DNA from: an uncultured Bacteroidales bacterium
GTDB taxonomy: Bacteria; Bacteroidota; Bacteroidia; Bacteroidales; FEN-979
Direction: 5' to 3'
Assembly: GCA_903824935.1 (NCBI GenBank)
Contig: CAIJYT010000144.1
Span: 1 to 42,959, forward strand
Length of the DNA stretch: 42,959 bases
Under the pieces are notes generated by a model, which worked only from the letters and a program-made list of their open reading frames with translations, made no database searches and had not been told where the DNA came from. The position numbers and the translations under genes were made by a program. Below are positions 1-42,959 of the stretch, one piece after another. Numbering within the stretch: the stretch's first letter is position 1; each line of letters begins with the position of its first letter.

Positions 1-42
1 GATTCCAGGCTGAAATTTTTCTAAGCTGCCAAGGATAAAAAC

Positions 43-89
43 AAAAGAAAAAAGCGAAAAGTGAATTTCACTTTTCGCTTTTTTCTTTT
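43..89. terminator. Perfect 23-bp inverted repeat, probable bidirectional terminator
   Basis: Bases 43-65 are the exact reverse complement of 67-89, around a single central base at 66. The arms begin with an A-rich and end with a T-rich run, so a transcript from either side would form a long stem flanked by uridines. It lies about 70 bases beyond the stop of the PKD lipoprotein, the last gene of the atpD-atpC operon, and probably ends that transcript. The stem carries the GCGAAAAG word related to the octamer repeats elsewhere in the window. Confidence 0.8.
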
Positions 90-139
90 CGCCTTTCGCC
101 TTTATTCGCACCAATTGCTTATTCCATTTGTGTGCTCAT

Positions 140-154
140 TTCGCCTTTGGCGAA
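140..154 (-). terminator. Short hairpin after the PKD lipoprotein gene
   Basis: TTCGCC (140-145) and GGCGAA (149-154) form a perfect 6-bp stem with a three-base loop, five bases beyond the stop codon of the lipoprotein gene. The space between this hairpin and the long palindrome at 43-89 is full of TTCGCC and CGCCTTT words, so the whole 3' region looks built from short reiterations. Confidence 0.5.
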
Positions 155-159
155 CGCTT

Positions 160-492
160 TTATTTTACCGTGTCTTTAATCACTATGGTCTGAGCTGTTG
201 ACGCCCACTCTTTATAGCTTTGAGTGTAGGCCCTCATGGTTACGATATAACTTCCTGGCCGGGTGTATAACTTCTCGGGTTCCTTTGCCCAGGAAGTGGA
301 ATCGTCTCCGAGATTCCATTCCCAGGAATATGAGTTTACACTGTTGTTGATGAAAGTTATCCTGCAGGGAACTTTAAAACTGTTAGTCCCTTTATAAGTG
401 AATGAAGCAACCGGGACAGGCTCATTCTTGTAACATCCGCCGGAAATAATCAAGAGGAATGCCGCGATCGATATTGCTTTTGACACTCTCAT
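160..492 (-). CDS. Small PKD-domain lipoprotein
   Basis: A 110-residue protein with a lipoprotein signal: a hydrophobic stretch ends in ISGGC, making Cys20 the likely lipidated residue. Residues about 28-105 form a single PKD fold, with the typical SYSWEWNLGDDS core and the YTRPGSYIVTM strand pair. PKD domains are extracellular beta-sandwiches that usually mediate binding, so this is probably an envelope-anchored binding or structural protein; no ligand can be named. The gene starts 13 bases after atpC and is probably cotranscribed with atpD-atpC, although nothing suggests a part in ATP synthesis. Confidence 0.75.
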   Translation of the reverse strand: MRVSKAISIAAFLLIISGGCYKNEPVPVASFTYKGTNSFKVPCRITFINNSVNSYSWEWNLGDDSTSWAKEPEKLYTRPGSYIVTMRAYTQSYKEWASTAQTIVIKDTVK

Positions 493-505
493 GCATCGCT
501 GCTGT

Positions 506-745
506 TTATTCGGCCAGGATCAGGATCTTATTTGAAAGCACTTCAATAACTCCTCCGTTGATCTCAAAGTACTGTTCTTTTTCCCCTTTGTTCTGAAGTT
601 TGACCCTGCCCTTTTTCAGGATAGAGATCAGGGGTGCATGGTCATTCAGTACTTCGAAAGAACCGTCGATCCCCGGCAGCTGAACAAGCTCAACCTGGTC
701 GCCGGTAAACAGCGTGGAATCGGGGGTTATAATATCAACTTTCAT
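506..745 (-). CDS. atpC: F1Fo ATP synthase epsilon subunit (short form)
   Basis: This 79-residue protein is the N-terminal beta-sandwich of the epsilon subunit of the F1 sector, which joins the central stalk and couples rotation to catalysis. The family signature is clear: MKVDIITPDSTLF at the start, then LPGIDGSFEVLNDHAPLIS and the GGVIEVLSNKILILAE strand. The C-terminal helical hairpin of long epsilon subunits, which inhibits ATP hydrolysis in many bacteria, is absent, as is common in Bacteroidota. It follows atpD across a 33-base spacer made almost wholly of octamer repeats. Confidence 0.96.
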   Translation of the reverse strand: MKVDIITPDSTLFTGDQVELVQLPGIDGSFEVLNDHAPLISILKKGRVKLQNKGEKEQYFEINGGVIEVLSNKILILAE

Positions 746-750
746 ACTTT

Positions 751-2320
<1,570 letters not shown>

Positions 2321-2325
2321 TTATA

Positions 2326-2356
2326 CAAACCTACATCAAATTGACGAAATGTCCAA
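2326..2356 (-). promoter_or_regulatory. Promoter candidate for atpD-atpC
   Basis: Read on the minus strand, TTGG (2353-2356), 19 bases and then TAGGTTTG (2326-2333) match the Bacteroidota primary sigma factor consensus TTTG-N19-21-TAnnTTTG with one mismatch in the upstream box. The -7 box lies 20 bases upstream of the atpD start codon. Confidence 0.6.
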
Positions 2357-2365
2357 GCATGGACA
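2350..2365. promoter_or_regulatory. Inverted repeat over the atpD -33 box
   Basis: TGTCCA (2350-2355), four bases, then TGGACA (2360-2365) form a perfect 6-bp inverted repeat overlapping the candidate -33 box of the atpD promoter. It lies in the 117-base space between the divergent atpD and M23 peptidase genes. The size would suit a dimeric repressor site, but a 6-bp match may be chance. Confidence 0.25.
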
Positions 2366-2422
2366 GAATAAATCAGTATTTTTACCGTTTCTCATTCAGT
2401 CAACCCTAACAAATTTTCGAAC

Positions 2423-3286
2423 ATGTACATGAGCAAGAAATGGTTGCTTGCCCTGATCTTTGTCCCTATTATGTCTTACGCACAGCGTAATGTCGATGCT
2501 ATTGTCGACACTGTTGAATCAAAAAGCGGGACTGTGCTCCTTTACAAAAACCATACCTGGGAGTTCCTCGAAAATGAGCCTGTCATGATGAGCATCGAAG
2601 AGGATTCAACAGGGGTATTCAGCAAACAATGGATTAACGACCAGATATTCGCCTACCGTATACAAAGGGATTCTATAAAAGACACCCTGCTTGTCCTTGT
2701 CGATTCCCTGCATCGTTTTCACATGCCGGTATACGGCCATCTTTTCCGTGGATTCACCTACACGCATAAAGGCCTTGATATCAAACTCGATAAAGGAGAT
2801 ACTGTAAGGGCTGCATTCAACGGCGTGGTGCGTTATGCAAAATACAACAGGGGAGGCTTTGGCAACCTTATCATCATCCGTCATTATAACGGTCTTGAAT
2901 CTTATTACGGCCATAATTCAAAACTCCTGGTCAAGGTGAACCAGGTTGTAAAGTCGGGCGACCCGATATCTCTTGGAGGGTCCACCGGCCGCAGCAGGGG
3001 ACCTCATTGCCATTTTGAACTACGGTACAAGGATGTTCCACTGGATGCCCTTAGAGTCATTGACTTCGACAACCAGAAACTGATCGCTGCCCGTTTCCCG
3101 ATCACCAAAAAAGTATTTTATCCGAACAACTACGATGTCAATGCCGTTTACCATAAGATCAAAAACGGAGATACCATCGGCCACCTGGCCAGGAAATATC
3201 ACACCAACGTGAAAGAGATCTGCGCCATGAACAAGATCAAGCAGAATTCGAAGCTGAGGGTGGGGAGCACGATAAGAGTGAGGTAG
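2423..3286 (+). CDS. Secreted M23 metallopeptidase with C-terminal LysM domain
   Basis: A 287-residue exported protein, probably a peptidoglycan DD-endopeptidase or a divisome activator of the EnvC/NlpD type. A signal peptide ends near MSYAQ (about residue 21). The peptidase domain spans about 105-205, with zinc ligands in HKGLD (His115, Asp119) and HCHFE (His195 and/or His197) and a further YGH at 163-165. All catalytic positions appear intact, which argues for an active enzyme. Residues about 243-287 form a LysM repeat for binding glycan. Start could be Met1 or Met3. The stop codon overlaps the start of a composite repeat element. Confidence 0.9.
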   Translation: MYMSKKWLLALIFVPIMSYAQRNVDAIVDTVESKSGTVLLYKNHTWEFLENEPVMMSIEEDSTGVFSKQWINDQIFAYRIQRDSIKDTLLVLVDSLHRFHMPVYGHLFRGFTYTHKGLDIKLDKGDTVRAAFNGVVRYAKYNRGGFGNLIIIRHYNGLESYYGHNSKLLVKVNQVVKSGDPISLGGSTGRSRGPHCHFELRYKDVPLDALRVIDFDNQKLIAARFPITKKVFYPNNYDVNAVYHKIKNGDTIGHLARKYHTNVKEICAMNKIKQNSKLRVGSTIRVR

Positions 3287-3385
3287 CAAAAAGCGAAATT
3301 GTAGTGAGCGAAGCTTTTCACAAAAGCTGCATCAGGTGCAAGGAGCGAGCGATTTCGCTACTTCGCTATTTCGCTACTTCGCTAC
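3284..3385. repeat. Composite octamer/hairpin element, copy 1 (between M23 and lspA)
   Basis: The whole spacer between the convergent M23 and lspA genes is one element. It begins at the M23 stop with GTAGCAAAAAGCGAAATTGT, continues through GAGCGAAGC, a perfect small hairpin (GCTTTT-CAC-AAAAGC, 3313-3327) and GCATCAGGTGC, and ends in four inverted octamers at 3354-3385 (TTCGCTAC, TTCGCTAT, TTCGCTAC, TTCGCTAC). The left part aligns over about 65 bases with the copy at 28790. The lspA stop (3366-3368) and its last four codons lie in the right-hand array. Confidence 0.85.
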
Positions 3386-3983
3386 CTGCACCAGGAAATA
3401 CCTTCTTCTGAAATACAATAAGCATCAGCACACCGGTAGTGATGGCTGAATCAGCGACGTTGAAGACAGGCCTGAAGAACACCAGTTCATCGCCTCCGAA
3501 GATGGGGACCCAGTGAGGGAAATGGGTTTCAATGATGGGAAAATAAAACATGTCGACAACTTTGCCATGAAGGAAGGAGGCATATCCCCCGCCCTTCGGG
3601 AACACTGTCGCCAGCTGCATGAACGAACTCTCACTGAAGAAAAGTCCGTAGAAAGCCGAATCAAGAATATTCCCGATAGCGCCTGCAAGGATCAGGGCAA
3701 TGCAGACGATCAGCAGGTTTCCTGCCCCTTTTTTCGTGACATTGTAAAGCCAGATAAAAATAGCGACAATGGCAAAAAGGCGGAATATACTAAGCATAAG
3801 CTTGCCCCATTGCCCGCCAAGCTTCATCCCGAATGCCATGCCTTCATTTTCTGTAAAATGAAGATAAAACCAATGGCCTATCACCGGATGGCTTTCTCCC
3901 AGGTAAAAAGTAGATTTGATCCAGATTTTAAGAACCTGATCCAGGACAAGGATCAGAAATACGATCCAGAAGGCTTTTTTCAT
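3366..3983 (-). CDS. lspA: Lipoprotein signal peptidase (signal peptidase II)
   Basis: A 205-residue inner-membrane aspartic protease that removes signal peptides from diacylglyceryl-modified prolipoproteins; several such proteins are encoded in this window. The two catalytic aspartates are visible: Asp108 in GNILDSAFYG and Asp178 in FNVADSAITTG. NEGMAFGM near 46-53 is also conserved. About 55 residues separate the catalytic motifs, a large periplasmic insertion typical of the Bacteroidota form. It overlaps the upstream DksA-like gene by four bases (ATGA), implying coupled translation. The last five residues, SEVAK, and the stop codon come from an octamer array rather than family sequence. 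Confidence 0.96.
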   Translation of the reverse strand: MKKAFWIVFLILVLDQVLKIWIKSTFYLGESHPVIGHWFYLHFTENEGMAFGMKLGGQWGKLMLSIFRLFAIVAIFIWLYNVTKKGAGNLLIVCIALILAGAIGNILDSAFYGLFFSESSFMQLATVFPKGGGYASFLHGKVVDMFYFPIIETHFPHWVPIFGGDELVFFRPVFNVADSAITTGVLMLIVFQKKVFPGAGSEVAK

Positions 3984-4429
3984 TCTTCGTGATCCGGGAG
4001 GTCTATTGCCTGACGTGGTGTAAGTGAAGGCGTTGCCTGAACGCGTTTTGCTTCAATACTCAAGGTTGCATGGGGAACCGAACGTAAACGGTCCTTGGGA
4101 ATAAGTTTGCCTGTAACCCGGCAGATGCCGTAAGATTTATTTTCGATACGGATCAGAGCGTTCTCAAGGGATTTGATGAATTTTTCCTGGCGTGCAGCAA
4201 ATTTACTGTTCTCTTCTTTTGAAAATACCTGGTACCCTTCCTCAAGAACCTTGAATGTTGGCGAGGTGTCGTTGGTATCATGCTCATTACCCGTGGTGTA
4301 TGCATCAGTTAGCAGCTGCAGGTCATTTCGGGCCTTCTCAAGCTTCTGAAGTATGATCTGCCTGAACTCATCAAGCTCTTCATCAGTATATCTTGTTTTG
4401 GCTTTCTCCGGTGCTGTTGCTTTTTTCAT
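3980..4429 (-). CDS. DksA/TraR-family regulator with degenerate zinc finger
   Basis: This 149-residue protein has the coiled-coil arm of the DksA/TraR family (about 15-95), with an acidic stretch around 49-55, then the C-terminal finger segment YGICRVTGKLIPKDRLRSVPHAT. Of the four zinc-binding cysteines only Cys103 remains; the others are replaced by Thr, Ser and Ala. The fold is therefore probably held without metal, as in other Bacteroidota relatives. Family members bind the secondary channel of RNA polymerase and work with ppGpp; the exact role here is inference. It lies between ileS and lspA, in a conserved operon order, with a 64-base gap from ileS. Confidence 0.88.
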   Translation of the reverse strand: MKKATAPEKAKTRYTDEELDEFRQIILQKLEKARNDLQLLTDAYTTGNEHDTNDTSPTFKVLEEGYQVFSKEENSKFAARQEKFIKSLENALIRIENKSYGICRVTGKLIPKDRLRSVPHATLSIEAKRVQATPSLTPRQAIDLPDHEE

Positions 4430-4493
4430 AGCTCTTCAGGTTAAGGTTCTAAAACAAACAACGACAGAAATATAGCTCCCTGCCGTCTTCAGT

Positions 4494-7400
4494 TCAATCC
4501 ACCTTTTCGATGGAAATTTTGGTTTTTATAGTTTCTGTCAGCTCAATCTCATCGATGTCATTGCCTTCTAATTTTGAAATAACCGAAAATGACTGAGCCA
4601 GAATTTCGTTGCAAATATAAGAATTATTCTGATTCACCGCTTCATCCATTTCAGGATGAGACAGTACTTTAACGCGGATCTTATCGGTTACCTCGAATTT
4701 TTTATCCTTGCGAAGGTTCTGGATACGATTGACCAGTTCTCTGGCAATGCCCTCATTTTTCAATTCTGGCGTGATGGTTGTATCCAATGCCACCACCAAT
4801 GGCCCGAGGGCAGCTGAAATATACCCCGGGAGGTCGTCGGTCAGTATCTCAACATCGCCTGTTTCAAAAATATAGGTGCTCCCGTTGGGATAAGTTTTCG
4901 TATATGATCTTTCCCTTTCGAATTCAGCGATGACAGCCTGGTTCCATTCTTTCATATCCTCGGCTATCATTTTCATATCCTTGCCGCATTTCGGGCCGAG
5001 CTTTTTGAAATCGGGTTTTATCTTTTTGGATATAATCCCCTCTGTATCAGTAATGTATTCTATCGCTTTCACATTCACTTCCGAGAGGATGAGATTTTTT
5101 ACCAGCTCTACCTGTTCTTTCAGCTTTTCGTTAAGAAGAGGGATGAGAATGCGGTTCAGCGGCTGGCGAACCCTGATGTTGGTTTTTTTACGGATAGACA
5201 AGGTAAGCGAAGAGATTTTCTGGGCGATTTCCATCCTCTCTTCAAGGTTTTTATCTATAACTGCCGGATCAGATTTGGGAAATTCATTAAGGTGCACCGA
5301 ATCGGCACTGCTTCTTCCTGTCACATTATTAAGGTCGATAAACAGGCGTTCGGCGAAGAAAGGTGCGATGGGTGCGATCATCCTGGAGATCGCCTCAAGG
5401 CAGTGATAGAGGGTCTGATACGCACTGACTTTATCGGCGCTGTAATCGCCTTTCCAGAAACGCCGCCTGCAGAGGCGAACGTACCAGTTGCTGAGATGCT
5501 CATCCACAAAGTCCATGATTGCCCTTCCGGCCCTGGTAGGTTCGTAATCGGCATAGCTTTCATCAACAACACTGATCAGTGAGTTGAGTTCCGACAATAT
5601 CCAGCGGTCTATCTCGGGGCGCTCACATAGGGAAAGTTCAGTTTCAGAATAGGTAAACCCGTCAATATTTGCGTAAAGGGCAAAGAAGGCATACGTATTA
5701 TGAAGGGTCCCGAAAAACTTGCGCTGGGCTTCGACTATACCGTCGGTATCAAATTTCAGGTTATCCCAGGGCTGGGAATTGGTGATCATGTACCAGCGTG
5801 TGGCATCGGGCCCGAATTTTGCAAGGGTCTCGAAAGGATCCACACCATTTCCAAGGCGTTTCGACATTTTATTCCCTGACTTGTCAAGAACAAGCCCGTT
5901 AGAAACACAGGTTTTGAAGGAAACCGAGTCAAACAGCATAACCGCAATGGCATGCAGTGTAAAGAACCAGCCGCGGGTCTGGTCAACCCCCTCGGCAATG
6001 AAATCGGCAGGGAAATAGGATTCCAGGCTGCGCGACTTGTCAAAGGGGTAATGATACTGGGCATAAGGCATGGCGCCTGAGTCGAACCAGACGTCGATAA
6101 GGTCGGTTTCCCTGTACATGGGACTTCCGTCGTCACTGATCAAAATAATATCGTCTACAAACGGGCGGTGAAGATCGAAGGTGTGATAATTCGCATCACT
6201 CAGATCGTCTTCGGTAAATGAAGCCAGGGGGTTGGTTTTCATGATCCCTGCTGCAAACGCTTTTTCGATTTCCTTCTTCAGATGTCCAACCGATCCTATG
6301 CAGATCTCCTGCTTGCCGTCTTCAGTCCGCCATATAGGAAGAGGGGTTCCCCAGAACCTTGAACGGCTCAGGTTCCAGTCGACGAGATTCTCGAGCCAGT
6401 TCCCGAACCTGCCAGTTCCTGTGGATTCAGGTTTCCAGTTTATGGTATTGTTCAGGCTGATCATTTTATCCTTGTAGGCCGTCGTGCGGATGAACCAGGA
6501 GTCGAGGGGATAATACAGAACAGGCTTGTCGGTGCGCCAGCAATGCGGATAGGAATGTTCGTATTTCTCTGATTTGAAGGCTTTGTTCTCGTGTTTCAGC
6601 CTTACAATGATGTCAATATCAACGGGTGGGCATTCCTTGTTTGCGCAGTCGTCATCATATTCTACCTTGACATACCGCCCTGCAAATTCTCCCATCTGTT
6701 CGGTGAAACGGCCCTGCCTGTCAACCAGGGTCAGGGAACCAAGGCCATACTGCCTGCCAACCCTGAAGTCATCTGCCCCGAAGCTCGGCGCGATATGTAC
6801 AATACCCGTTCCGTCTTCCGTAGTAACAAAATCACCTAAAACAACCCTGAAAGGATCACCATCCTCAGGCAGTGCATAGGGAAGAAGCTGCTCATAGCGG
6901 AGGTTCTCAAAATCAGAACCCTTATATTCAGCAATGATCCTGTAAGGGATATTCTTCTGGCCTTCGTGGTAGTCCTCAAGTTCAAGGGTTGAATTTTTCT
7001 CAGGGAGATACTGGTGAAGGAGGTCCTTCGCCATGATCACTGTCTGCTCACGGAAGGTGTAAGGATTAAACGTCCTGATAACCAGGTATGTTATGTCTTT
7101 CCCGACAGCAAGGCCTGTGTTTGAGGGCAGTGTCCAGGGAGTGGTTGTCCATGCAAGAAAATACACATCGCCGAACATATCTTTGAACAGGAAATCCGAT
7201 TTTTCGTTGCGGATGACCTTGAACTGGGCAACAACCGTATTGTCTTTTACAGTTTTATAGGCTCCAGGCTGATTAAGTTCATGGGTGCTCAGGCCGGTCC
7301 CGGCTGCGGGAGAGTATGGCTGTATGGTGAAACCCTTATAAAGCAGTCCTTTTTCATGCAGTTTGCTCAGGAGGTACCATACCGATTCAATGTATTTGTT

Positions 7401-7862
7401 GTCGTAAGTGATGTAAGGATCGTCAAGATTGAGCCAGTATCCCATCTGCACGGTAAGCTCATCCCAGAGGTCCTTGTATTTCATCACCTCGCTGCGGCAT
7501 TCTTTATTGTAATCTTCTATGGAAATCTTTTTACCGATGTCTTCCTTGGTGATCCCAAGCTTTTTCTCGACGCCAATCTCTATAGGGAGTCCGTGGGTAT
7601 CCCAGCCTGCCTTACGGCTCACATAGAACCCCTTCATGGTTTTGTAGCGGCAGAATATATCCTTGATGGTCCTGGCCATCACATGATGTATGCCGGGTTT
7701 GCCATTTGCCGAGGGGGGGCCTTCGTAAAAAACATAGGGAGCTTTGCCTTTTGTCAGTTCAAGGCTTTTCTCAAAAGTATCATGCTCCTTCCAGTATGAT
7801 TGTATGTCTTTCCCGGTTTTTGTAAGGTCGAGATTTGAGTATTCGGTGTATTTCGTTTCCAT
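4494..7862 (-). CDS. ileS: Isoleucyl-tRNA synthetase
   Basis: A 1122-residue class I synthetase that charges tRNA-Ile in the cytoplasm. The HIGH-equivalent is PGIHHV at 56-61, GWDTHGLPIE is at 86-95, and the KMSKS loop appears as KMSKR at 665-669. The editing domain is present (TTTPWTLPSNTG at 239-250; GTGIVHIAPSFGADD at 351-365), and DQTRGWF is at 627-633. The length, HIGH variant and lack of a C-terminal zinc finger point to the eukaryote-like type 2 branch, which is often insensitive to mupirocin; that resistance is inference here. It heads the ileS-dksA-like-lspA operon, and its candidate promoter runs into an octamer array. Confidence 0.98.
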   Translation of the reverse strand: METKYTEYSNLDLTKTGKDIQSYWKEHDTFEKSLELTKGKAPYVFYEGPPSANGKPGIHHVMARTIKDIFCRYKTMKGFYVSRKAGWDTHGLPIEIGVEKKLGITKEDIGKKISIEDYNKECRSEVMKYKDLWDELTVQMGYWLNLDDPYITYDNKYIESVWYLLSKLHEKGLLYKGFTIQPYSPAAGTGLSTHELNQPGAYKTVKDNTVVAQFKVIRNEKSDFLFKDMFGDVYFLAWTTTPWTLPSNTGLAVGKDITYLVIRTFNPYTFREQTVIMAKDLLHQYLPEKNSTLELEDYHEGQKNIPYRIIAEYKGSDFENLRYEQLLPYALPEDGDPFRVVLGDFVTTEDGTGIVHIAPSFGADDFRVGRQYGLGSLTLVDRQGRFTEQMGEFAGRYVKVEYDDDCANKECPPVDIDIIVRLKHENKAFKSEKYEHSYPHCWRTDKPVLYYPLDSWFIRTTAYKDKMISLNNTINWKPESTGTGRFGNWLENLVDWNLSRSRFWGTPLPIWRTEDGKQEICIGSVGHLKKEIEKAFAAGIMKTNPLASFTEDDLSDANYHTFDLHRPFVDDIILISDDGSPMYRETDLIDVWFDSGAMPYAQYHYPFDKSRSLESYFPADFIAEGVDQTRGWFFTLHAIAVMLFDSVSFKTCVSNGLVLDKSGNKMSKRLGNGVDPFETLAKFGPDATRWYMITNSQPWDNLKFDTDGIVEAQRKFFGTLHNTYAFFALYANIDGFTYSETELSLCERPEIDRWILSELNSLISVVDESYADYEPTRAGRAIMDFVDEHLSNWYVRLCRRRFWKGDYSADKVSAYQTLYHCLEAISRMIAPIAPFFAERLFIDLNNVTGRSSADSVHLNEFPKSDPAVIDKNLEERMEIAQKISSLTLSIRKKTNIRVRQPLNRILIPLLNEKLKEQVELVKNLILSEVNVKAIEYITDTEGIISKKIKPDFKKLGPKCGKDMKMIAEDMKEWNQAVIAEFERERSYTKTYPNGSTYIFETGDVEILTDDLPGYISAALGPLVVALDTTITPELKNEGIARELVNRIQNLRKDKKFEVTDKIRVKVLSHPEMDEAVNQNNSYICNEILAQSFSVISKLEGNDIDEIELTETIKTKISIEKVD

Positions 7863-7879
7863 CCATTAAAAAAAGTGTG

Positions 7880-7911
7880 CAAAGGTAAGAAGAAGTAGTG
7901 AGATAGCGAAA
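7880..7911 (-). promoter_or_regulatory. Promoter candidate for ileS, -33 box inside the octamer repeat
   Basis: On the minus strand, TTTC (7908-7911), 20 bases and TACCTTTG (7880-7887) give a full -7 match and three of four bases in the upstream box, 17 bases before the ileS start. The upstream box is part of the TTTCGCTA word of the octamer array, so the repeat may supply part of the promoter. Confidence 0.5.
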
Positions 7912-8000
7912 TAGCGAAGTAGCGAAATTTGTTCTTCGCGAAAAATTTCAGTGGATAAAGCGACGCCTCAACCGTAGCCGCGTTGCAAAGATGCGAGCGG
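7895..8000. repeat. Composite octamer/hairpin element, copy 2 (between ileS and the kinase gene)
   Basis: On the + strand this begins with octamer units GTAGTGAG, ATAGCGAA, ATAGCGAA and GTAGCGAA (7895-7926), then an inverted repeat GAAATTT/AAATTTC around TTCGCGAA. It ends with ACCGTAGCCGC and ATGCGAGCG (about 7972-7999), matching the right end of the copy at 28790-28938. The right end abuts the stop codon of the kinase gene (8001-8003). Unlike the other two copies it lies between two genes of the same direction. Confidence 0.7.
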
Positions 8001-9167
8001 TTAATCCGGGAACATCAGAGTGACGCTGGCGCCGCCTCCGGGATTATTCCTTACCTCGACCTTTCCGCCATGTGCATCCATGACCATTTTGGCAAGGCAG
8101 AGGTCAAGCCCCACGTTTTCATCTACATGCTGGTCCCCCACCCCGAAAAGAGTAAACAGGTTTTTAAGCGAATGCTCATTAAAACCGGGCCCGTGATCGG
8201 TAATTTCACAGCCTGAATATCCTTTCCGTATAACCTGGATTATGCTGACCTCCCCTCCGTCGGGTGAATATTCAATTGCATTTTCAACCACTCCAAGGAA
8301 ACATTTTTTCATCAGCTTTTCGTTGCCGTTCACCATAAGCACCGGCAGGGATGGATCAAGCATGATTTTAAGACCTTTCCGGCTTATCTGGTGAGTATAT
8401 TCGTTAAGAGAGGCCTCAAGGGTTTTTCCAAGGGATACAGGTTTTCTCGGAAGAGGGTTCTCCCTGGCTATAAGTTCGGTGAGCTGGAGCACCACGGCAA
8501 GAAATTTCTCGAGGCGCATCGAAGAATGGTAAATAAAACTGACTTGCTCTTTCAATTCAGGAGTTTCGACTTCATCCTGGAGGATATTGGTAAATCCAAG
8601 GATTGCATTCAGGGGAGTGCGCACTTCATGATGGATCATGTGAAGGAAGTCTGTTTTTGCCTTATCAAGGGATTGCAGGCTGCGGTATGCTTTTTCCAGT
8701 TCCTCGTGGGCCGACCTTAGTGCTTCTGTCCTTTCTTCCACTTTCTGCTCAAGCCATGAATTGACTTCGAGGAGCTGCTGACGGCTGGATTTCAGTTCGA
8801 GATGAGTTCTGACCCTTGCAAGAAGCTCTTCTGGTGAAAACGGCTTGGTGATATAATCAACACCGCCACTTGTAAATGCCCTGTTGAGACTGGCCATATC
8901 GGTCCTTGCCGTGAGAAAGATCACGGGCGTATGGTTGTTTGCTGGCATGCTTTTGATCCTGATACAGGTCTCATAACCATCCATCCCGGGCATCATGATA
9001 TCGAGCAGTATCAGGTCATAACTTTCGGTTTCAAGCAATTTGATTGCTTCCGGACCGCTGAATGCGTAATCGACCTGGTAACTCAGGGGTGCAAGCAGCG
9101 CAGCCAGCACCTTAAGGTTCTTGGGGTTATCATCGATGGCCAGTATTTTAAAATTCCGGGATTCCAT
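8001..9167 (-). CDS. Receiver-histidine kinase hybrid (REC-HisKA-HATPase)
   Basis: A 388-residue cytoplasmic signalling protein in reverse hybrid order. Residues 5-122 are a receiver domain with acidic pair Asp12-Asp13, phosphoacceptor Asp56 in DLILLDIMMPGMDG and Lys108 in KPF. A coiled coil follows (about 125-170), then the phosphoacceptor helix HHEVRTPLN with His180 and an ATPase domain with N box ENAIEYSP and DHGPGF. The G2 box reads VGLDLCL instead of GLGL, so activity may be altered. No DNA-binding output is present and no partner is adjacent. I chose Met at 9167, just before the receiver; an upstream extension to 9269 lacks domain sequence. Confidence 0.9.
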   Translation of the reverse strand: MESRNFKILAIDDNPKNLKVLAALLAPLSYQVDYAFSGPEAIKLLETESYDLILLDIMMPGMDGYETCIRIKSMPANNHTPVIFLTARTDMASLNRAFTSGGVDYITKPFSPEELLARVRTHLELKSSRQQLLEVNSWLEQKVEERTEALRSAHEELEKAYRSLQSLDKAKTDFLHMIHHEVRTPLNAILGFTNILQDEVETPELKEQVSFIYHSSMRLEKFLAVVLQLTELIARENPLPRKPVSLGKTLEASLNEYTHQISRKGLKIMLDPSLPVLMVNGNEKLMKKCFLGVVENAIEYSPDGGEVSIIQVIRKGYSGCEITDHGPGFNEHSLKNLFTLFGVGDQHVDENVGLDLCLAKMVMDAHGGKVEVRNNPGGGASVTLMFPD

Positions 9168-9298
9168 ATAAGAAGATTTGAACCTGTGAATATCGCTTCT
9201 TTCAATCAGATTCAATTTACAGCAACCGGATTTTTTTGAACAGGGTCCTGTGAATTGAATCCCTAACAATAAAAAGATGTTATGTTAAAACCATTTAC

Positions 9299-9306
9299 TA
9301 TATTTG
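9299..9306 (+). promoter_or_regulatory. -7 box for the nitroreductase gene
   Basis: TATATTTG matches TAnnTTTG exactly, 17 bases before the nitroreductase start codon. I see no good -33 box at the right distance. Confidence 0.4.
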
Positions 9307-9323
9307 AGTAATTTTTTTGCATT

Positions 9324-9860
9324 ATGCGGGAAACCTCAGAAATAGTACTTGAAAATATCTTTCAGCGAAGGAGTGTGAGAATCTTTACGGGTGAAGCTGT
9401 TGATCATAGTGAACTGATGACTTTAATGAAAGCCGCAATGTCAGCACCTTCGGCAAGGAACCGCCAGCCGTGGGCCTTTGTTGCGATTACAGAGCGCAGC
9501 ATACTGGATCAGCTTGCCGAAGGACTTCCAAAAACGAAAATGCTTTACCAGGCAGGGGCCGCTATCATCGTTTGCGGGGATTCCTCTGTCGAACTCCAGG
9601 ATGGGGCTGCCGACTTATGGTACATTGATGCAGCGGCCTGTTCCGAGAATATCCTGCTGGCAGTCCAGGCAATGGACCTGGGTGCGGTGTGGAGCGCCCT
9701 TTATCCATATGAAGAAAGGTCAGGTCACGTGGCGAAAGTCCTTGGCCTGCCTGCTCATATCCAGCCCTTCTCTGTTATTCCGATCGGACATCCCGCAGGT
9801 GACGAGATGCCGAAAGACAAATTCAGGCCCGAAAGAATACATTGGGAGAAATGGGAATAG
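9324..9860 (+). CDS. Nitroreductase-family flavoprotein
   Basis: A 178-residue member of the FMN-dependent nitroreductase family, usually dimeric oxidoreductases that use NAD(P)H to reduce nitro compounds, quinones or flavin. Characteristic are the N-terminal FMN-phosphate segment FQRRSVRIFTGEAV, the SAPSARNRQPWAFVAI strand and the later DAAACSENILLAVQAMDLGAVW helix, which closely resemble family members annotated as nitroreductases in anaerobes. The substrate cannot be read from the sequence. It begins a three-gene run in one direction with a PAS protein and a thioredoxin-fold lipoprotein, 45 and 12 bases apart. Confidence 0.9.
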   Translation: MRETSEIVLENIFQRRSVRIFTGEAVDHSELMTLMKAAMSAPSARNRQPWAFVAITERSILDQLAEGLPKTKMLYQAGAAIIVCGDSSVELQDGAADLWYIDAAACSENILLAVQAMDLGAVWSALYPYEERSGHVAKVLGLPAHIQPFSVIPIGHPAGDEMPKDKFRPERIHWEKWE

Positions 9861-9905
9861 CTTTACCGGGCAACTAAAACAGAAAAATAACATCTAATTG
9901 ACAGG

Positions 9906-10241
9906 ATGATGGAATGGATTGAGAAGCTTGACGGGTCGGTGATAGTGAGTGACCTTAATGGGAAAGTGATTTACGCTAATGAGACAGCAGGACGAGTTTT
10001 TGTCAAACCCGGCGAACCGCCCCTGATTGGCCGTGACCTGATGAGCTGCCATAACGGGAATTCAAAAAAGATTATTGGGGAAATAATGGAATCAAGGGTT
10101 AAGAATGTATATACTATTGAAAAAAAAGGCAGGAAGAAGCTGATCTATCAGACCCCCTGGATCGTTGACGGGGAGCTGAAAGGGCTTGTGGAATTATCTC
10201 TTGAGATCCCTTTTAACCTGCCTCATTTTGTACGAGAGTAA
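9906..10241 (+). CDS. Stand-alone PAS-domain miniprotein
   Basis: A 111-residue protein that is essentially a single PAS domain: LDGSVIVSDLNGKVIYANETA, the helix around LIGRDLMSCHNGNSKK, and two final strands with QTPWIVDGELKGLVELSLEIP. The CH motif at about 49-50 resembles the PAS part of DUF438-type proteins, where an N/C-CH-P segment is common. No effector domain, signal peptide or membrane segment is visible, so it would have to work as a sensor subunit or ligand binder with a separate partner. It sits 45 bases after the nitroreductase and 12 bases before the lipoprotein gene, suggesting one transcript. Confidence 0.75.
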   Translation: MMEWIEKLDGSVIVSDLNGKVIYANETAGRVFVKPGEPPLIGRDLMSCHNGNSKKIIGEIMESRVKNVYTIEKKGRKKLIYQTPWIVDGELKGLVELSLEIPFNLPHFVRE

Positions 10242-10253
10242 TAAAACCAAAAT

Positions 10254-11489
10254 ATGAGGAAAATTTTCGGGTTGTTAATCCTGGCAGCCATTCTTTCCGG
10301 CGGATGTATGCATCGCAATACACTGAAACAAGGGCCTTATCTCGGCGTCATCCGTATCGACAGTTCCGATGATAAAACAGACCTTCCTTTCAACATGATC
10401 TACGCACAGACACCCGACGGTCAGAAAGTCATGCAGGTGAGCAATGCAGGTGAGGTGATTATGATCAATGAATTTGCAGTCTCCGGGGATACGGTTTTTA
10501 TGAAATTTCCTGTTTTCACCTCCGAGATCATCGCTTTGATAAGGCATGATTCACTTATCGGAAGATATTATCCGAAAGGCAAAGAAGATGGATCCTGGTA
10601 TAAATTTTATGCTATTCAGGGGATGACCGACAGGTTTCCCTGGGCAAATAAGAAACCAGATGCAAACCTTACAGGCCGTTGGAAGATCAGCGAAAACAGA
10701 GGCAATACCGATTCAGCATTCCTGATTGGTGAATTTGTTCAGGACAGTAACCATATTGCAGGTACTATTCTTGATCCCGCCGGCGATTATCGATTCCTCG
10801 AAGGAAAAGTTTCGGGGAATAAATTCATGATCTCAGCAGTGGACGGCGCTCATACCTTGATACTGACAGCCGACATTTCCCCAGGTGGTAAACTTGAGAA
10901 CGGAAGGTTAACAGGAGGCCCGAGATGGAAAACCAGCTGGAAAGCTGAGAGAAATGAGACTTACATGCTTCCTAAGATGGATGAGCTGCTAAAGTTAAAA
11001 CCCAATGCCCCTTTGTTCAATTTCAGCATGCCCGATATCAATGGTGACATAGTTACACTTAATGATCCGAAATTCAAGGAGAAGGTGGTCATTGTGATAG
11101 CTATAGGCACATGGTGCCCGAACTGCCTTGATGAAACCATGTTTTTTAAAGACCTTTACACTTCATACAAGGACAAGGGGCTTGAGATCGTGGCCCTTTG
11201 CTTTGAAGGCAAGTCTTTTGAAGCATCGAAAAAGCCTATGGAAAGGTTTATTGCCCATACAGGGGCAGGATACTCCTTCCTTTATGCAGGCCCCCGCGGC
11301 AGCGAAGCCCTGCATTCAGTGCTGTATAACCTGGAAGGCCGCTGGGCCTACCCGTCATCAATCTACATTGACAGGAAAGGGGTGATAAGAAAGGTAGAAA
11401 CAGGTTTTTACGGCCCCGGAACCGGGAAGCATTACAAAGACTATTCTGAAGAAACCACGAAATTTATAGAGAAGTTGCTGAATGAATAA
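10254..11489 (+). CDS. Thioredoxin-fold (TlpA-like) lipoprotein
   Basis: A 411-residue exported lipoprotein with lipobox LSGGC (Cys18). The first about 240 residues are an all-beta region without a name I can give, containing a possible repeat of GRW/GRWKISENRG-type strands. Residues about 250-411 are a TlpA/redoxin domain with GTWCPNCLDE, active-site cysteines 288 and 291. Such proteins reduce disulfides or mature cytochromes in the periplasm, and Bacteroidota encode many. The Trp-Cys-Pro-x-Cys centre is intact, so redox activity is likely. The stop is followed at once by a palindrome and octamer array shared with the convergent fabH gene. Confidence 0.88.
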   Translation: MRKIFGLLILAAILSGGCMHRNTLKQGPYLGVIRIDSSDDKTDLPFNMIYAQTPDGQKVMQVSNAGEVIMINEFAVSGDTVFMKFPVFTSEIIALIRHDSLIGRYYPKGKEDGSWYKFYAIQGMTDRFPWANKKPDANLTGRWKISENRGNTDSAFLIGEFVQDSNHIAGTILDPAGDYRFLEGKVSGNKFMISAVDGAHTLILTADISPGGKLENGRLTGGPRWKTSWKAERNETYMLPKMDELLKLKPNAPLFNFSMPDINGDIVTLNDPKFKEKVVIVIAIGTWCPNCLDETMFFKDLYTSYKDKGLEIVALCFEGKSFEASKKPMERFIAHTGAGYSFLYAGPRGSEALHSVLYNLEGRWAYPSSIYIDRKGVIRKVETGFYGPGTGKHYKDYSEETTKFIEKLLNE

Positions 11490-11492
11490 AAG

Positions 11493-11525
11493 GCGAAATA
11501 TTTCGCTATTTCGCTACTTCGCTAC
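11493..11525. repeat. Palindrome and three octamers between convergent genes
   Basis: GCGAAATATTTCGC (11493-11506) is a perfect 14-base palindrome. It overlaps the first of three units, TTCGCTAT, TTCGCTAC and TTCGCTAC (11502-11525), followed by a run of T. The spacer of 40 bases between the lipoprotein gene stop and the fabH stop contains little else, so this probably ends transcription from one or both sides. Confidence 0.8.
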
Positions 11526-11529
11526 TTTT

Positions 11530-12519
11530 TTAATACGCCCACTTAACCCATACGCTTCCCCAGGTAAACCCTCCCCCGAAAGCAGCAAGTATCACATTGT
11601 CGCCTTTCTTCAGTTTGTTTTCCCATTCCCAGAGACATAACGGTATGGTGCCTCCGGTGGTATTGCCGTAACGTTCAATGTTTATCATGACCCGGTCTGT
11701 TCCGACTCCCATGCGTCGGGCAGTAGCATCTATAATGCGCAGGTTTGCCTGGTGAGGAACGAGGTATGCAACATCTTCCGATTTCAGGTTGTTCCTTGCC
11801 ATGATCTCTGCTGCCGCATCCGCCATTTTAGTCACTGCAAATTTGAAAACAGGCTGACCTTCCTGGTATACGAAATGTTCTCCGGCATCAATTGTCTCAT
11901 ATGATGATGGTTTCAGTGAACCACCGGCCTTCATGTGAAGGTGTACCCTGCCCGATCCGTCCGATTGCATGATGGAATCCATGATCCCTACTTCATCTTC
12001 GGTAGGCTCAAGTAAAATCGCACCTGCGCCATCCCCAAACAGGACACAGGTTTCCCGGTTGGTGTAGTCTACGATGGATGACATTTTATCGGCCCCCACA
12101 ACAATGGCTTTTTTAATTGAGCCCGTCTCGATGAATTTGGATGCCGTCACCAGTGCATAAATAAGACCTGAACAGGCAGCATTCAGGTCGTAACTGAACG
12201 CATTCTTTATCCCGGCCTTGTCACAGATTATATTTGCTGTTGCAGGGAATACCATATCAGGTGTAACAGTAGCGCAGATCAAAAGACCAATCTCTTCGGG
12301 ACGGGTTCCTGTTTTCTCACACAGGGCTTTTACGGCTTCGGCTCCCATATCGGAAGTTCCAAGACCTTCTCCCTTCAGGATATGCCTTTCCTTAATGCCT
12401 GTACGCGACATGATCCACTCATCCGAGGTATCGACCATGGATTCCAGCTCTTTATTGGTAAGAATGTAAGGAGGAACCCAACCCTGAATTCCTGTGATTG
12501 CAGCCCTGATCCTGGTCAT
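11530..12519 (-). CDS. fabH: 3-oxoacyl-ACP synthase III
   Basis: A 329-residue condensing enzyme that starts fatty-acid synthesis by joining an acyl-CoA primer to malonyl-ACP. The Cys-His-Asn triad is visible: Cys116 in LNAACSGL, His256 in VPHQANLR and Asn286 in ERYGNTTGG. I chose Met at 12519 (MTRIRAAITG), which begins the family fold and lies 10 bases after the plsX stop; an earlier Met at 12564 would add 15 residues and overlap plsX. It is last in the DUF177-rpmF-plsX-fabH operon, an order kept across many bacteria. Confidence 0.97.
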   Translation of the reverse strand: MTRIRAAITGIQGWVPPYILTNKELESMVDTSDEWIMSRTGIKERHILKGEGLGTSDMGAEAVKALCEKTGTRPEEIGLLICATVTPDMVFPATANIICDKAGIKNAFSYDLNAACSGLIYALVTASKFIETGSIKKAIVVGADKMSSIVDYTNRETCVLFGDGAGAILLEPTEDEVGIMDSIMQSDGSGRVHLHMKAGGSLKPSSYETIDAGEHFVYQEGQPVFKFAVTKMADAAAEIMARNNLKSEDVAYLVPHQANLRIIDATARRMGVGTDRVMINIERYGNTTGGTIPLCLWEWENKLKKGDNVILAAFGGGFTWGSVWVKWAY

Positions 12520-12529
12520 TGGATGATGT

Positions 12530-13489
12530 TTAAAAATTGTTGATTGTGTACTGCTCAAGCGCATGTTTGATTTTGGCAGGCAGCTCAGCTAAGGTGATTT
12601 CCCTCGAAAGCAGGATCATGTTTTTAATTGCTGTACTGTTTGAGATCCCATGGCCGACGATCACGTTCCCGTTCACGCCCAGGATTGGGGTGCCTCCATA
12701 AATCTCATAGTTGAAACGGTCGAGATAAGAATCTTTGATCCCGCGTTTCACCAGGACCCTGTACATGGCTTCTATCTGTTTCAGCACGATGTTTCCGACA
12801 AAACCATCGCATACGATGACATCAATATTATCCCTGAATAATTCCCTTCCTTCAACATTTCCGATGAAATTATAGTCTTTCGAATCTTTCATCAGCTGGA
12901 AGGCCGACTGGGTGGTAAGACTGCCTTTTTTTTCTTCTGATCCTATACTGAGAAGGCCTACCCTGGGATTCTTGACATGGAATACATATTCTGCAAAAAG
13001 CGACCCCAGCAGCCCGAACTGGTACATGACGTCGGGTTTGGCATCAGGATTGGTTCCCACATCAATAAGAATGGACATCCCTCCGTTCTCTTTTGCAATA
13101 TAAGCAGGAGAACTCGGGCGGATAATTCCCTGGATATTCCCGACACTGTAAATCGCTCCGACAAGCATGGCACCGCTGCTTCCCGCACTGGCAAAGGAAT
13201 TGATCTCCTCATGTTTCAGAAGCCGGAAACCTGTTGAAATACTTGAGTTTGGCTTGTTAACAAGAGCCTTTGTGGGGCTTTCATCCATCTCTATCAGATC
13301 GGGAGCATCCACGATATCAAATATCGAAGGACTTACATTTTCTTCCTTCAGGAAAGCAAGAATAATATCCTTGTCCCCGATCAAAACGATCTTGTCGCTG
13401 GGAGGTAGCTCTTTATGAGCCATTAATGCACCATGCAAAGTAGCATTAGGTGCAAAATCCCCTCCCAAAACATCTAACCCGATCCTCAT
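12530..13489 (-). CDS. plsX: Phosphate acyltransferase PlsX
   Basis: A 319-residue peripheral membrane enzyme that converts acyl-ACP to acyl-phosphate, the donor for PlsY in phosphatidic acid synthesis. It shows the family start MRIGLDVLGGDFAPNATLHGA, the SAGSSGAMLVGA segment and CDGFVGNIVLKQIEA. The position between rpmF and fabH fits the conserved cluster that links ribosome and membrane lipid synthesis. Confidence 0.97.
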   Translation of the reverse strand: MRIGLDVLGGDFAPNATLHGALMAHKELPPSDKIVLIGDKDIILAFLKEENVSPSIFDIVDAPDLIEMDESPTKALVNKPNSSISTGFRLLKHEEINSFASAGSSGAMLVGAIYSVGNIQGIIRPSSPAYIAKENGGMSILIDVGTNPDAKPDVMYQFGLLGSLFAEYVFHVKNPRVGLLSIGSEEKKGSLTTQSAFQLMKDSKDYNFIGNVEGRELFRDNIDVIVCDGFVGNIVLKQIEAMYRVLVKRGIKDSYLDRFNYEIYGGTPILGVNGNVIVGHGISNSTAIKNMILLSREITLAELPAKIKHALEQYTINNF

Positions 13490-13549
13490 TAGACAGAAAT
13501 TTGGTGAACGACTGATTAATTCGTCGGCGAATAATCCCGCATTTCCGGA

Positions 13550-13735
13550 TTATTCCGCAGCTGCCTTTACAACAGCCTGCTTCCCACGGTAATAACCGCA
13601 TTCCGGACATACCCTGTGGTAAAGAACCGGTGCGCCGCAATTGGTGCAAAGGGCAAAGGTAGGGCTTTCAGCTTTATCATGTGTCCTTCTTTTATCCCTG
13701 CGTTGATTCGAAATTTTTCGTTTAGGATGTGGCAT
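13550..13735 (-). CDS. rpmF: Ribosomal protein L32
   Basis: A 61-residue basic protein of the large ribosomal subunit. The start MPHPKRKISNQRRDKRRTH is the family signature. Four cysteines in the pattern CTNC...CPEC form a zinc ribbon, so this is the zinc-binding form. The C-terminal tail (GKQAVVKAAAE) is ordinary. It lies 60 bases upstream of plsX and 67 bases downstream of the DUF177 gene, with a heptamer array in that second spacer. Confidence 0.97.
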   Translation of the reverse strand: MPHPKRKISNQRRDKRRTHDKAESPTFALCTNCGAPVLYHRVCPECGYYRGKQAVVKAAAE

Positions 13736-13776
13736 ACTATTTATGTATTAATGTTAATCTGATAATTAAATTCAAA

Positions 13777-13804
13777 ATTCGTTATTCGTTATTCGTTATT
13801 CGTT
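13777..13804 (-). repeat. Four exact heptamers starting at the DUF177 stop codon
   Basis: ATTCGTT is repeated four times without error at 13777-13804; read with the genes it is AACGAAT. The DUF177 stop codon TAA (13803-13805) overlaps the first unit met. The array occupies much of the 67-base spacer before rpmF, inside an operon of essential genes. Confidence 0.92.
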
Positions 13805-14324
13805 ATTCCTTTTCTTTAAGCTTTCTTAGGACTTCCCATCGCGGATCAGGCTCATGAGTAAAGTCAGGATCTTCAAGTCTCTTTATAACGTCAGGATTAC
13901 AAAGACTTTTTCCTTTACTGTCATTCCCGTGAACACGGTGTGCCGGCAACATCACGCACACATATTCATAAAGGAAGTGACTGATATCAACCCGGCCATC
14001 AGATTCCTTGATAATCAGGATGTCTTCACTTTCTTCCTCATAGTGGTCGCTGAGCTTTACAACCAGGTTCTGCTTGCCGGCGATTTCAATAACCAGCGGA
14101 TCCCCGCATCGATCACAAACCATACCGAGGGTCCCAAGGATATCGAAAAGGAAAACAAGCATCCGCTCATCTTTCTCCATCTCAGTGAGGATCTTTATTT
14201 TGCAGTCAGTGATATCACTGTAACTATAATGTTCAAAGAACGAATGATCTAAAGTGAGTTCAAAATTATGCAGTCCGGGTTTCAATCCACTGAACTGGAT
14301 CTGGTATTTCTCCATTTTGTCCAC
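13803..14324 (-). CDS. DUF177 (YceD-like) protein
   Basis: A 173-residue cytoplasmic protein of the DUF177/YceD family, which almost always precedes rpmF and has been linked to 23S rRNA accumulation and large-subunit assembly in other organisms. The family's CxxC pair is seen in MVCDRCGDPLVIEI; the later NLVVKLSDHYEEESEDILII segment is also typical. It is the first gene of the operon, with a near-consensus promoter directly upstream. Confidence 0.88.
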   Translation of the reverse strand: MDKMEKYQIQFSGLKPGLHNFELTLDHSFFEHYSYSDITDCKIKILTEMEKDERMLVFLFDILGTLGMVCDRCGDPLVIEIAGKQNLVVKLSDHYEEESEDILIIKESDGRVDISHFLYEYVCVMLPAHRVHGNDSKGKSLCNPDVIKRLEDPDFTHEPDPRWEVLRKLKEKE

Positions 14325-14342
14325 TTGACTTCAAAAAGCCTG

Positions 14343-14374
14343 CAAAATTAAAAATTTATTTGATGACTACCAAA
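14343..14374 (-). promoter_or_regulatory. Near-consensus promoter for DUF177-rpmF-plsX-fabH
   Basis: On the minus strand, TTTG (14371-14374), 20 bases and TAATTTTG (14343-14350) match the Bacteroidota consensus at every defined base. The -7 box ends 18 bases before the DUF177 start codon, so the leader would be about a dozen bases. Confidence 0.75.
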
Positions 14375-14404
14375 ACTGTTATAAGCCATATACTTGTATT
14401 TCTA

Positions 14405-14412
14405 TATATTTG
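14405..14412 (+). promoter_or_regulatory. -7 box for the proline dehydrogenase gene
   Basis: TATATTTG matches the -7 consensus and lies 19 bases before the chosen ATG at 14432. This placement would put the in-frame Met at 14360 upstream of the transcription start, supporting the shorter protein. The -33 region is weak. Confidence 0.45.
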
Positions 14413-14431
14413 CCCCATAAAATTCAAGATT

Positions 14432-15343
14432 ATGTTCAATACGATTATAACCTGGATGATCCCTTTCATGCCCAAAAAACTGGTATGGATCTTCTCTAAA
14501 AAATACATTGCCGGCGAGACTATCGATGATGCGGTAAAAGTAAGCAGGGCGCTCAATGCCGATGGTATAAAGATCACCATTGACCTTCTCGGAGAGTTCA
14601 TAACAACGCTTGATGAGGCTGCCGAAAATAAAGCGGCCTACCTCACTATCATTGACAGGATCCAGAAAGAAAAGATTGACGGGAATTATTCTTTGAAACC
14701 AACAAGTTTCGGATTGCTTCTTGATAAGCAGGTATGTTTTGCACATATCCTCGAAATCGTTGCCAAAGCCGCTTCCTACGGCAATTTTGTTCGTATCGAC
14801 ATGGAGGACTCACCTTGTACCGACCTTGAGATCGAACTCTTCAGGAAGCTGAAACAGGAATTCCCGGCGAATGTCGGGCTGGTAGTCCAGGCCTATATGA
14901 GACGAACGCTACAGGACCTTAAAAACCTGAAGGATATTCATTCGGCTGAAACTCCTTTGAATTTCAGGCTTTGTAAAGGTATTTATGTTGAACCTGAGGC
15001 AATTGCATATAAAAAGTACCCCGAGGTCAATGAGCATTACCTTGAGGATCTTGAGTTCATGTTTGCCAACGGTTATTACCCGGGCATTGCAACCCATGAC
15101 CGGCCTCTGGTTGAAGGCGCGTATAAACTGATTGAAAAATACAATGTCCCCGGGAAAATGTACGAATTCCAGATGCTTTACGGTGTAACCCCCGATTTAA
15201 GAAAGAGCATAGTTGATAAAGGGCATACGATGAGAGTTTACGTTCCTTTCGGCAGGGAATGGTTCGGTTATTCGACACGCCGGTTGAAGGAAAACCCGAA
15301 AATGGCAAGCCTCATTATTAAGGCGATTTTCGTCAGAGGATAA
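14432..15343 (+). CDS. Proline dehydrogenase
   Basis: A 303-residue FAD enzyme that oxidises L-proline to pyrroline-5-carboxylate and passes electrons to quinone. Barrel motifs include DMEDSPCTDLEI, RLCKGIYVEPE, and the C-terminal substrate and FAD signature VYVPFGREWFGYSTRRLKEN. It is the monofunctional form, without the aldehyde dehydrogenase or regulatory parts of PutA. Pyrroline-5-carboxylate dehydrogenase is not nearby. I chose Met at 14432; an extension from 14360 adds 24 residues before the usual start. It converges on the fused flavoprotein gene with 14 bases between stops. Confidence 0.93.
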   Translation: MFNTIITWMIPFMPKKLVWIFSKKYIAGETIDDAVKVSRALNADGIKITIDLLGEFITTLDEAAENKAAYLTIIDRIQKEKIDGNYSLKPTSFGLLLDKQVCFAHILEIVAKAASYGNFVRIDMEDSPCTDLEIELFRKLKQEFPANVGLVVQAYMRRTLQDLKNLKDIHSAETPLNFRLCKGIYVEPEAIAYKKYPEVNEHYLEDLEFMFANGYYPGIATHDRPLVEGAYKLIEKYNVPGKMYEFQMLYGVTPDLRKSIVDKGHTMRVYVPFGREWFGYSTRRLKENPKMASLIIKAIFVRG

Positions 15344-15357
15344 GAAGGATGTACCAA

Positions 15358-18300
15358 TTACTTAAACGCTTTCTCCGGCATCCCGTCACCGCTGAGTCCC
15401 AGCCTTGCAAAATAAGTCGGGACAGGTTTACCCATCAGGCTATCCACATACATTTTTGCAAGGTATTGTCCCAGCATGAAACCCTGGCCCCTCAGGCCGA
15501 GGAACAAACCTGATTCCGGGTCGATAACCATCCTGGGTTCAACATAATAGCCTGCCCATACCGCCTGGAAACCAACTGAAGAAAGCTCAGGTATCCAGTT
15601 TGTAAATACTTCGGAAGCGATCTCAACAAAATCTTCGGAGTTGACCTTTATGTTTTTTTCAGATTCCTGAGGATCTACTGCCGGTGAGGCACAACCAATG
15701 ATTTGCCCTGTTTCGGCCAGTTGCTGACCATACACTGCCGAGAATCCCTTATACTTTCTCCTGTCGATCAGCATGGGAAGCGGGCTTCCGTCTTTTCCAA
15801 GCATGGGCAGGCGGCGTGTTATAAAGGCCTGGTGCTTTACAGAATAAAGCCCCGTGTCAAAGCCGAGCATTTTAGCAAATTTGCCTCCTTCAGGCCCAAG
15901 TGCATTGATGAAGATCTCAGTCTCATATTCAATATATTCCTTCTCATGGTTCAGAGCAAGGACTTTGTAATGGCCGTTCACCCTGCTAACATCCACAAGA
16001 CGGCAATCTTCTTCAATCCTTCCGCCTTTTTCTAATCCAATGCGCCGGATCAGGTCGATAACCCTTCCCGGGGTTGCCTGCCAGCAGTCTTTGGTGATAA
16101 GTGCGGCCAGGTAATTGTTCATTGATGGATTGATCCTGGGAGATATCTCTTTTCGAAAATCCTTTGGCTCAACCATGAAAGCGTTGGACCACGATCTGGA
16201 TGTTTCCAGGGCACTTAACATCTGCTCATCGTGGGCAAACGTTACATAAAGTATTGGCCTGAAATCAATGTTATGGATGTGCTGAAGTTCAGTGAATATT
16301 TCGAGATTATGATTTGCAATATCGCTTAGCTCAGGCACAGAGAAGTTGGGACGGCCGCCTGCTATGTTACGCCAGGAAGCACCTCGCCCGAAATTCAGCA
16401 ATACTGGCTCTTTGCCGGCTTCACTGAGGTAACGGAACAAAGCGCTTCCCCCAATGCCTCCCCCTGCAATCACTGCATTGACCCTGATCTTTTTCGTCTT
16501 CTTCCCGTTGATCTCCGTGATGACCTGTTCATGCACGTTCCTGGGATAAAGCTCTCCCATGGCAACCTGGTTCGACAGGGGTCCCCGGGGTGTCGGTTCA
16601 CCAACTATGCTGATCCCTGTTCCGGCAAGGCGTGTCTTGAGTCGTTTTATACAACGCTTTCCCCTGCACGCCCCCATTCCAAGCCTCGTGGTATGCTTAA
16701 CCTCATCCACAGAGATAAATTTCCATTCACCTATCACTTCCATGATCTCGTCAAGGGTCACATCATCGCAATGACATACGTATGTAGCTCCCTCAGCTGT
16801 ATTCTGGTACGGCTTGAATTCAACAGGCTCAGGATAAGCCGGTTTGACAATAAACCCCCTCACAGCGGTAAGGTCCTTACCGTGTATGTCGACAGTCCTT
16901 ACCCTTGCTATATTCGTTTTATTATGCTTTCGGAAGATCTTCTCTACAACGCCTTCGCCAAGTTTCTTACCATTGTTGTCAACCAGGAAACATTCCGATT
17001 TTTCTTCTACCGCATATTCTATAGGCAGGAACAGCCAGTCTTTTTTCAAATTATAACCGAAGATGGCCAGGCCAGGGCACTGGTAAACACAGTCCATGCA
17101 TCCAGTGCATTTATTGAAATCTATTTCAGGTACATTACTTGTGGATGACTTGGTGATGGCCCCGTTCGGGCATGAAAATGCACAGGGATTGCAGGCAAAA
17201 CCATACAGGCAGTCGATCAGTACGAAGCCTTTCTCATTCATCCTGTCAAGGCCGGGCAGGTATGGATCCTGGATGATACGGACAGGATGCTGCTGGGAAT
17301 CAATATATTCCTTTGAGAGGGAAAGAAAAGCGTCATAATCATAACGTTCGCCCATCTCCTGGATAATCTCATAAGCAACCTGCTGTCCCCTGAGCACCGC
17401 ACTGGTTCCTTCGCCAATACGGATGGCGTCGCCCGCCCCGAAACATTTCCTGCCGAAGACCTCGTTTCCCTTGATAAGAAGCTGGTCGTCGCAGACCAGG
17501 CCTGTGCAGATATTGATGGCATCGATGCCGTCAATAATTTTTTCTGTTCCCGGTATGGGTTTGAAATTTTTACATTCGGCAACCACGGCTCCAATAATGC
17601 CGTCGTGTGTTTCATTCGGGATGGCTTTAAGCAGGATATGGGATGTGAGGACAGGAATTCCAAGCCTTCTCACCCTGTTTGCCTGCACAGGAAAGCCTCC
17701 TTCGTTCGGAAGAGCTTCAATGATGGCCTTTACGCTGGCCCCGGCCTGCATAAGCTGGTATGAGGTGAGGTATCCTATGTTCCCTGCCCCGACGGTGAGT
17801 ACATTCTTCCCAAGCAGGGTCAGTTCGCTGTTCATCATTTTCTGAACCACGGCCGCAGTGAATACCCCCGGGAGGTCATCATTCTCAAAGGTGGGCATGA
17901 ACGGGACTGCGCCGGTTGCAACGATAAGGAATTCGCTGTCAACAAAGTAGATCTCATCGGTGAGGATATTCTTTACTGCAAGCCTCCCTCCTTCAAGGAT
18001 ATCCCATACCGTAGAATTAAGGAATATGCCCTCATGATCCTCACCTGCAAGTGTTTTCGCAATGTCGAAACCTCTCATTCCCCCGAACTTCTGCTCCTTT
18101 TCAAAGAAGAAGAACTGGTGGGTCTGCATCAGGAACTGTCCGCCAATCTTGTCATTATTATCGATCACTATGCAGTCGACCTTATGCCTGTTAAGTTCTT
18201 CACGGGCTGCCAGCCCGGCGGGGCCGGATCCTATAATGACTACCGTCGATTTATACACTTTCAGAGGTTCGTTTTTTTTCACCTCTGAAGGATTTGGCTC

Positions 18301-18591
18301 GAAATTATGGGGGATCTCTCTTACTTCCTTTATGCCATCCACCCTTGTAATACAGATCCTTTTGATCTGATCATCGACAAGCATCTCGCATGCTCCGCAT
18401 TTCCCAATGCCGCATTCAAGGCTTCGTTCACGGTTTTTCAAGCTGTGGCTGTGGACCGGGAATCCTGCCTGGTGCAGGGCAGCAGCAATAGTGAACCCTT
18501 TTTCTCCGGTAACCGCCCTTCCTTCAAAAAGGAAAGTAGTGGTGTTCGGTTCGGGAATGTCAAGGATGGGGTGTTTCGTGATCTTATACAT
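15358..18591 (-). CDS. Giant fused iron-sulfur flavoprotein (HcnABC/hydroxyproline dehydrogenase-like)
   Basis: A 1077-residue protein that joins parts usually made as two or three subunits. In order: a [2Fe-2S] domain (Cys60, 65, 68, 80); an FAD/NAD oxidoreductase with GSGPAG at 121-126 and a second nucleotide fold VGAGNIG near 267-273; two [4Fe-4S] motifs (Cys461, 467, 470, 474 and 495, 498, 501, 505); a BFD-like [2Fe-2S] domain (Cys606, 608, 642, 647); and a D-amino-acid-oxidase fold from about 704, with AGGGIGG at 709-715. The parts match the alpha, gamma and beta subunits of HcnABC, opine oxidase and D-hydroxyproline dehydrogenase. The substrate is unknown; proline dehydrogenase next door suggests an imino or amino acid. 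Start chosen at 18591. Confidence 0.88.
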   Translation of the reverse strand: MYKITKHPILDIPEPNTTTFLFEGRAVTGEKGFTIAAALHQAGFPVHSHSLKNRERSLECGIGKCGACEMLVDDQIKRICITRVDGIKEVREIPHNFEPNPSEVKKNEPLKVYKSTVVIIGSGPAGLAAREELNRHKVDCIVIDNNDKIGGQFLMQTHQFFFFEKEQKFGGMRGFDIAKTLAGEDHEGIFLNSTVWDILEGGRLAVKNILTDEIYFVDSEFLIVATGAVPFMPTFENDDLPGVFTAAVVQKMMNSELTLLGKNVLTVGAGNIGYLTSYQLMQAGASVKAIIEALPNEGGFPVQANRVRRLGIPVLTSHILLKAIPNETHDGIIGAVVAECKNFKPIPGTEKIIDGIDAINICTGLVCDDQLLIKGNEVFGRKCFGAGDAIRIGEGTSAVLRGQQVAYEIIQEMGERYDYDAFLSLSKEYIDSQQHPVRIIQDPYLPGLDRMNEKGFVLIDCLYGFACNPCAFSCPNGAITKSSTSNVPEIDFNKCTGCMDCVYQCPGLAIFGYNLKKDWLFLPIEYAVEEKSECFLVDNNGKKLGEGVVEKIFRKHNKTNIARVRTVDIHGKDLTAVRGFIVKPAYPEPVEFKPYQNTAEGATYVCHCDDVTLDEIMEVIGEWKFISVDEVKHTTRLGMGACRGKRCIKRLKTRLAGTGISIVGEPTPRGPLSNQVAMGELYPRNVHEQVITEINGKKTKKIRVNAVIAGGGIGGSALFRYLSEAGKEPVLLNFGRGASWRNIAGGRPNFSVPELSDIANHNLEIFTELQHIHNIDFRPILYVTFAHDEQMLSALETSRSWSNAFMVEPKDFRKEISPRINPSMNNYLAALITKDCWQATPGRVIDLIRRIGLEKGGRIEEDCRLVDVSRVNGHYKVLALNHEKEYIEYETEIFINALGPEGGKFAKMLGFDTGLYSVKHQAFITRRLPMLGKDGSPLPMLIDRRKYKGFSAVYGQQLAETGQIIGCASPAVDPQESEKNIKVNSEDFVEIASEVFTNWIPELSSVGFQAVWAGYYVEPRMVIDPESGLFLGLRGQGFMLGQYLAKMYVDSLMGKPVPTYFARLGLSGDGMPEKAFK

Positions 18592-18600
18592 ACTTAAAAA

Positions 18601-18624
18601 ATTTCGAAGTAGCGAAGTAGCGAA
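18601..18624 (+). repeat. Octamer array upstream of the fused flavoprotein gene
   Basis: A degenerate ATTTCGAA (18601-18608) is followed by two perfect GTAGCGAA units (18609-18624). It lies nine bases upstream of the flavoprotein start codon, in opposite orientation to that gene. It is the only copy that does not touch a stop codon. Confidence 0.75.
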
Positions 18625-18722
18625 ATAAAAAATTGGTTGATGGATTGCCGGTCGGGGGATCCTGGCCGGGTTCTGGTAATGGAGTTCATAATGTAGTATC
18701 CAAGTTAGATCGGTAATAACCC

Positions 18723-18747
18723 CAGGGCAGAGCCCTGAACCCGGGTT
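18723..18747. other. Hairpin and palindrome in the flavoprotein upstream region
   Basis: CAGGGC-AGA-GCCCTG (18723-18737) is a perfect 6-bp hairpin, followed directly by the palindrome AACCCGGGTT (18738-18747). They lie in the 250-base space between the flavoprotein start and the upstream barrel gene. A -7-like TAATTTTG on the minus strand (18796-18803) would place both in the leader of the flavoprotein transcript. Confidence 0.4.
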
Positions 18748-18829
18748 CTTCCTCATTTGGCGGGGAATTTACCGGAAGTGATTAAAACGAGAATACAAAA
18801 TTACATTTTTTTGCATGAACCCACACAGC

Positions 18830-18847
18830 CTGTGAATATTTTCACAG
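18830..18847. terminator. Hairpin overlapping the stop of the outer-membrane protein gene
   Basis: CTGTGAA (18830-18836), TATT, TTCACAG (18841-18847) form a perfect 7-bp stem with a four-base loop. The stop codon of the barrel gene (18842-18844) lies in one arm. On the minus strand it is followed by a short U-poor stretch and then a run of A, so it is a modest terminator candidate. Confidence 0.45.
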
Positions 18848-19777
18848 ATGAAAATCAAATCCGAACGACAGTAAGTTTTCCATCCTGAGTTGTTTGCTTA
18901 CGTCTTCATCGTAAAACAGCCTTGTCTGGAGGCTGGTTTTAAGATAATTGTTGATCCTGTACGCAAAGAGGTTTTTCAATGTCAGATCAACCTGTGATTG
19001 GTCGGCCTTGAACAGCAATAAATCGCAATTCCATTGAAGTTTTTTACCTATTGCACGGTCCACAAGCAGGTGCATGCTTAGCCCGTATTCGATGTGCTTT
19101 CTCTGTCCCTTTTCCACTCCGTAAAATGTATCACGGCCGGTTTTATCAAAAATACCCTGATCGAGCAGCCAGGTCAGTTTAGCTGAACTCAGGCCGATAT
19201 CGATTATCCCGGTTTTTTTCAGTTCGAAGCCAAGGCCGCCCGAGAAGGTGCAGACCAGTGGGGTGAGAAAAGATGAATTTATTGTCCTGGTAACTGAACC
19301 TCCAGCTCCCGCCGAGGCATCCCAGGCATTGAATAGCCTTGTTGTAAGAATGGAAGACAGCATAAACCTTAAACCCTGTTCCAGGGAATAACTGATCCTT
19401 GTATTAAGGGTGTTTTCGTCGGTCTGGAACTTAGAGATGCTGTCAAGATAATAAACAAGCCCGAGGTTGTGAACAAGATCGTTGGTGATCTGAACCCGTT
19501 TCGAAATAATGCTGATCTTGTATTTTATGCTTTGGAGGAAGGCCAACTGGCCGGCGGTTTTATCGTCCTTGCCGTTAATGCTGGAATAGGCTGTTGCTGA
19601 AATACTGTAATCGAATTCATCGTTGAGGCTGAACCGACCTGGCAATGCCGGCAATTTTGGCCTGAAAACCAGCGAATGGCCCGAATTATCCCAGTTCAGG
19701 CCCTGGGCATCAAGTGACGCCGGAAGCAGACATGCTGCAAACAGGCAGCCCAGGAATACCATTTTCCCCATTGCCAT
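18842..19777 (-). CDS. Outer-membrane beta-barrel-like protein of unknown function
   Basis: A 311-residue exported protein. A signal peptide ends near LDAQG (about residue 25). The rest alternates polar and apolar residues in many short strands, such as SLEQGLRFMLSSILTTRLFNAW, and the protein ends in an aromatic-containing strand (FGFDFHL), both usual for outer-membrane barrels. It resembles the DUF3078 group in style, but I cannot claim membership. It follows the lipoprotein gene by 29 bases and is probably in its operon. Confidence 0.65.
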   Translation of the reverse strand: MAMGKMVFLGCLFAACLLPASLDAQGLNWDNSGHSLVFRPKLPALPGRFSLNDEFDYSISATAYSSINGKDDKTAGQLAFLQSIKYKISIISKRVQITNDLVHNLGLVYYLDSISKFQTDENTLNTRISYSLEQGLRFMLSSILTTRLFNAWDASAGAGGSVTRTINSSFLTPLVCTFSGGLGFELKKTGIIDIGLSSAKLTWLLDQGIFDKTGRDTFYGVEKGQRKHIEYGLSMHLLVDRAIGKKLQWNCDLLLFKADQSQVDLTLKNLFAYRINNYLKTSLQTRLFYDEDVSKQLRMENLLSFGFDFHL

Positions 19778-19806
19778 TCAGTGATTTGTTATGCATGAAC
19801 GACCTC

Positions 19807-20424
19807 TTATCGTGTTTTTGTTTCAGTCCTTATTAATTTCCCCGAAGCATTCCAGAAATCAAGGATGTCCATATCGACAAACAATACATTCACTTTCCCC
19901 GACTGAGCAGGCTGCGATTTAAGCGCAGAAGCTGCAATGCAAAAACTTGATTCGTTAAATTTGCCCATGAATTTTGCCCAGAAAATAACGCAGGTAAAAG
20001 CATATTTTGAAGGATCAAGATCAACCTTCTCCCCTACGGGCATCAGGTCCTTTTTAAGCCTGCCGAAAGTTGTCGATGAGTCGATCCTGCATGACTGGTT
20101 GATTTTCAGGTTCCCTGCAAAATCAGTCTCAACCCCCGAGCAGAATGTTGAATCCTGTGTGATGATACGGTAACCTGCAGAATTATAAAACTGGGACCTC
20201 CCTGGAAGGTTTTTATTTTTGCACCAGTCTACCAGGCCTGCAGAATCCCTGAATACACATAAGTATGAGGGATAGGCAGGGGAATAAAGATCCAGGTCAT
20301 GCCTCACCGATTCAACTGTTTCTATCTGAGGATCTTTGATAGCGTATTTTCTCATCATTGCCGGTTTGCAGGCAAACAATCCTGCCAATATGAGGGCCGG
20401 CAAAACAAACATCATTCGTTTCAT
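19807..20424 (-). CDS. Lipoprotein of unknown function
   Basis: A 205-residue protein with lipoprotein signal ending in LAGLFAC (Cys19). I do not recognise the mature part. It holds five more cysteines, at about 56, 68, 95, 112 and 145, and a sixth near 162, which would allow disulfides in the envelope. It lies between a terminator-like hairpin upstream and the barrel protein gene downstream, and probably makes a pair with that protein. Confidence 0.65.
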   Translation of the reverse strand: MKRMMFVLPALILAGLFACKPAMMRKYAIKDPQIETVESVRHDLDLYSPAYPSYLCVFRDSAGLVDWCKNKNLPGRSQFYNSAGYRIITQDSTFCSGVETDFAGNLKINQSCRIDSSTTFGRLKKDLMPVGEKVDLDPSKYAFTCVIFWAKFMGKFNESSFCIAASALKSQPAQSGKVNVLFVDMDILDFWNASGKLIRTETKTR

Positions 20425-20472
20425 AATCTGCTTGATTTTTTGGAAGAAAGAACCTGTATGTCGTTTTTATAA

Positions 20473-20508
20473 GGGATGCCGGGAATACAGATGAAATCCC
20501 GGCACCCC
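20473..20508 (-). terminator. GC-rich terminator hairpin before the lipoprotein gene
   Basis: Twelve-base arms GGGATGCCGGGA (20473-20484) and TCCCGGCACCCC (20497-20508) pair with one G-T wobble around a 12-base loop. On the minus strand the stem follows the secreted-protein gene and is trailed by TTATAAAAA. It therefore looks like an intrinsic terminator or attenuator between that gene and the lipoprotein gene at 20424. Confidence 0.7.
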
Positions 20509-20551
20509 CTCACCTTAACATCTATCGAAAAATGCAACACCCGGCTGATTA

Positions 20552-21043
20552 TTATATCGGGAAAGTAACCAGGTAAGAGCGTGCGGATGCATCATACACA
20601 ACAGTGTACGATCCCGATTTGATGGTGAGCTGGCTGTTCGTTCCGAGTTTCCTGGCTACAGGTTCTGAAAAAGTATATGGATCTTCAAATGCCAGGGTTC
20701 CGCTTCTAAAATAAGGAAGGGCAGATCCGTTCTCGTATTTCTGGAGGTCACCCTCGGAAACCATAAGTTCAAGCTGCCCTGCAGCATTGATTCTTGCCTG
20801 TGCCTGGCACTGGCCTGAGCCCGATCCTGCAACTTTATCAGTGCCGACTTCAATATCGAAGCAGATACCGAAGCCTGATTGGCATTGCAGCTTCGGGCGA
20901 TGAAACGTTATAATGAGCTTGATCCAGACCGAGTAACATGGCGACGGCCCGGGGTTAACATTTGCAGAAACAAATTGTCCTGCATGCACTGCACCGGCGG
21001 CAGTAAGCATGCTTACTAAAAAGATTGCAATAATTTTTTTCAT
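20552..21043 (-). CDS. Small secreted protein of unknown function
   Basis: A 163-residue protein with a signal peptide cleaved near VHAGQ (about residue 22). I do not recognise the mature part. It has five cysteines in the first 60 mature residues, including a CQSGFGICFDI stretch and GQCQAQA, and a C-terminal half of short strands (SGSYTVVYDASARSYLVTFPI). A disulfide-stabilised periplasmic or surface protein is a fair guess. Its upstream region has a promoter candidate and an unusually structured leader. Confidence 0.6.
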   Translation of the reverse strand: MKKIIAIFLVSMLTAAGAVHAGQFVSANVNPGPSPCYSVWIKLIITFHRPKLQCQSGFGICFDIEVGTDKVAGSGSGQCQAQARINAAGQLELMVSEGDLQKYENGSALPYFRSGTLAFEDPYTFSEPVARKLGTNSQLTIKSGSYTVVYDASARSYLVTFPI

Positions 21044-21360
21044 GGCTTTCAGATTTTATTTTTCCCTCTCCTGATGCGGGGAGAGGTTCCGCCGGCCCTT
21101 GATAAAGCGGGAAGGCCGTAATTCCCGCACATTAACACAAATCCTAACATTGAAAATGTCTCTTTCGTCAACTTGTATCCACAGATCCCCCTTTCTTTTT
21201 CCTCTTAATCCGGCATAAACCTGAAAGTGATATGTTATAAGAAAAAAAATATTTAATCCAATAGGAATCATTATTTTAGGATAAACGCTTGGATTTTATC
21301 TAAAAAATTTTTAGTATCTTTGCAGCGGATTTGAATCAGGATAAAAAATCAAAGGAAAAC
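21044..21360. other. 317-base divergent intergenic region with structured leader
   Basis: No gene is convincing here. On the minus side, a -7-like TAGGATTTG (21138-21146, one base longer than consensus) with TTGA at 21168-21171 would give a leader of about 90 bases. That leader contains three stems: CCTCTCC/GGAGAGG (21065-21071, 21080-21086), CGGCCCTT/AAGGCCG (21093-21100, 21112-21118) and GCGGGAA/TTCCCGC (21107-21113, 21122-21128). The last two overlap and exclude each other. The right part is AT-rich and carries the promoter of the GT5-like gene. Confidence 0.45.
21315..21322 (+). promoter_or_regulatory. -7 box for the GT5-DUF4270 genes
   Basis: TATCTTTG matches TAnnTTTG, 38 bases before the chosen start at 21361. 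TTGG at 21289-21292 may be the upstream box, though its spacing of 22 bases is slightly long. Confidence 0.5.
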
Positions 21361-22188
21361 ATGGAAAAAACAAAAGTTCTTTTTGTTACACAGGAAATCA
21401 CGCCTTATCTTAAAGACAGTCATATGGGAATGATCGGGCGTTATCTTCCTCAGGGTATCCAGGAGAAAGGTAGGGAGATCCGTACATTCATGCCCCGTTT
21501 CGGAAATATCAATGAAAGGCGAAACCAGCTGCACGAAGTCATCCGTTTATCCGGGATGAACCTTATCATAGACGAGACTGATCATCCGCTTATCATCAAA
21601 GTGGCTTCAATTCAGCAGGCCAGGATGCAGATTTATTTTATTGATAATGAGGATTACTTTCAGAGAAAATATACCTTCCACGATAAAAGCAACAAATTCT
21701 TCACCGATAACGACGAAAGGGCGATCTTTTACTCAAGGGGGGTTATAGAAACAGTTAAAAAGCTGGGCTGGGGCCCCGATATCATTCACTGCCACGGATG
21801 GATGACAAGCCTCGTTCCTCTGTATATCAAAAAAGCTTATTACGAAAATCCCCTGTTTACCGACACCAAGATCATTATCTCGCTTTATGATGATGATTTT
21901 ACAGAGGTCATGAACAAGAATTTCGCCGAGAAAGTCAAACTTGACGGAATAAATGCCAAGGACCTTAAACACTATAAGACGGCAAACTTCGTTAATCTTA
22001 TGAAATCAGCGATAGATTTCGCAGATGGCGTTATAATAGGATCACCTTCTGTTAATAAGGAAATAATGGACTACCTGAAAAATACCGATAAACCTTTCCT
22101 GAAGTTTCAGCCAATGGACAGGTATATTGACACATTTTCTGATTTCTATGATGAGATCCTTGTCGCTGAGCCGGTTTCAGTTGATTAA
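21361..22188 (+). CDS. Single-domain GT5 'glycogen synthase'-like protein
   Basis: A 275-residue protein matching only the N-terminal Rossmann half of GT5 glycogen/starch synthases: MEKTKVLFVTQEITPY at the start and DIIHCHGWMTSLVPLYIK at about 137-154. The C-terminal half that binds ADP-glucose is absent, and the KxGGL loop near the start is replaced by KDSHMGMIG. Full enzymes are about 480 residues. It is therefore unlikely to make glycogen alone; a regulatory or structural role is possible. The same short form occurs widely in Bacteroidota before DUF4270 genes, so this is not a local truncation. Start chosen at 21361. Confidence 0.82.
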   Translation: MEKTKVLFVTQEITPYLKDSHMGMIGRYLPQGIQEKGREIRTFMPRFGNINERRNQLHEVIRLSGMNLIIDETDHPLIIKVASIQQARMQIYFIDNEDYFQRKYTFHDKSNKFFTDNDERAIFYSRGVIETVKKLGWGPDIIHCHGWMTSLVPLYIKKAYYENPLFTDTKIIISLYDDDFTEVMNKNFAEKVKLDGINAKDLKHYKTANFVNLMKSAIDFADGVIIGSPSVNKEIMDYLKNTDKPFLKFQPMDRYIDTFSDFYDEILVAEPVSVD

Positions 22189-22208
22189 CCAAAAGATTCG
22201 ATAAGCCA

Positions 22209-23555
22209 TTGAAGTCAAAACTCCGTTATCTTCTGCCATCGCTCGTCCTGCTTTGCCTGACCATTCTGGTAAATTATTCGTGCAAGAAAGATCCATACCA
22301 GGTAGGTCTTGACCTGCTGCCCCCAAGCGACACCCTTAAAATTAAATCAACCGATACCTGTACTGTCATTGCTTACACTGAACGCGTTGATTCCGTTGCA
22401 ACCAGCAACTGTTCAGAGCTGTCACTCGGAAGCATTGCCGATCCGATATTCGGCAATTCAACTATTAGTCTATATACACAACTACAGCCTTCCTCCACAT
22501 CGGTAGATTTTGGCACAGCCCCTGCAGTTGATTCACTTATCCTCATGCTTTATTATTCGGGCTACTATGGTGATACTACAACCCAGCAAAAGATCAGGGT
22601 ATATGAAGTGGCACAGGACATGCGCCTCGATTCGGGATATTATTCCAACAGGCAGATGCAGGTCTATCCGACCCTCCTGGCTGACCTTTCATTTAAGCCT
22701 CATCCAAAAGACAGCGTTAAAATTAAGGGCACCATGTATTCTGCTCACATCAGGCTGAACCTGAGCAAGTATTCAAATTATTTTGCGAATAAATTATTGT
22801 ACGGCCCGCCTTCGGTTTATTCCACAACCGCTATGTTCAGTACATTTATGAAAGGTTTGTATATAGAAACCGAGGCGGTGAACTCCGGAGGGGCATTGCT
22901 GCATTTCGACATCTCGTCAAGCCTGTCAAAAATGTTGATGTATTTCCATAACTCAACTGCCGACTCACTCGCCTATTCCTACCTTCTGAATTCAACCTGT
23001 GCCAGGTTCCTTCATATAGATCATCACAATTATTTCAATGCTGCCCAGGATCTTAAACAGCAAATTTTTAACAGGGATACACTGCTTGGTAAAAACATGC
23101 TTTACCTCCAGGGGCTTGGAGGTACAAGGATCAGGTTCCGCATGCCTTATATCATGAATTTTGCAAAGAACAGGAAGGTTGCAATCAACGATGCTTTATT
23201 GCAGTTCAACAATGCTTCTACCGACACTACACTGAAACCGCCCCCTCTCCTGATCTGTATCCGCGACAGCGCCGGTCTTGTTGGTTCCGTTATCGACGAA
23301 CTTGAAGGCACATCTTACTTCGGCGGGTCTTACAATAAGTCCTCCGGTTCATATTTCTTCAGACTTACCCGCCATATACAGAAACTCATAACAGGTTATT
23401 ATTCAATAAACCGGGATCTGTATATTCAGGTAAATGATCCACTGAAGAATATTATATATCCCAACCGTGTCACCATCAATGGTTATAAACCATTATTACC
23501 TGGCGCACTTCCTTCAAGGTTCAGGTTGCTTATAACCTACACACTGCTCAATTAA
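22209..23555 (+). CDS. DUF4270 lipoprotein
   Basis: A 448-residue envelope protein with a lipoprotein-like signal ending at NYSC (Cys25). The segment KKDPYQVGLDLLPPSDTL directly after the cysteine, and the many short beta strands that follow, are typical of DUF4270 proteins in Bacteroidota, whose function is unknown. The only usable start is TTG at 22209, 20 bases after the GT5 stop; no in-frame ATG lies nearby. It is followed by glmS, an order seen in related genomes. Confidence 0.8.
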   Translation: MKSKLRYLLPSLVLLCLTILVNYSCKKDPYQVGLDLLPPSDTLKIKSTDTCTVIAYTERVDSVATSNCSELSLGSIADPIFGNSTISLYTQLQPSSTSVDFGTAPAVDSLILMLYYSGYYGDTTTQQKIRVYEVAQDMRLDSGYYSNRQMQVYPTLLADLSFKPHPKDSVKIKGTMYSAHIRLNLSKYSNYFANKLLYGPPSVYSTTAMFSTFMKGLYIETEAVNSGGALLHFDISSSLSKMLMYFHNSTADSLAYSYLLNSTCARFLHIDHHNYFNAAQDLKQQIFNRDTLLGKNMLYLQGLGGTRIRFRMPYIMNFAKNRKVAINDALLQFNNASTDTTLKPPPLLICIRDSAGLVGSVIDELEGTSYFGGSYNKSSGSYFFRLTRHIQKLITGYYSINRDLYIQVNDPLKNIIYPNRVTINGYKPLLPGALPSRFRLLITYTLLN

Positions 23556-23573
23556 GTTCTTTCTATTAATTAT

Positions 23574-23581
23574 TATCTTTG
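23574..23581 (+). promoter_or_regulatory. -7 box for glmS
   Basis: TATCTTTG matches the consensus 19 bases before the glmS start codon. No convincing upstream box is seen at 19-21 bases, so strength is uncertain. Confidence 0.45.
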
Positions 23582-23600
23582 AACTTTAAATGGTTTTGTT

Positions 23601-25439
23601 ATGTGCGGAATTGTAGCATATGTCGGCCCTAAACAAGCTTACCCTATACTTATTAAAGGCTTGCGCAGGCTTGAATACAGAGGATATGACAGTGCCGGTG
23701 TTTGCCTGCTGAACAGCGAGTTGAAAGTATGGAAATGCAAGGGTAAAGTTTCGGAACTGGAAAAATATATTGAAGGCCAGGACCTGGGAGGTACCATCGG
23801 AATGGCACACACCCGCTGGGCCACTCACGGGGAACCCAACCAGGTCAATGCCCATCCCCACTACTCCCAGAGCAAGCATCTCTCGATCATCCATAACGGG
23901 ATCATTGAGAACTATCTTGTCCTCCGCAAGGAATTACTGCAAAGAGGCTTTGAATTTACAAGCGATACCGATACCGAGGTCCTGATACACCTTATTGAAG
24001 ATATTCAGCATAACGAAAACGTCAGTGTTGAAGAAGCAGTACGTATCGCCCTCACCCAGGTTATAGGGGCTTATGCCATAGTTGTTCTTTCACAGGATCA
24101 TCCCGATATGATCATAGCAGCACGCAAGGGCAGCCCTATGGTCATCGGTATCGGGGAGGATGAGTTTTTCGTCGCCTCCGACGCTACTCCCATTATAGAA
24201 TATACCGATAACGTGGTTTTCATGAACGACGAGGAGATCGCCGTGATGGAACGGCACAAGGAACTCAAAATGAAGACTATCCGAAACCAGGCCAGGACAC
24301 CTTATATCCAGAAACTTGAGATGAGCCTGACTGCCATTGAAAAAGGCGGATTTCCTCATTTCATGTTAAAGGAGATCTTTGAACAGCCTCATTCCATTGA
24401 GGATTCCATGCGCGGCCGCCTGCACCTTGACCAGGATTGCGTGACGCTCGGCGGTATCAGTGATTTTCTTCCAAAGATTCTCAATGCCGACCGCATCATC
24501 ATAACCGCATGCGGAACATCCTGGCATGCCGGCCTTGTGGGGGAATACATCATCGAAGACCTCGCCCGCATCCCTGTCGAAGTTGAATACTCTTCCGAAT
24601 TCCGATACCGGAACCCGGTGATCGGCGAAAAAGACGTTATTATCGCCATTTCCCAGTCAGGTGAAACCGCTGATACACTGGCAGCCATTGAACTGGCAAA
24701 GTCGAAAGGGGCTACTGTACTGGGTATCTGCAATGTAGTCGGATCATCCATTGCCCGGGCAACTCACGCAGGGGTTTACACCCATGCCGGGCCAGAGATC
24801 GGAGTCGCATCCACCAAGGCATTTACAGCACAGGTTGTTGTGCTTACCCTGATAGGCCTGCTGCTTGCCGAAAAGAAAGGCAGCATCCCTGAATCCCAGC
24901 TCCACAAGCTTAGGTTTGAACTCGGACTGATCCCGTCTAAAGTTGAAAAAATACTGCAGAGGGCCGATGCCATTAAAAAAATTGCAACTATATATCAGGA
25001 CAGCACGAATGCCCTCTACCTTGGCCGCGGGTATAATTTCCCTGTCGCTCTTGAAGGAGCCCTTAAACTCAAGGAAATTTCATACATCCACGCCGAAGGA
25101 TATCCTGCCGCCGAAATGAAACACGGCCCCATTGCGCTGATTGATAAGAATATGCCTGTATTGTTCATTGCCCCAAAACATGGGATCTACGAAAAAGTGA
25201 TCACGAACATTGAGGAAGTAAGAGCCCGCAAAGGCAACATCATCGCAATCATCACCGAAGGAGATGAAAGTGTACGCAAACTGGCCGATCAGTTTATCGA
25301 AATCCCCGACACCGCCGAAATGCTGGTGCCCCTTCTTGCGACTATCCCGCTGCAGCTCTTATCATATTACGTTGCCGTAATGCGCGGATGCAACGTAGAC
25401 CAACCTCGTAACCTGGCCAAGAGTGTAACGGTGGAATAA
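23601..25439 (+). CDS. glmS: Glutamine-fructose-6-phosphate aminotransferase
   Basis: A 612-residue enzyme that makes glucosamine-6-phosphate from fructose-6-phosphate and glutamine, the entry to peptidoglycan and lipopolysaccharide amino sugars. The N-terminal MCGIVAYVG places the catalytic cysteine at position 2. Two SIS domains follow (ITACGTSWHAG near 300; GRGYNFPVALEGALKLKEISYIHAEG near 475-500), and the C-terminus DQPRNLAKSVTVE is canonical. Length is normal. No glmS ribozyme-like sequence lies in the 45-base upstream gap. Confidence 0.99.
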   Translation: MCGIVAYVGPKQAYPILIKGLRRLEYRGYDSAGVCLLNSELKVWKCKGKVSELEKYIEGQDLGGTIGMAHTRWATHGEPNQVNAHPHYSQSKHLSIIHNGIIENYLVLRKELLQRGFEFTSDTDTEVLIHLIEDIQHNENVSVEEAVRIALTQVIGAYAIVVLSQDHPDMIIAARKGSPMVIGIGEDEFFVASDATPIIEYTDNVVFMNDEEIAVMERHKELKMKTIRNQARTPYIQKLEMSLTAIEKGGFPHFMLKEIFEQPHSIEDSMRGRLHLDQDCVTLGGISDFLPKILNADRIIITACGTSWHAGLVGEYIIEDLARIPVEVEYSSEFRYRNPVIGEKDVIIAISQSGETADTLAAIELAKSKGATVLGICNVVGSSIARATHAGVYTHAGPEIGVASTKAFTAQVVVLTLIGLLLAEKKGSIPESQLHKLRFELGLIPSKVEKILQRADAIKKIATIYQDSTNALYLGRGYNFPVALEGALKLKEISYIHAEGYPAAEMKHGPIALIDKNMPVLFIAPKHGIYEKVITNIEEVRARKGNIIAIITEGDESVRKLADQFIEIPDTAEMLVPLLATIPLQLLSYYVAVMRGCNVDQPRNLAKSVTVE

Positions 25440-25446
25440 ACCATCA

Positions 25447-25463
25447 CCGTGATCCGATCACGG
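25447..25463. terminator. Hairpin between convergent glmS and sodB
   Basis: CCGTGAT (25447-25453), CCG, ATCACGG (25457-25463) form a perfect 7-bp stem in the 31-base space between the two stop codons. It is followed on the + strand by a further CACGG word and TTAAAA. It would serve both genes. Confidence 0.6.
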
Positions 25464-25470
25464 TTCACGG

Positions 25471-26046
25471 TTAAAACCTGGATGCAACCGCATTCCAGTC
25501 AACCAGCTTCCAGAAGTCAGCTATATAGTCGGGGCGGGCGTTACGTTTGTCGATGTAATAGGCATGTTCCCAGACGTCACAGGTGAGGATGGGCTTTGCA
25601 CCTCCCTTCAGGGGATTGCCTGCATTGCTCTCCTGGACGATTTCCAGGGTGCCGTTTTCTTTTTTCACCAGCCAGGCCCAGCCTGAACCGAACAGGGTCG
25701 CAGCTGCGGTTGAGAATTTATCCCTGAAATCGCTGAAAGAACCAAAATTCTTCACAATGGCTTCTGCTATCGCTCCTGAAGGTTCACCACCTCCCTGGGG
25801 TTTAAGGCAATTCCAGTAAAAGGTATGGTTCCAAACCTGGGCACCGTTATTGAAAATACCACCGGATGCCTTGCGGATAATGTCTTCAAGTGAAGCGTTC
25901 TCAAATTCAGTCCCGGCGACCAGCTTGTTCAGGTTGTTTACATAAGCCTGGTGATGCTTGCCATAATGGTACTCAATGGTGGCTTTTGAAATATAAGGTT
26001 CCAATGCATCCCATGCATACGGAAGTTTGGGCAATTCATGTGTCAT
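25471..26046 (-). CDS. sodB: Superoxide dismutase, iron type
   Basis: A 191-residue cytoplasmic enzyme that converts superoxide to oxygen and peroxide. The four metal ligands are His27, His74, Asp156 and His160. Gln70 in NNGAQVWNHTFYWN, and AAATLFGSGWAWLV rather than a manganese-type GSGWGWL, indicate the iron or cambialistic form. It suggests an organism that meets oxygen, at least at times. A good promoter lies 28 bases upstream. Confidence 0.95.
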   Translation of the reverse strand: MTHELPKLPYAWDALEPYISKATIEYHYGKHHQAYVNNLNKLVAGTEFENASLEDIIRKASGGIFNNGAQVWNHTFYWNCLKPQGGGEPSGAIAEAIVKNFGSFSDFRDKFSTAAATLFGSGWAWLVKKENGTLEIVQESNAGNPLKGGAKPILTCDVWEHAYYIDKRNARPDYIADFWKLVDWNAVASRF

Positions 26047-26073
26047 AATGATTTGTTTTTAAGTTTTCTATTG

Positions 26074-26104
26074 CAAAGATAATAAGTCCCGGGCGTGAAA
26101 TAAA
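26074..26104 (-). promoter_or_regulatory. Promoter candidate for sodB
   Basis: On the minus strand, TTTA (26101-26104), 19 bases and TATCTTTG (26074-26081) match the consensus with one mismatch in the upstream box. The -7 box lies 27 bases before the start codon. Confidence 0.6.
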
Positions 26105-26128
26105 ATTATTTAGAATGATTCTTATTCA

Positions 26129-26155
26129 GCGTAACGATCGTAACGTTCGTTACGC
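26129..26155 (-). terminator. Nine-bp hairpin after the S41 protease gene
   Basis: GCGTAACGA (26129-26137) and TCGTTACGC (26147-26155) pair perfectly around a nine-base loop. It starts nine bases beyond the protease stop codon and is built from CGTAACG words repeated in both orientations. On the minus strand it is followed by AATAAGAATCATT, so the U-tract is poor. Confidence 0.55.
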
Positions 26156-26164
26156 CCGTCACGG

Positions 26165-27775
26165 CTATTTACCCGGCTGCCGTTTAATTACCTCAATCGC
26201 CTTATTGAATGCGGGATCTATTGTATTCAACACAGGATAAAATCCTTCGTTGTCGAGAATGTTCCTTCCGATATAAGCTTTGGTCAGCACCTTTGCCCTG
26301 TGGTCGCTCTCGGGGAGGTTGCGGCCTTCATGCTTCAGTCCTTTTTTCAGGGCATAGGCAAGAAAATCGGCATACATCGCATCGGTAACCTGGAACTTTG
26401 CCTCAAAGTCATCCACATTTTTAAACCGGCTCAGCTGTGACCTGTATTTATCGGTATAATCAAAAGCCCACTGGAAAATAAGCCCTTTGTTTACAGCCAG
26501 GTTATAAAACTTTAGTGTGGAATCTTTTTCTATAGGGATAAAAATATCGGGCATGATCCCGCCCCCGCCATAAACAACTTTGCCCGCAAGGGTCTTGAAC
26601 TTCAGCGAATCCGGGAATTTAATGCTGTCGGGATGCTCCAGTTCCCCATTCAGGTAACGGTGGTAATAATCGTTGTTATATTTATCAAGGCCTTCCTTAT
26701 AGGGCTTCTGTATGCAACGCCCGCTGGGGGTGTAATAGCGGGCAACAGTAAGCCTCACCGCGCTGCCGTCTTTCATATTAAGCTGTTCCTGCACCAGGCC
26801 CTTGCCGAATGAACGTCTTCCCAGGATAATTCCCCTGTCGTTATCCTGAATAGCCCCGGTCACGATCTCTGAAGCGGAAGCCGAGAATTCATCGATCATT
26901 ACCAGCAGTGTACCCTGCTGAAAAATGCCTTGTCCGTCGGAAAAGTATTCTTCTCTCGAATGGTTGGCCCCCTTGGTATACACAATAAGCCGGCCTTTAG
27001 GCAGGAACTCATCCGCCAGGTCAACAGCAGCAGTAAGATAACCTCCCCCGTTACTTCGAAGATCAAGGATAAGTTTCGTCATTCCATCCTTTTTAAGCTG
27101 TTCAAGGGCCGCATGTACCTCATCGTGGGTGGTAGCCGAAAAATTATTAAGCTTGATATAGCCGATGCCATGTTCGGGCAGGTAGGCAATGTCCATGCTG
27201 TAAGTTGGGATGACATCCCTGGTGATGGTATAATCAATAAGACCTTTCACACCCCGCCTGAAGATGCTCACATTGACCCGGGTTCCCTTGGGCCCCTTCA
27301 GTTTCCGCATTACATCGTTGGTGGCAATCTTGATGCCTGCAACATTTTTTCCTTCGATCTTAACAATACGGTCTCCAGCTTTGATGCCCAGCTTTTCCGA
27401 TGGGCCATTTGCGATCGGGAGGATCACCGTTACCGTATCATTCTCGATCCTGAACTGCACGCCTATGCCTTCAAAACTGCCAAGGAGGGGATCCGTCGCA
27501 TCATGAAACTCGGCAGGAGTGATATAGGTTGAATGCGGATCGAGGCTTTCGAGCAAACTGCTGATGGTTTTCTCCTCCAGCCTTGCTTTGCCGATGGTAT
27601 CCACATAATTCTTCTGAACATATTGCAAAACCTGCTCAAGCTTGCCCGAACCCTGTATCTTAAAAACACTGAGTCCCGATGAGTGGGTGTACAGCCAGAT
27701 CCCGAGAAACATCCCTGCTATCATAACCAGGGCGAACCATACAGGCATGTATGGATTGATCTTTTTCTTTTCCAT
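26165..27775 (-). CDS. S41 C-terminal processing peptidase (CtpA/Prc family)
   Basis: A 536-residue serine protease that trims or degrades envelope proteins from their C-termini. A signal anchor spans about 10-30. The PDZ domain (about 95-180) carries GIGVQF and GIKAGDRIVKIEG. In the catalytic domain the Ser lies in SASASE (298-303) and Lys325 lies in GRRSFGKGLVQ, with DLRSNGGGYL at 238-247. Residues after about 400 form an extra C-terminal helical region usual in Bacteroidota. I chose Met at 27775; the upstream MAVIFFR is probably not translated, because a -7 box overlaps it. Confidence 0.94.
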   Translation of the reverse strand: MEKKKINPYMPVWFALVMIAGMFLGIWLYTHSSGLSVFKIQGSGKLEQVLQYVQKNYVDTIGKARLEEKTISSLLESLDPHSTYITPAEFHDATDPLLGSFEGIGVQFRIENDTVTVILPIANGPSEKLGIKAGDRIVKIEGKNVAGIKIATNDVMRKLKGPKGTRVNVSIFRRGVKGLIDYTITRDVIPTYSMDIAYLPEHGIGYIKLNNFSATTHDEVHAALEQLKKDGMTKLILDLRSNGGGYLTAAVDLADEFLPKGRLIVYTKGANHSREEYFSDGQGIFQQGTLLVMIDEFSASASEIVTGAIQDNDRGIILGRRSFGKGLVQEQLNMKDGSAVRLTVARYYTPSGRCIQKPYKEGLDKYNNDYYHRYLNGELEHPDSIKFPDSLKFKTLAGKVVYGGGGIMPDIFIPIEKDSTLKFYNLAVNKGLIFQWAFDYTDKYRSQLSRFKNVDDFEAKFQVTDAMYADFLAYALKKGLKHEGRNLPESDHRAKVLTKAYIGRNILDNEGFYPVLNTIDPAFNKAIEVIKRQPGK

Positions 27776-27793
27776 TCTAAAAAATATTACCGC

Positions 27794-27801
27794 CAAAGAT
27801 A
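27794..27801 (-). promoter_or_regulatory. -7 box for the S41 protease gene
   Basis: TATCTTTG on the minus strand matches consensus, 18 bases before the chosen start at 27775, which supports that start. It lies ten bases from the -7 box of the divergent hydrolase gene. Confidence 0.5.
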
Positions 27802-27810
27802 CCGAATTCC

Positions 27811-27818
27811 TAATTTTG
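27811..27818 (+). promoter_or_regulatory. -7 box for the alpha/beta hydrolase gene
   Basis: TAATTTTG matches TAnnTTTG and lies 19 bases before the ATG at 27838. The two divergent promoters in this 62-base space overlap, so the two polymerases would interfere with each other. Confidence 0.45.
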
Positions 27819-27837
27819 CAGGATCAATGACTAAATT

Positions 27838-28809
27838 ATGAGTAATAGAATACGGATATTCCTGATGATTATTGCAATGCTTGGTATAACAGCCGGGCAG
27901 GTTATATCCTCTCCGATTCCCAGGACTTTTAAAAATCCTTTCAAGAACAGCCATATCCTTGAGGTTGATTCTGTTCTGATCCATTACAGACTGTGGACTT
28001 CAAACACCAGGCCGGCAAAGGGGAGAGTTCTGTTTATCCATGGATTCACAGGTTCCACCTACTCTTTCAGGAAGAATTATGACAGCCTGGCGAATGCGGG
28101 TTATGATATCCTGGCCCTTGACCTTCCTGCCTTTGGCTACAGTGACAGGGGAACCTGGATCAATCATTCACAGAGCCACAGGGCAATCCTGATCTGGAAA
28201 CTGATCGATTTCATTAATAAAAGTGACACCACCAAATGGAACATCATAGGTCATTCTATGGGAGGAGCGGTTGCCGAGGCCGTTGCCCTGATGAAACCCG
28301 GCCGTACGAAAAGCCTTACCCTGGTTGATGCTATGTTCTTTAAACAGAACAGCGGGCCTATGAGTGTTGCATTCTCTCCGGCTAAGAACAAGCAATTAAC
28401 AAAGTTTTATGTGGATTACGTGGGCCAATATCTCCTGACCTACGACCGTATGTCGAAATTGCTTGAAAACGGGTATAAAACAAAGCCTGATTCGTCGGAT
28501 GTAACCGGATACATGATGCCTCTGAGGATGCCGGAGACCGCTGAAGCCTTTTTGAGTACGTTCTCAAACTGCAGTGAAGTGGTATCATTGAATTCCGACA
28601 GCCTGAAAAACATACCTGTACTGGTGATCTGGGGAAGCAAGGACAGCTGGCTGCCTCCCCGTTCCGTAACAGTGATACGGACCCTTGTTCCTCAGGCCGA
28701 GATCCATACTATCAGGGGAGCCGGGCATATGCCCATGGAAACGCATCCCCGGGGGTTTAACAGTATTTTACTGGAGTTCCTGAATAAAAATAGCGAGGTA
28801 GCGAAGTAG
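27838..28809 (+). CDS. Exported alpha/beta hydrolase
   Basis: A 323-residue protein with an N-terminal signal peptide or anchor (about 5-25) and an alpha/beta hydrolase fold. The nucleophile is Ser140 in GHSMGG, and the acid and base are probably Asp269 (WGSKDSW) and His297 (GAGHMPM). The oxyanion HGF is at 68-70. A cap region lies between about 165 and 245. An esterase, lipase or peptidase role is possible, and the substrate is unknown. The last codons read SEVAK and the stop is TAG, all inside a GTAGCGAA array, so the protein's natural end has been replaced or extended by the repeat. Confidence 0.88.
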   Translation: MSNRIRIFLMIIAMLGITAGQVISSPIPRTFKNPFKNSHILEVDSVLIHYRLWTSNTRPAKGRVLFIHGFTGSTYSFRKNYDSLANAGYDILALDLPAFGYSDRGTWINHSQSHRAILIWKLIDFINKSDTTKWNIIGHSMGGAVAEAVALMKPGRTKSLTLVDAMFFKQNSGPMSVAFSPAKNKQLTKFYVDYVGQYLLTYDRMSKLLENGYKTKPDSSDVTGYMMPLRMPETAEAFLSTFSNCSEVVSLNSDSLKNIPVLVIWGSKDSWLPPRSVTVIRTLVPQAEIHTIRGAGHMPMETHPRGFNSILLEFLNKNSEVAK

Positions 28810-28938
28810 CGAAATTGTCAGGAGCGAAGCACATCACACAAGCCGCATCAGGTGCGAGGAGCTTCTTATAAGCCAGCATAGGATATCATCACGTCGCTCC
28901 GCTGCCACCGTAGCGGCTGTGTGATGTGCGAGCGTCCG
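28790..28938. repeat. Composite octamer/hairpin element, copy 3 (between hydrolase and Ldh2 genes)
   Basis: Three octamers (ATAGCGAG, GTAGCGAA, GTAGCGAA; 28790-28813) lead into AATTGT and GGAGCGAAGC. An inverted repeat follows: GCACATCACACAAGCCGC (28829-28846) pairs with GCGGCTGTGTGATGTGC (28913-28929), with one unpaired base; partial pairing continues inward (GGTGCGAGGAGC with GCTCCGCTGCCACC). The right end GTGCGAGCGTCCG abuts the Ldh2 stop (28939-28941). Its left half matches copy 1 and its right end matches copy 2. Confidence 0.85.
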
Positions 28939-30033
28939 CTAGTCCTCCCTCACCACCGGGCAATCGAAGGGAACTCCCACCTTTTCACCATCTTTCCTGA
29001 GGTCGTCAACAATAGGTTTTATCAGGGGGACTCCGTGTTTCTCATTGTATTTTGCATATTCGAATTCCTTTTCACCTGCAATCAGGATCTCATCCCGGCC
29101 CGTTGCGATAGGAGAATTTTTAAGCAGGTCGATCATGCTGTCCATTGAATCCTTAAAATCAACCAGGGGACGGAAAGCTTCGATATTTATTGCCATGAAA
29201 AAGTGGGAGACACCGGTAGGTTCAGGACGACCTGGTCCACCAACATTGGTAAGGAAATTACCCCCCGACAGCATGGAACATAAGACCTCAACCAGCAAAG
29301 CAAGGCCGAAGCCTTTGTAACCTGCAGTGACTTCCATCCCTCCCAAGGGCAGAAGGGCGCCGTGGCCGCCGGGTTTGATCTTCGAAGGTTCATTCGTAAC
29401 CTGTCCCTCCTCGTCAATACCCCAGCCTATCGGGATATGCTCATGCTTTTTATCATAGATCTGTATTTTGCCATACGATACTGCTGAGGTTGCCATATCG
29501 AGAAGATAAGGATGCCGTTTCCCTGAAGGCGCTGCCAGTGCGATTGGATTGGTTCCCAGCACGGCCGTTTTTCCAAAGGTTGGAGCGACCAGGGGTTGTG
29601 AGTTTGTAAGGCTTAACCCTATCATGCCTTCCTTCAGGGCCATCAATGCATAGAACCCTGCAATCCCGTAGTGATTGCTGTTTTTCACCGTAATGGCACT
29701 GATCCCAGCCGTTTTCGCTTTGTTAATAGCCATGCGCATTGCTTTATACGACACAACCTGCCCGAGACCGTTCCCTCCGTCGATCAGCGCGGTGGAAGGG
29801 CTTTCGGTGATGATTTTAAACGGAGTTTTTGGATCCAGCCATCCTTTGCTGATCCTGCTTCCGTAATACGAACCAAGTCGCTGCATGCCATGTGATTCAA
29901 CACCCCTGATATCGGCACAGATCAGCACCCTGCCAACGGTCTTTGCATCTTCCTGTGAGACCCCGAGTTTCGTCATGTAGCGGATCACGAAATCCATCAG
30001 GTCGCTCCTCTGAAATCTGAGAATTGGTTCCAT
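28939..30033 (-). CDS. Malate/L-lactate dehydrogenase family (Ldh2) oxidoreductase
   Basis: A 364-residue NAD(P)H-dependent reductase of the Ldh2/MDH2 family, which is unrelated to classical lactate dehydrogenase. Members interconvert 2-oxoacids and 2-hydroxyacids, or reduce cyclic imino acids. Family features are GVESHGMQRLGSYY near 54-67, the NSNHYGIAGFYALMAL segment with its histidine near 122, and MATSAVSYGKI. The exact substrate cannot be read. It follows lhgO by 40 bases, so a 2-hydroxyacid is plausible. Confidence 0.92.
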   Translation of the reverse strand: MEPILRFQRSDLMDFVIRYMTKLGVSQEDAKTVGRVLICADIRGVESHGMQRLGSYYGSRISKGWLDPKTPFKIITESPSTALIDGGNGLGQVVSYKAMRMAINKAKTAGISAITVKNSNHYGIAGFYALMALKEGMIGLSLTNSQPLVAPTFGKTAVLGTNPIALAAPSGKRHPYLLDMATSAVSYGKIQIYDKKHEHIPIGWGIDEEGQVTNEPSKIKPGGHGALLPLGGMEVTAGYKGFGLALLVEVLCSMLSGGNFLTNVGGPGRPEPTGVSHFFMAINIEAFRPLVDFKDSMDSMIDLLKNSPIATGRDEILIAGEKEFEYAKYNEKHGVPLIKPIVDDLRKDGEKVGVPFDCPVVRED

Positions 30034-30073
30034 AATTAAAAATTTACGATTTACAATGTTCGATGTACAACGA

Positions 30074-31276
30074 TTATTTATTTATATAATTTTCAACGAC
30101 CCATTTTGCAAACGGGAAACTGCTGGTAAATGCAGGTGAGACCGCATTCAGCACATGAATGGTCTGCCCGTCGCCTTCAACCACGAAATCCATCACCAGT
30201 TCCATCGTTTTTATATTCATAAGCTGTGCACGGATTCCTGGTTTGCTCCACTCGGTAAATCCTGATTTATCGATATGGTGGACCAGTTTTGTTGCCATGT
30301 TAACGAAATGTGATTTGTTGTACTTTGCCATCTCCTCAAAGGCAAGGCTCCTAAAGCCAAAGGCATTGCTGAGAAACAGTTTTGCTTCCCAGCTGAGGAT
30401 ATTGAATAGTTCTCCTCCCCTGAAATTCTCGAGTCCCTTGTAATTCTCCCTCCAGAAAGCGGGTATGGAAGTCGGCCCTATCTTTATAATGCCGTCAACC
30501 GTTACTGTATAATGAACTCCCAGGAAGGGATTTTTAAGGTTGGGGACAGGGTAAATATTCGTCCTTATCGGCTTGTCTTTCTTAGTATACTTTAAGTAAA
30601 TTCCTTTGAACGGAATGATGGTATACTGCTGTGAGAATCCGAAATCCCTCGCGATCTTGTCGGCATAAAGCCCGGCTGCATTGATGATCTTGTTGGCAGT
30701 GATCTGCAAACCTCCGGTTGTTTCAACAGTGTTGGCGTCAATTTTACGTTTGTACCCCTCGGAAAAATGAAATTTTATCCCAGCCGCCTGCAATTCCTTT
30801 CTCAGGAAAATATTCACTTCCACAGGATCAACGGTTGCGGTATCAGGAGAAAAAAGCGCCACCCGGGTGGTTTTTGCATTGGGATCTATCTCTTTCAGTT
30901 CCTGTTCGCTGATCACGCTCACATTTACCCCGTTCTTTTTGCCTCTCTTTTCGAGTTCATAAATACCGTCTGTCTCCGATTCATTCGTGGCAACGACTAC
31001 TTTTTGGCATTCGTTGATCCGAAGACCATTCTTTTTTACATATTCCTTTAACTGCTGATTGCCGTCGCGAGTAAATTTCGCTTTCAGTGAATCAGCCGAA
31101 TAGTAAAACCCTGCATGAAGAACGCCGCTGTTCCTTCCGCTGCTGTGATACGCCACATCAGCTTCCTTTTCAATCATTACTATCTGTGCACCCGGGAAAC
31201 GTGATTTCAGTTCCCTCGCAATGGCAAGCCCGATAATACCCGCCCCTATAATAAGATAATCCGCTTTTTCGGCCAT
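30074..31276 (-). CDS. lhgO: L-2-hydroxyglutarate oxidase
   Basis: A 400-residue FAD enzyme of the DAO fold that oxidises L-2-hydroxyglutarate to 2-oxoglutarate; the E. coli enzyme passes electrons to the membrane quinone pool. The FAD motif GAGIIGLAIARELKSR is at 7-22, and RNSGVLHAGFYY near 49-60 and PFKGIYLKY near 219-227 are characteristic of the LhgO/L2HGDH group. Length is normal. It starts two bases after a small membrane protein gene and is followed by an Ldh2-type dehydrogenase. Confidence 0.94.
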   Translation of the reverse strand: MAEKADYLIIGAGIIGLAIARELKSRFPGAQIVMIEKEADVAYHSSGRNSGVLHAGFYYSADSLKAKFTRDGNQQLKEYVKKNGLRINECQKVVVATNESETDGIYELEKRGKKNGVNVSVISEQELKEIDPNAKTTRVALFSPDTATVDPVEVNIFLRKELQAAGIKFHFSEGYKRKIDANTVETTGGLQITANKIINAAGLYADKIARDFGFSQQYTIIPFKGIYLKYTKKDKPIRTNIYPVPNLKNPFLGVHYTVTVDGIIKIGPTSIPAFWRENYKGLENFRGGELFNILSWEAKLFLSNAFGFRSLAFEEMAKYNKSHFVNMATKLVHHIDKSGFTEWSKPGIRAQLMNIKTMELVMDFVVEGDGQTIHVLNAVSPAFTSSFPFAKWVVENYINK

Positions 31277-31278
31277 CC

Positions 31279-31653
31279 TTATTTTCGTGTTACTTTGTCA
31301 ACAAAATATTCAGTATCCCCTCTCCACATAAGCTTACCGTTTTTCTGTTTATAATGAACCGTGACGGCATTGCCCGTAAGTTTTGTAAGTGAGTCTGCAA
31401 CCTCTTTGTCAAGGACTGAAAAGAGGAATTTCTCCGATGCCAGCGGCACATTCTGGCTGCTGGTCACACTGCTTAATATTATTTCCCCTTCCCAGGTTTT
31501 GAATATTTGACCCCTGTAAGAGAATTTCTGCAAAATTCCTGTTCTTTCACCTTCGCTGTAAGTGAAATAATACTTCCCGTAAATAAACGCTGCAAACACC
31601 AGCAGGAGGATGATGATGGCCCAGGTATAGAATTTTTTGATTTTGGTTTTCAT
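31279..31653 (-). CDS. Small single-span membrane protein, unknown function
   Basis: A 124-residue protein with one membrane segment (about 10-28) and a C-terminal domain, probably outside the cytoplasm, of mixed strands (GEIILSSVTSSQNVPLASEKFLFSVLD). I do not recognise a domain. Similar short proteins in Bacteroidota have been given unlikely enzyme names. Its stop lies two bases before the lhgO start, so translation is probably coupled. A role as a membrane partner for LhgO is only a guess. Confidence 0.75.
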   Translation of the reverse strand: MKTKIKKFYTWAIIILLLVFAAFIYGKYYFTYSEGERTGILQKFSYRGQIFKTWEGEIILSSVTSSQNVPLASEKFLFSVLDKEVADSLTKLTGNAVTVHYKQKNGKLMWRGDTEYFVDKVTRK

Positions 31654-31672
31654 AGCACATAGATTGGTAATA

Positions 31673-31680
31673 CAAACATA
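31673..31680 (-). promoter_or_regulatory. -7 box for the membrane protein-lhgO-Ldh2 operon
   Basis: TATGTTTG on the minus strand matches TAnnTTTG, 19 bases before the start of the first gene. No good upstream box is seen. Confidence 0.4.
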
Positions 31681-31699
31681 AAAATTTGTTTTGATTTTT

Positions 31700-31707
31700 T
31701 ATCTTCG
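31700..31707 (+). promoter_or_regulatory. -7-like box for the epimerase gene
   Basis: TATCTTCG matches seven of the eight -7 positions, 27 bases before the epimerase start. It lies 20 bases from the divergent -7 box of the lhgO operon. Confidence 0.3.
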
Positions 31708-31734
31708 CCGGGAAAATAAAACATACTCCTTATC

Positions 31735-32772
31735 ATGATAAATCTCCTGCTGACCGGAGGGTCAGGTTTCCTTGGGAAGTTCCTTGTCGCGGAACTGCTC
31801 TCTCCCGACTCCCCTCTTCAACTGAAAACATTACGCATCTTCGATCCCGCTCCTTACAAAGGCCCCGCCGATCCAAGGATTGAATATATCCAGGGTAATG
31901 TCCTCGACATGGAGGCATTGAACAGAGCCTGTATGGGAATTGACGTTGTAATACACTCTGCAGCAATCGTCGACTGGGGGACCCATCCTCCTGAAGAAGT
32001 TTATAACGTTAACACCAATGGAACGGCTAATGTTATTAAAGCCTGTACGGCGGATGGCGTGAAGGCGCTTGTTTTCACGAGCTCCCTCGACGCAGTGTTC
32101 GGAGGCAAGTCACTGGTCAACATTGATGAAAGCCTCCCTTATCCTTCAGAGTATCCCAATATGTATTGCCGAAGCAAAGCCGAAGCTGAGAAACTGGTGG
32201 CTGCCGCCAACAGCCCTGCGTTAAAGACAGTCACCCTCAGACCTGCCGACATATGGGGAGAGGGAGACCCTTTTCATATCGGGTCGCTGATTAAAATGGC
32301 GAAAGGGGGCTTCTATGTTAGACTTGGCAACGGCAAATCAAAGTCCCAGCATATCTACGCAGGGAATATGGCTGTGGCACATATCCAGGCTGCCGAAGCC
32401 CTGCTTGGCGGGAATGAGAATGTGCCCGGACAGGTATATTTCATCACCGATTCGGAAGGCACCAACTTCTTTCATTTTTATGATGCAATTGTAGCTGCAG
32501 CCGGGTACAGGATATGGCCCGAAAATTTCTGGATCCCCCGTCCTGTGGCAATCACATTGGGAGCGCTTTCGGAGCTCTCGGCAATTCTCATCCGCCCTGT
32601 AAAAAAAGTAAACGTGACATTCAGCAGGTTTGCGGTAATCTATACCTGCAATGATTTTACTTTCTCAGCTGAAAAAGCAAAGAGGGGCTTCTCATTTAAA
32701 CCGAAATATAGCAGGGAGGAAGCGTTTCGCAGGACAGTAGACTTTTATAAAGGAGGCACAAAGTACAATTAA
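31735..32772 (+). CDS. NAD-dependent epimerase / 3-beta-hydroxysteroid dehydrogenase-like SDR
   Basis: A 345-residue extended short-chain dehydrogenase. The nucleotide motif is GGSGFLG (8-14), an acidic residue follows the second strand (IFDP), and the active site is YCRSK near residue 143-147 with the upstream TSSLDAVFGG. The sequence resembles the 3-beta-HSD/isomerase branch more than sugar epimerases (GNGKSKSQHIYAGNMAVAHI). The substrate might be a sterol-like, isoprenoid or sugar alcohol. Its stop overlaps that of the convergent DsrE gene. Confidence 0.85.
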   Translation: MINLLLTGGSGFLGKFLVAELLSPDSPLQLKTLRIFDPAPYKGPADPRIEYIQGNVLDMEALNRACMGIDVVIHSAAIVDWGTHPPEEVYNVNTNGTANVIKACTADGVKALVFTSSLDAVFGGKSLVNIDESLPYPSEYPNMYCRSKAEAEKLVAAANSPALKTVTLRPADIWGEGDPFHIGSLIKMAKGGFYVRLGNGKSKSQHIYAGNMAVAHIQAAEALLGGNENVPGQVYFITDSEGTNFFHFYDAIVAAAGYRIWPENFWIPRPVAITLGALSELSAILIRPVKKVNVTFSRFAVIYTCNDFTFSAEKAKRGFSFKPKYSREEAFRRTVDFYKGGTKYN

Positions 32773-33104
32773 AAGGTAATGACCCTGTCGTCGGTATGGA
32801 GATACTGGGTCAGCACATCGCCCATATATTTTACTTCGATACCCAATGACCTTATCACCGAGGTCACGCCGTAGGCTTCGGTACACCCCCTGCAGGCCTC
32901 GACAAGGATCCCGCACTGCCTTACAAAATCAAGTTCGGCCTGAACCTCTTTGTCATGAGCCAGCAGTTTGGCGGAAGGTCCCCATATGACAACATTTATC
33001 TCATCCCACCAACCCATACTTTTGGCATCCATAAGATAAACGAAGATCATTCTCATGGCTACATCTTTCTCTCCGGTCGACCAGACGACATGAAGTTTTT
33101 TCAT
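32769..33104 (-). CDS. DsrE-family protein
   Basis: A 111-residue cytoplasmic protein of the DsrE fold. It starts with the strand MKKLHVVWSTGEKD, and the INVVIWGPSAKLLA and QCGILVEACRGCTEAYGV segments match family members. Three cysteines lie in the second half, two as CRGC, which might carry sulfur, although this group is not otherwise shown to do so here. Its stop overlaps the epimerase stop by four bases (TTAA). Confidence 0.8.
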   Translation of the reverse strand: MKKLHVVWSTGEKDVAMRMIFVYLMDAKSMGWWDEINVVIWGPSAKLLAHDKEVQAELDFVRQCGILVEACRGCTEAYGVTSVIRSLGIEVKYMGDVLTQYLHTDDRVITF

Positions 33105-33129
33105 AGTACCGGCTTGGGTATCAACAAGG

Positions 33130-33137
33130 CAAATATA
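33130..33137 (-). promoter_or_regulatory. -7 box for the DsrE gene
   Basis: TATATTTG on the minus strand is a consensus -7 box, 25 bases before the DsrE start. The rest of the 86-base gap is made of ACGATC and GATCGTG words, resembling the other reiterated spacers. Confidence 0.4.
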
Positions 33138-33190
33138 TTAAAAAACGTGATGACCCTTACGATCGTGTTGATCGTGATGAAATAATTCCC

Positions 33191-33691
33191 CTATTTAAAC
33201 TGGGGCAGCTTCAGGTCGGCATGCAACTCATGCTCGGTATATTCTTTCTGTTTCGCAAGGTCTGCGGCTTCAACCTGCTCCTCCGGGCTCATGGCCTTCA
33301 TGGTCACGAATTTTTTCATCCTGGCATTCAGCAGTGAATCTTTTTTCACTGTCGCCTGGTATTCAAGGTTTACAACCCAGTAATAATTCTCCCAGCATTT
33401 CCTCAGTTTTTCAGATGGGGTTACCAGTGAAAAGTACTGGGCCAGCAACCGTCTCGGTCCGATTTCATTATTCAGAACGATCAGGTTCGTGACATAATGG
33501 TCGTACTGTTTCACTTCATTCAGGCCTGCCGCCCTGTCCCTGAAACCGTAGTCGATCACCATGGTCACAATGACAAGGGCAACCGACCCGATCAGCCATT
33601 TCACCACATCAAAGATCAGTTTCATCTTCTGAAGCTCGGTCATTTGGACTTCTGCTTTTAGGCCTGGGGTTTTTGTTGATTTTTCTTCCAT
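33191..33691 (-). CDS. Membrane-anchored protein of unknown function
   Basis: A 166-residue protein with one membrane segment (about 30-50, WLIGSVALVIVTMVIDYGF) after a charged N-terminus, and a mostly helical C-terminal part rich in lysine and glutamate. I recognise no domain. It follows the TolC-like gene by 61 bases and may be the last gene of the efflux operon. Confidence 0.7.
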   Translation of the reverse strand: MEEKSTKTPGLKAEVQMTELQKMKLIFDVVKWLIGSVALVIVTMVIDYGFRDRAAGLNEVKQYDHYVTNLIVLNNEIGPRRLLAQYFSLVTPSEKLRKCWENYYWVVNLEYQATVKKDSLLNARMKKFVTMKAMSPEEQVEAADLAKQKEYTEHELHADLKLPQFK

Positions 33692-33752
33692 AGTGTTGAA
33701 TGTTTAATATCGTAATTGCTATGATTTCGTGCATTCCTCTGTTACGGAAGTC

Positions 33753-35054
33753 CTACAACCCGGCCACCAGCTGTTTCAGCCTGGTTTCGGCAACCTTCAT
33801 GTTGTACTCGAAATTATAGAAGCGGGCGAGGGAGTTGGCGTAACTCTCCTGGGCCTGGCGGACTTCCAGAGCTGTGGTCTGCCCAAGCCTGAGCCTTTCC
33901 ATGGAGATCCTGAGGTTTTCTTTTGCAAGGGTCAGGTTGTCTCTTTCAATGGTTAGCAGTTGCTTCTGATCATCATAATCGGTTAGAGCCGATTTCAATT
34001 CCGTGTTGACCTGGAGCTTTACGTTCTCAACGGTGTATTGTGCGCTTTGGAGCTGAATTTTTGCAGCTTTCACCTGCCTCAGGGCATTGCCTGCCTGGTA
34101 TATGGGGATGTTCAGTACACCTCCCAACAGGGGGCCGTAGGTACGGCTTGTAATCACATTGGAAGCGGAATTATCGTTCTGGTTATAATTGAACGAAGCC
34201 ACCATGCTCAGTTTCGGAAGTCTGTAGGTTTTATATTCGTTCAGGCTCAGCAGCGCAATATCTGCCTGTTTCTGGTAATTCAGTACCGAAGTGTTGTTCG
34301 AATAAAGTTTGTTCATAAGGTCGACAGGGTCGGGCACATAGTTCAGGGGAATGGTATCGGCCACTTCGAACTGGGTATCCGGATCACGGGAAAGTGACTG
34401 GTTAAGTGCACGCTTGGTATTCCTTATGATATTGATCTGGCTGATCTCGGCTTCCTTGTTTACGTTCAGGTCGATCTTCGCCTGGAGCAGGTCATTTTTA
34501 TGCGCAATTCCGGCTTCATAACCTTTCTGGAGTATCCTCACCCGCTCGAGGCTGTATGCCATGACATCGCGGATGGCAAGGAGCTGCTGCTTGGTTTGAA
34601 CCACCTGGTAGAATGTTACAATGACGTTAAACACGGTATTCATCACTTGGTCCCTGAATTGTATCTCGCCCAGTTTTTCAACCTGGTTCAGTTTGTTCTT
34701 TGTAATGAACATTTTAGTCCCGTCAAACAGGGTCCAGTTCAATGCCAGCCCGGCGTTGAATGCATTGGAAGTCCCTGCGGCGGCAGTGATTGTGCTTCCG
34801 CTGGAAAGGTTCATATATACATTGCTCACCGAGTAATTATCCGTGCCGAGAATCCCGATGTTAGGCAGCATACCGGCATTGCCGGCGGTATTGTTGACCT
34901 TAGCGACATCAGCATTATTCCTTGCAACGAATACGTCGTAGTTGTTCTTCAGGGCTATATCAACCGCCTGGTCCACCGTCATTATGTTCTGGCCGAACCC
35001 GCTGGTAAAACAAAGGAAGGCTGCAAATAACAGCGTGATTATCTTATTCTGCAT
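33753..35054 (-). CDS. TolC-family outer-membrane efflux protein
   Basis: A 433-residue outer-membrane channel. A signal peptide ends near GFGQN (about residue 22). Two long helical repeats, each of about 190 residues, carry typical segments: DVALKNNYDVFVARNNADVAK early and LTLAKENLRISMERLRLGQTTALEVRQAQESYANS late. It would form the trimeric exit duct of the efflux pump. Its start overlaps the end of the RND gene by 11 bases. Confidence 0.95.
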   Translation of the reverse strand: MQNKIITLLFAAFLCFTSGFGQNIMTVDQAVDIALKNNYDVFVARNNADVAKVNNTAGNAGMLPNIGILGTDNYSVSNVYMNLSSGSTITAAAGTSNAFNAGLALNWTLFDGTKMFITKNKLNQVEKLGEIQFRDQVMNTVFNVIVTFYQVVQTKQQLLAIRDVMAYSLERVRILQKGYEAGIAHKNDLLQAKIDLNVNKEAEISQINIIRNTKRALNQSLSRDPDTQFEVADTIPLNYVPDPVDLMNKLYSNNTSVLNYQKQADIALLSLNEYKTYRLPKLSMVASFNYNQNDNSASNVITSRTYGPLLGGVLNIPIYQAGNALRQVKAAKIQLQSAQYTVENVKLQVNTELKSALTDYDDQKQLLTIERDNLTLAKENLRISMERLRLGQTTALEVRQAQESYANSLARFYNFEYNMKVAETRLKQLVAGL

Positions 35055-38000
35055 AGCCTTCGGAATAATCAGGTGTTTGTGTTTTTTTACCGGACATCAT
35101 TACGTACATGGCAGGGATAACAAAAAGTGTCAGGACAAGTGAAAACAGCAGTCCTCCTACAACGACGATCCCCAGAGGGGTGCGGCTCTGCGCGCCTGCT
35201 CCAAGGGCCAGTGCTATCGGCATGGCTCCGAAGATGGTCGCCAGGGAAGTCATCAGGATTGGACGCAGTCGGGCAGCGGCGGCCTCGAATGCTGCCTCGC
35301 TTTTCGACAACCCCAGTTTCCTCTTCTGGTTGGCAAACTCAACTATCAGGATCCCGTTCTTTGTCACAAGCCCCACAAGCATGATCATCCCGATTTCTGA
35401 GAAAATATTCAGCGTGCTACCGAAAATGAAGAGGGAAAGCAATGCCCCTGTAACTGCCAGGGGGACCGTGATCATGATGATTAACGGGTCGATGAAACTT
35501 TCGAATTGTGCCGAAAGGATGAGGTAGATCAGAACAAGGGCCAGCACGAAAGCAAATGAAGTGTTGGAACTGCTCTCGGCAAAGTCGCGTGAAGGGCCGA
35601 GAAGGTCGGTCTGGAAAGTATCATCAAGCGTTACCTTGGCGATCTTTCTCATGGCAGCTATGCCTTCGCCCAAAGTCTTGCCCTGCGCCAGGGATGCTGA
35701 AATAGTGGCCGATTTATACCTGTTATAATGGTACAAAGTAGGTGGTTCGCTGCTCTCCTGCATCTTAACCAGGTTATCCAGCTGAATCAGCTGCCCGCTG
35801 CTGCTTCTTACATACATCGATGCTATATCTGCAGGTTTATTCCTGTTCTCCCGGTCAAACTGGCCTATCACGAAGTATTGTTTCTCATTCCTCAGGAAAT
35901 ACCCGTATCGTTTCCCGCTGAGTGCAAACTGAAGCGTGTTTGATATGTCGATTGTGTTGATCCCAAGGTCGGTGGTTTTCATCCTGTCGACAATAATGTT
36001 GATCTCCGGCTTATTGAATTTAAGGTTCACATCCACATTTCCGAAAGTCGGGTCCTTGCGGGCCAGGTCCAGGAACTTGGGTACTGCTTCCTTTAATTTG
36101 TCGAAATCAAGGTTCTGTAAAACAAACTGCACGGGAAGCTGGGAGCCTGCCGCAAGGGAAGTAGATATCGTCTGTTCCTGGTTGGGTATGATCCTTGCCT
36201 CGGGGAACTTCTTGTAGATCTTCACCAGCCTGTCGTAAATCTGCTGCTGGCTTGCTTTCCTCTCGTTTGGTTCGACAAGAAAAATGTTGATGCCTCCTGT
36301 ATTGGTTGAGGTATTGCCAAATCCCGAACCTGTTCTCGCAAAGATCAGCCTCGCTTCGGGCACCTTGACGCGCAATGTATCGGAGATCCTGCTGACCAGC
36401 CTTTCCATATAATCGAAATCCGTCCCTTCGGGTGCGGTGATTGAGGTCCTCAGTATGCTGTGATCCTCGAGAGGTGCAAGTTCCGATTTTGTAGTAACGA
36501 ACAGTACAACTACCAGTACCAGGCAGATTCCAAGAACCACAAGGCTGATCCATTTCTTTTTCATGAACCGGCCCAGGAGGGCACGGTAACCATTGTCAAG
36601 CCATACAAAAAAAGGCTCGGTTTTGCGGTAAAACTTCAGGGATTTAATATCCGCCGTACCCATTTTCACATTAAGTACTGGTGTAAGCGTAAGGGATACA
36701 AAAGCCGAGATAAGTACCGAGCCTGCCAGGACGATCCCAAACTCCCTGAAAAGCCTTCCCGTAAAACCCGACAGGAAAATAACAGGAATAAAAACTATAG
36801 CCAGTGTAACGGATGTGGCGATGACCACGAACAGTATCTCCCGGGTCCCTGCAAATGCCGCCTTGTACTTGTCCATCCCGTGTTCTATCTTTTTGTAGAT
36901 ATTCTCGGTGACCACGATCCCATCGTCGACTACAAGCCCCGTTGCAAGAACGATTGCAAGAAGGGTAAGAACGTTGACAGAGAACCCGAAAATGTACATC
37001 AGGAAGAATGATCCGATAAGGGATACCGGGATATCGATCAGCGGGCGTAAAGCAATTACGGTGTTGCGGAAGAAAAGAAAGACTATGATCACGACCAGCG
37101 TTATTGCTATCAGGATAGTTTCAGCCACATCAGTCACCGACTGCCTCATGAATTTGCTCTTGTCATACCCCACATCCAGCTGCATCCCGGCCGGCAGGTT
37201 CTTCTTAATCTCTTTGAACCGTTTGAAAAACTCATCGGCAATGGCGATCTGGTTTGATCCCGGCAAGGGGATAAGAGCAAGGGAAATCCCCGTGGCTCCG
37301 TTCAGTTTAACCCCGGTTTCATCTACTTCGGCACCCAGCACGGCTTCCCCGATATCATTAAGACGTATCACCTGGTCATTCGTCTGCCGTATGATCATAT
37401 TATTGAAATCATCTTCCGTGGTAAGCCTGCCAAATGTCTTCACGATGAGCTCGGTGGCACCGCCCCTGACTTTGCCCCCGGGGAGGTCCACGTTTTCCTT
37501 CATCAATGCAGTATTCACATCTTCGGCTGTCAGGTTGTATGCCGCCATTTTCCTGGGATCAAGCCAAAGGCGCATGGCCGGCCGCTTCTGCCCGTAAAGC
37601 ATGACGGAACTAACACCGGGTATGGTCTGAAGCTTTTCCTGCAGCACATTCTCGGCATAATCGCTGAGCTCCATGGGGTTCATCGTGGTACTCTGAACCG
37701 CGACGGTAATGATGGGATCGCTGTTCGCATCCGCCTTCGACACTACAGGAGGCGCATCAAGGTCCTGGGGCAGGTTCCTTGCACTCTGGCTGACTTTGTC
37801 CCTGACGTCATTGGCAGCCTTTTCAAGGTCGGCCCCGACATTGAATTCAACAGTGATATTGCTCGATCCCGTCGAAGAAGAAGAAGAAATGGAACGTACA
37901 CCCTCTATCCCGTTGATTGACTTTTCAAGAGGTTCTGTAACCTGCGATTCGATGATATCGGCATTGGCTCCTGCATAGGACGTCTGGACATTGATAGTAG

Positions 38001-38127
38001 GCGGATCAATTGCAGGGTAAAGCCTCACTCCAAGGAATGAAAAGCCTACGAAACCAAAGAGCACAATGACAAGACTCATCACAATGCTGGCAACAGGCCG
38101 TTTTATCGCGAAATCGGAAATTGTCAT
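35044..38127 (-). CDS. RND inner-membrane efflux transporter (AcrB/HAE1 family)
   Basis: A 1027-residue proton-driven transporter with two sets of six membrane segments and two large periplasmic loops. The start FAIKRPVASIVMSL is typical. The proton relay is intact: an Asp pair in GLVVDDGIVVTENIYKKI (fourth membrane segment) and Lys in GLVTKNGILIVEFANQ (tenth). Substrates are probably drugs, detergents or lipophilic metabolites. It is five bases from the adaptor gene and overlaps the TolC-like gene. Confidence 0.97.
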   Translation of the reverse strand: MTISDFAIKRPVASIVMSLVIVLFGFVGFSFLGVRLYPAIDPPTINVQTSYAGANADIIESQVTEPLEKSINGIEGVRSISSSSSTGSSNITVEFNVGADLEKAANDVRDKVSQSARNLPQDLDAPPVVSKADANSDPIITVAVQSTTMNPMELSDYAENVLQEKLQTIPGVSSVMLYGQKRPAMRLWLDPRKMAAYNLTAEDVNTALMKENVDLPGGKVRGGATELIVKTFGRLTTEDDFNNMIIRQTNDQVIRLNDIGEAVLGAEVDETGVKLNGATGISLALIPLPGSNQIAIADEFFKRFKEIKKNLPAGMQLDVGYDKSKFMRQSVTDVAETILIAITLVVIIVFLFFRNTVIALRPLIDIPVSLIGSFFLMYIFGFSVNVLTLLAIVLATGLVVDDGIVVTENIYKKIEHGMDKYKAAFAGTREILFVVIATSVTLAIVFIPVIFLSGFTGRLFREFGIVLAGSVLISAFVSLTLTPVLNVKMGTADIKSLKFYRKTEPFFVWLDNGYRALLGRFMKKKWISLVVLGICLVLVVVLFVTTKSELAPLEDHSILRTSITAPEGTDFDYMERLVSRISDTLRVKVPEARLIFARTGSGFGNTSTNTGGINIFLVEPNERKASQQQIYDRLVKIYKKFPEARIIPNQEQTISTSLAAGSQLPVQFVLQNLDFDKLKEAVPKFLDLARKDPTFGNVDVNLKFNKPEINIIVDRMKTTDLGINTIDISNTLQFALSGKRYGYFLRNEKQYFVIGQFDRENRNKPADIASMYVRSSSGQLIQLDNLVKMQESSEPPTLYHYNRYKSATISASLAQGKTLGEGIAAMRKIAKVTLDDTFQTDLLGPSRDFAESSSNTSFAFVLALVLIYLILSAQFESFIDPLIIMITVPLAVTGALLSLFIFGSTLNIFSEIGMIMLVGLVTKNGILIVEFANQKRKLGLSKSEAAFEAAAARLRPILMTSLATIFGAMPIALALGAGAQSRTPLGIVVVGGLLFSLVLTLFVIPAMYVMMSGKKTQTPDYSEGYAE

Positions 38128-38132
38128 ATGGC

Positions 38133-39176
38133 CTATTTTACTTTGGCGAATTCAAGTTTCATATCCGGCTTGATAAACAGCACCCCGGTTGTAACCACTG
38201 TATCCCCGGCATTAAGGCCGCTTAACACCTCAAGGCTTCCCGATTGCCGCACGCCGGTCTGTATGGGTACAAACACCGCTTTACCTGCTTTTGAGACTAT
38301 TACTGTCTTTTTTCTTTCACTCATAATGATACACTGCGTGGGGATCATCAGTGCATTGCGGTTTTCGTTAAGTCTCAGCTGGACGTTGGCATAAGCGCCT
38401 GGCGTAAGGGCCGGGGCATGCGCTGTGACTACAGCCCTTGCCTTGAGGTTCCGGGTGTTCTGATCAATTCCTTCCTCAGTTGCCATTACCTCTGCATTAT
38501 ATTTATTGGTATCGCCCTCTACTGAAAATTTGACCTTTGTGCCTTTATGGATCAACTGGCTGTATTTGCCAGGTACAGCAAAATCAAGTTTCATCTTATC
38601 CGATTCCCTGATTGTGGCAAGGGGTGTTGTAAGAGTCACCTGGGCGCCAAGGCTGATGTTTCGCAGGCCAATGACCCCGTCGTATGGCGCAAGCACCTCT
38701 GTCTTGCTTATATTGGCTTTCAACAGATCGATGTCGTTCTTTGCTGAACTTACGACAAGCGCCTGCTGGTCATATTCTACATGGCTGATACCATCCGCCT
38801 TTAACAGCTCGGCCTGCCTGTCGAGGATCTCTTTCCCAATAGTATACTGGGTCTGGGCCTTGGCAAGCTGGGCCTGGAGGTCGAGGTCGAATATCTTGAC
38901 AAGAAGGGTCCCTTTTTTGACGAATTCCCCTTCGGGCAGGTTCAGCAATACAACCCTGCCTGCTGCTTCAGGCATCAGCACCGTCTCTTCAAAAGGCTTC
39001 AGGGTACCAGAGATACCGATGGTCTCATCAACCACCGTTGGATGCAGGATAAAACCTTCAATAAAAGATAAGGTCGGTGCCTCTTTCCCGGCATTCTTTT
39101 TCTTTGAACCTGAACACGACCCTCCCATAAGCAGGATAGCTGCAAGGATCAGATTAAAATATACATTGTTTTTCAT
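38133..39176 (-). CDS. RND efflux periplasmic adaptor lipoprotein
   Basis: A 347-residue membrane fusion protein that links transporter and outer-membrane channel. Its lipobox GGSC makes Cys21 the anchor. It has the lipoyl half-motifs (GRVVLLNLPEGEFVKKGTLLVKI and VLAPYDGVIGLRNISLGAQV) around a helical hairpin, then a beta-barrel domain. I chose Met at 39176; the upstream MALMRH adds nothing typical. It is the first gene of the adaptor-RND-TolC operon, and no regulator gene lies beside it. Confidence 0.95.
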   Translation of the reverse strand: MKNNVYFNLILAAILLMGGSCSGSKKKNAGKEAPTLSFIEGFILHPTVVDETIGISGTLKPFEETVLMPEAAGRVVLLNLPEGEFVKKGTLLVKIFDLDLQAQLAKAQTQYTIGKEILDRQAELLKADGISHVEYDQQALVVSSAKNDIDLLKANISKTEVLAPYDGVIGLRNISLGAQVTLTTPLATIRESDKMKLDFAVPGKYSQLIHKGTKVKFSVEGDTNKYNAEVMATEEGIDQNTRNLKARAVVTAHAPALTPGAYANVQLRLNENRNALMIPTQCIIMSERKKTVIVSKAGKAVFVPIQTGVRQSGSLEVLSGLNAGDTVVTTGVLFIKPDMKLEFAKVK

Positions 39177-39250
39177 ATGTCTCATGAGGGCCATGCCCCT
39201 GGCCTTGATTTTCTGTTACAGCCGGGAAGTGGATTCCAGGTCCCGGAACA

Positions 39251-39258
39251 CAAAATTA
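39251..39258 (-). promoter_or_regulatory. -7 box for the efflux operon
   Basis: TAATTTTG on the minus strand matches consensus, 74 bases before the adaptor start. The 204-base space to the pabC stop otherwise shows no gene and no clear operator. Confidence 0.35.
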
Positions 39259-39380
39259 GAAAATATACAATTCTGATGTTCCTAAATCCTCCAAACTCCC
39301 TTATTTCACCTACTAATCACCTGCTTTTACCGATTATGAACAAGGCATCAATCAATGGTAACAACCCGGGCAAGCCCCGG

Positions 39381-39968
39381 TTAAGAAAATACCTTGTTCA
39401 GGGGGATCATCTCCTGCTCTTCAGGGGCACGCATGGCATTGATGAGCTTGCAGCCCAGGAGGTGGGGCAGGTCGTCAACCCGGATATCCCGCGCCAGCAA
39501 TTTACCTTCAGCGATCAGCCTGGCCCGGCAGGTCCCCTCAAGCAGGGGATGCAAGGGGGTGAACCACTGCAGTCCGTCAAAAAATATAAGGTTTGCAATA
39601 CAGGAATCGGTGATCAGCCCTCCCCTAACAATAATGATATCATCGCAATCACCCCGCTTTTCAAACAATGCTTCAAGTTCGGCTCTGTCATAAAATTTCA
39701 GATGGTAATCCATAGCATCACTGGAAATCATCCTCAGACTCCTGACCGGCCGCCTTTCGTAATTACTGAAACTGATCCTGATGATCTCTTTATCATACAC
39801 TACTTTGCACCTCACCGTACCCGTTCTGAATTCATCCGGCACATGGATCTCCCTCTCAAGAACAATGCCCGGCAATCCCTGCATGCTCCGCTTCATCCTT
39901 TCTTCATGCCAGTAAAGATGCAACGGCTTCCCGTCCTCTATCCGTATGGTCTCAAACAAGCGGCACAT
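39381..39968 (-). CDS. pabC: Aminodeoxychorismate lyase-like class IV aminotransferase
   Basis: A 195-residue PLP enzyme that probably splits 4-amino-4-deoxychorismate into p-aminobenzoate and pyruvate for folate synthesis. The PLP lysine is probably Lys91 in HLKFYDR; LITDSCIANLIFFDG (118-132) and PLLEGTCRARLI (141-152) are family signatures. It is short compared with E. coli PabC (269 residues), as is usual for this phylum. I chose MCRLFETIRI at 39968; Met at 39980 is possible. It overlaps pabB by 17 bases, consistent with coupled translation. Confidence 0.88.
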   Translation of the reverse strand: MCRLFETIRIEDGKPLHLYWHEERMKRSMQGLPGIVLEREIHVPDEFRTGTVRCKVVYDKEIIRISFSNYERRPVRSLRMISSDAMDYHLKFYDRAELEALFEKRGDCDDIIIVRGGLITDSCIANLIFFDGLQWFTPLHPLLEGTCRARLIAEGKLLARDIRVDDLPHLLGCKLINAMRAPEEQEMIPLNKVFS

Positions 39969-40923
39969 ATACTTTATCATTGAGTTCCTTATACTCGCTT
40001 TCGCAATCGCTCAGGGCAGTGATACCTCCCCCGCTCCTGAAACGCAGCATGCCATCCGCCTTCTCAATAAATCTTATCATCACTGCGGATGTGAGAGCCC
40101 GTCCGCTGAAATACCCGAAAACACCGGTGTAGAAACCACGCCTTTCATTCTCCGCTTCGTGTATGACCTCCACGGTTTTCTCCTTGGGGGCGCCGCTGAC
40201 GGAACCTGCAGGAAGCAGTCTGAACAGGTCCTCACCAAGATGGCGCCAGTGGCCCTTTGGCAGCCTCCCGCTGATCTCTGAACTCATCTGCAGAAGGTCA
40301 CTGCGGTTGGTGTTGATCCTTTCAATGTACCTGAAGCGATCGACAGTCACCGAAGATGCGATCATCGCCAGGTCGTTCCTGATCAGGTCAACAATGGTGT
40401 TATGCTCGTAGAATTCCTTCCTGTCGTTCAGGAGCACGTTTTCCGCATCGGGGACTGAAGCGTCAATGGTACCCTTCATGGGGTTCGAACGCACAATGCC
40501 GTCCGCAATCCGTATAAAAGGTTCAGGCGAAAACACAGTAAAATGGTCAGCGAAGAGAAGTTTAAAGGGCGCCCTGCTGATATTGAAAATTTCCCGCAGG
40601 CTAAACGAGGTCTCAAGTTCCGTTGGAAAAGTAAGGTTTATAAGGTAGGTGTCGCCCCTTTTAAGGTGCCAGCTCACTTTTTCGAATGCCAGCTTGTAAA
40701 TATCGTAATCAGGAGGTTTAGGGATAAAACTGAACGCCCTTGCAGGTATTGGTCCCGGCACTGTATTCCCTGCTTCTCCCATGCTGAAAAAAACACCGTT
40801 CTCCCCGGCCTCGGGAATAGTCAGAACAGCTGTATTCAGGCCTTCAAAATCAGTAACGAAAAGAAATGGTATCCCCTTAACGGCATATTCGTTAATTTTA
40901 CTGCATGCATCATCCCTGTTCAT
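39952..40923 (-). CDS. pabB: Aminodeoxychorismate synthase component I
   Basis: A 323-residue chorismate-utilising enzyme that makes 4-amino-4-deoxychorismate with ammonia supplied by PabA. Signatures are NPMKGTIDA, IVDLIRNDLAMIA, GSVSGAPKEKTVEVI, FYTGVFGYFSG and the final RSGGGITALSDCESEYKE. It lacks the N-terminal part of longer PabB and TrpE. I chose Met at 40923; upstream sequence up to 41145 is antisense to pabA and unlike the family. This start overlaps the divergent pabA start within one CATG. The gene is followed by pabC. Confidence 0.92.
   Translation of the reverse strand: MNRDDACSKINEYAVKGIPFLFVTDFEGLNTAVLTIPEAGENGVFFSMGEAGNTVPGPIPARAFSFIPKPPDYDIYKLAFEKVSWHLKRGDTYLINLTFPTELETSFSLREIFNISRAPFKLLFADHFTVFSPEPFIRIADGIVRSNPMKGTIDASVPDAENVLLNDRKEFYEHNTIVDLIRNDLAMIASSVTVDRFRYIERINTNRSDLLQMSSEISGRLPKGHWRHLGEDLFRLLPAGSVSGAPKEKTVEVIHEAENERRGFYTGVFGYFSGRALTSAVMIRFIEKADGMLRFRSGGGITALSDCESEYKELNDKVYVPLV
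40893..40900 (+). promoter_or_regulatory. -7-like box for pabA inside pabB
   Basis: TAATTTTA matches seven of eight -7 positions, 21 bases before the pabA start, within pabB coding sequence. Because the start codons overlap, any pabA promoter must lie inside pabB. Confidence 0.3.
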
Positions 40924-41491
40924 GAAGATACTGCTGCTCGATAACCACGATTCTTTCACTTTCAACCTGGTTGAACTTCTGCGTAATAACGGCAAAGTTA
41001 GCTTTAATGTGGTTAAATCGGATGAGGTGGACCTCGCAGCAGTAATGCAGTATGATAAAATCATCTTTTCACCCGGGCCCGGCTTGCCCGAGGAGCAGCC
41101 TGCAATGTTCAGCATTCTGAAAGAATATGCGGGAATTAAACCCATACTCGGGATCTGCCTGGGGCTGCAGGCTATCGCACTTTTTTACGGTGGTGAGCTC
41201 TTCAACCTGCCGAAAGTAGTCCACGGCCAGCCGCGGGATGTCAGGGTCATCAGCCCGGTACATTATGTTTTCACCGGTATCCCGCCAGTATTCGCAGCGG
41301 GGCTTTACCATTCCTGGGCGGTTTCAGAAGATTCACTCCCCTCCTGCCTTGAGGTCACTGCCCGTTCCGGCGAAGGGATCATCATGGGGCTTGCCCATGA
41401 GCAGCACGATGTATGCGGATTGCAATTCCACCCCGAGTCTGTCATCACTGATCACGGACAAGGAATGATGGATAACTGGATCGCCCGGTGA
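40922..41491 (+). CDS. pabA: Aminodeoxychorismate synthase component II (glutamine amidotransferase)
   Basis: A 189-residue class I amidotransferase that frees ammonia from glutamine for PabB; the group can also serve anthranilate synthase. The start MKILLLDNHDSFTFNLVELL is the family signature. The triad is Cys79 in LGICLGLQA, His170 and Glu172 in LQFHPES. No trp genes lie nearby and pabB-pabC are adjacent, so a folate role is likely. It diverges from pabB at overlapping start codons and converges on the pirin gene with seven bases between. Confidence 0.93.
   Translation: MKILLLDNHDSFTFNLVELLRNNGKVSFNVVKSDEVDLAAVMQYDKIIFSPGPGLPEEQPAMFSILKEYAGIKPILGICLGLQAIALFYGGELFNLPKVVHGQPRDVRVISPVHYVFTGIPPVFAAGLYHSWAVSEDSLPSCLEVTARSGEGIIMGLAHEQHDVCGLQFHPESVITDHGQGMMDNWIAR
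40993..41000 (-). promoter_or_regulatory. -7 box for pabB-pabC inside pabA
   Basis: TAACTTTG on the minus strand matches TAnnTTTG, 70 bases before the pabB start and within pabA coding sequence. A good upstream box is not seen; a chance match is possible. Confidence 0.3.
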
Positions 41492-41498
41492 ACAGGGC

Positions 41499-42209
41499 TT
41501 ACGCCTGCATGGGCACCTCGATCAGGAGGATGTCGGAAGCAGTTTCCGCCTTTACATTCACCCTCAATGTGTCTGAAACGCCAATCCCGTCGCGGGTTTC
41601 AAGCCTGGTGCCTTCCACATCCGCAGTCCCGTTTATCATCATGATATAAACACCATGCGAGGGATCATGAAGTTCATAATCCGCTGCTTTACCTTTGTCA
41701 AGAGCTATCCTTGAGAACCATGCATCCTGGTTCAGCATCAGCGCTCCTTCCTGATCAGGAGCTACCAGTATTTGCCAGCGGTTCAACCTGAGGGCGGGAT
41801 CGAATTCTTTCTGGTCATACCTCGGCGTAATGTTCTTCTTTGAAGGGAAGATCCAAACCTGGAAAAGGTTCACTGTGGCTTCGCTATCGGCATTATATTC
41901 GGAATGGAAAATACCTGTTCCCGCACTCATGACCTGTACCTCGTTGGTCCTGATCTGCTGGGTATGCCCCATGCTGTCCTTATGTTCCAACCTGCCTTCA
42001 AGGACGATGGTGGTTATCTCCATATTGTCATGAGGGTGGCGGCCAAAACCTTCTCCCCCTTCAATATAATCGTCATTCAGAACTCTCAGCGCCCCGAAAT
42101 GTATCCTTGAGGGATCATAATAATTGGCAAAGCTGAAGGTGTGCCAGGTGTCGAGCCAGCCGTGATTCGCATGACCACGGCTGCTCCCCTTGTAAAGTAT
42201 TGTTTTCAT
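41499..42209 (-). CDS. Pirin-family cupin protein
   Basis: A 236-residue bicupin of the pirin/YhaK group. The N-terminal cupin has the metal-binding set in FGRHPHDNMEIT (two His) with the later His and Glu of GTGIFHSEYN, and the start GHANHGWLDTWHTFSFANYYDP is canonical. Some relatives are quercetin dioxygenases or redox sensors; the function here is unproved. It follows the YceI gene by 12 bases, suggesting one stress-related transcript. Confidence 0.93.
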   Translation of the reverse strand: MKTILYKGSSRGHANHGWLDTWHTFSFANYYDPSRIHFGALRVLNDDYIEGGEGFGRHPHDNMEITTIVLEGRLEHKDSMGHTQQIRTNEVQVMSAGTGIFHSEYNADSEATVNLFQVWIFPSKKNITPRYDQKEFDPALRLNRWQILVAPDQEGALMLNQDAWFSRIALDKGKAADYELHDPSHGVYIMMINGTADVEGTRLETRDGIGVSDTLRVNVKAETASDILLIEVPMQA

Positions 42210-42221
42210 TTGATTCCTTTC

Positions 42222-42761
42222 TTACTGAACTTTTGCAAGCTCAATATTCAGTGCAAGTTTCACTTCATCGGCCACAACCATTCCACCGGCTTCGGTGATG
42301 GCATTCCAATGCAGGTTGAAATCCTTACGGTTGAGTTTTCCGCTCAGTTCAAACCCGGCTTTGATGTTACCGTAAGGGTCTTTCATAATGCCGCCAAATT
42401 CCACTTTCAGATCAATGGGGCGGGAAGTGCCGCGGATGGTGATATCACCACTCATCAGGAATTCATCGCCGGCTGTCTTTTTAAAGGATGTCGATTTAAA
42501 GGTAAGTTTCGGGTGATTGGCTGCATCGAAGAAATCTGCTGATTTAAGGTGGCCGTCGCGGTCGCCAACACCGGTATTGATACTGTCGACATCGGCTGAA
42601 AATTCAACCTGTGCATCGCCGAAATCATCACCGTTTGTTAAAAGCATTCCTTCGAATTTTTCGAATTTGCCTGTCACTGTTGAAATCACAAGATGCTTTA
42701 CTTTGAAATTGATCTCTGAATGATAAGGGTCAATTGCCCATTTTGTTTTTGCTGTTTCCAT
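42222..42761 (-). CDS. YceI-family lipid-binding protein
   Basis: A 179-residue member of the YceI family, lipocalin-like barrels that bind polyisoprenoids or similar lipids. The start WAIDPYHSEINFKVKHLVISTVTGKFEKF and the central NHPKLTFKSTSFKK are typical. I chose Met at 42761, giving a protein without signal peptide, so it is probably cytoplasmic; upstream in-frame sequence to 42881 is not signal-like. It is first in a two-gene operon with the pirin gene. Confidence 0.93.
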   Translation of the reverse strand: METAKTKWAIDPYHSEINFKVKHLVISTVTGKFEKFEGMLLTNGDDFGDAQVEFSADVDSINTGVGDRDGHLKSADFFDAANHPKLTFKSTSFKKTAGDEFLMSGDITIRGTSRPIDLKVEFGGIMKDPYGNIKAGFELSGKLNRKDFNLHWNAITEAGGMVVADEVKLALNIELAKVQ

Positions 42762-42838
42762 GATTTTGTTTTTAAGGAATTGCCGGTTTGTTTTCTTGCC
42801 GGGATTTCCGCTGTTTGTTTTTGTTTTGTTTGATGCAG

Positions 42839-42869
42839 CAAAATTACCCCGGTCTTTGTTCACCGGAAA
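42839..42869 (-). promoter_or_regulatory. Promoter candidate for yceI-pirin
   Basis: On the minus strand, TTTC (42866-42869), 19 bases and TAATTTTG (42839-42846) match the consensus with one mismatch. The leader to the chosen start would be about 70 bases, rich in AAACAAAAAC words. Confidence 0.6.
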
Positions 42870-42939
42870 TGTATAAATCATGGTTTCAATTGGAAAAATC
42901 AGGGTTCCTCAGCAAACTACCTGCCGGCTGCCATTTGCA

Positions 42940-42959
42940 GACTGCCGACTGCCGACTGC
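42940..42959. repeat. Heptamer array at the window edge
   Basis: GACTGCC occurs twice and then six bases of a third copy up to the last base. CTGCC words also occur at 42921-42933. The array is cut off by the window, so its full length is unknown. It is a third unit type among the short tandem repeats of this window. Confidence 0.75.

Follow-up and report, generated by a model that had tools for sequence, protein, structure and literature searches.

A conserved single-chain iron-sulfur flavoprotein of Bacteroidales akin to archaeal L-proline dehydrogenase complexes

Many Bacteroidales seem to keep in one chain what related microbes distribute over two to four proteins. The protein described here, hereafter FUS, is encoded in a contig of an uncultured Bacteroidales bacterium (GenBank assembly GCA_903824935.1, contig CAIJYT010000144.1), whose analysed stretch of 42,959 nucleotides we call the window. 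From its N-terminus, FUS runs through a [2Fe-2S] domain, a FAD/NAD domain, two [4Fe-4S] motifs, a BFD-type [2Fe-2S] domain and a C-terminal DAO domain, and its DAO-fold catalytic part is nearest, by PDB searches, fold comparison, BLAST and tree, to the beta subunits of the heteromeric FAD/FMN/Fe-S dehydrogenases of the DAO type. This architecture, the conservation of the cluster and nucleotide-site residues, and the kinship of the chain are directly visible. On these grounds we tentatively regard FUS as a soluble, NAD(H)-linked FAD/Fe-S dehydrogenase of L-proline or a close cyclic or secondary amino acid, that is, as quite possibly the one-chain equivalent of the L-proline dehydrogenase complexes of archaea.

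A genuine single chain with conserved cofactor motifs

The sequence-only reading had proposed a single-chain fusion, and the analysis confirmed that FUS is a genuine single chain, neither a product of chance nor a misassembly. Among 295 Bacteroidales genomes searched, 117 gave a match, and 109 of these carried one open frame without stops over at least residues 4-1076; the other eight showed either pieces alone (seven) or a 30% relative alone (G435). Residues 1-1077 were matched in 76 of 80 loci of homologues. The idea of an assembly artefact, or of an accidental read-through of two genes, could appeal to two of these 80 loci (L057 and L068), where the ORF calls split FUS into two frames, perhaps through sequencing errors, but its probability is negligible: it is already refuted by the conservation of FUS across genomes, with uninterrupted frames in 109 of them, a linker and cysteines conserved across homologues, and a Parabacteroides distasonis homologue (one annotated record) entered as a single CDS named “FAD-dependent oxidoreductase”. 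A longer ORF reaching position 18756 is not supported, as relatives start their alignment at the same methionine; the start was set at M1 because 63 aligned sequences begin there, and M1, I4, H7 and P8 are invariant in these 63 rows. No description of a fused chain like FUS was found in the titles and abstracts of the open-access, as opposed to subscription, literature.

Features of the FUS locus in the window
Feature	Positions	Strand	Basis
FUS gene (single-chain Fe-S flavoprotein)	15358..18591	-	ORF, 1077 aa + stop codon
Ferredoxin-type [2Fe-2S], HcnA / gamma-subunit type, residues 17-85	18337..18543	-	Pfam Fer2_4 2e-9
FAD/NAD domain, HcnB / PDH1-alpha type, residues 116-415	17347..18246	-	Pfam Pyr_redox_2 (116-298)
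Second GxGxxG (GAGNIG, residues 268-273), E292 beyond; predicted NAD(H) site	17773..17790	-	conservation
Two [4Fe-4S] motifs, C461/467/470/474 + C495/498/501/505	17077..17211	-	Pfam
BFD-type [2Fe-2S], residues 604-652, C606/608/642/647	16636..16782	-	Pfam Fer2_BFD 2.6e-8
DAO-type FAD domain (residues 706-1049), predicted site of substrate oxidation	15445..16476	-	Pfam DAO 2.5e-28
R747, predicted carboxylate contact	16351..16353	-	aligned with Arg of PDH1-beta and nearest relatives
A1010-V-W1012, place of FMN-binding R-x-W	15556..15564	-	alignment; Arg absent
PRODH (short, Thermus-type), convergent to FUS	14360..15343	+	Pfam Pro_dh PF01619 1.2e-36

Conservation was assessed in 165 distinct FUS homologues of at least 950 aa. 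All sixteen cluster cysteines claimed from the sequence are found in FUS, 15 of them invariant in this set and C80 a Cys in 164 sequences, and the two different [2Fe-2S] domains and two [4Fe-4S] motifs are borne out by Pfam matches to Fer2_4, Fer2_BFD and a 4Fe-4S dicluster model (residues 466-507; Fer4 above its cut-off, Fer4_9 and Fer4_7 below theirs). The N-terminal cysteines (C60/65/68/80, spacing 4/2/11) follow the gamma-type motif C-x4-C-x2-C-x11~12-C given in the accessible part of PMC4575208. Those of the BFD domain, present in 165/165 rows, follow the alpha-type motif C-x-C...C-x4-C, with the two pairs 33 residues apart, as in aligned NoxA; the accessible text of PMC4575208 gives 15~20. 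A second flavin-type site with a NAD motif, also proposed earlier, is supported by alignment with alpha subunits: GxGxxG...E is kept in every FUS row, whereas GxGPL stands there in the six alpha subunits compared. Both [4Fe-4S] motifs likewise occur in all 165 rows and are absent from the six alpha subunits.

In the DAO half, the position of the R-x-W arginine is Ala in 161 rows and Ser in four, so that the motif is lacking in FUS, and R-x-W is present in 9/9 of the non-FUS complex-type rows aligned (seven beta subunits plus the G435 and G454 DAO proteins). R747 is Arg in 165/165. An Asn, also in 165/165, occupies a place in the FAD Rossmann fold where relatives carry Glu or Asp, and FUS reads “EPR” where most relatives read “PD”. 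Pfam gave no Pro_dh (PF01619) match in FUS at E 0.01, and the model of the sarcosine oxidase alpha family, TIGR01372, scored 66.9 bits where its cut-off is 1164, with its best stretch at 115-329.

Relatives of FUS and known systems

The nearest solved relative is the archaeal L-proline dehydrogenase PDH1 (PH1363/PH1364, PDB 1y56, alpha4beta4), the top PDB match by sequence and by fold for both halves of FUS. Sequence searches placed 1y56_A (6.5e-14) and 1y56_B (2.3e-8) first, as did a profile search; the core model (residues 1-690) matched 1y56_A over 1-683 (Z 23.1, rmsd 4.2, 433 aligned) and the DAO domain matched 1y56_B (Z 37.1, rmsd 2.7, 350 aligned). PDH1 resembles FUS in the domain order of its alpha half and in its DAO beta half, but it is made of two chains rather than one; the N-terminal [2Fe-2S] cysteines, all four present in FUS, are lost in 1y56_A (alignment and the accessible part of PMC1949818), and FUS has two added [4Fe-4S] motifs, no FMN-site Arg and a DAO half about 21% identical to PDH1-beta. 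Scores for the core that tied with that of 1y56_A came from a thioredoxin reductase (Z 22.8, confined to the FAD/NAD domain) and from sarcosine oxidase alpha, and the HdrA-like chain 6tjr matched the FAD/NAD domain (Z 19.7), as thioredoxin reductases did. This domain fold is common, and the HdrA-like and thioredoxin reductase matches are therefore uninformative on bifurcation; no Nfn stood among the 50 best fold matches listed for the core.

In the heterotetrameric sarcosine oxidase SoxAB (2gag, 1vrq, 3ada), SoxA matches the FUS core over 1-684 (Z 22.5) and SoxB the DAO domain (Z 35.5). The C-terminal half of SoxA is folate-binding, and FUS carries its DAO domain in that place. The four-subunit L-proline dehydrogenase of Thermococcus includes a ferredoxin-like subunit. 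Set beside FUS by description only, this alpha-beta-gamma-delta enzyme takes four genes (pdhA, pdhF, pdhX and pdhB; accessible part of PMC4364671) where FUS takes one. That related enzymes have two to four kinds of subunit, as the sequence-only reading stated, agrees with the accessible parts of PMC4575208 and PMC4364671. HCN synthase (HcnABC), opine dehydrogenase (OdhABC/NoxAB) and D-hydroxyproline dehydrogenase (LhpB type) combine the same parts as FUS, namely a [2Fe-2S] ferredoxin, a FAD alpha subunit with BFD and a DAO beta subunit (a set observed in operons of the NoxAB, LhpB and Deinococcus kinds, Hcn itself lying outside the comparison), but these systems use three genes, keep R-x-W, have no [4Fe-4S] pair and lack the NAD GxGxxG in alpha, the opposite of FUS in each respect. 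The earlier notion of a single-chain fusion stands, but FUS is more than HcnABC simply joined up. For the three-subunit opine dehydrogenase OpnDH, whose sequence lies outside this comparison, the accessible part of PMC4575208 reports no NAD(P)+ activity.

There is also an unfused relative, the three-gene unit of G435 and G454, which encodes a NuoEF-like protein, a NuoG-FlpD-HcnAB-Fd-BFD protein of about 1290 aa and a DAO protein of 387 aa. Its core aligns to that of FUS end to end (28%, 249 bits), with the [4Fe-4S] pair and the NAD motif common to both; it differs in having the DAO in a separate gene and in its extra NADH-dehydrogenase and FlpD modules (Pfam, G435 copy). Among the references, BLAST ranks the DAO of this unit first against that of FUS, and the G435/G454 DAO proteins and four plasmid beta subunits with no known substrate all score above PDH1-beta.

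In the tree, one group (support 95/93, the branching order inside being open) united FUS, PDH1-beta, the two G435/G454 DAO proteins and a pair of beta subunits from Azospirillum, with FUS on a long stem of 3.1 changes per column, and GlpA, GlpD and LhgD fell outside the amine rows (long branches flagged). The amino- or imino-acid type proposed from the sequence is supported by fold list, BLAST and tree: the FUS DAO is placed among amine dehydrogenases and apart from glycerol-3-phosphate enzymes, so that the clustering which the sequence-only reading had named as its own refutation did not occur. It is very improbable that FUS is a non-amine DAO enzyme, for instance a glycerol-3-phosphate or 2-hydroxy acid dehydrogenase. 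GlpA likewise ends in a BFD-type stretch, its NCBIfam match on FUS being confined to 596-658, and GlpO (4x9m, Z 30.4) appears among the DAO fold matches; GlpO, however, is 47th among the 50 fold matches listed, the tree sets GlpA, GlpD and LhgD apart, and with none of these three does BLAST align the DAO domain in full. The archaeal dye-linked lactate dehydrogenase complex, considered as a precedent outside the amines, is an FMN enzyme (accessible part of PMC8704557).

Kinship alone does not fix the substrate, because OpnDH, close to archaeal L-ProDH, is described in the accessible part of PMC4575208 as inactive on L-proline, a point against the proline-type reading. The same machine could act on another amine or imino acid (sarcosine or N-methyl amino acids, glycine-like compounds, D-amino acids, opines or hydroxyproline), with the nearby proline dehydrogenase (PRODH) reflecting shared amino-acid catabolism rather than the substrate. 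We consider this a substantial, if somewhat doubtful, possibility: the DAO fold matches ranked directly after 1y56_B are to sarcosine oxidase beta (Z 35.5), DMGDH (Z 35.4) and glycine oxidase (Z 34.1), related beta subunits vary widely in substrate (accessible part of PMC4575208), those nearest by BLAST have none known, and PRODH is missing from 38 of the 116 FUS genomes, but the adjacency of PRODH to FUS is repeated in different layouts.

A predicted electron path and its significance

Cofactor occupancy, the order of electron transfer, the use of NAD, the substrate and the direction of the reaction are predicted as follows. The substrate would lie over the DAO FAD, its carboxylate presumably held by R747, and give two electrons to this flavin. 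One at a time, the electrons would then travel by way of the BFD [2Fe-2S] cluster, both [4Fe-4S] clusters and the N-terminal [2Fe-2S] cluster to reach the second FAD, and that flavin would reduce NAD+ at the GAGNIG/E292 site. Alternatively, the [4Fe-4S] domain could exchange electrons with ferredoxin. The P5C formed would be handed to the P5C dehydrogenase (P5CDH) of the genome.

This proline-type scheme is favoured by the rank of 1y56_A and 1y56_B in sequence and fold, the tree group shared with PDH1-beta, the invariant NAD motif, and the unfused relative, which has the same core with a NuoE/F-like gene beside it (scanned in G435). Against it count the distance of the DAO from PDH1-beta, the other proteins that outscore PDH1-beta in BLAST, its long stem, its Asn and “EPR” deviations, and the fact that the oxidation of proline by NAD+ is uphill. 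An unlikely variant is that FUS is an electron-confurcating (or bifurcating) proline-type dehydrogenase, in which the amine/imine pair would be coupled to ferredoxin through the [4Fe-4S] pair and to NAD(H) through the second FAD; parts that would allow such coupled use of NAD(H) and ferredoxin are seen, at the level of sequence, in FUS and in the unfused relative, whose NuoEF/FlpD-bearing unit would be the multi-subunit form. If this were true, a single soluble chain would enable anaerobes to use NAD+ for proline oxidation with no need of quinone.

FUS adds electron-carrying parts that are absent from the compared relatives, and as one chain with two FAD sites and four Fe-S clusters, all of them predicted, it is handy for studying how anaerobes connect amine oxidation to NAD or ferredoxin. 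The missing FMN Arg and the kept NAD site yield predictions, on flavin content and acceptor, that set FUS apart from OpnDH- and D-HypDH-type enzymes. If FUS acts on proline, it would supply an extra step of amino-acid use in lineages where the canonical genes for making proline are mostly missing, and might help to account for some genomes with P5CDH and without PRODH.

Distribution and gene neighbourhood

FUS occurs in 116 of the 295 sampled genomes, about 40% (the 117 matching genomes minus G435), and is absent from 179. Kinship was controlled only by family-level sampling, one genome per family; G413, whose place in the 119-genome set is a guess, was left out of these counts, which hardly changed the results. 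P5CDH, for which the threshold was E 1e-100 (175 genomes, 172 of them over the curated cut-off), is commoner with FUS than without it, in genomes (99/116 vs 76/179) and in families (43/53 vs 27/65, p 1.3e-5), in keeping with the proline-type reading. However, this link weakens after allowing for the loss of proline biosynthesis: among families without ProA and ProC it is weak (36/45 vs 14/24, p 0.088), and among those also without PRODH it is gone (9/15 vs 5/7). In raw counts of PRODH-less genomes, P5CDH is found in 26/38 with FUS and 13/79 without. We nonetheless do not claim FUS as a replacement for PRODH, because conditioning on lost ProA/ProC removed the link. The co-occurrence of FUS with PRODH itself is weak (p 0.053 for genomes, 0.19 for families), which, like the 38 FUS genomes lacking PRODH, counts against the proline-type reading.

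ProC (counted at E < 1e-20, with G312, G317 and G327 dropped for having weak matches alone) is rarer in families with FUS (7/53 vs 40/65), as is ProA (2/53 vs 34/65), and ornithine aminotransferase (OAT) is commoner (51/53 vs 39/65); the genome of the window has OAT and neither ProC nor ProA. These counts would suit FUS working in reverse, as a flavin/Fe-S P5C reductase that makes proline from NADH and ornithine-derived P5C (via OAT) in place of ProC, and electron transfer from NADH to P5C is downhill. Such a role is quite improbable: among OAT-containing families without ProA, ProC is present in 6/50 with FUS and 6/26 without (p 0.32), so that FUS does not predict the loss of ProC, and families with neither ProC nor FUS therefore exist; moreover, ProA is lost as well, fitting proline auxotrophy, and the neighbouring PRODH is a catabolic enzyme.

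The term hydroxyproline dehydrogenase, used in the sequence-only reading, is not supported in its D-hydroxyproline sense. Strong matches to the proline racemase/epimerase family PF05544 (24 genomes at E 2.8e-19 or better) occur in 7/116 genomes with FUS and 17/179 without (p 0.38), and none was found in the genome of the window; of 17 genomes dropped for weaker matches, five exceed the family cut-off and none carries FUS. The D-hydroxyproline pathway was rejected for want of this association, and D-hydroxyproline is unlikely as the substrate because the partner epimerase is missing from most host genomes, which also bears against this case of the other-amine alternative.

The proline dehydrogenase gene described earlier as converging on FUS is indeed a PF01619 gene on the plus strand, its stop codon 14 bases away from that of FUS, and the sole PF01619 match of its genome. 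It scores 218 bits against NCBIfam ProDh_Thermus, under the cut-off of 500, and most of its relatives have ORFs shorter by some 24 codons. Four families of the sample (f1, f64, f71 and f152) have PRODH next to FUS, in three layouts, namely short downstream convergent, short upstream divergent and long type upstream divergent, the long type being distant from the short (about 21% identical); on the tree of 165 rows, the adjacency of PRODH requires at least seven changes. A further clade of five has P5CDH 2.4-5.9 kb from FUS (the L028 copy passes TIGR01236, the others being assigned by similarity to it). These arrangements argue for the proline-type reading, but for 140 of the 165 distinct rows there is no PRODH within two genes of FUS, and the flank, short in some cases, contains no P5CDH.

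Same-strand neighbours within 150 bases of FUS occur at 45 of 99 loci and are of mixed kinds. Nine of them, compared with NCBIfam, were rejected as operon partners, being housekeeping, unrelated or unmatched at 1e-20, and a promoter/terminator scan gave no clear excess over shuffles (5 vs 4.5; 6 vs 4.3). The recurring yceD-plsX-fabH and glgA neighbours of FUS look like plain synteny.

A conserved single-chain iron-sulfur flavoprotein

The sequence-only reading had described the product of one gene in the window (hereafter FUS) as a single chain with two flavin-type folds, two [2Fe-2S] domains and two [4Fe-4S] motifs, an architecture that the order of Pfam domains bears out. A longer ORF, up to 18756, finds no support among the relatives.

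Coordinates of FUS, its domains and its unfused relatives
Feature	Position	Strand	Basis or remark
FUS gene	15358-18591	minus	ORF, 1077 aa
Ferredoxin-type [2Fe-2S] domain	FUS residues 17-85		Pfam
Pyridine-nucleotide-disulphide-type FAD/NAD domain	FUS residues 116-298		Pfam; fold matches ~110-416
4Fe-4S dicluster	FUS residues 466-507		Pfam
BFD [2Fe-2S] domain	FUS residues 604-652		Pfam
C-terminal FAD domain (DAO)	FUS residues 706-1049		Pfam
Three-gene unit, genome G435	L131:1873-9337
Three-gene unit, genome G454	L132:2392-9853

FUS is real and conserved. At least 580 relatives were found by scanning genome contigs; among the 80 kept of these, identity is 70-88%, the match spans residues 1-1077 in 76, and ORF calls place the protein in two frames in two (L057 and L068). 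Within Bacteroidales, 117 of 295 genomes give a match at 1e-10: one open frame covers at least residues 4-1076 in 109 of them, seven hold pieces alone, and G435 has nothing beyond a 30% relative, while a phylum-wide sample of 296 genomes yields no match apart from the window's own genome. The sixteen cluster cysteines, already counted from the sequence, are kept across 165 distinct rows with a length of 950 residues or more, bar C80 in one row.

A 71% identical copy occurs in a MAG titled Phycisphaerae (L064:4653-7880), by misbinning or transfer; it is the sole locus titled outside Bacteroidota among the 80 kept of at least 580, one other of which (L019) is titled “uncultured bacterium”, without a phylum. 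In Parabacteroides distasonis, FUS occurs on a sequence labelled as a plasmid (L113, NZ_OY725834.1), next to a gene resembling phage integrases and not far from ppdK and rlmD; this sequence could be part of the chromosome or a mobile island.

Kinship with amine dehydrogenase complexes

By sequence and fold, the closest solved proteins are both chains of the Pyrococcus L-proline dehydrogenase (PDH1, PDB 1y56). The modelled DAO domain matches the beta chain with Z 37.1 (rmsd 2.7, 350 aligned); sarcosine oxidase beta and dimethylglycine dehydrogenase come next (Z ~35). The core (residues 1-690), folded alone, matches the alpha chain over 1-683 (Z 23.1, rmsd 4.2, 433 aligned), tied with a thioredoxin reductase (Z 22.8, spanning 112-415 only) and sarcosine oxidase alpha (Z 22.5, spanning 1-684). 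The whole-chain model has a pLDDT of 78.8 and a pTM of 0.69, with several cluster loops modelled poorly, and the core model 73.1 and 0.67.

In BLAST comparisons with chosen references, the top-scoring partners of the DAO domain are the G435 and G454 DAO proteins, followed by four plasmid beta subunits without an assigned substrate and then by PDH1-beta. A 27-row tree groups it with PDH1-beta, two Azospirillum beta subunits and the G435/G454 proteins (support 95/93), the branching order within this group being open. Glycerol-3-phosphate and 2-hydroxyglutarate enzymes fall outside, on branches flagged as long, so that the amine-type assignment first proposed withstood the phylogeny. On the Azospirillum plasmids (L215:3993-6915, L216:3951-6915), a three-gene (2Fe-2S)/FAD/DAO unit without an annotated substrate follows ABC transporters of the branched-chain type, and the DAO of this unit is one of those closest to FUS.

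FUS differs from its multi-subunit kin in being one chain. Between its FAD/NAD and BFD domains it also has a pair of [4Fe-4S] motifs that six compared alpha subunits lack. All 165 FUS rows and the G435/G454 relatives have a second GxGxxG followed by Glu, typical of NAD sites, whereas the six alpha subunits show GxGPL. For the three-subunit Pseudomonas opine dehydrogenase (OpnDH), whose alpha sequence lies outside those six, PMC4575208 reports no NAD(P)+ activity. The same paper assigns an R-x-W motif to FMN binding. This Arg is present in 9/9 complex-type rows aligned (seven beta subunits and the G435/G454 DAO proteins) but replaced by Ala or Ser in 165/165 FUS rows; ThiO, SolA and DadA also align without it. 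PDH1-alpha has lost its N-terminal cluster cysteines, according to PMC1949818, whereas FUS retains them. Asn at 733 and “EPR” where a “PD” motif is usual set the FUS DAO apart as a branch of its own. Although its mode of working resembles that of PDH1, OpnDH and D-hydroxyproline dehydrogenase, FUS lacks the FMN motif and is not multi-subunit, and is therefore classed here as a variant rather than a member of this group. An open-access literature search, which is limited evidence, returned no description of the fused chain.

In G435 and G454, the C-terminal 690 residues of a ~1290-aa protein align with the FUS core over its whole length (28%, 249 bits), and the next gene encodes a 387-aa DAO protein. 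The large protein is a FlpD/HcnA/FAD-NAD/2[4Fe-4S]/BFD fusion, the G435 copy carrying the FlpD domain and further Fe-S motifs beside its FUS-like core. A NuoE/F-like gene (798 aa) precedes it in G435, its place being occupied in G454 by a 797-aa ORF. The FUS module thus also exists as separate genes by an NADH-dehydrogenase-type unit, which supports NAD(H) as the FUS partner. The unit appears to be an amine dehydrogenase complex linked to NADH, possibly with electron bifurcation, and with this arrangement a bifurcating or confurcating variant is thinkable.

Proline genes and the proposed reaction

As first noticed, proline dehydrogenase (PRODH) converges on FUS in the window, the two stop codons being 14 bases apart. 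In 21/180 loci from two overlapping collections, PRODH is no more than two genes away from FUS. Three layouts occur among 165 distinct rows: downstream convergent (13/165 distinct rows, in one clade of 14), upstream divergent (5/165, scattered), and another PRODH type (~21% identical) upstream divergent (2/165). Together these require at least seven changes on the 165-row tree. Among the 98 flanked sampled genomes plus the window's own, the two genes adjoin in six, which come from four families (f1, f64, f71 and f152). Under a crude random-placement model with a set of 35 families, 0.02-0.04 would be expected, and the P value for four lies between 1e-8 and 6e-8, although these four are not all from that set, and the expectation roughly doubles with the 78 genomes carrying both genes. 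P5C dehydrogenase (P5CDH) lies 2.4-5.9 kb from FUS in one clade of five, and the copy at L028 passes TIGR01236.

P5CDH occurs in 99/116 genomes with FUS vs 76/179 without. With one genome per family (n=118), the respective counts are 43/53 vs 27/65 for P5CDH, 34/53 vs 33/65 for PRODH, 51/53 vs 39/65 for ornithine aminotransferase (OAT), 7/53 vs 40/65 for ProC and 2/53 vs 34/65 for ProA. The last two indicate that FUS marks lineages without canonical proline biosynthesis genes, and a live minority view has FUS working in reverse, as a P5C reductase. In families without ProA and ProC, the P5CDH difference is not significant (36/45 vs 14/24), and without PRODH as well the association is gone (9/15 vs 5/7); we therefore attribute the co-occurrence to lifestyle and possibly also to a link in the pathway, and the proline assignment rests mainly on neighbourhood and kinship. 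The window's own genome (~95% complete) has P5CDH, PRODH and OAT, and no ProC, ProA or Pro_racemase at the thresholds used. D-hydroxyproline is disfavoured as a substrate.

The best-supported reading is that FUS oxidises L-proline or a near relative, with electrons going to NAD+ or ferredoxin. The substrate would be oxidised at the DAO FAD, and electrons would pass singly through the four clusters, in a presumed order and cofactor occupancy, to leave at the second FAD for NAD+ or ferredoxin, again in a presumed direction.

Upstream of FUS, three minus-strand ORFs (18842-21043; 311, 205 and 163 aa) match nothing in Pfam or NCBIfam at 0.01 and have counterparts in the closest relatives alone. 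Downstream lie fabH, plsX and yceD (11530-15343), and since this order recurs without PRODH in many FUS relatives, PRODH may have been inserted.
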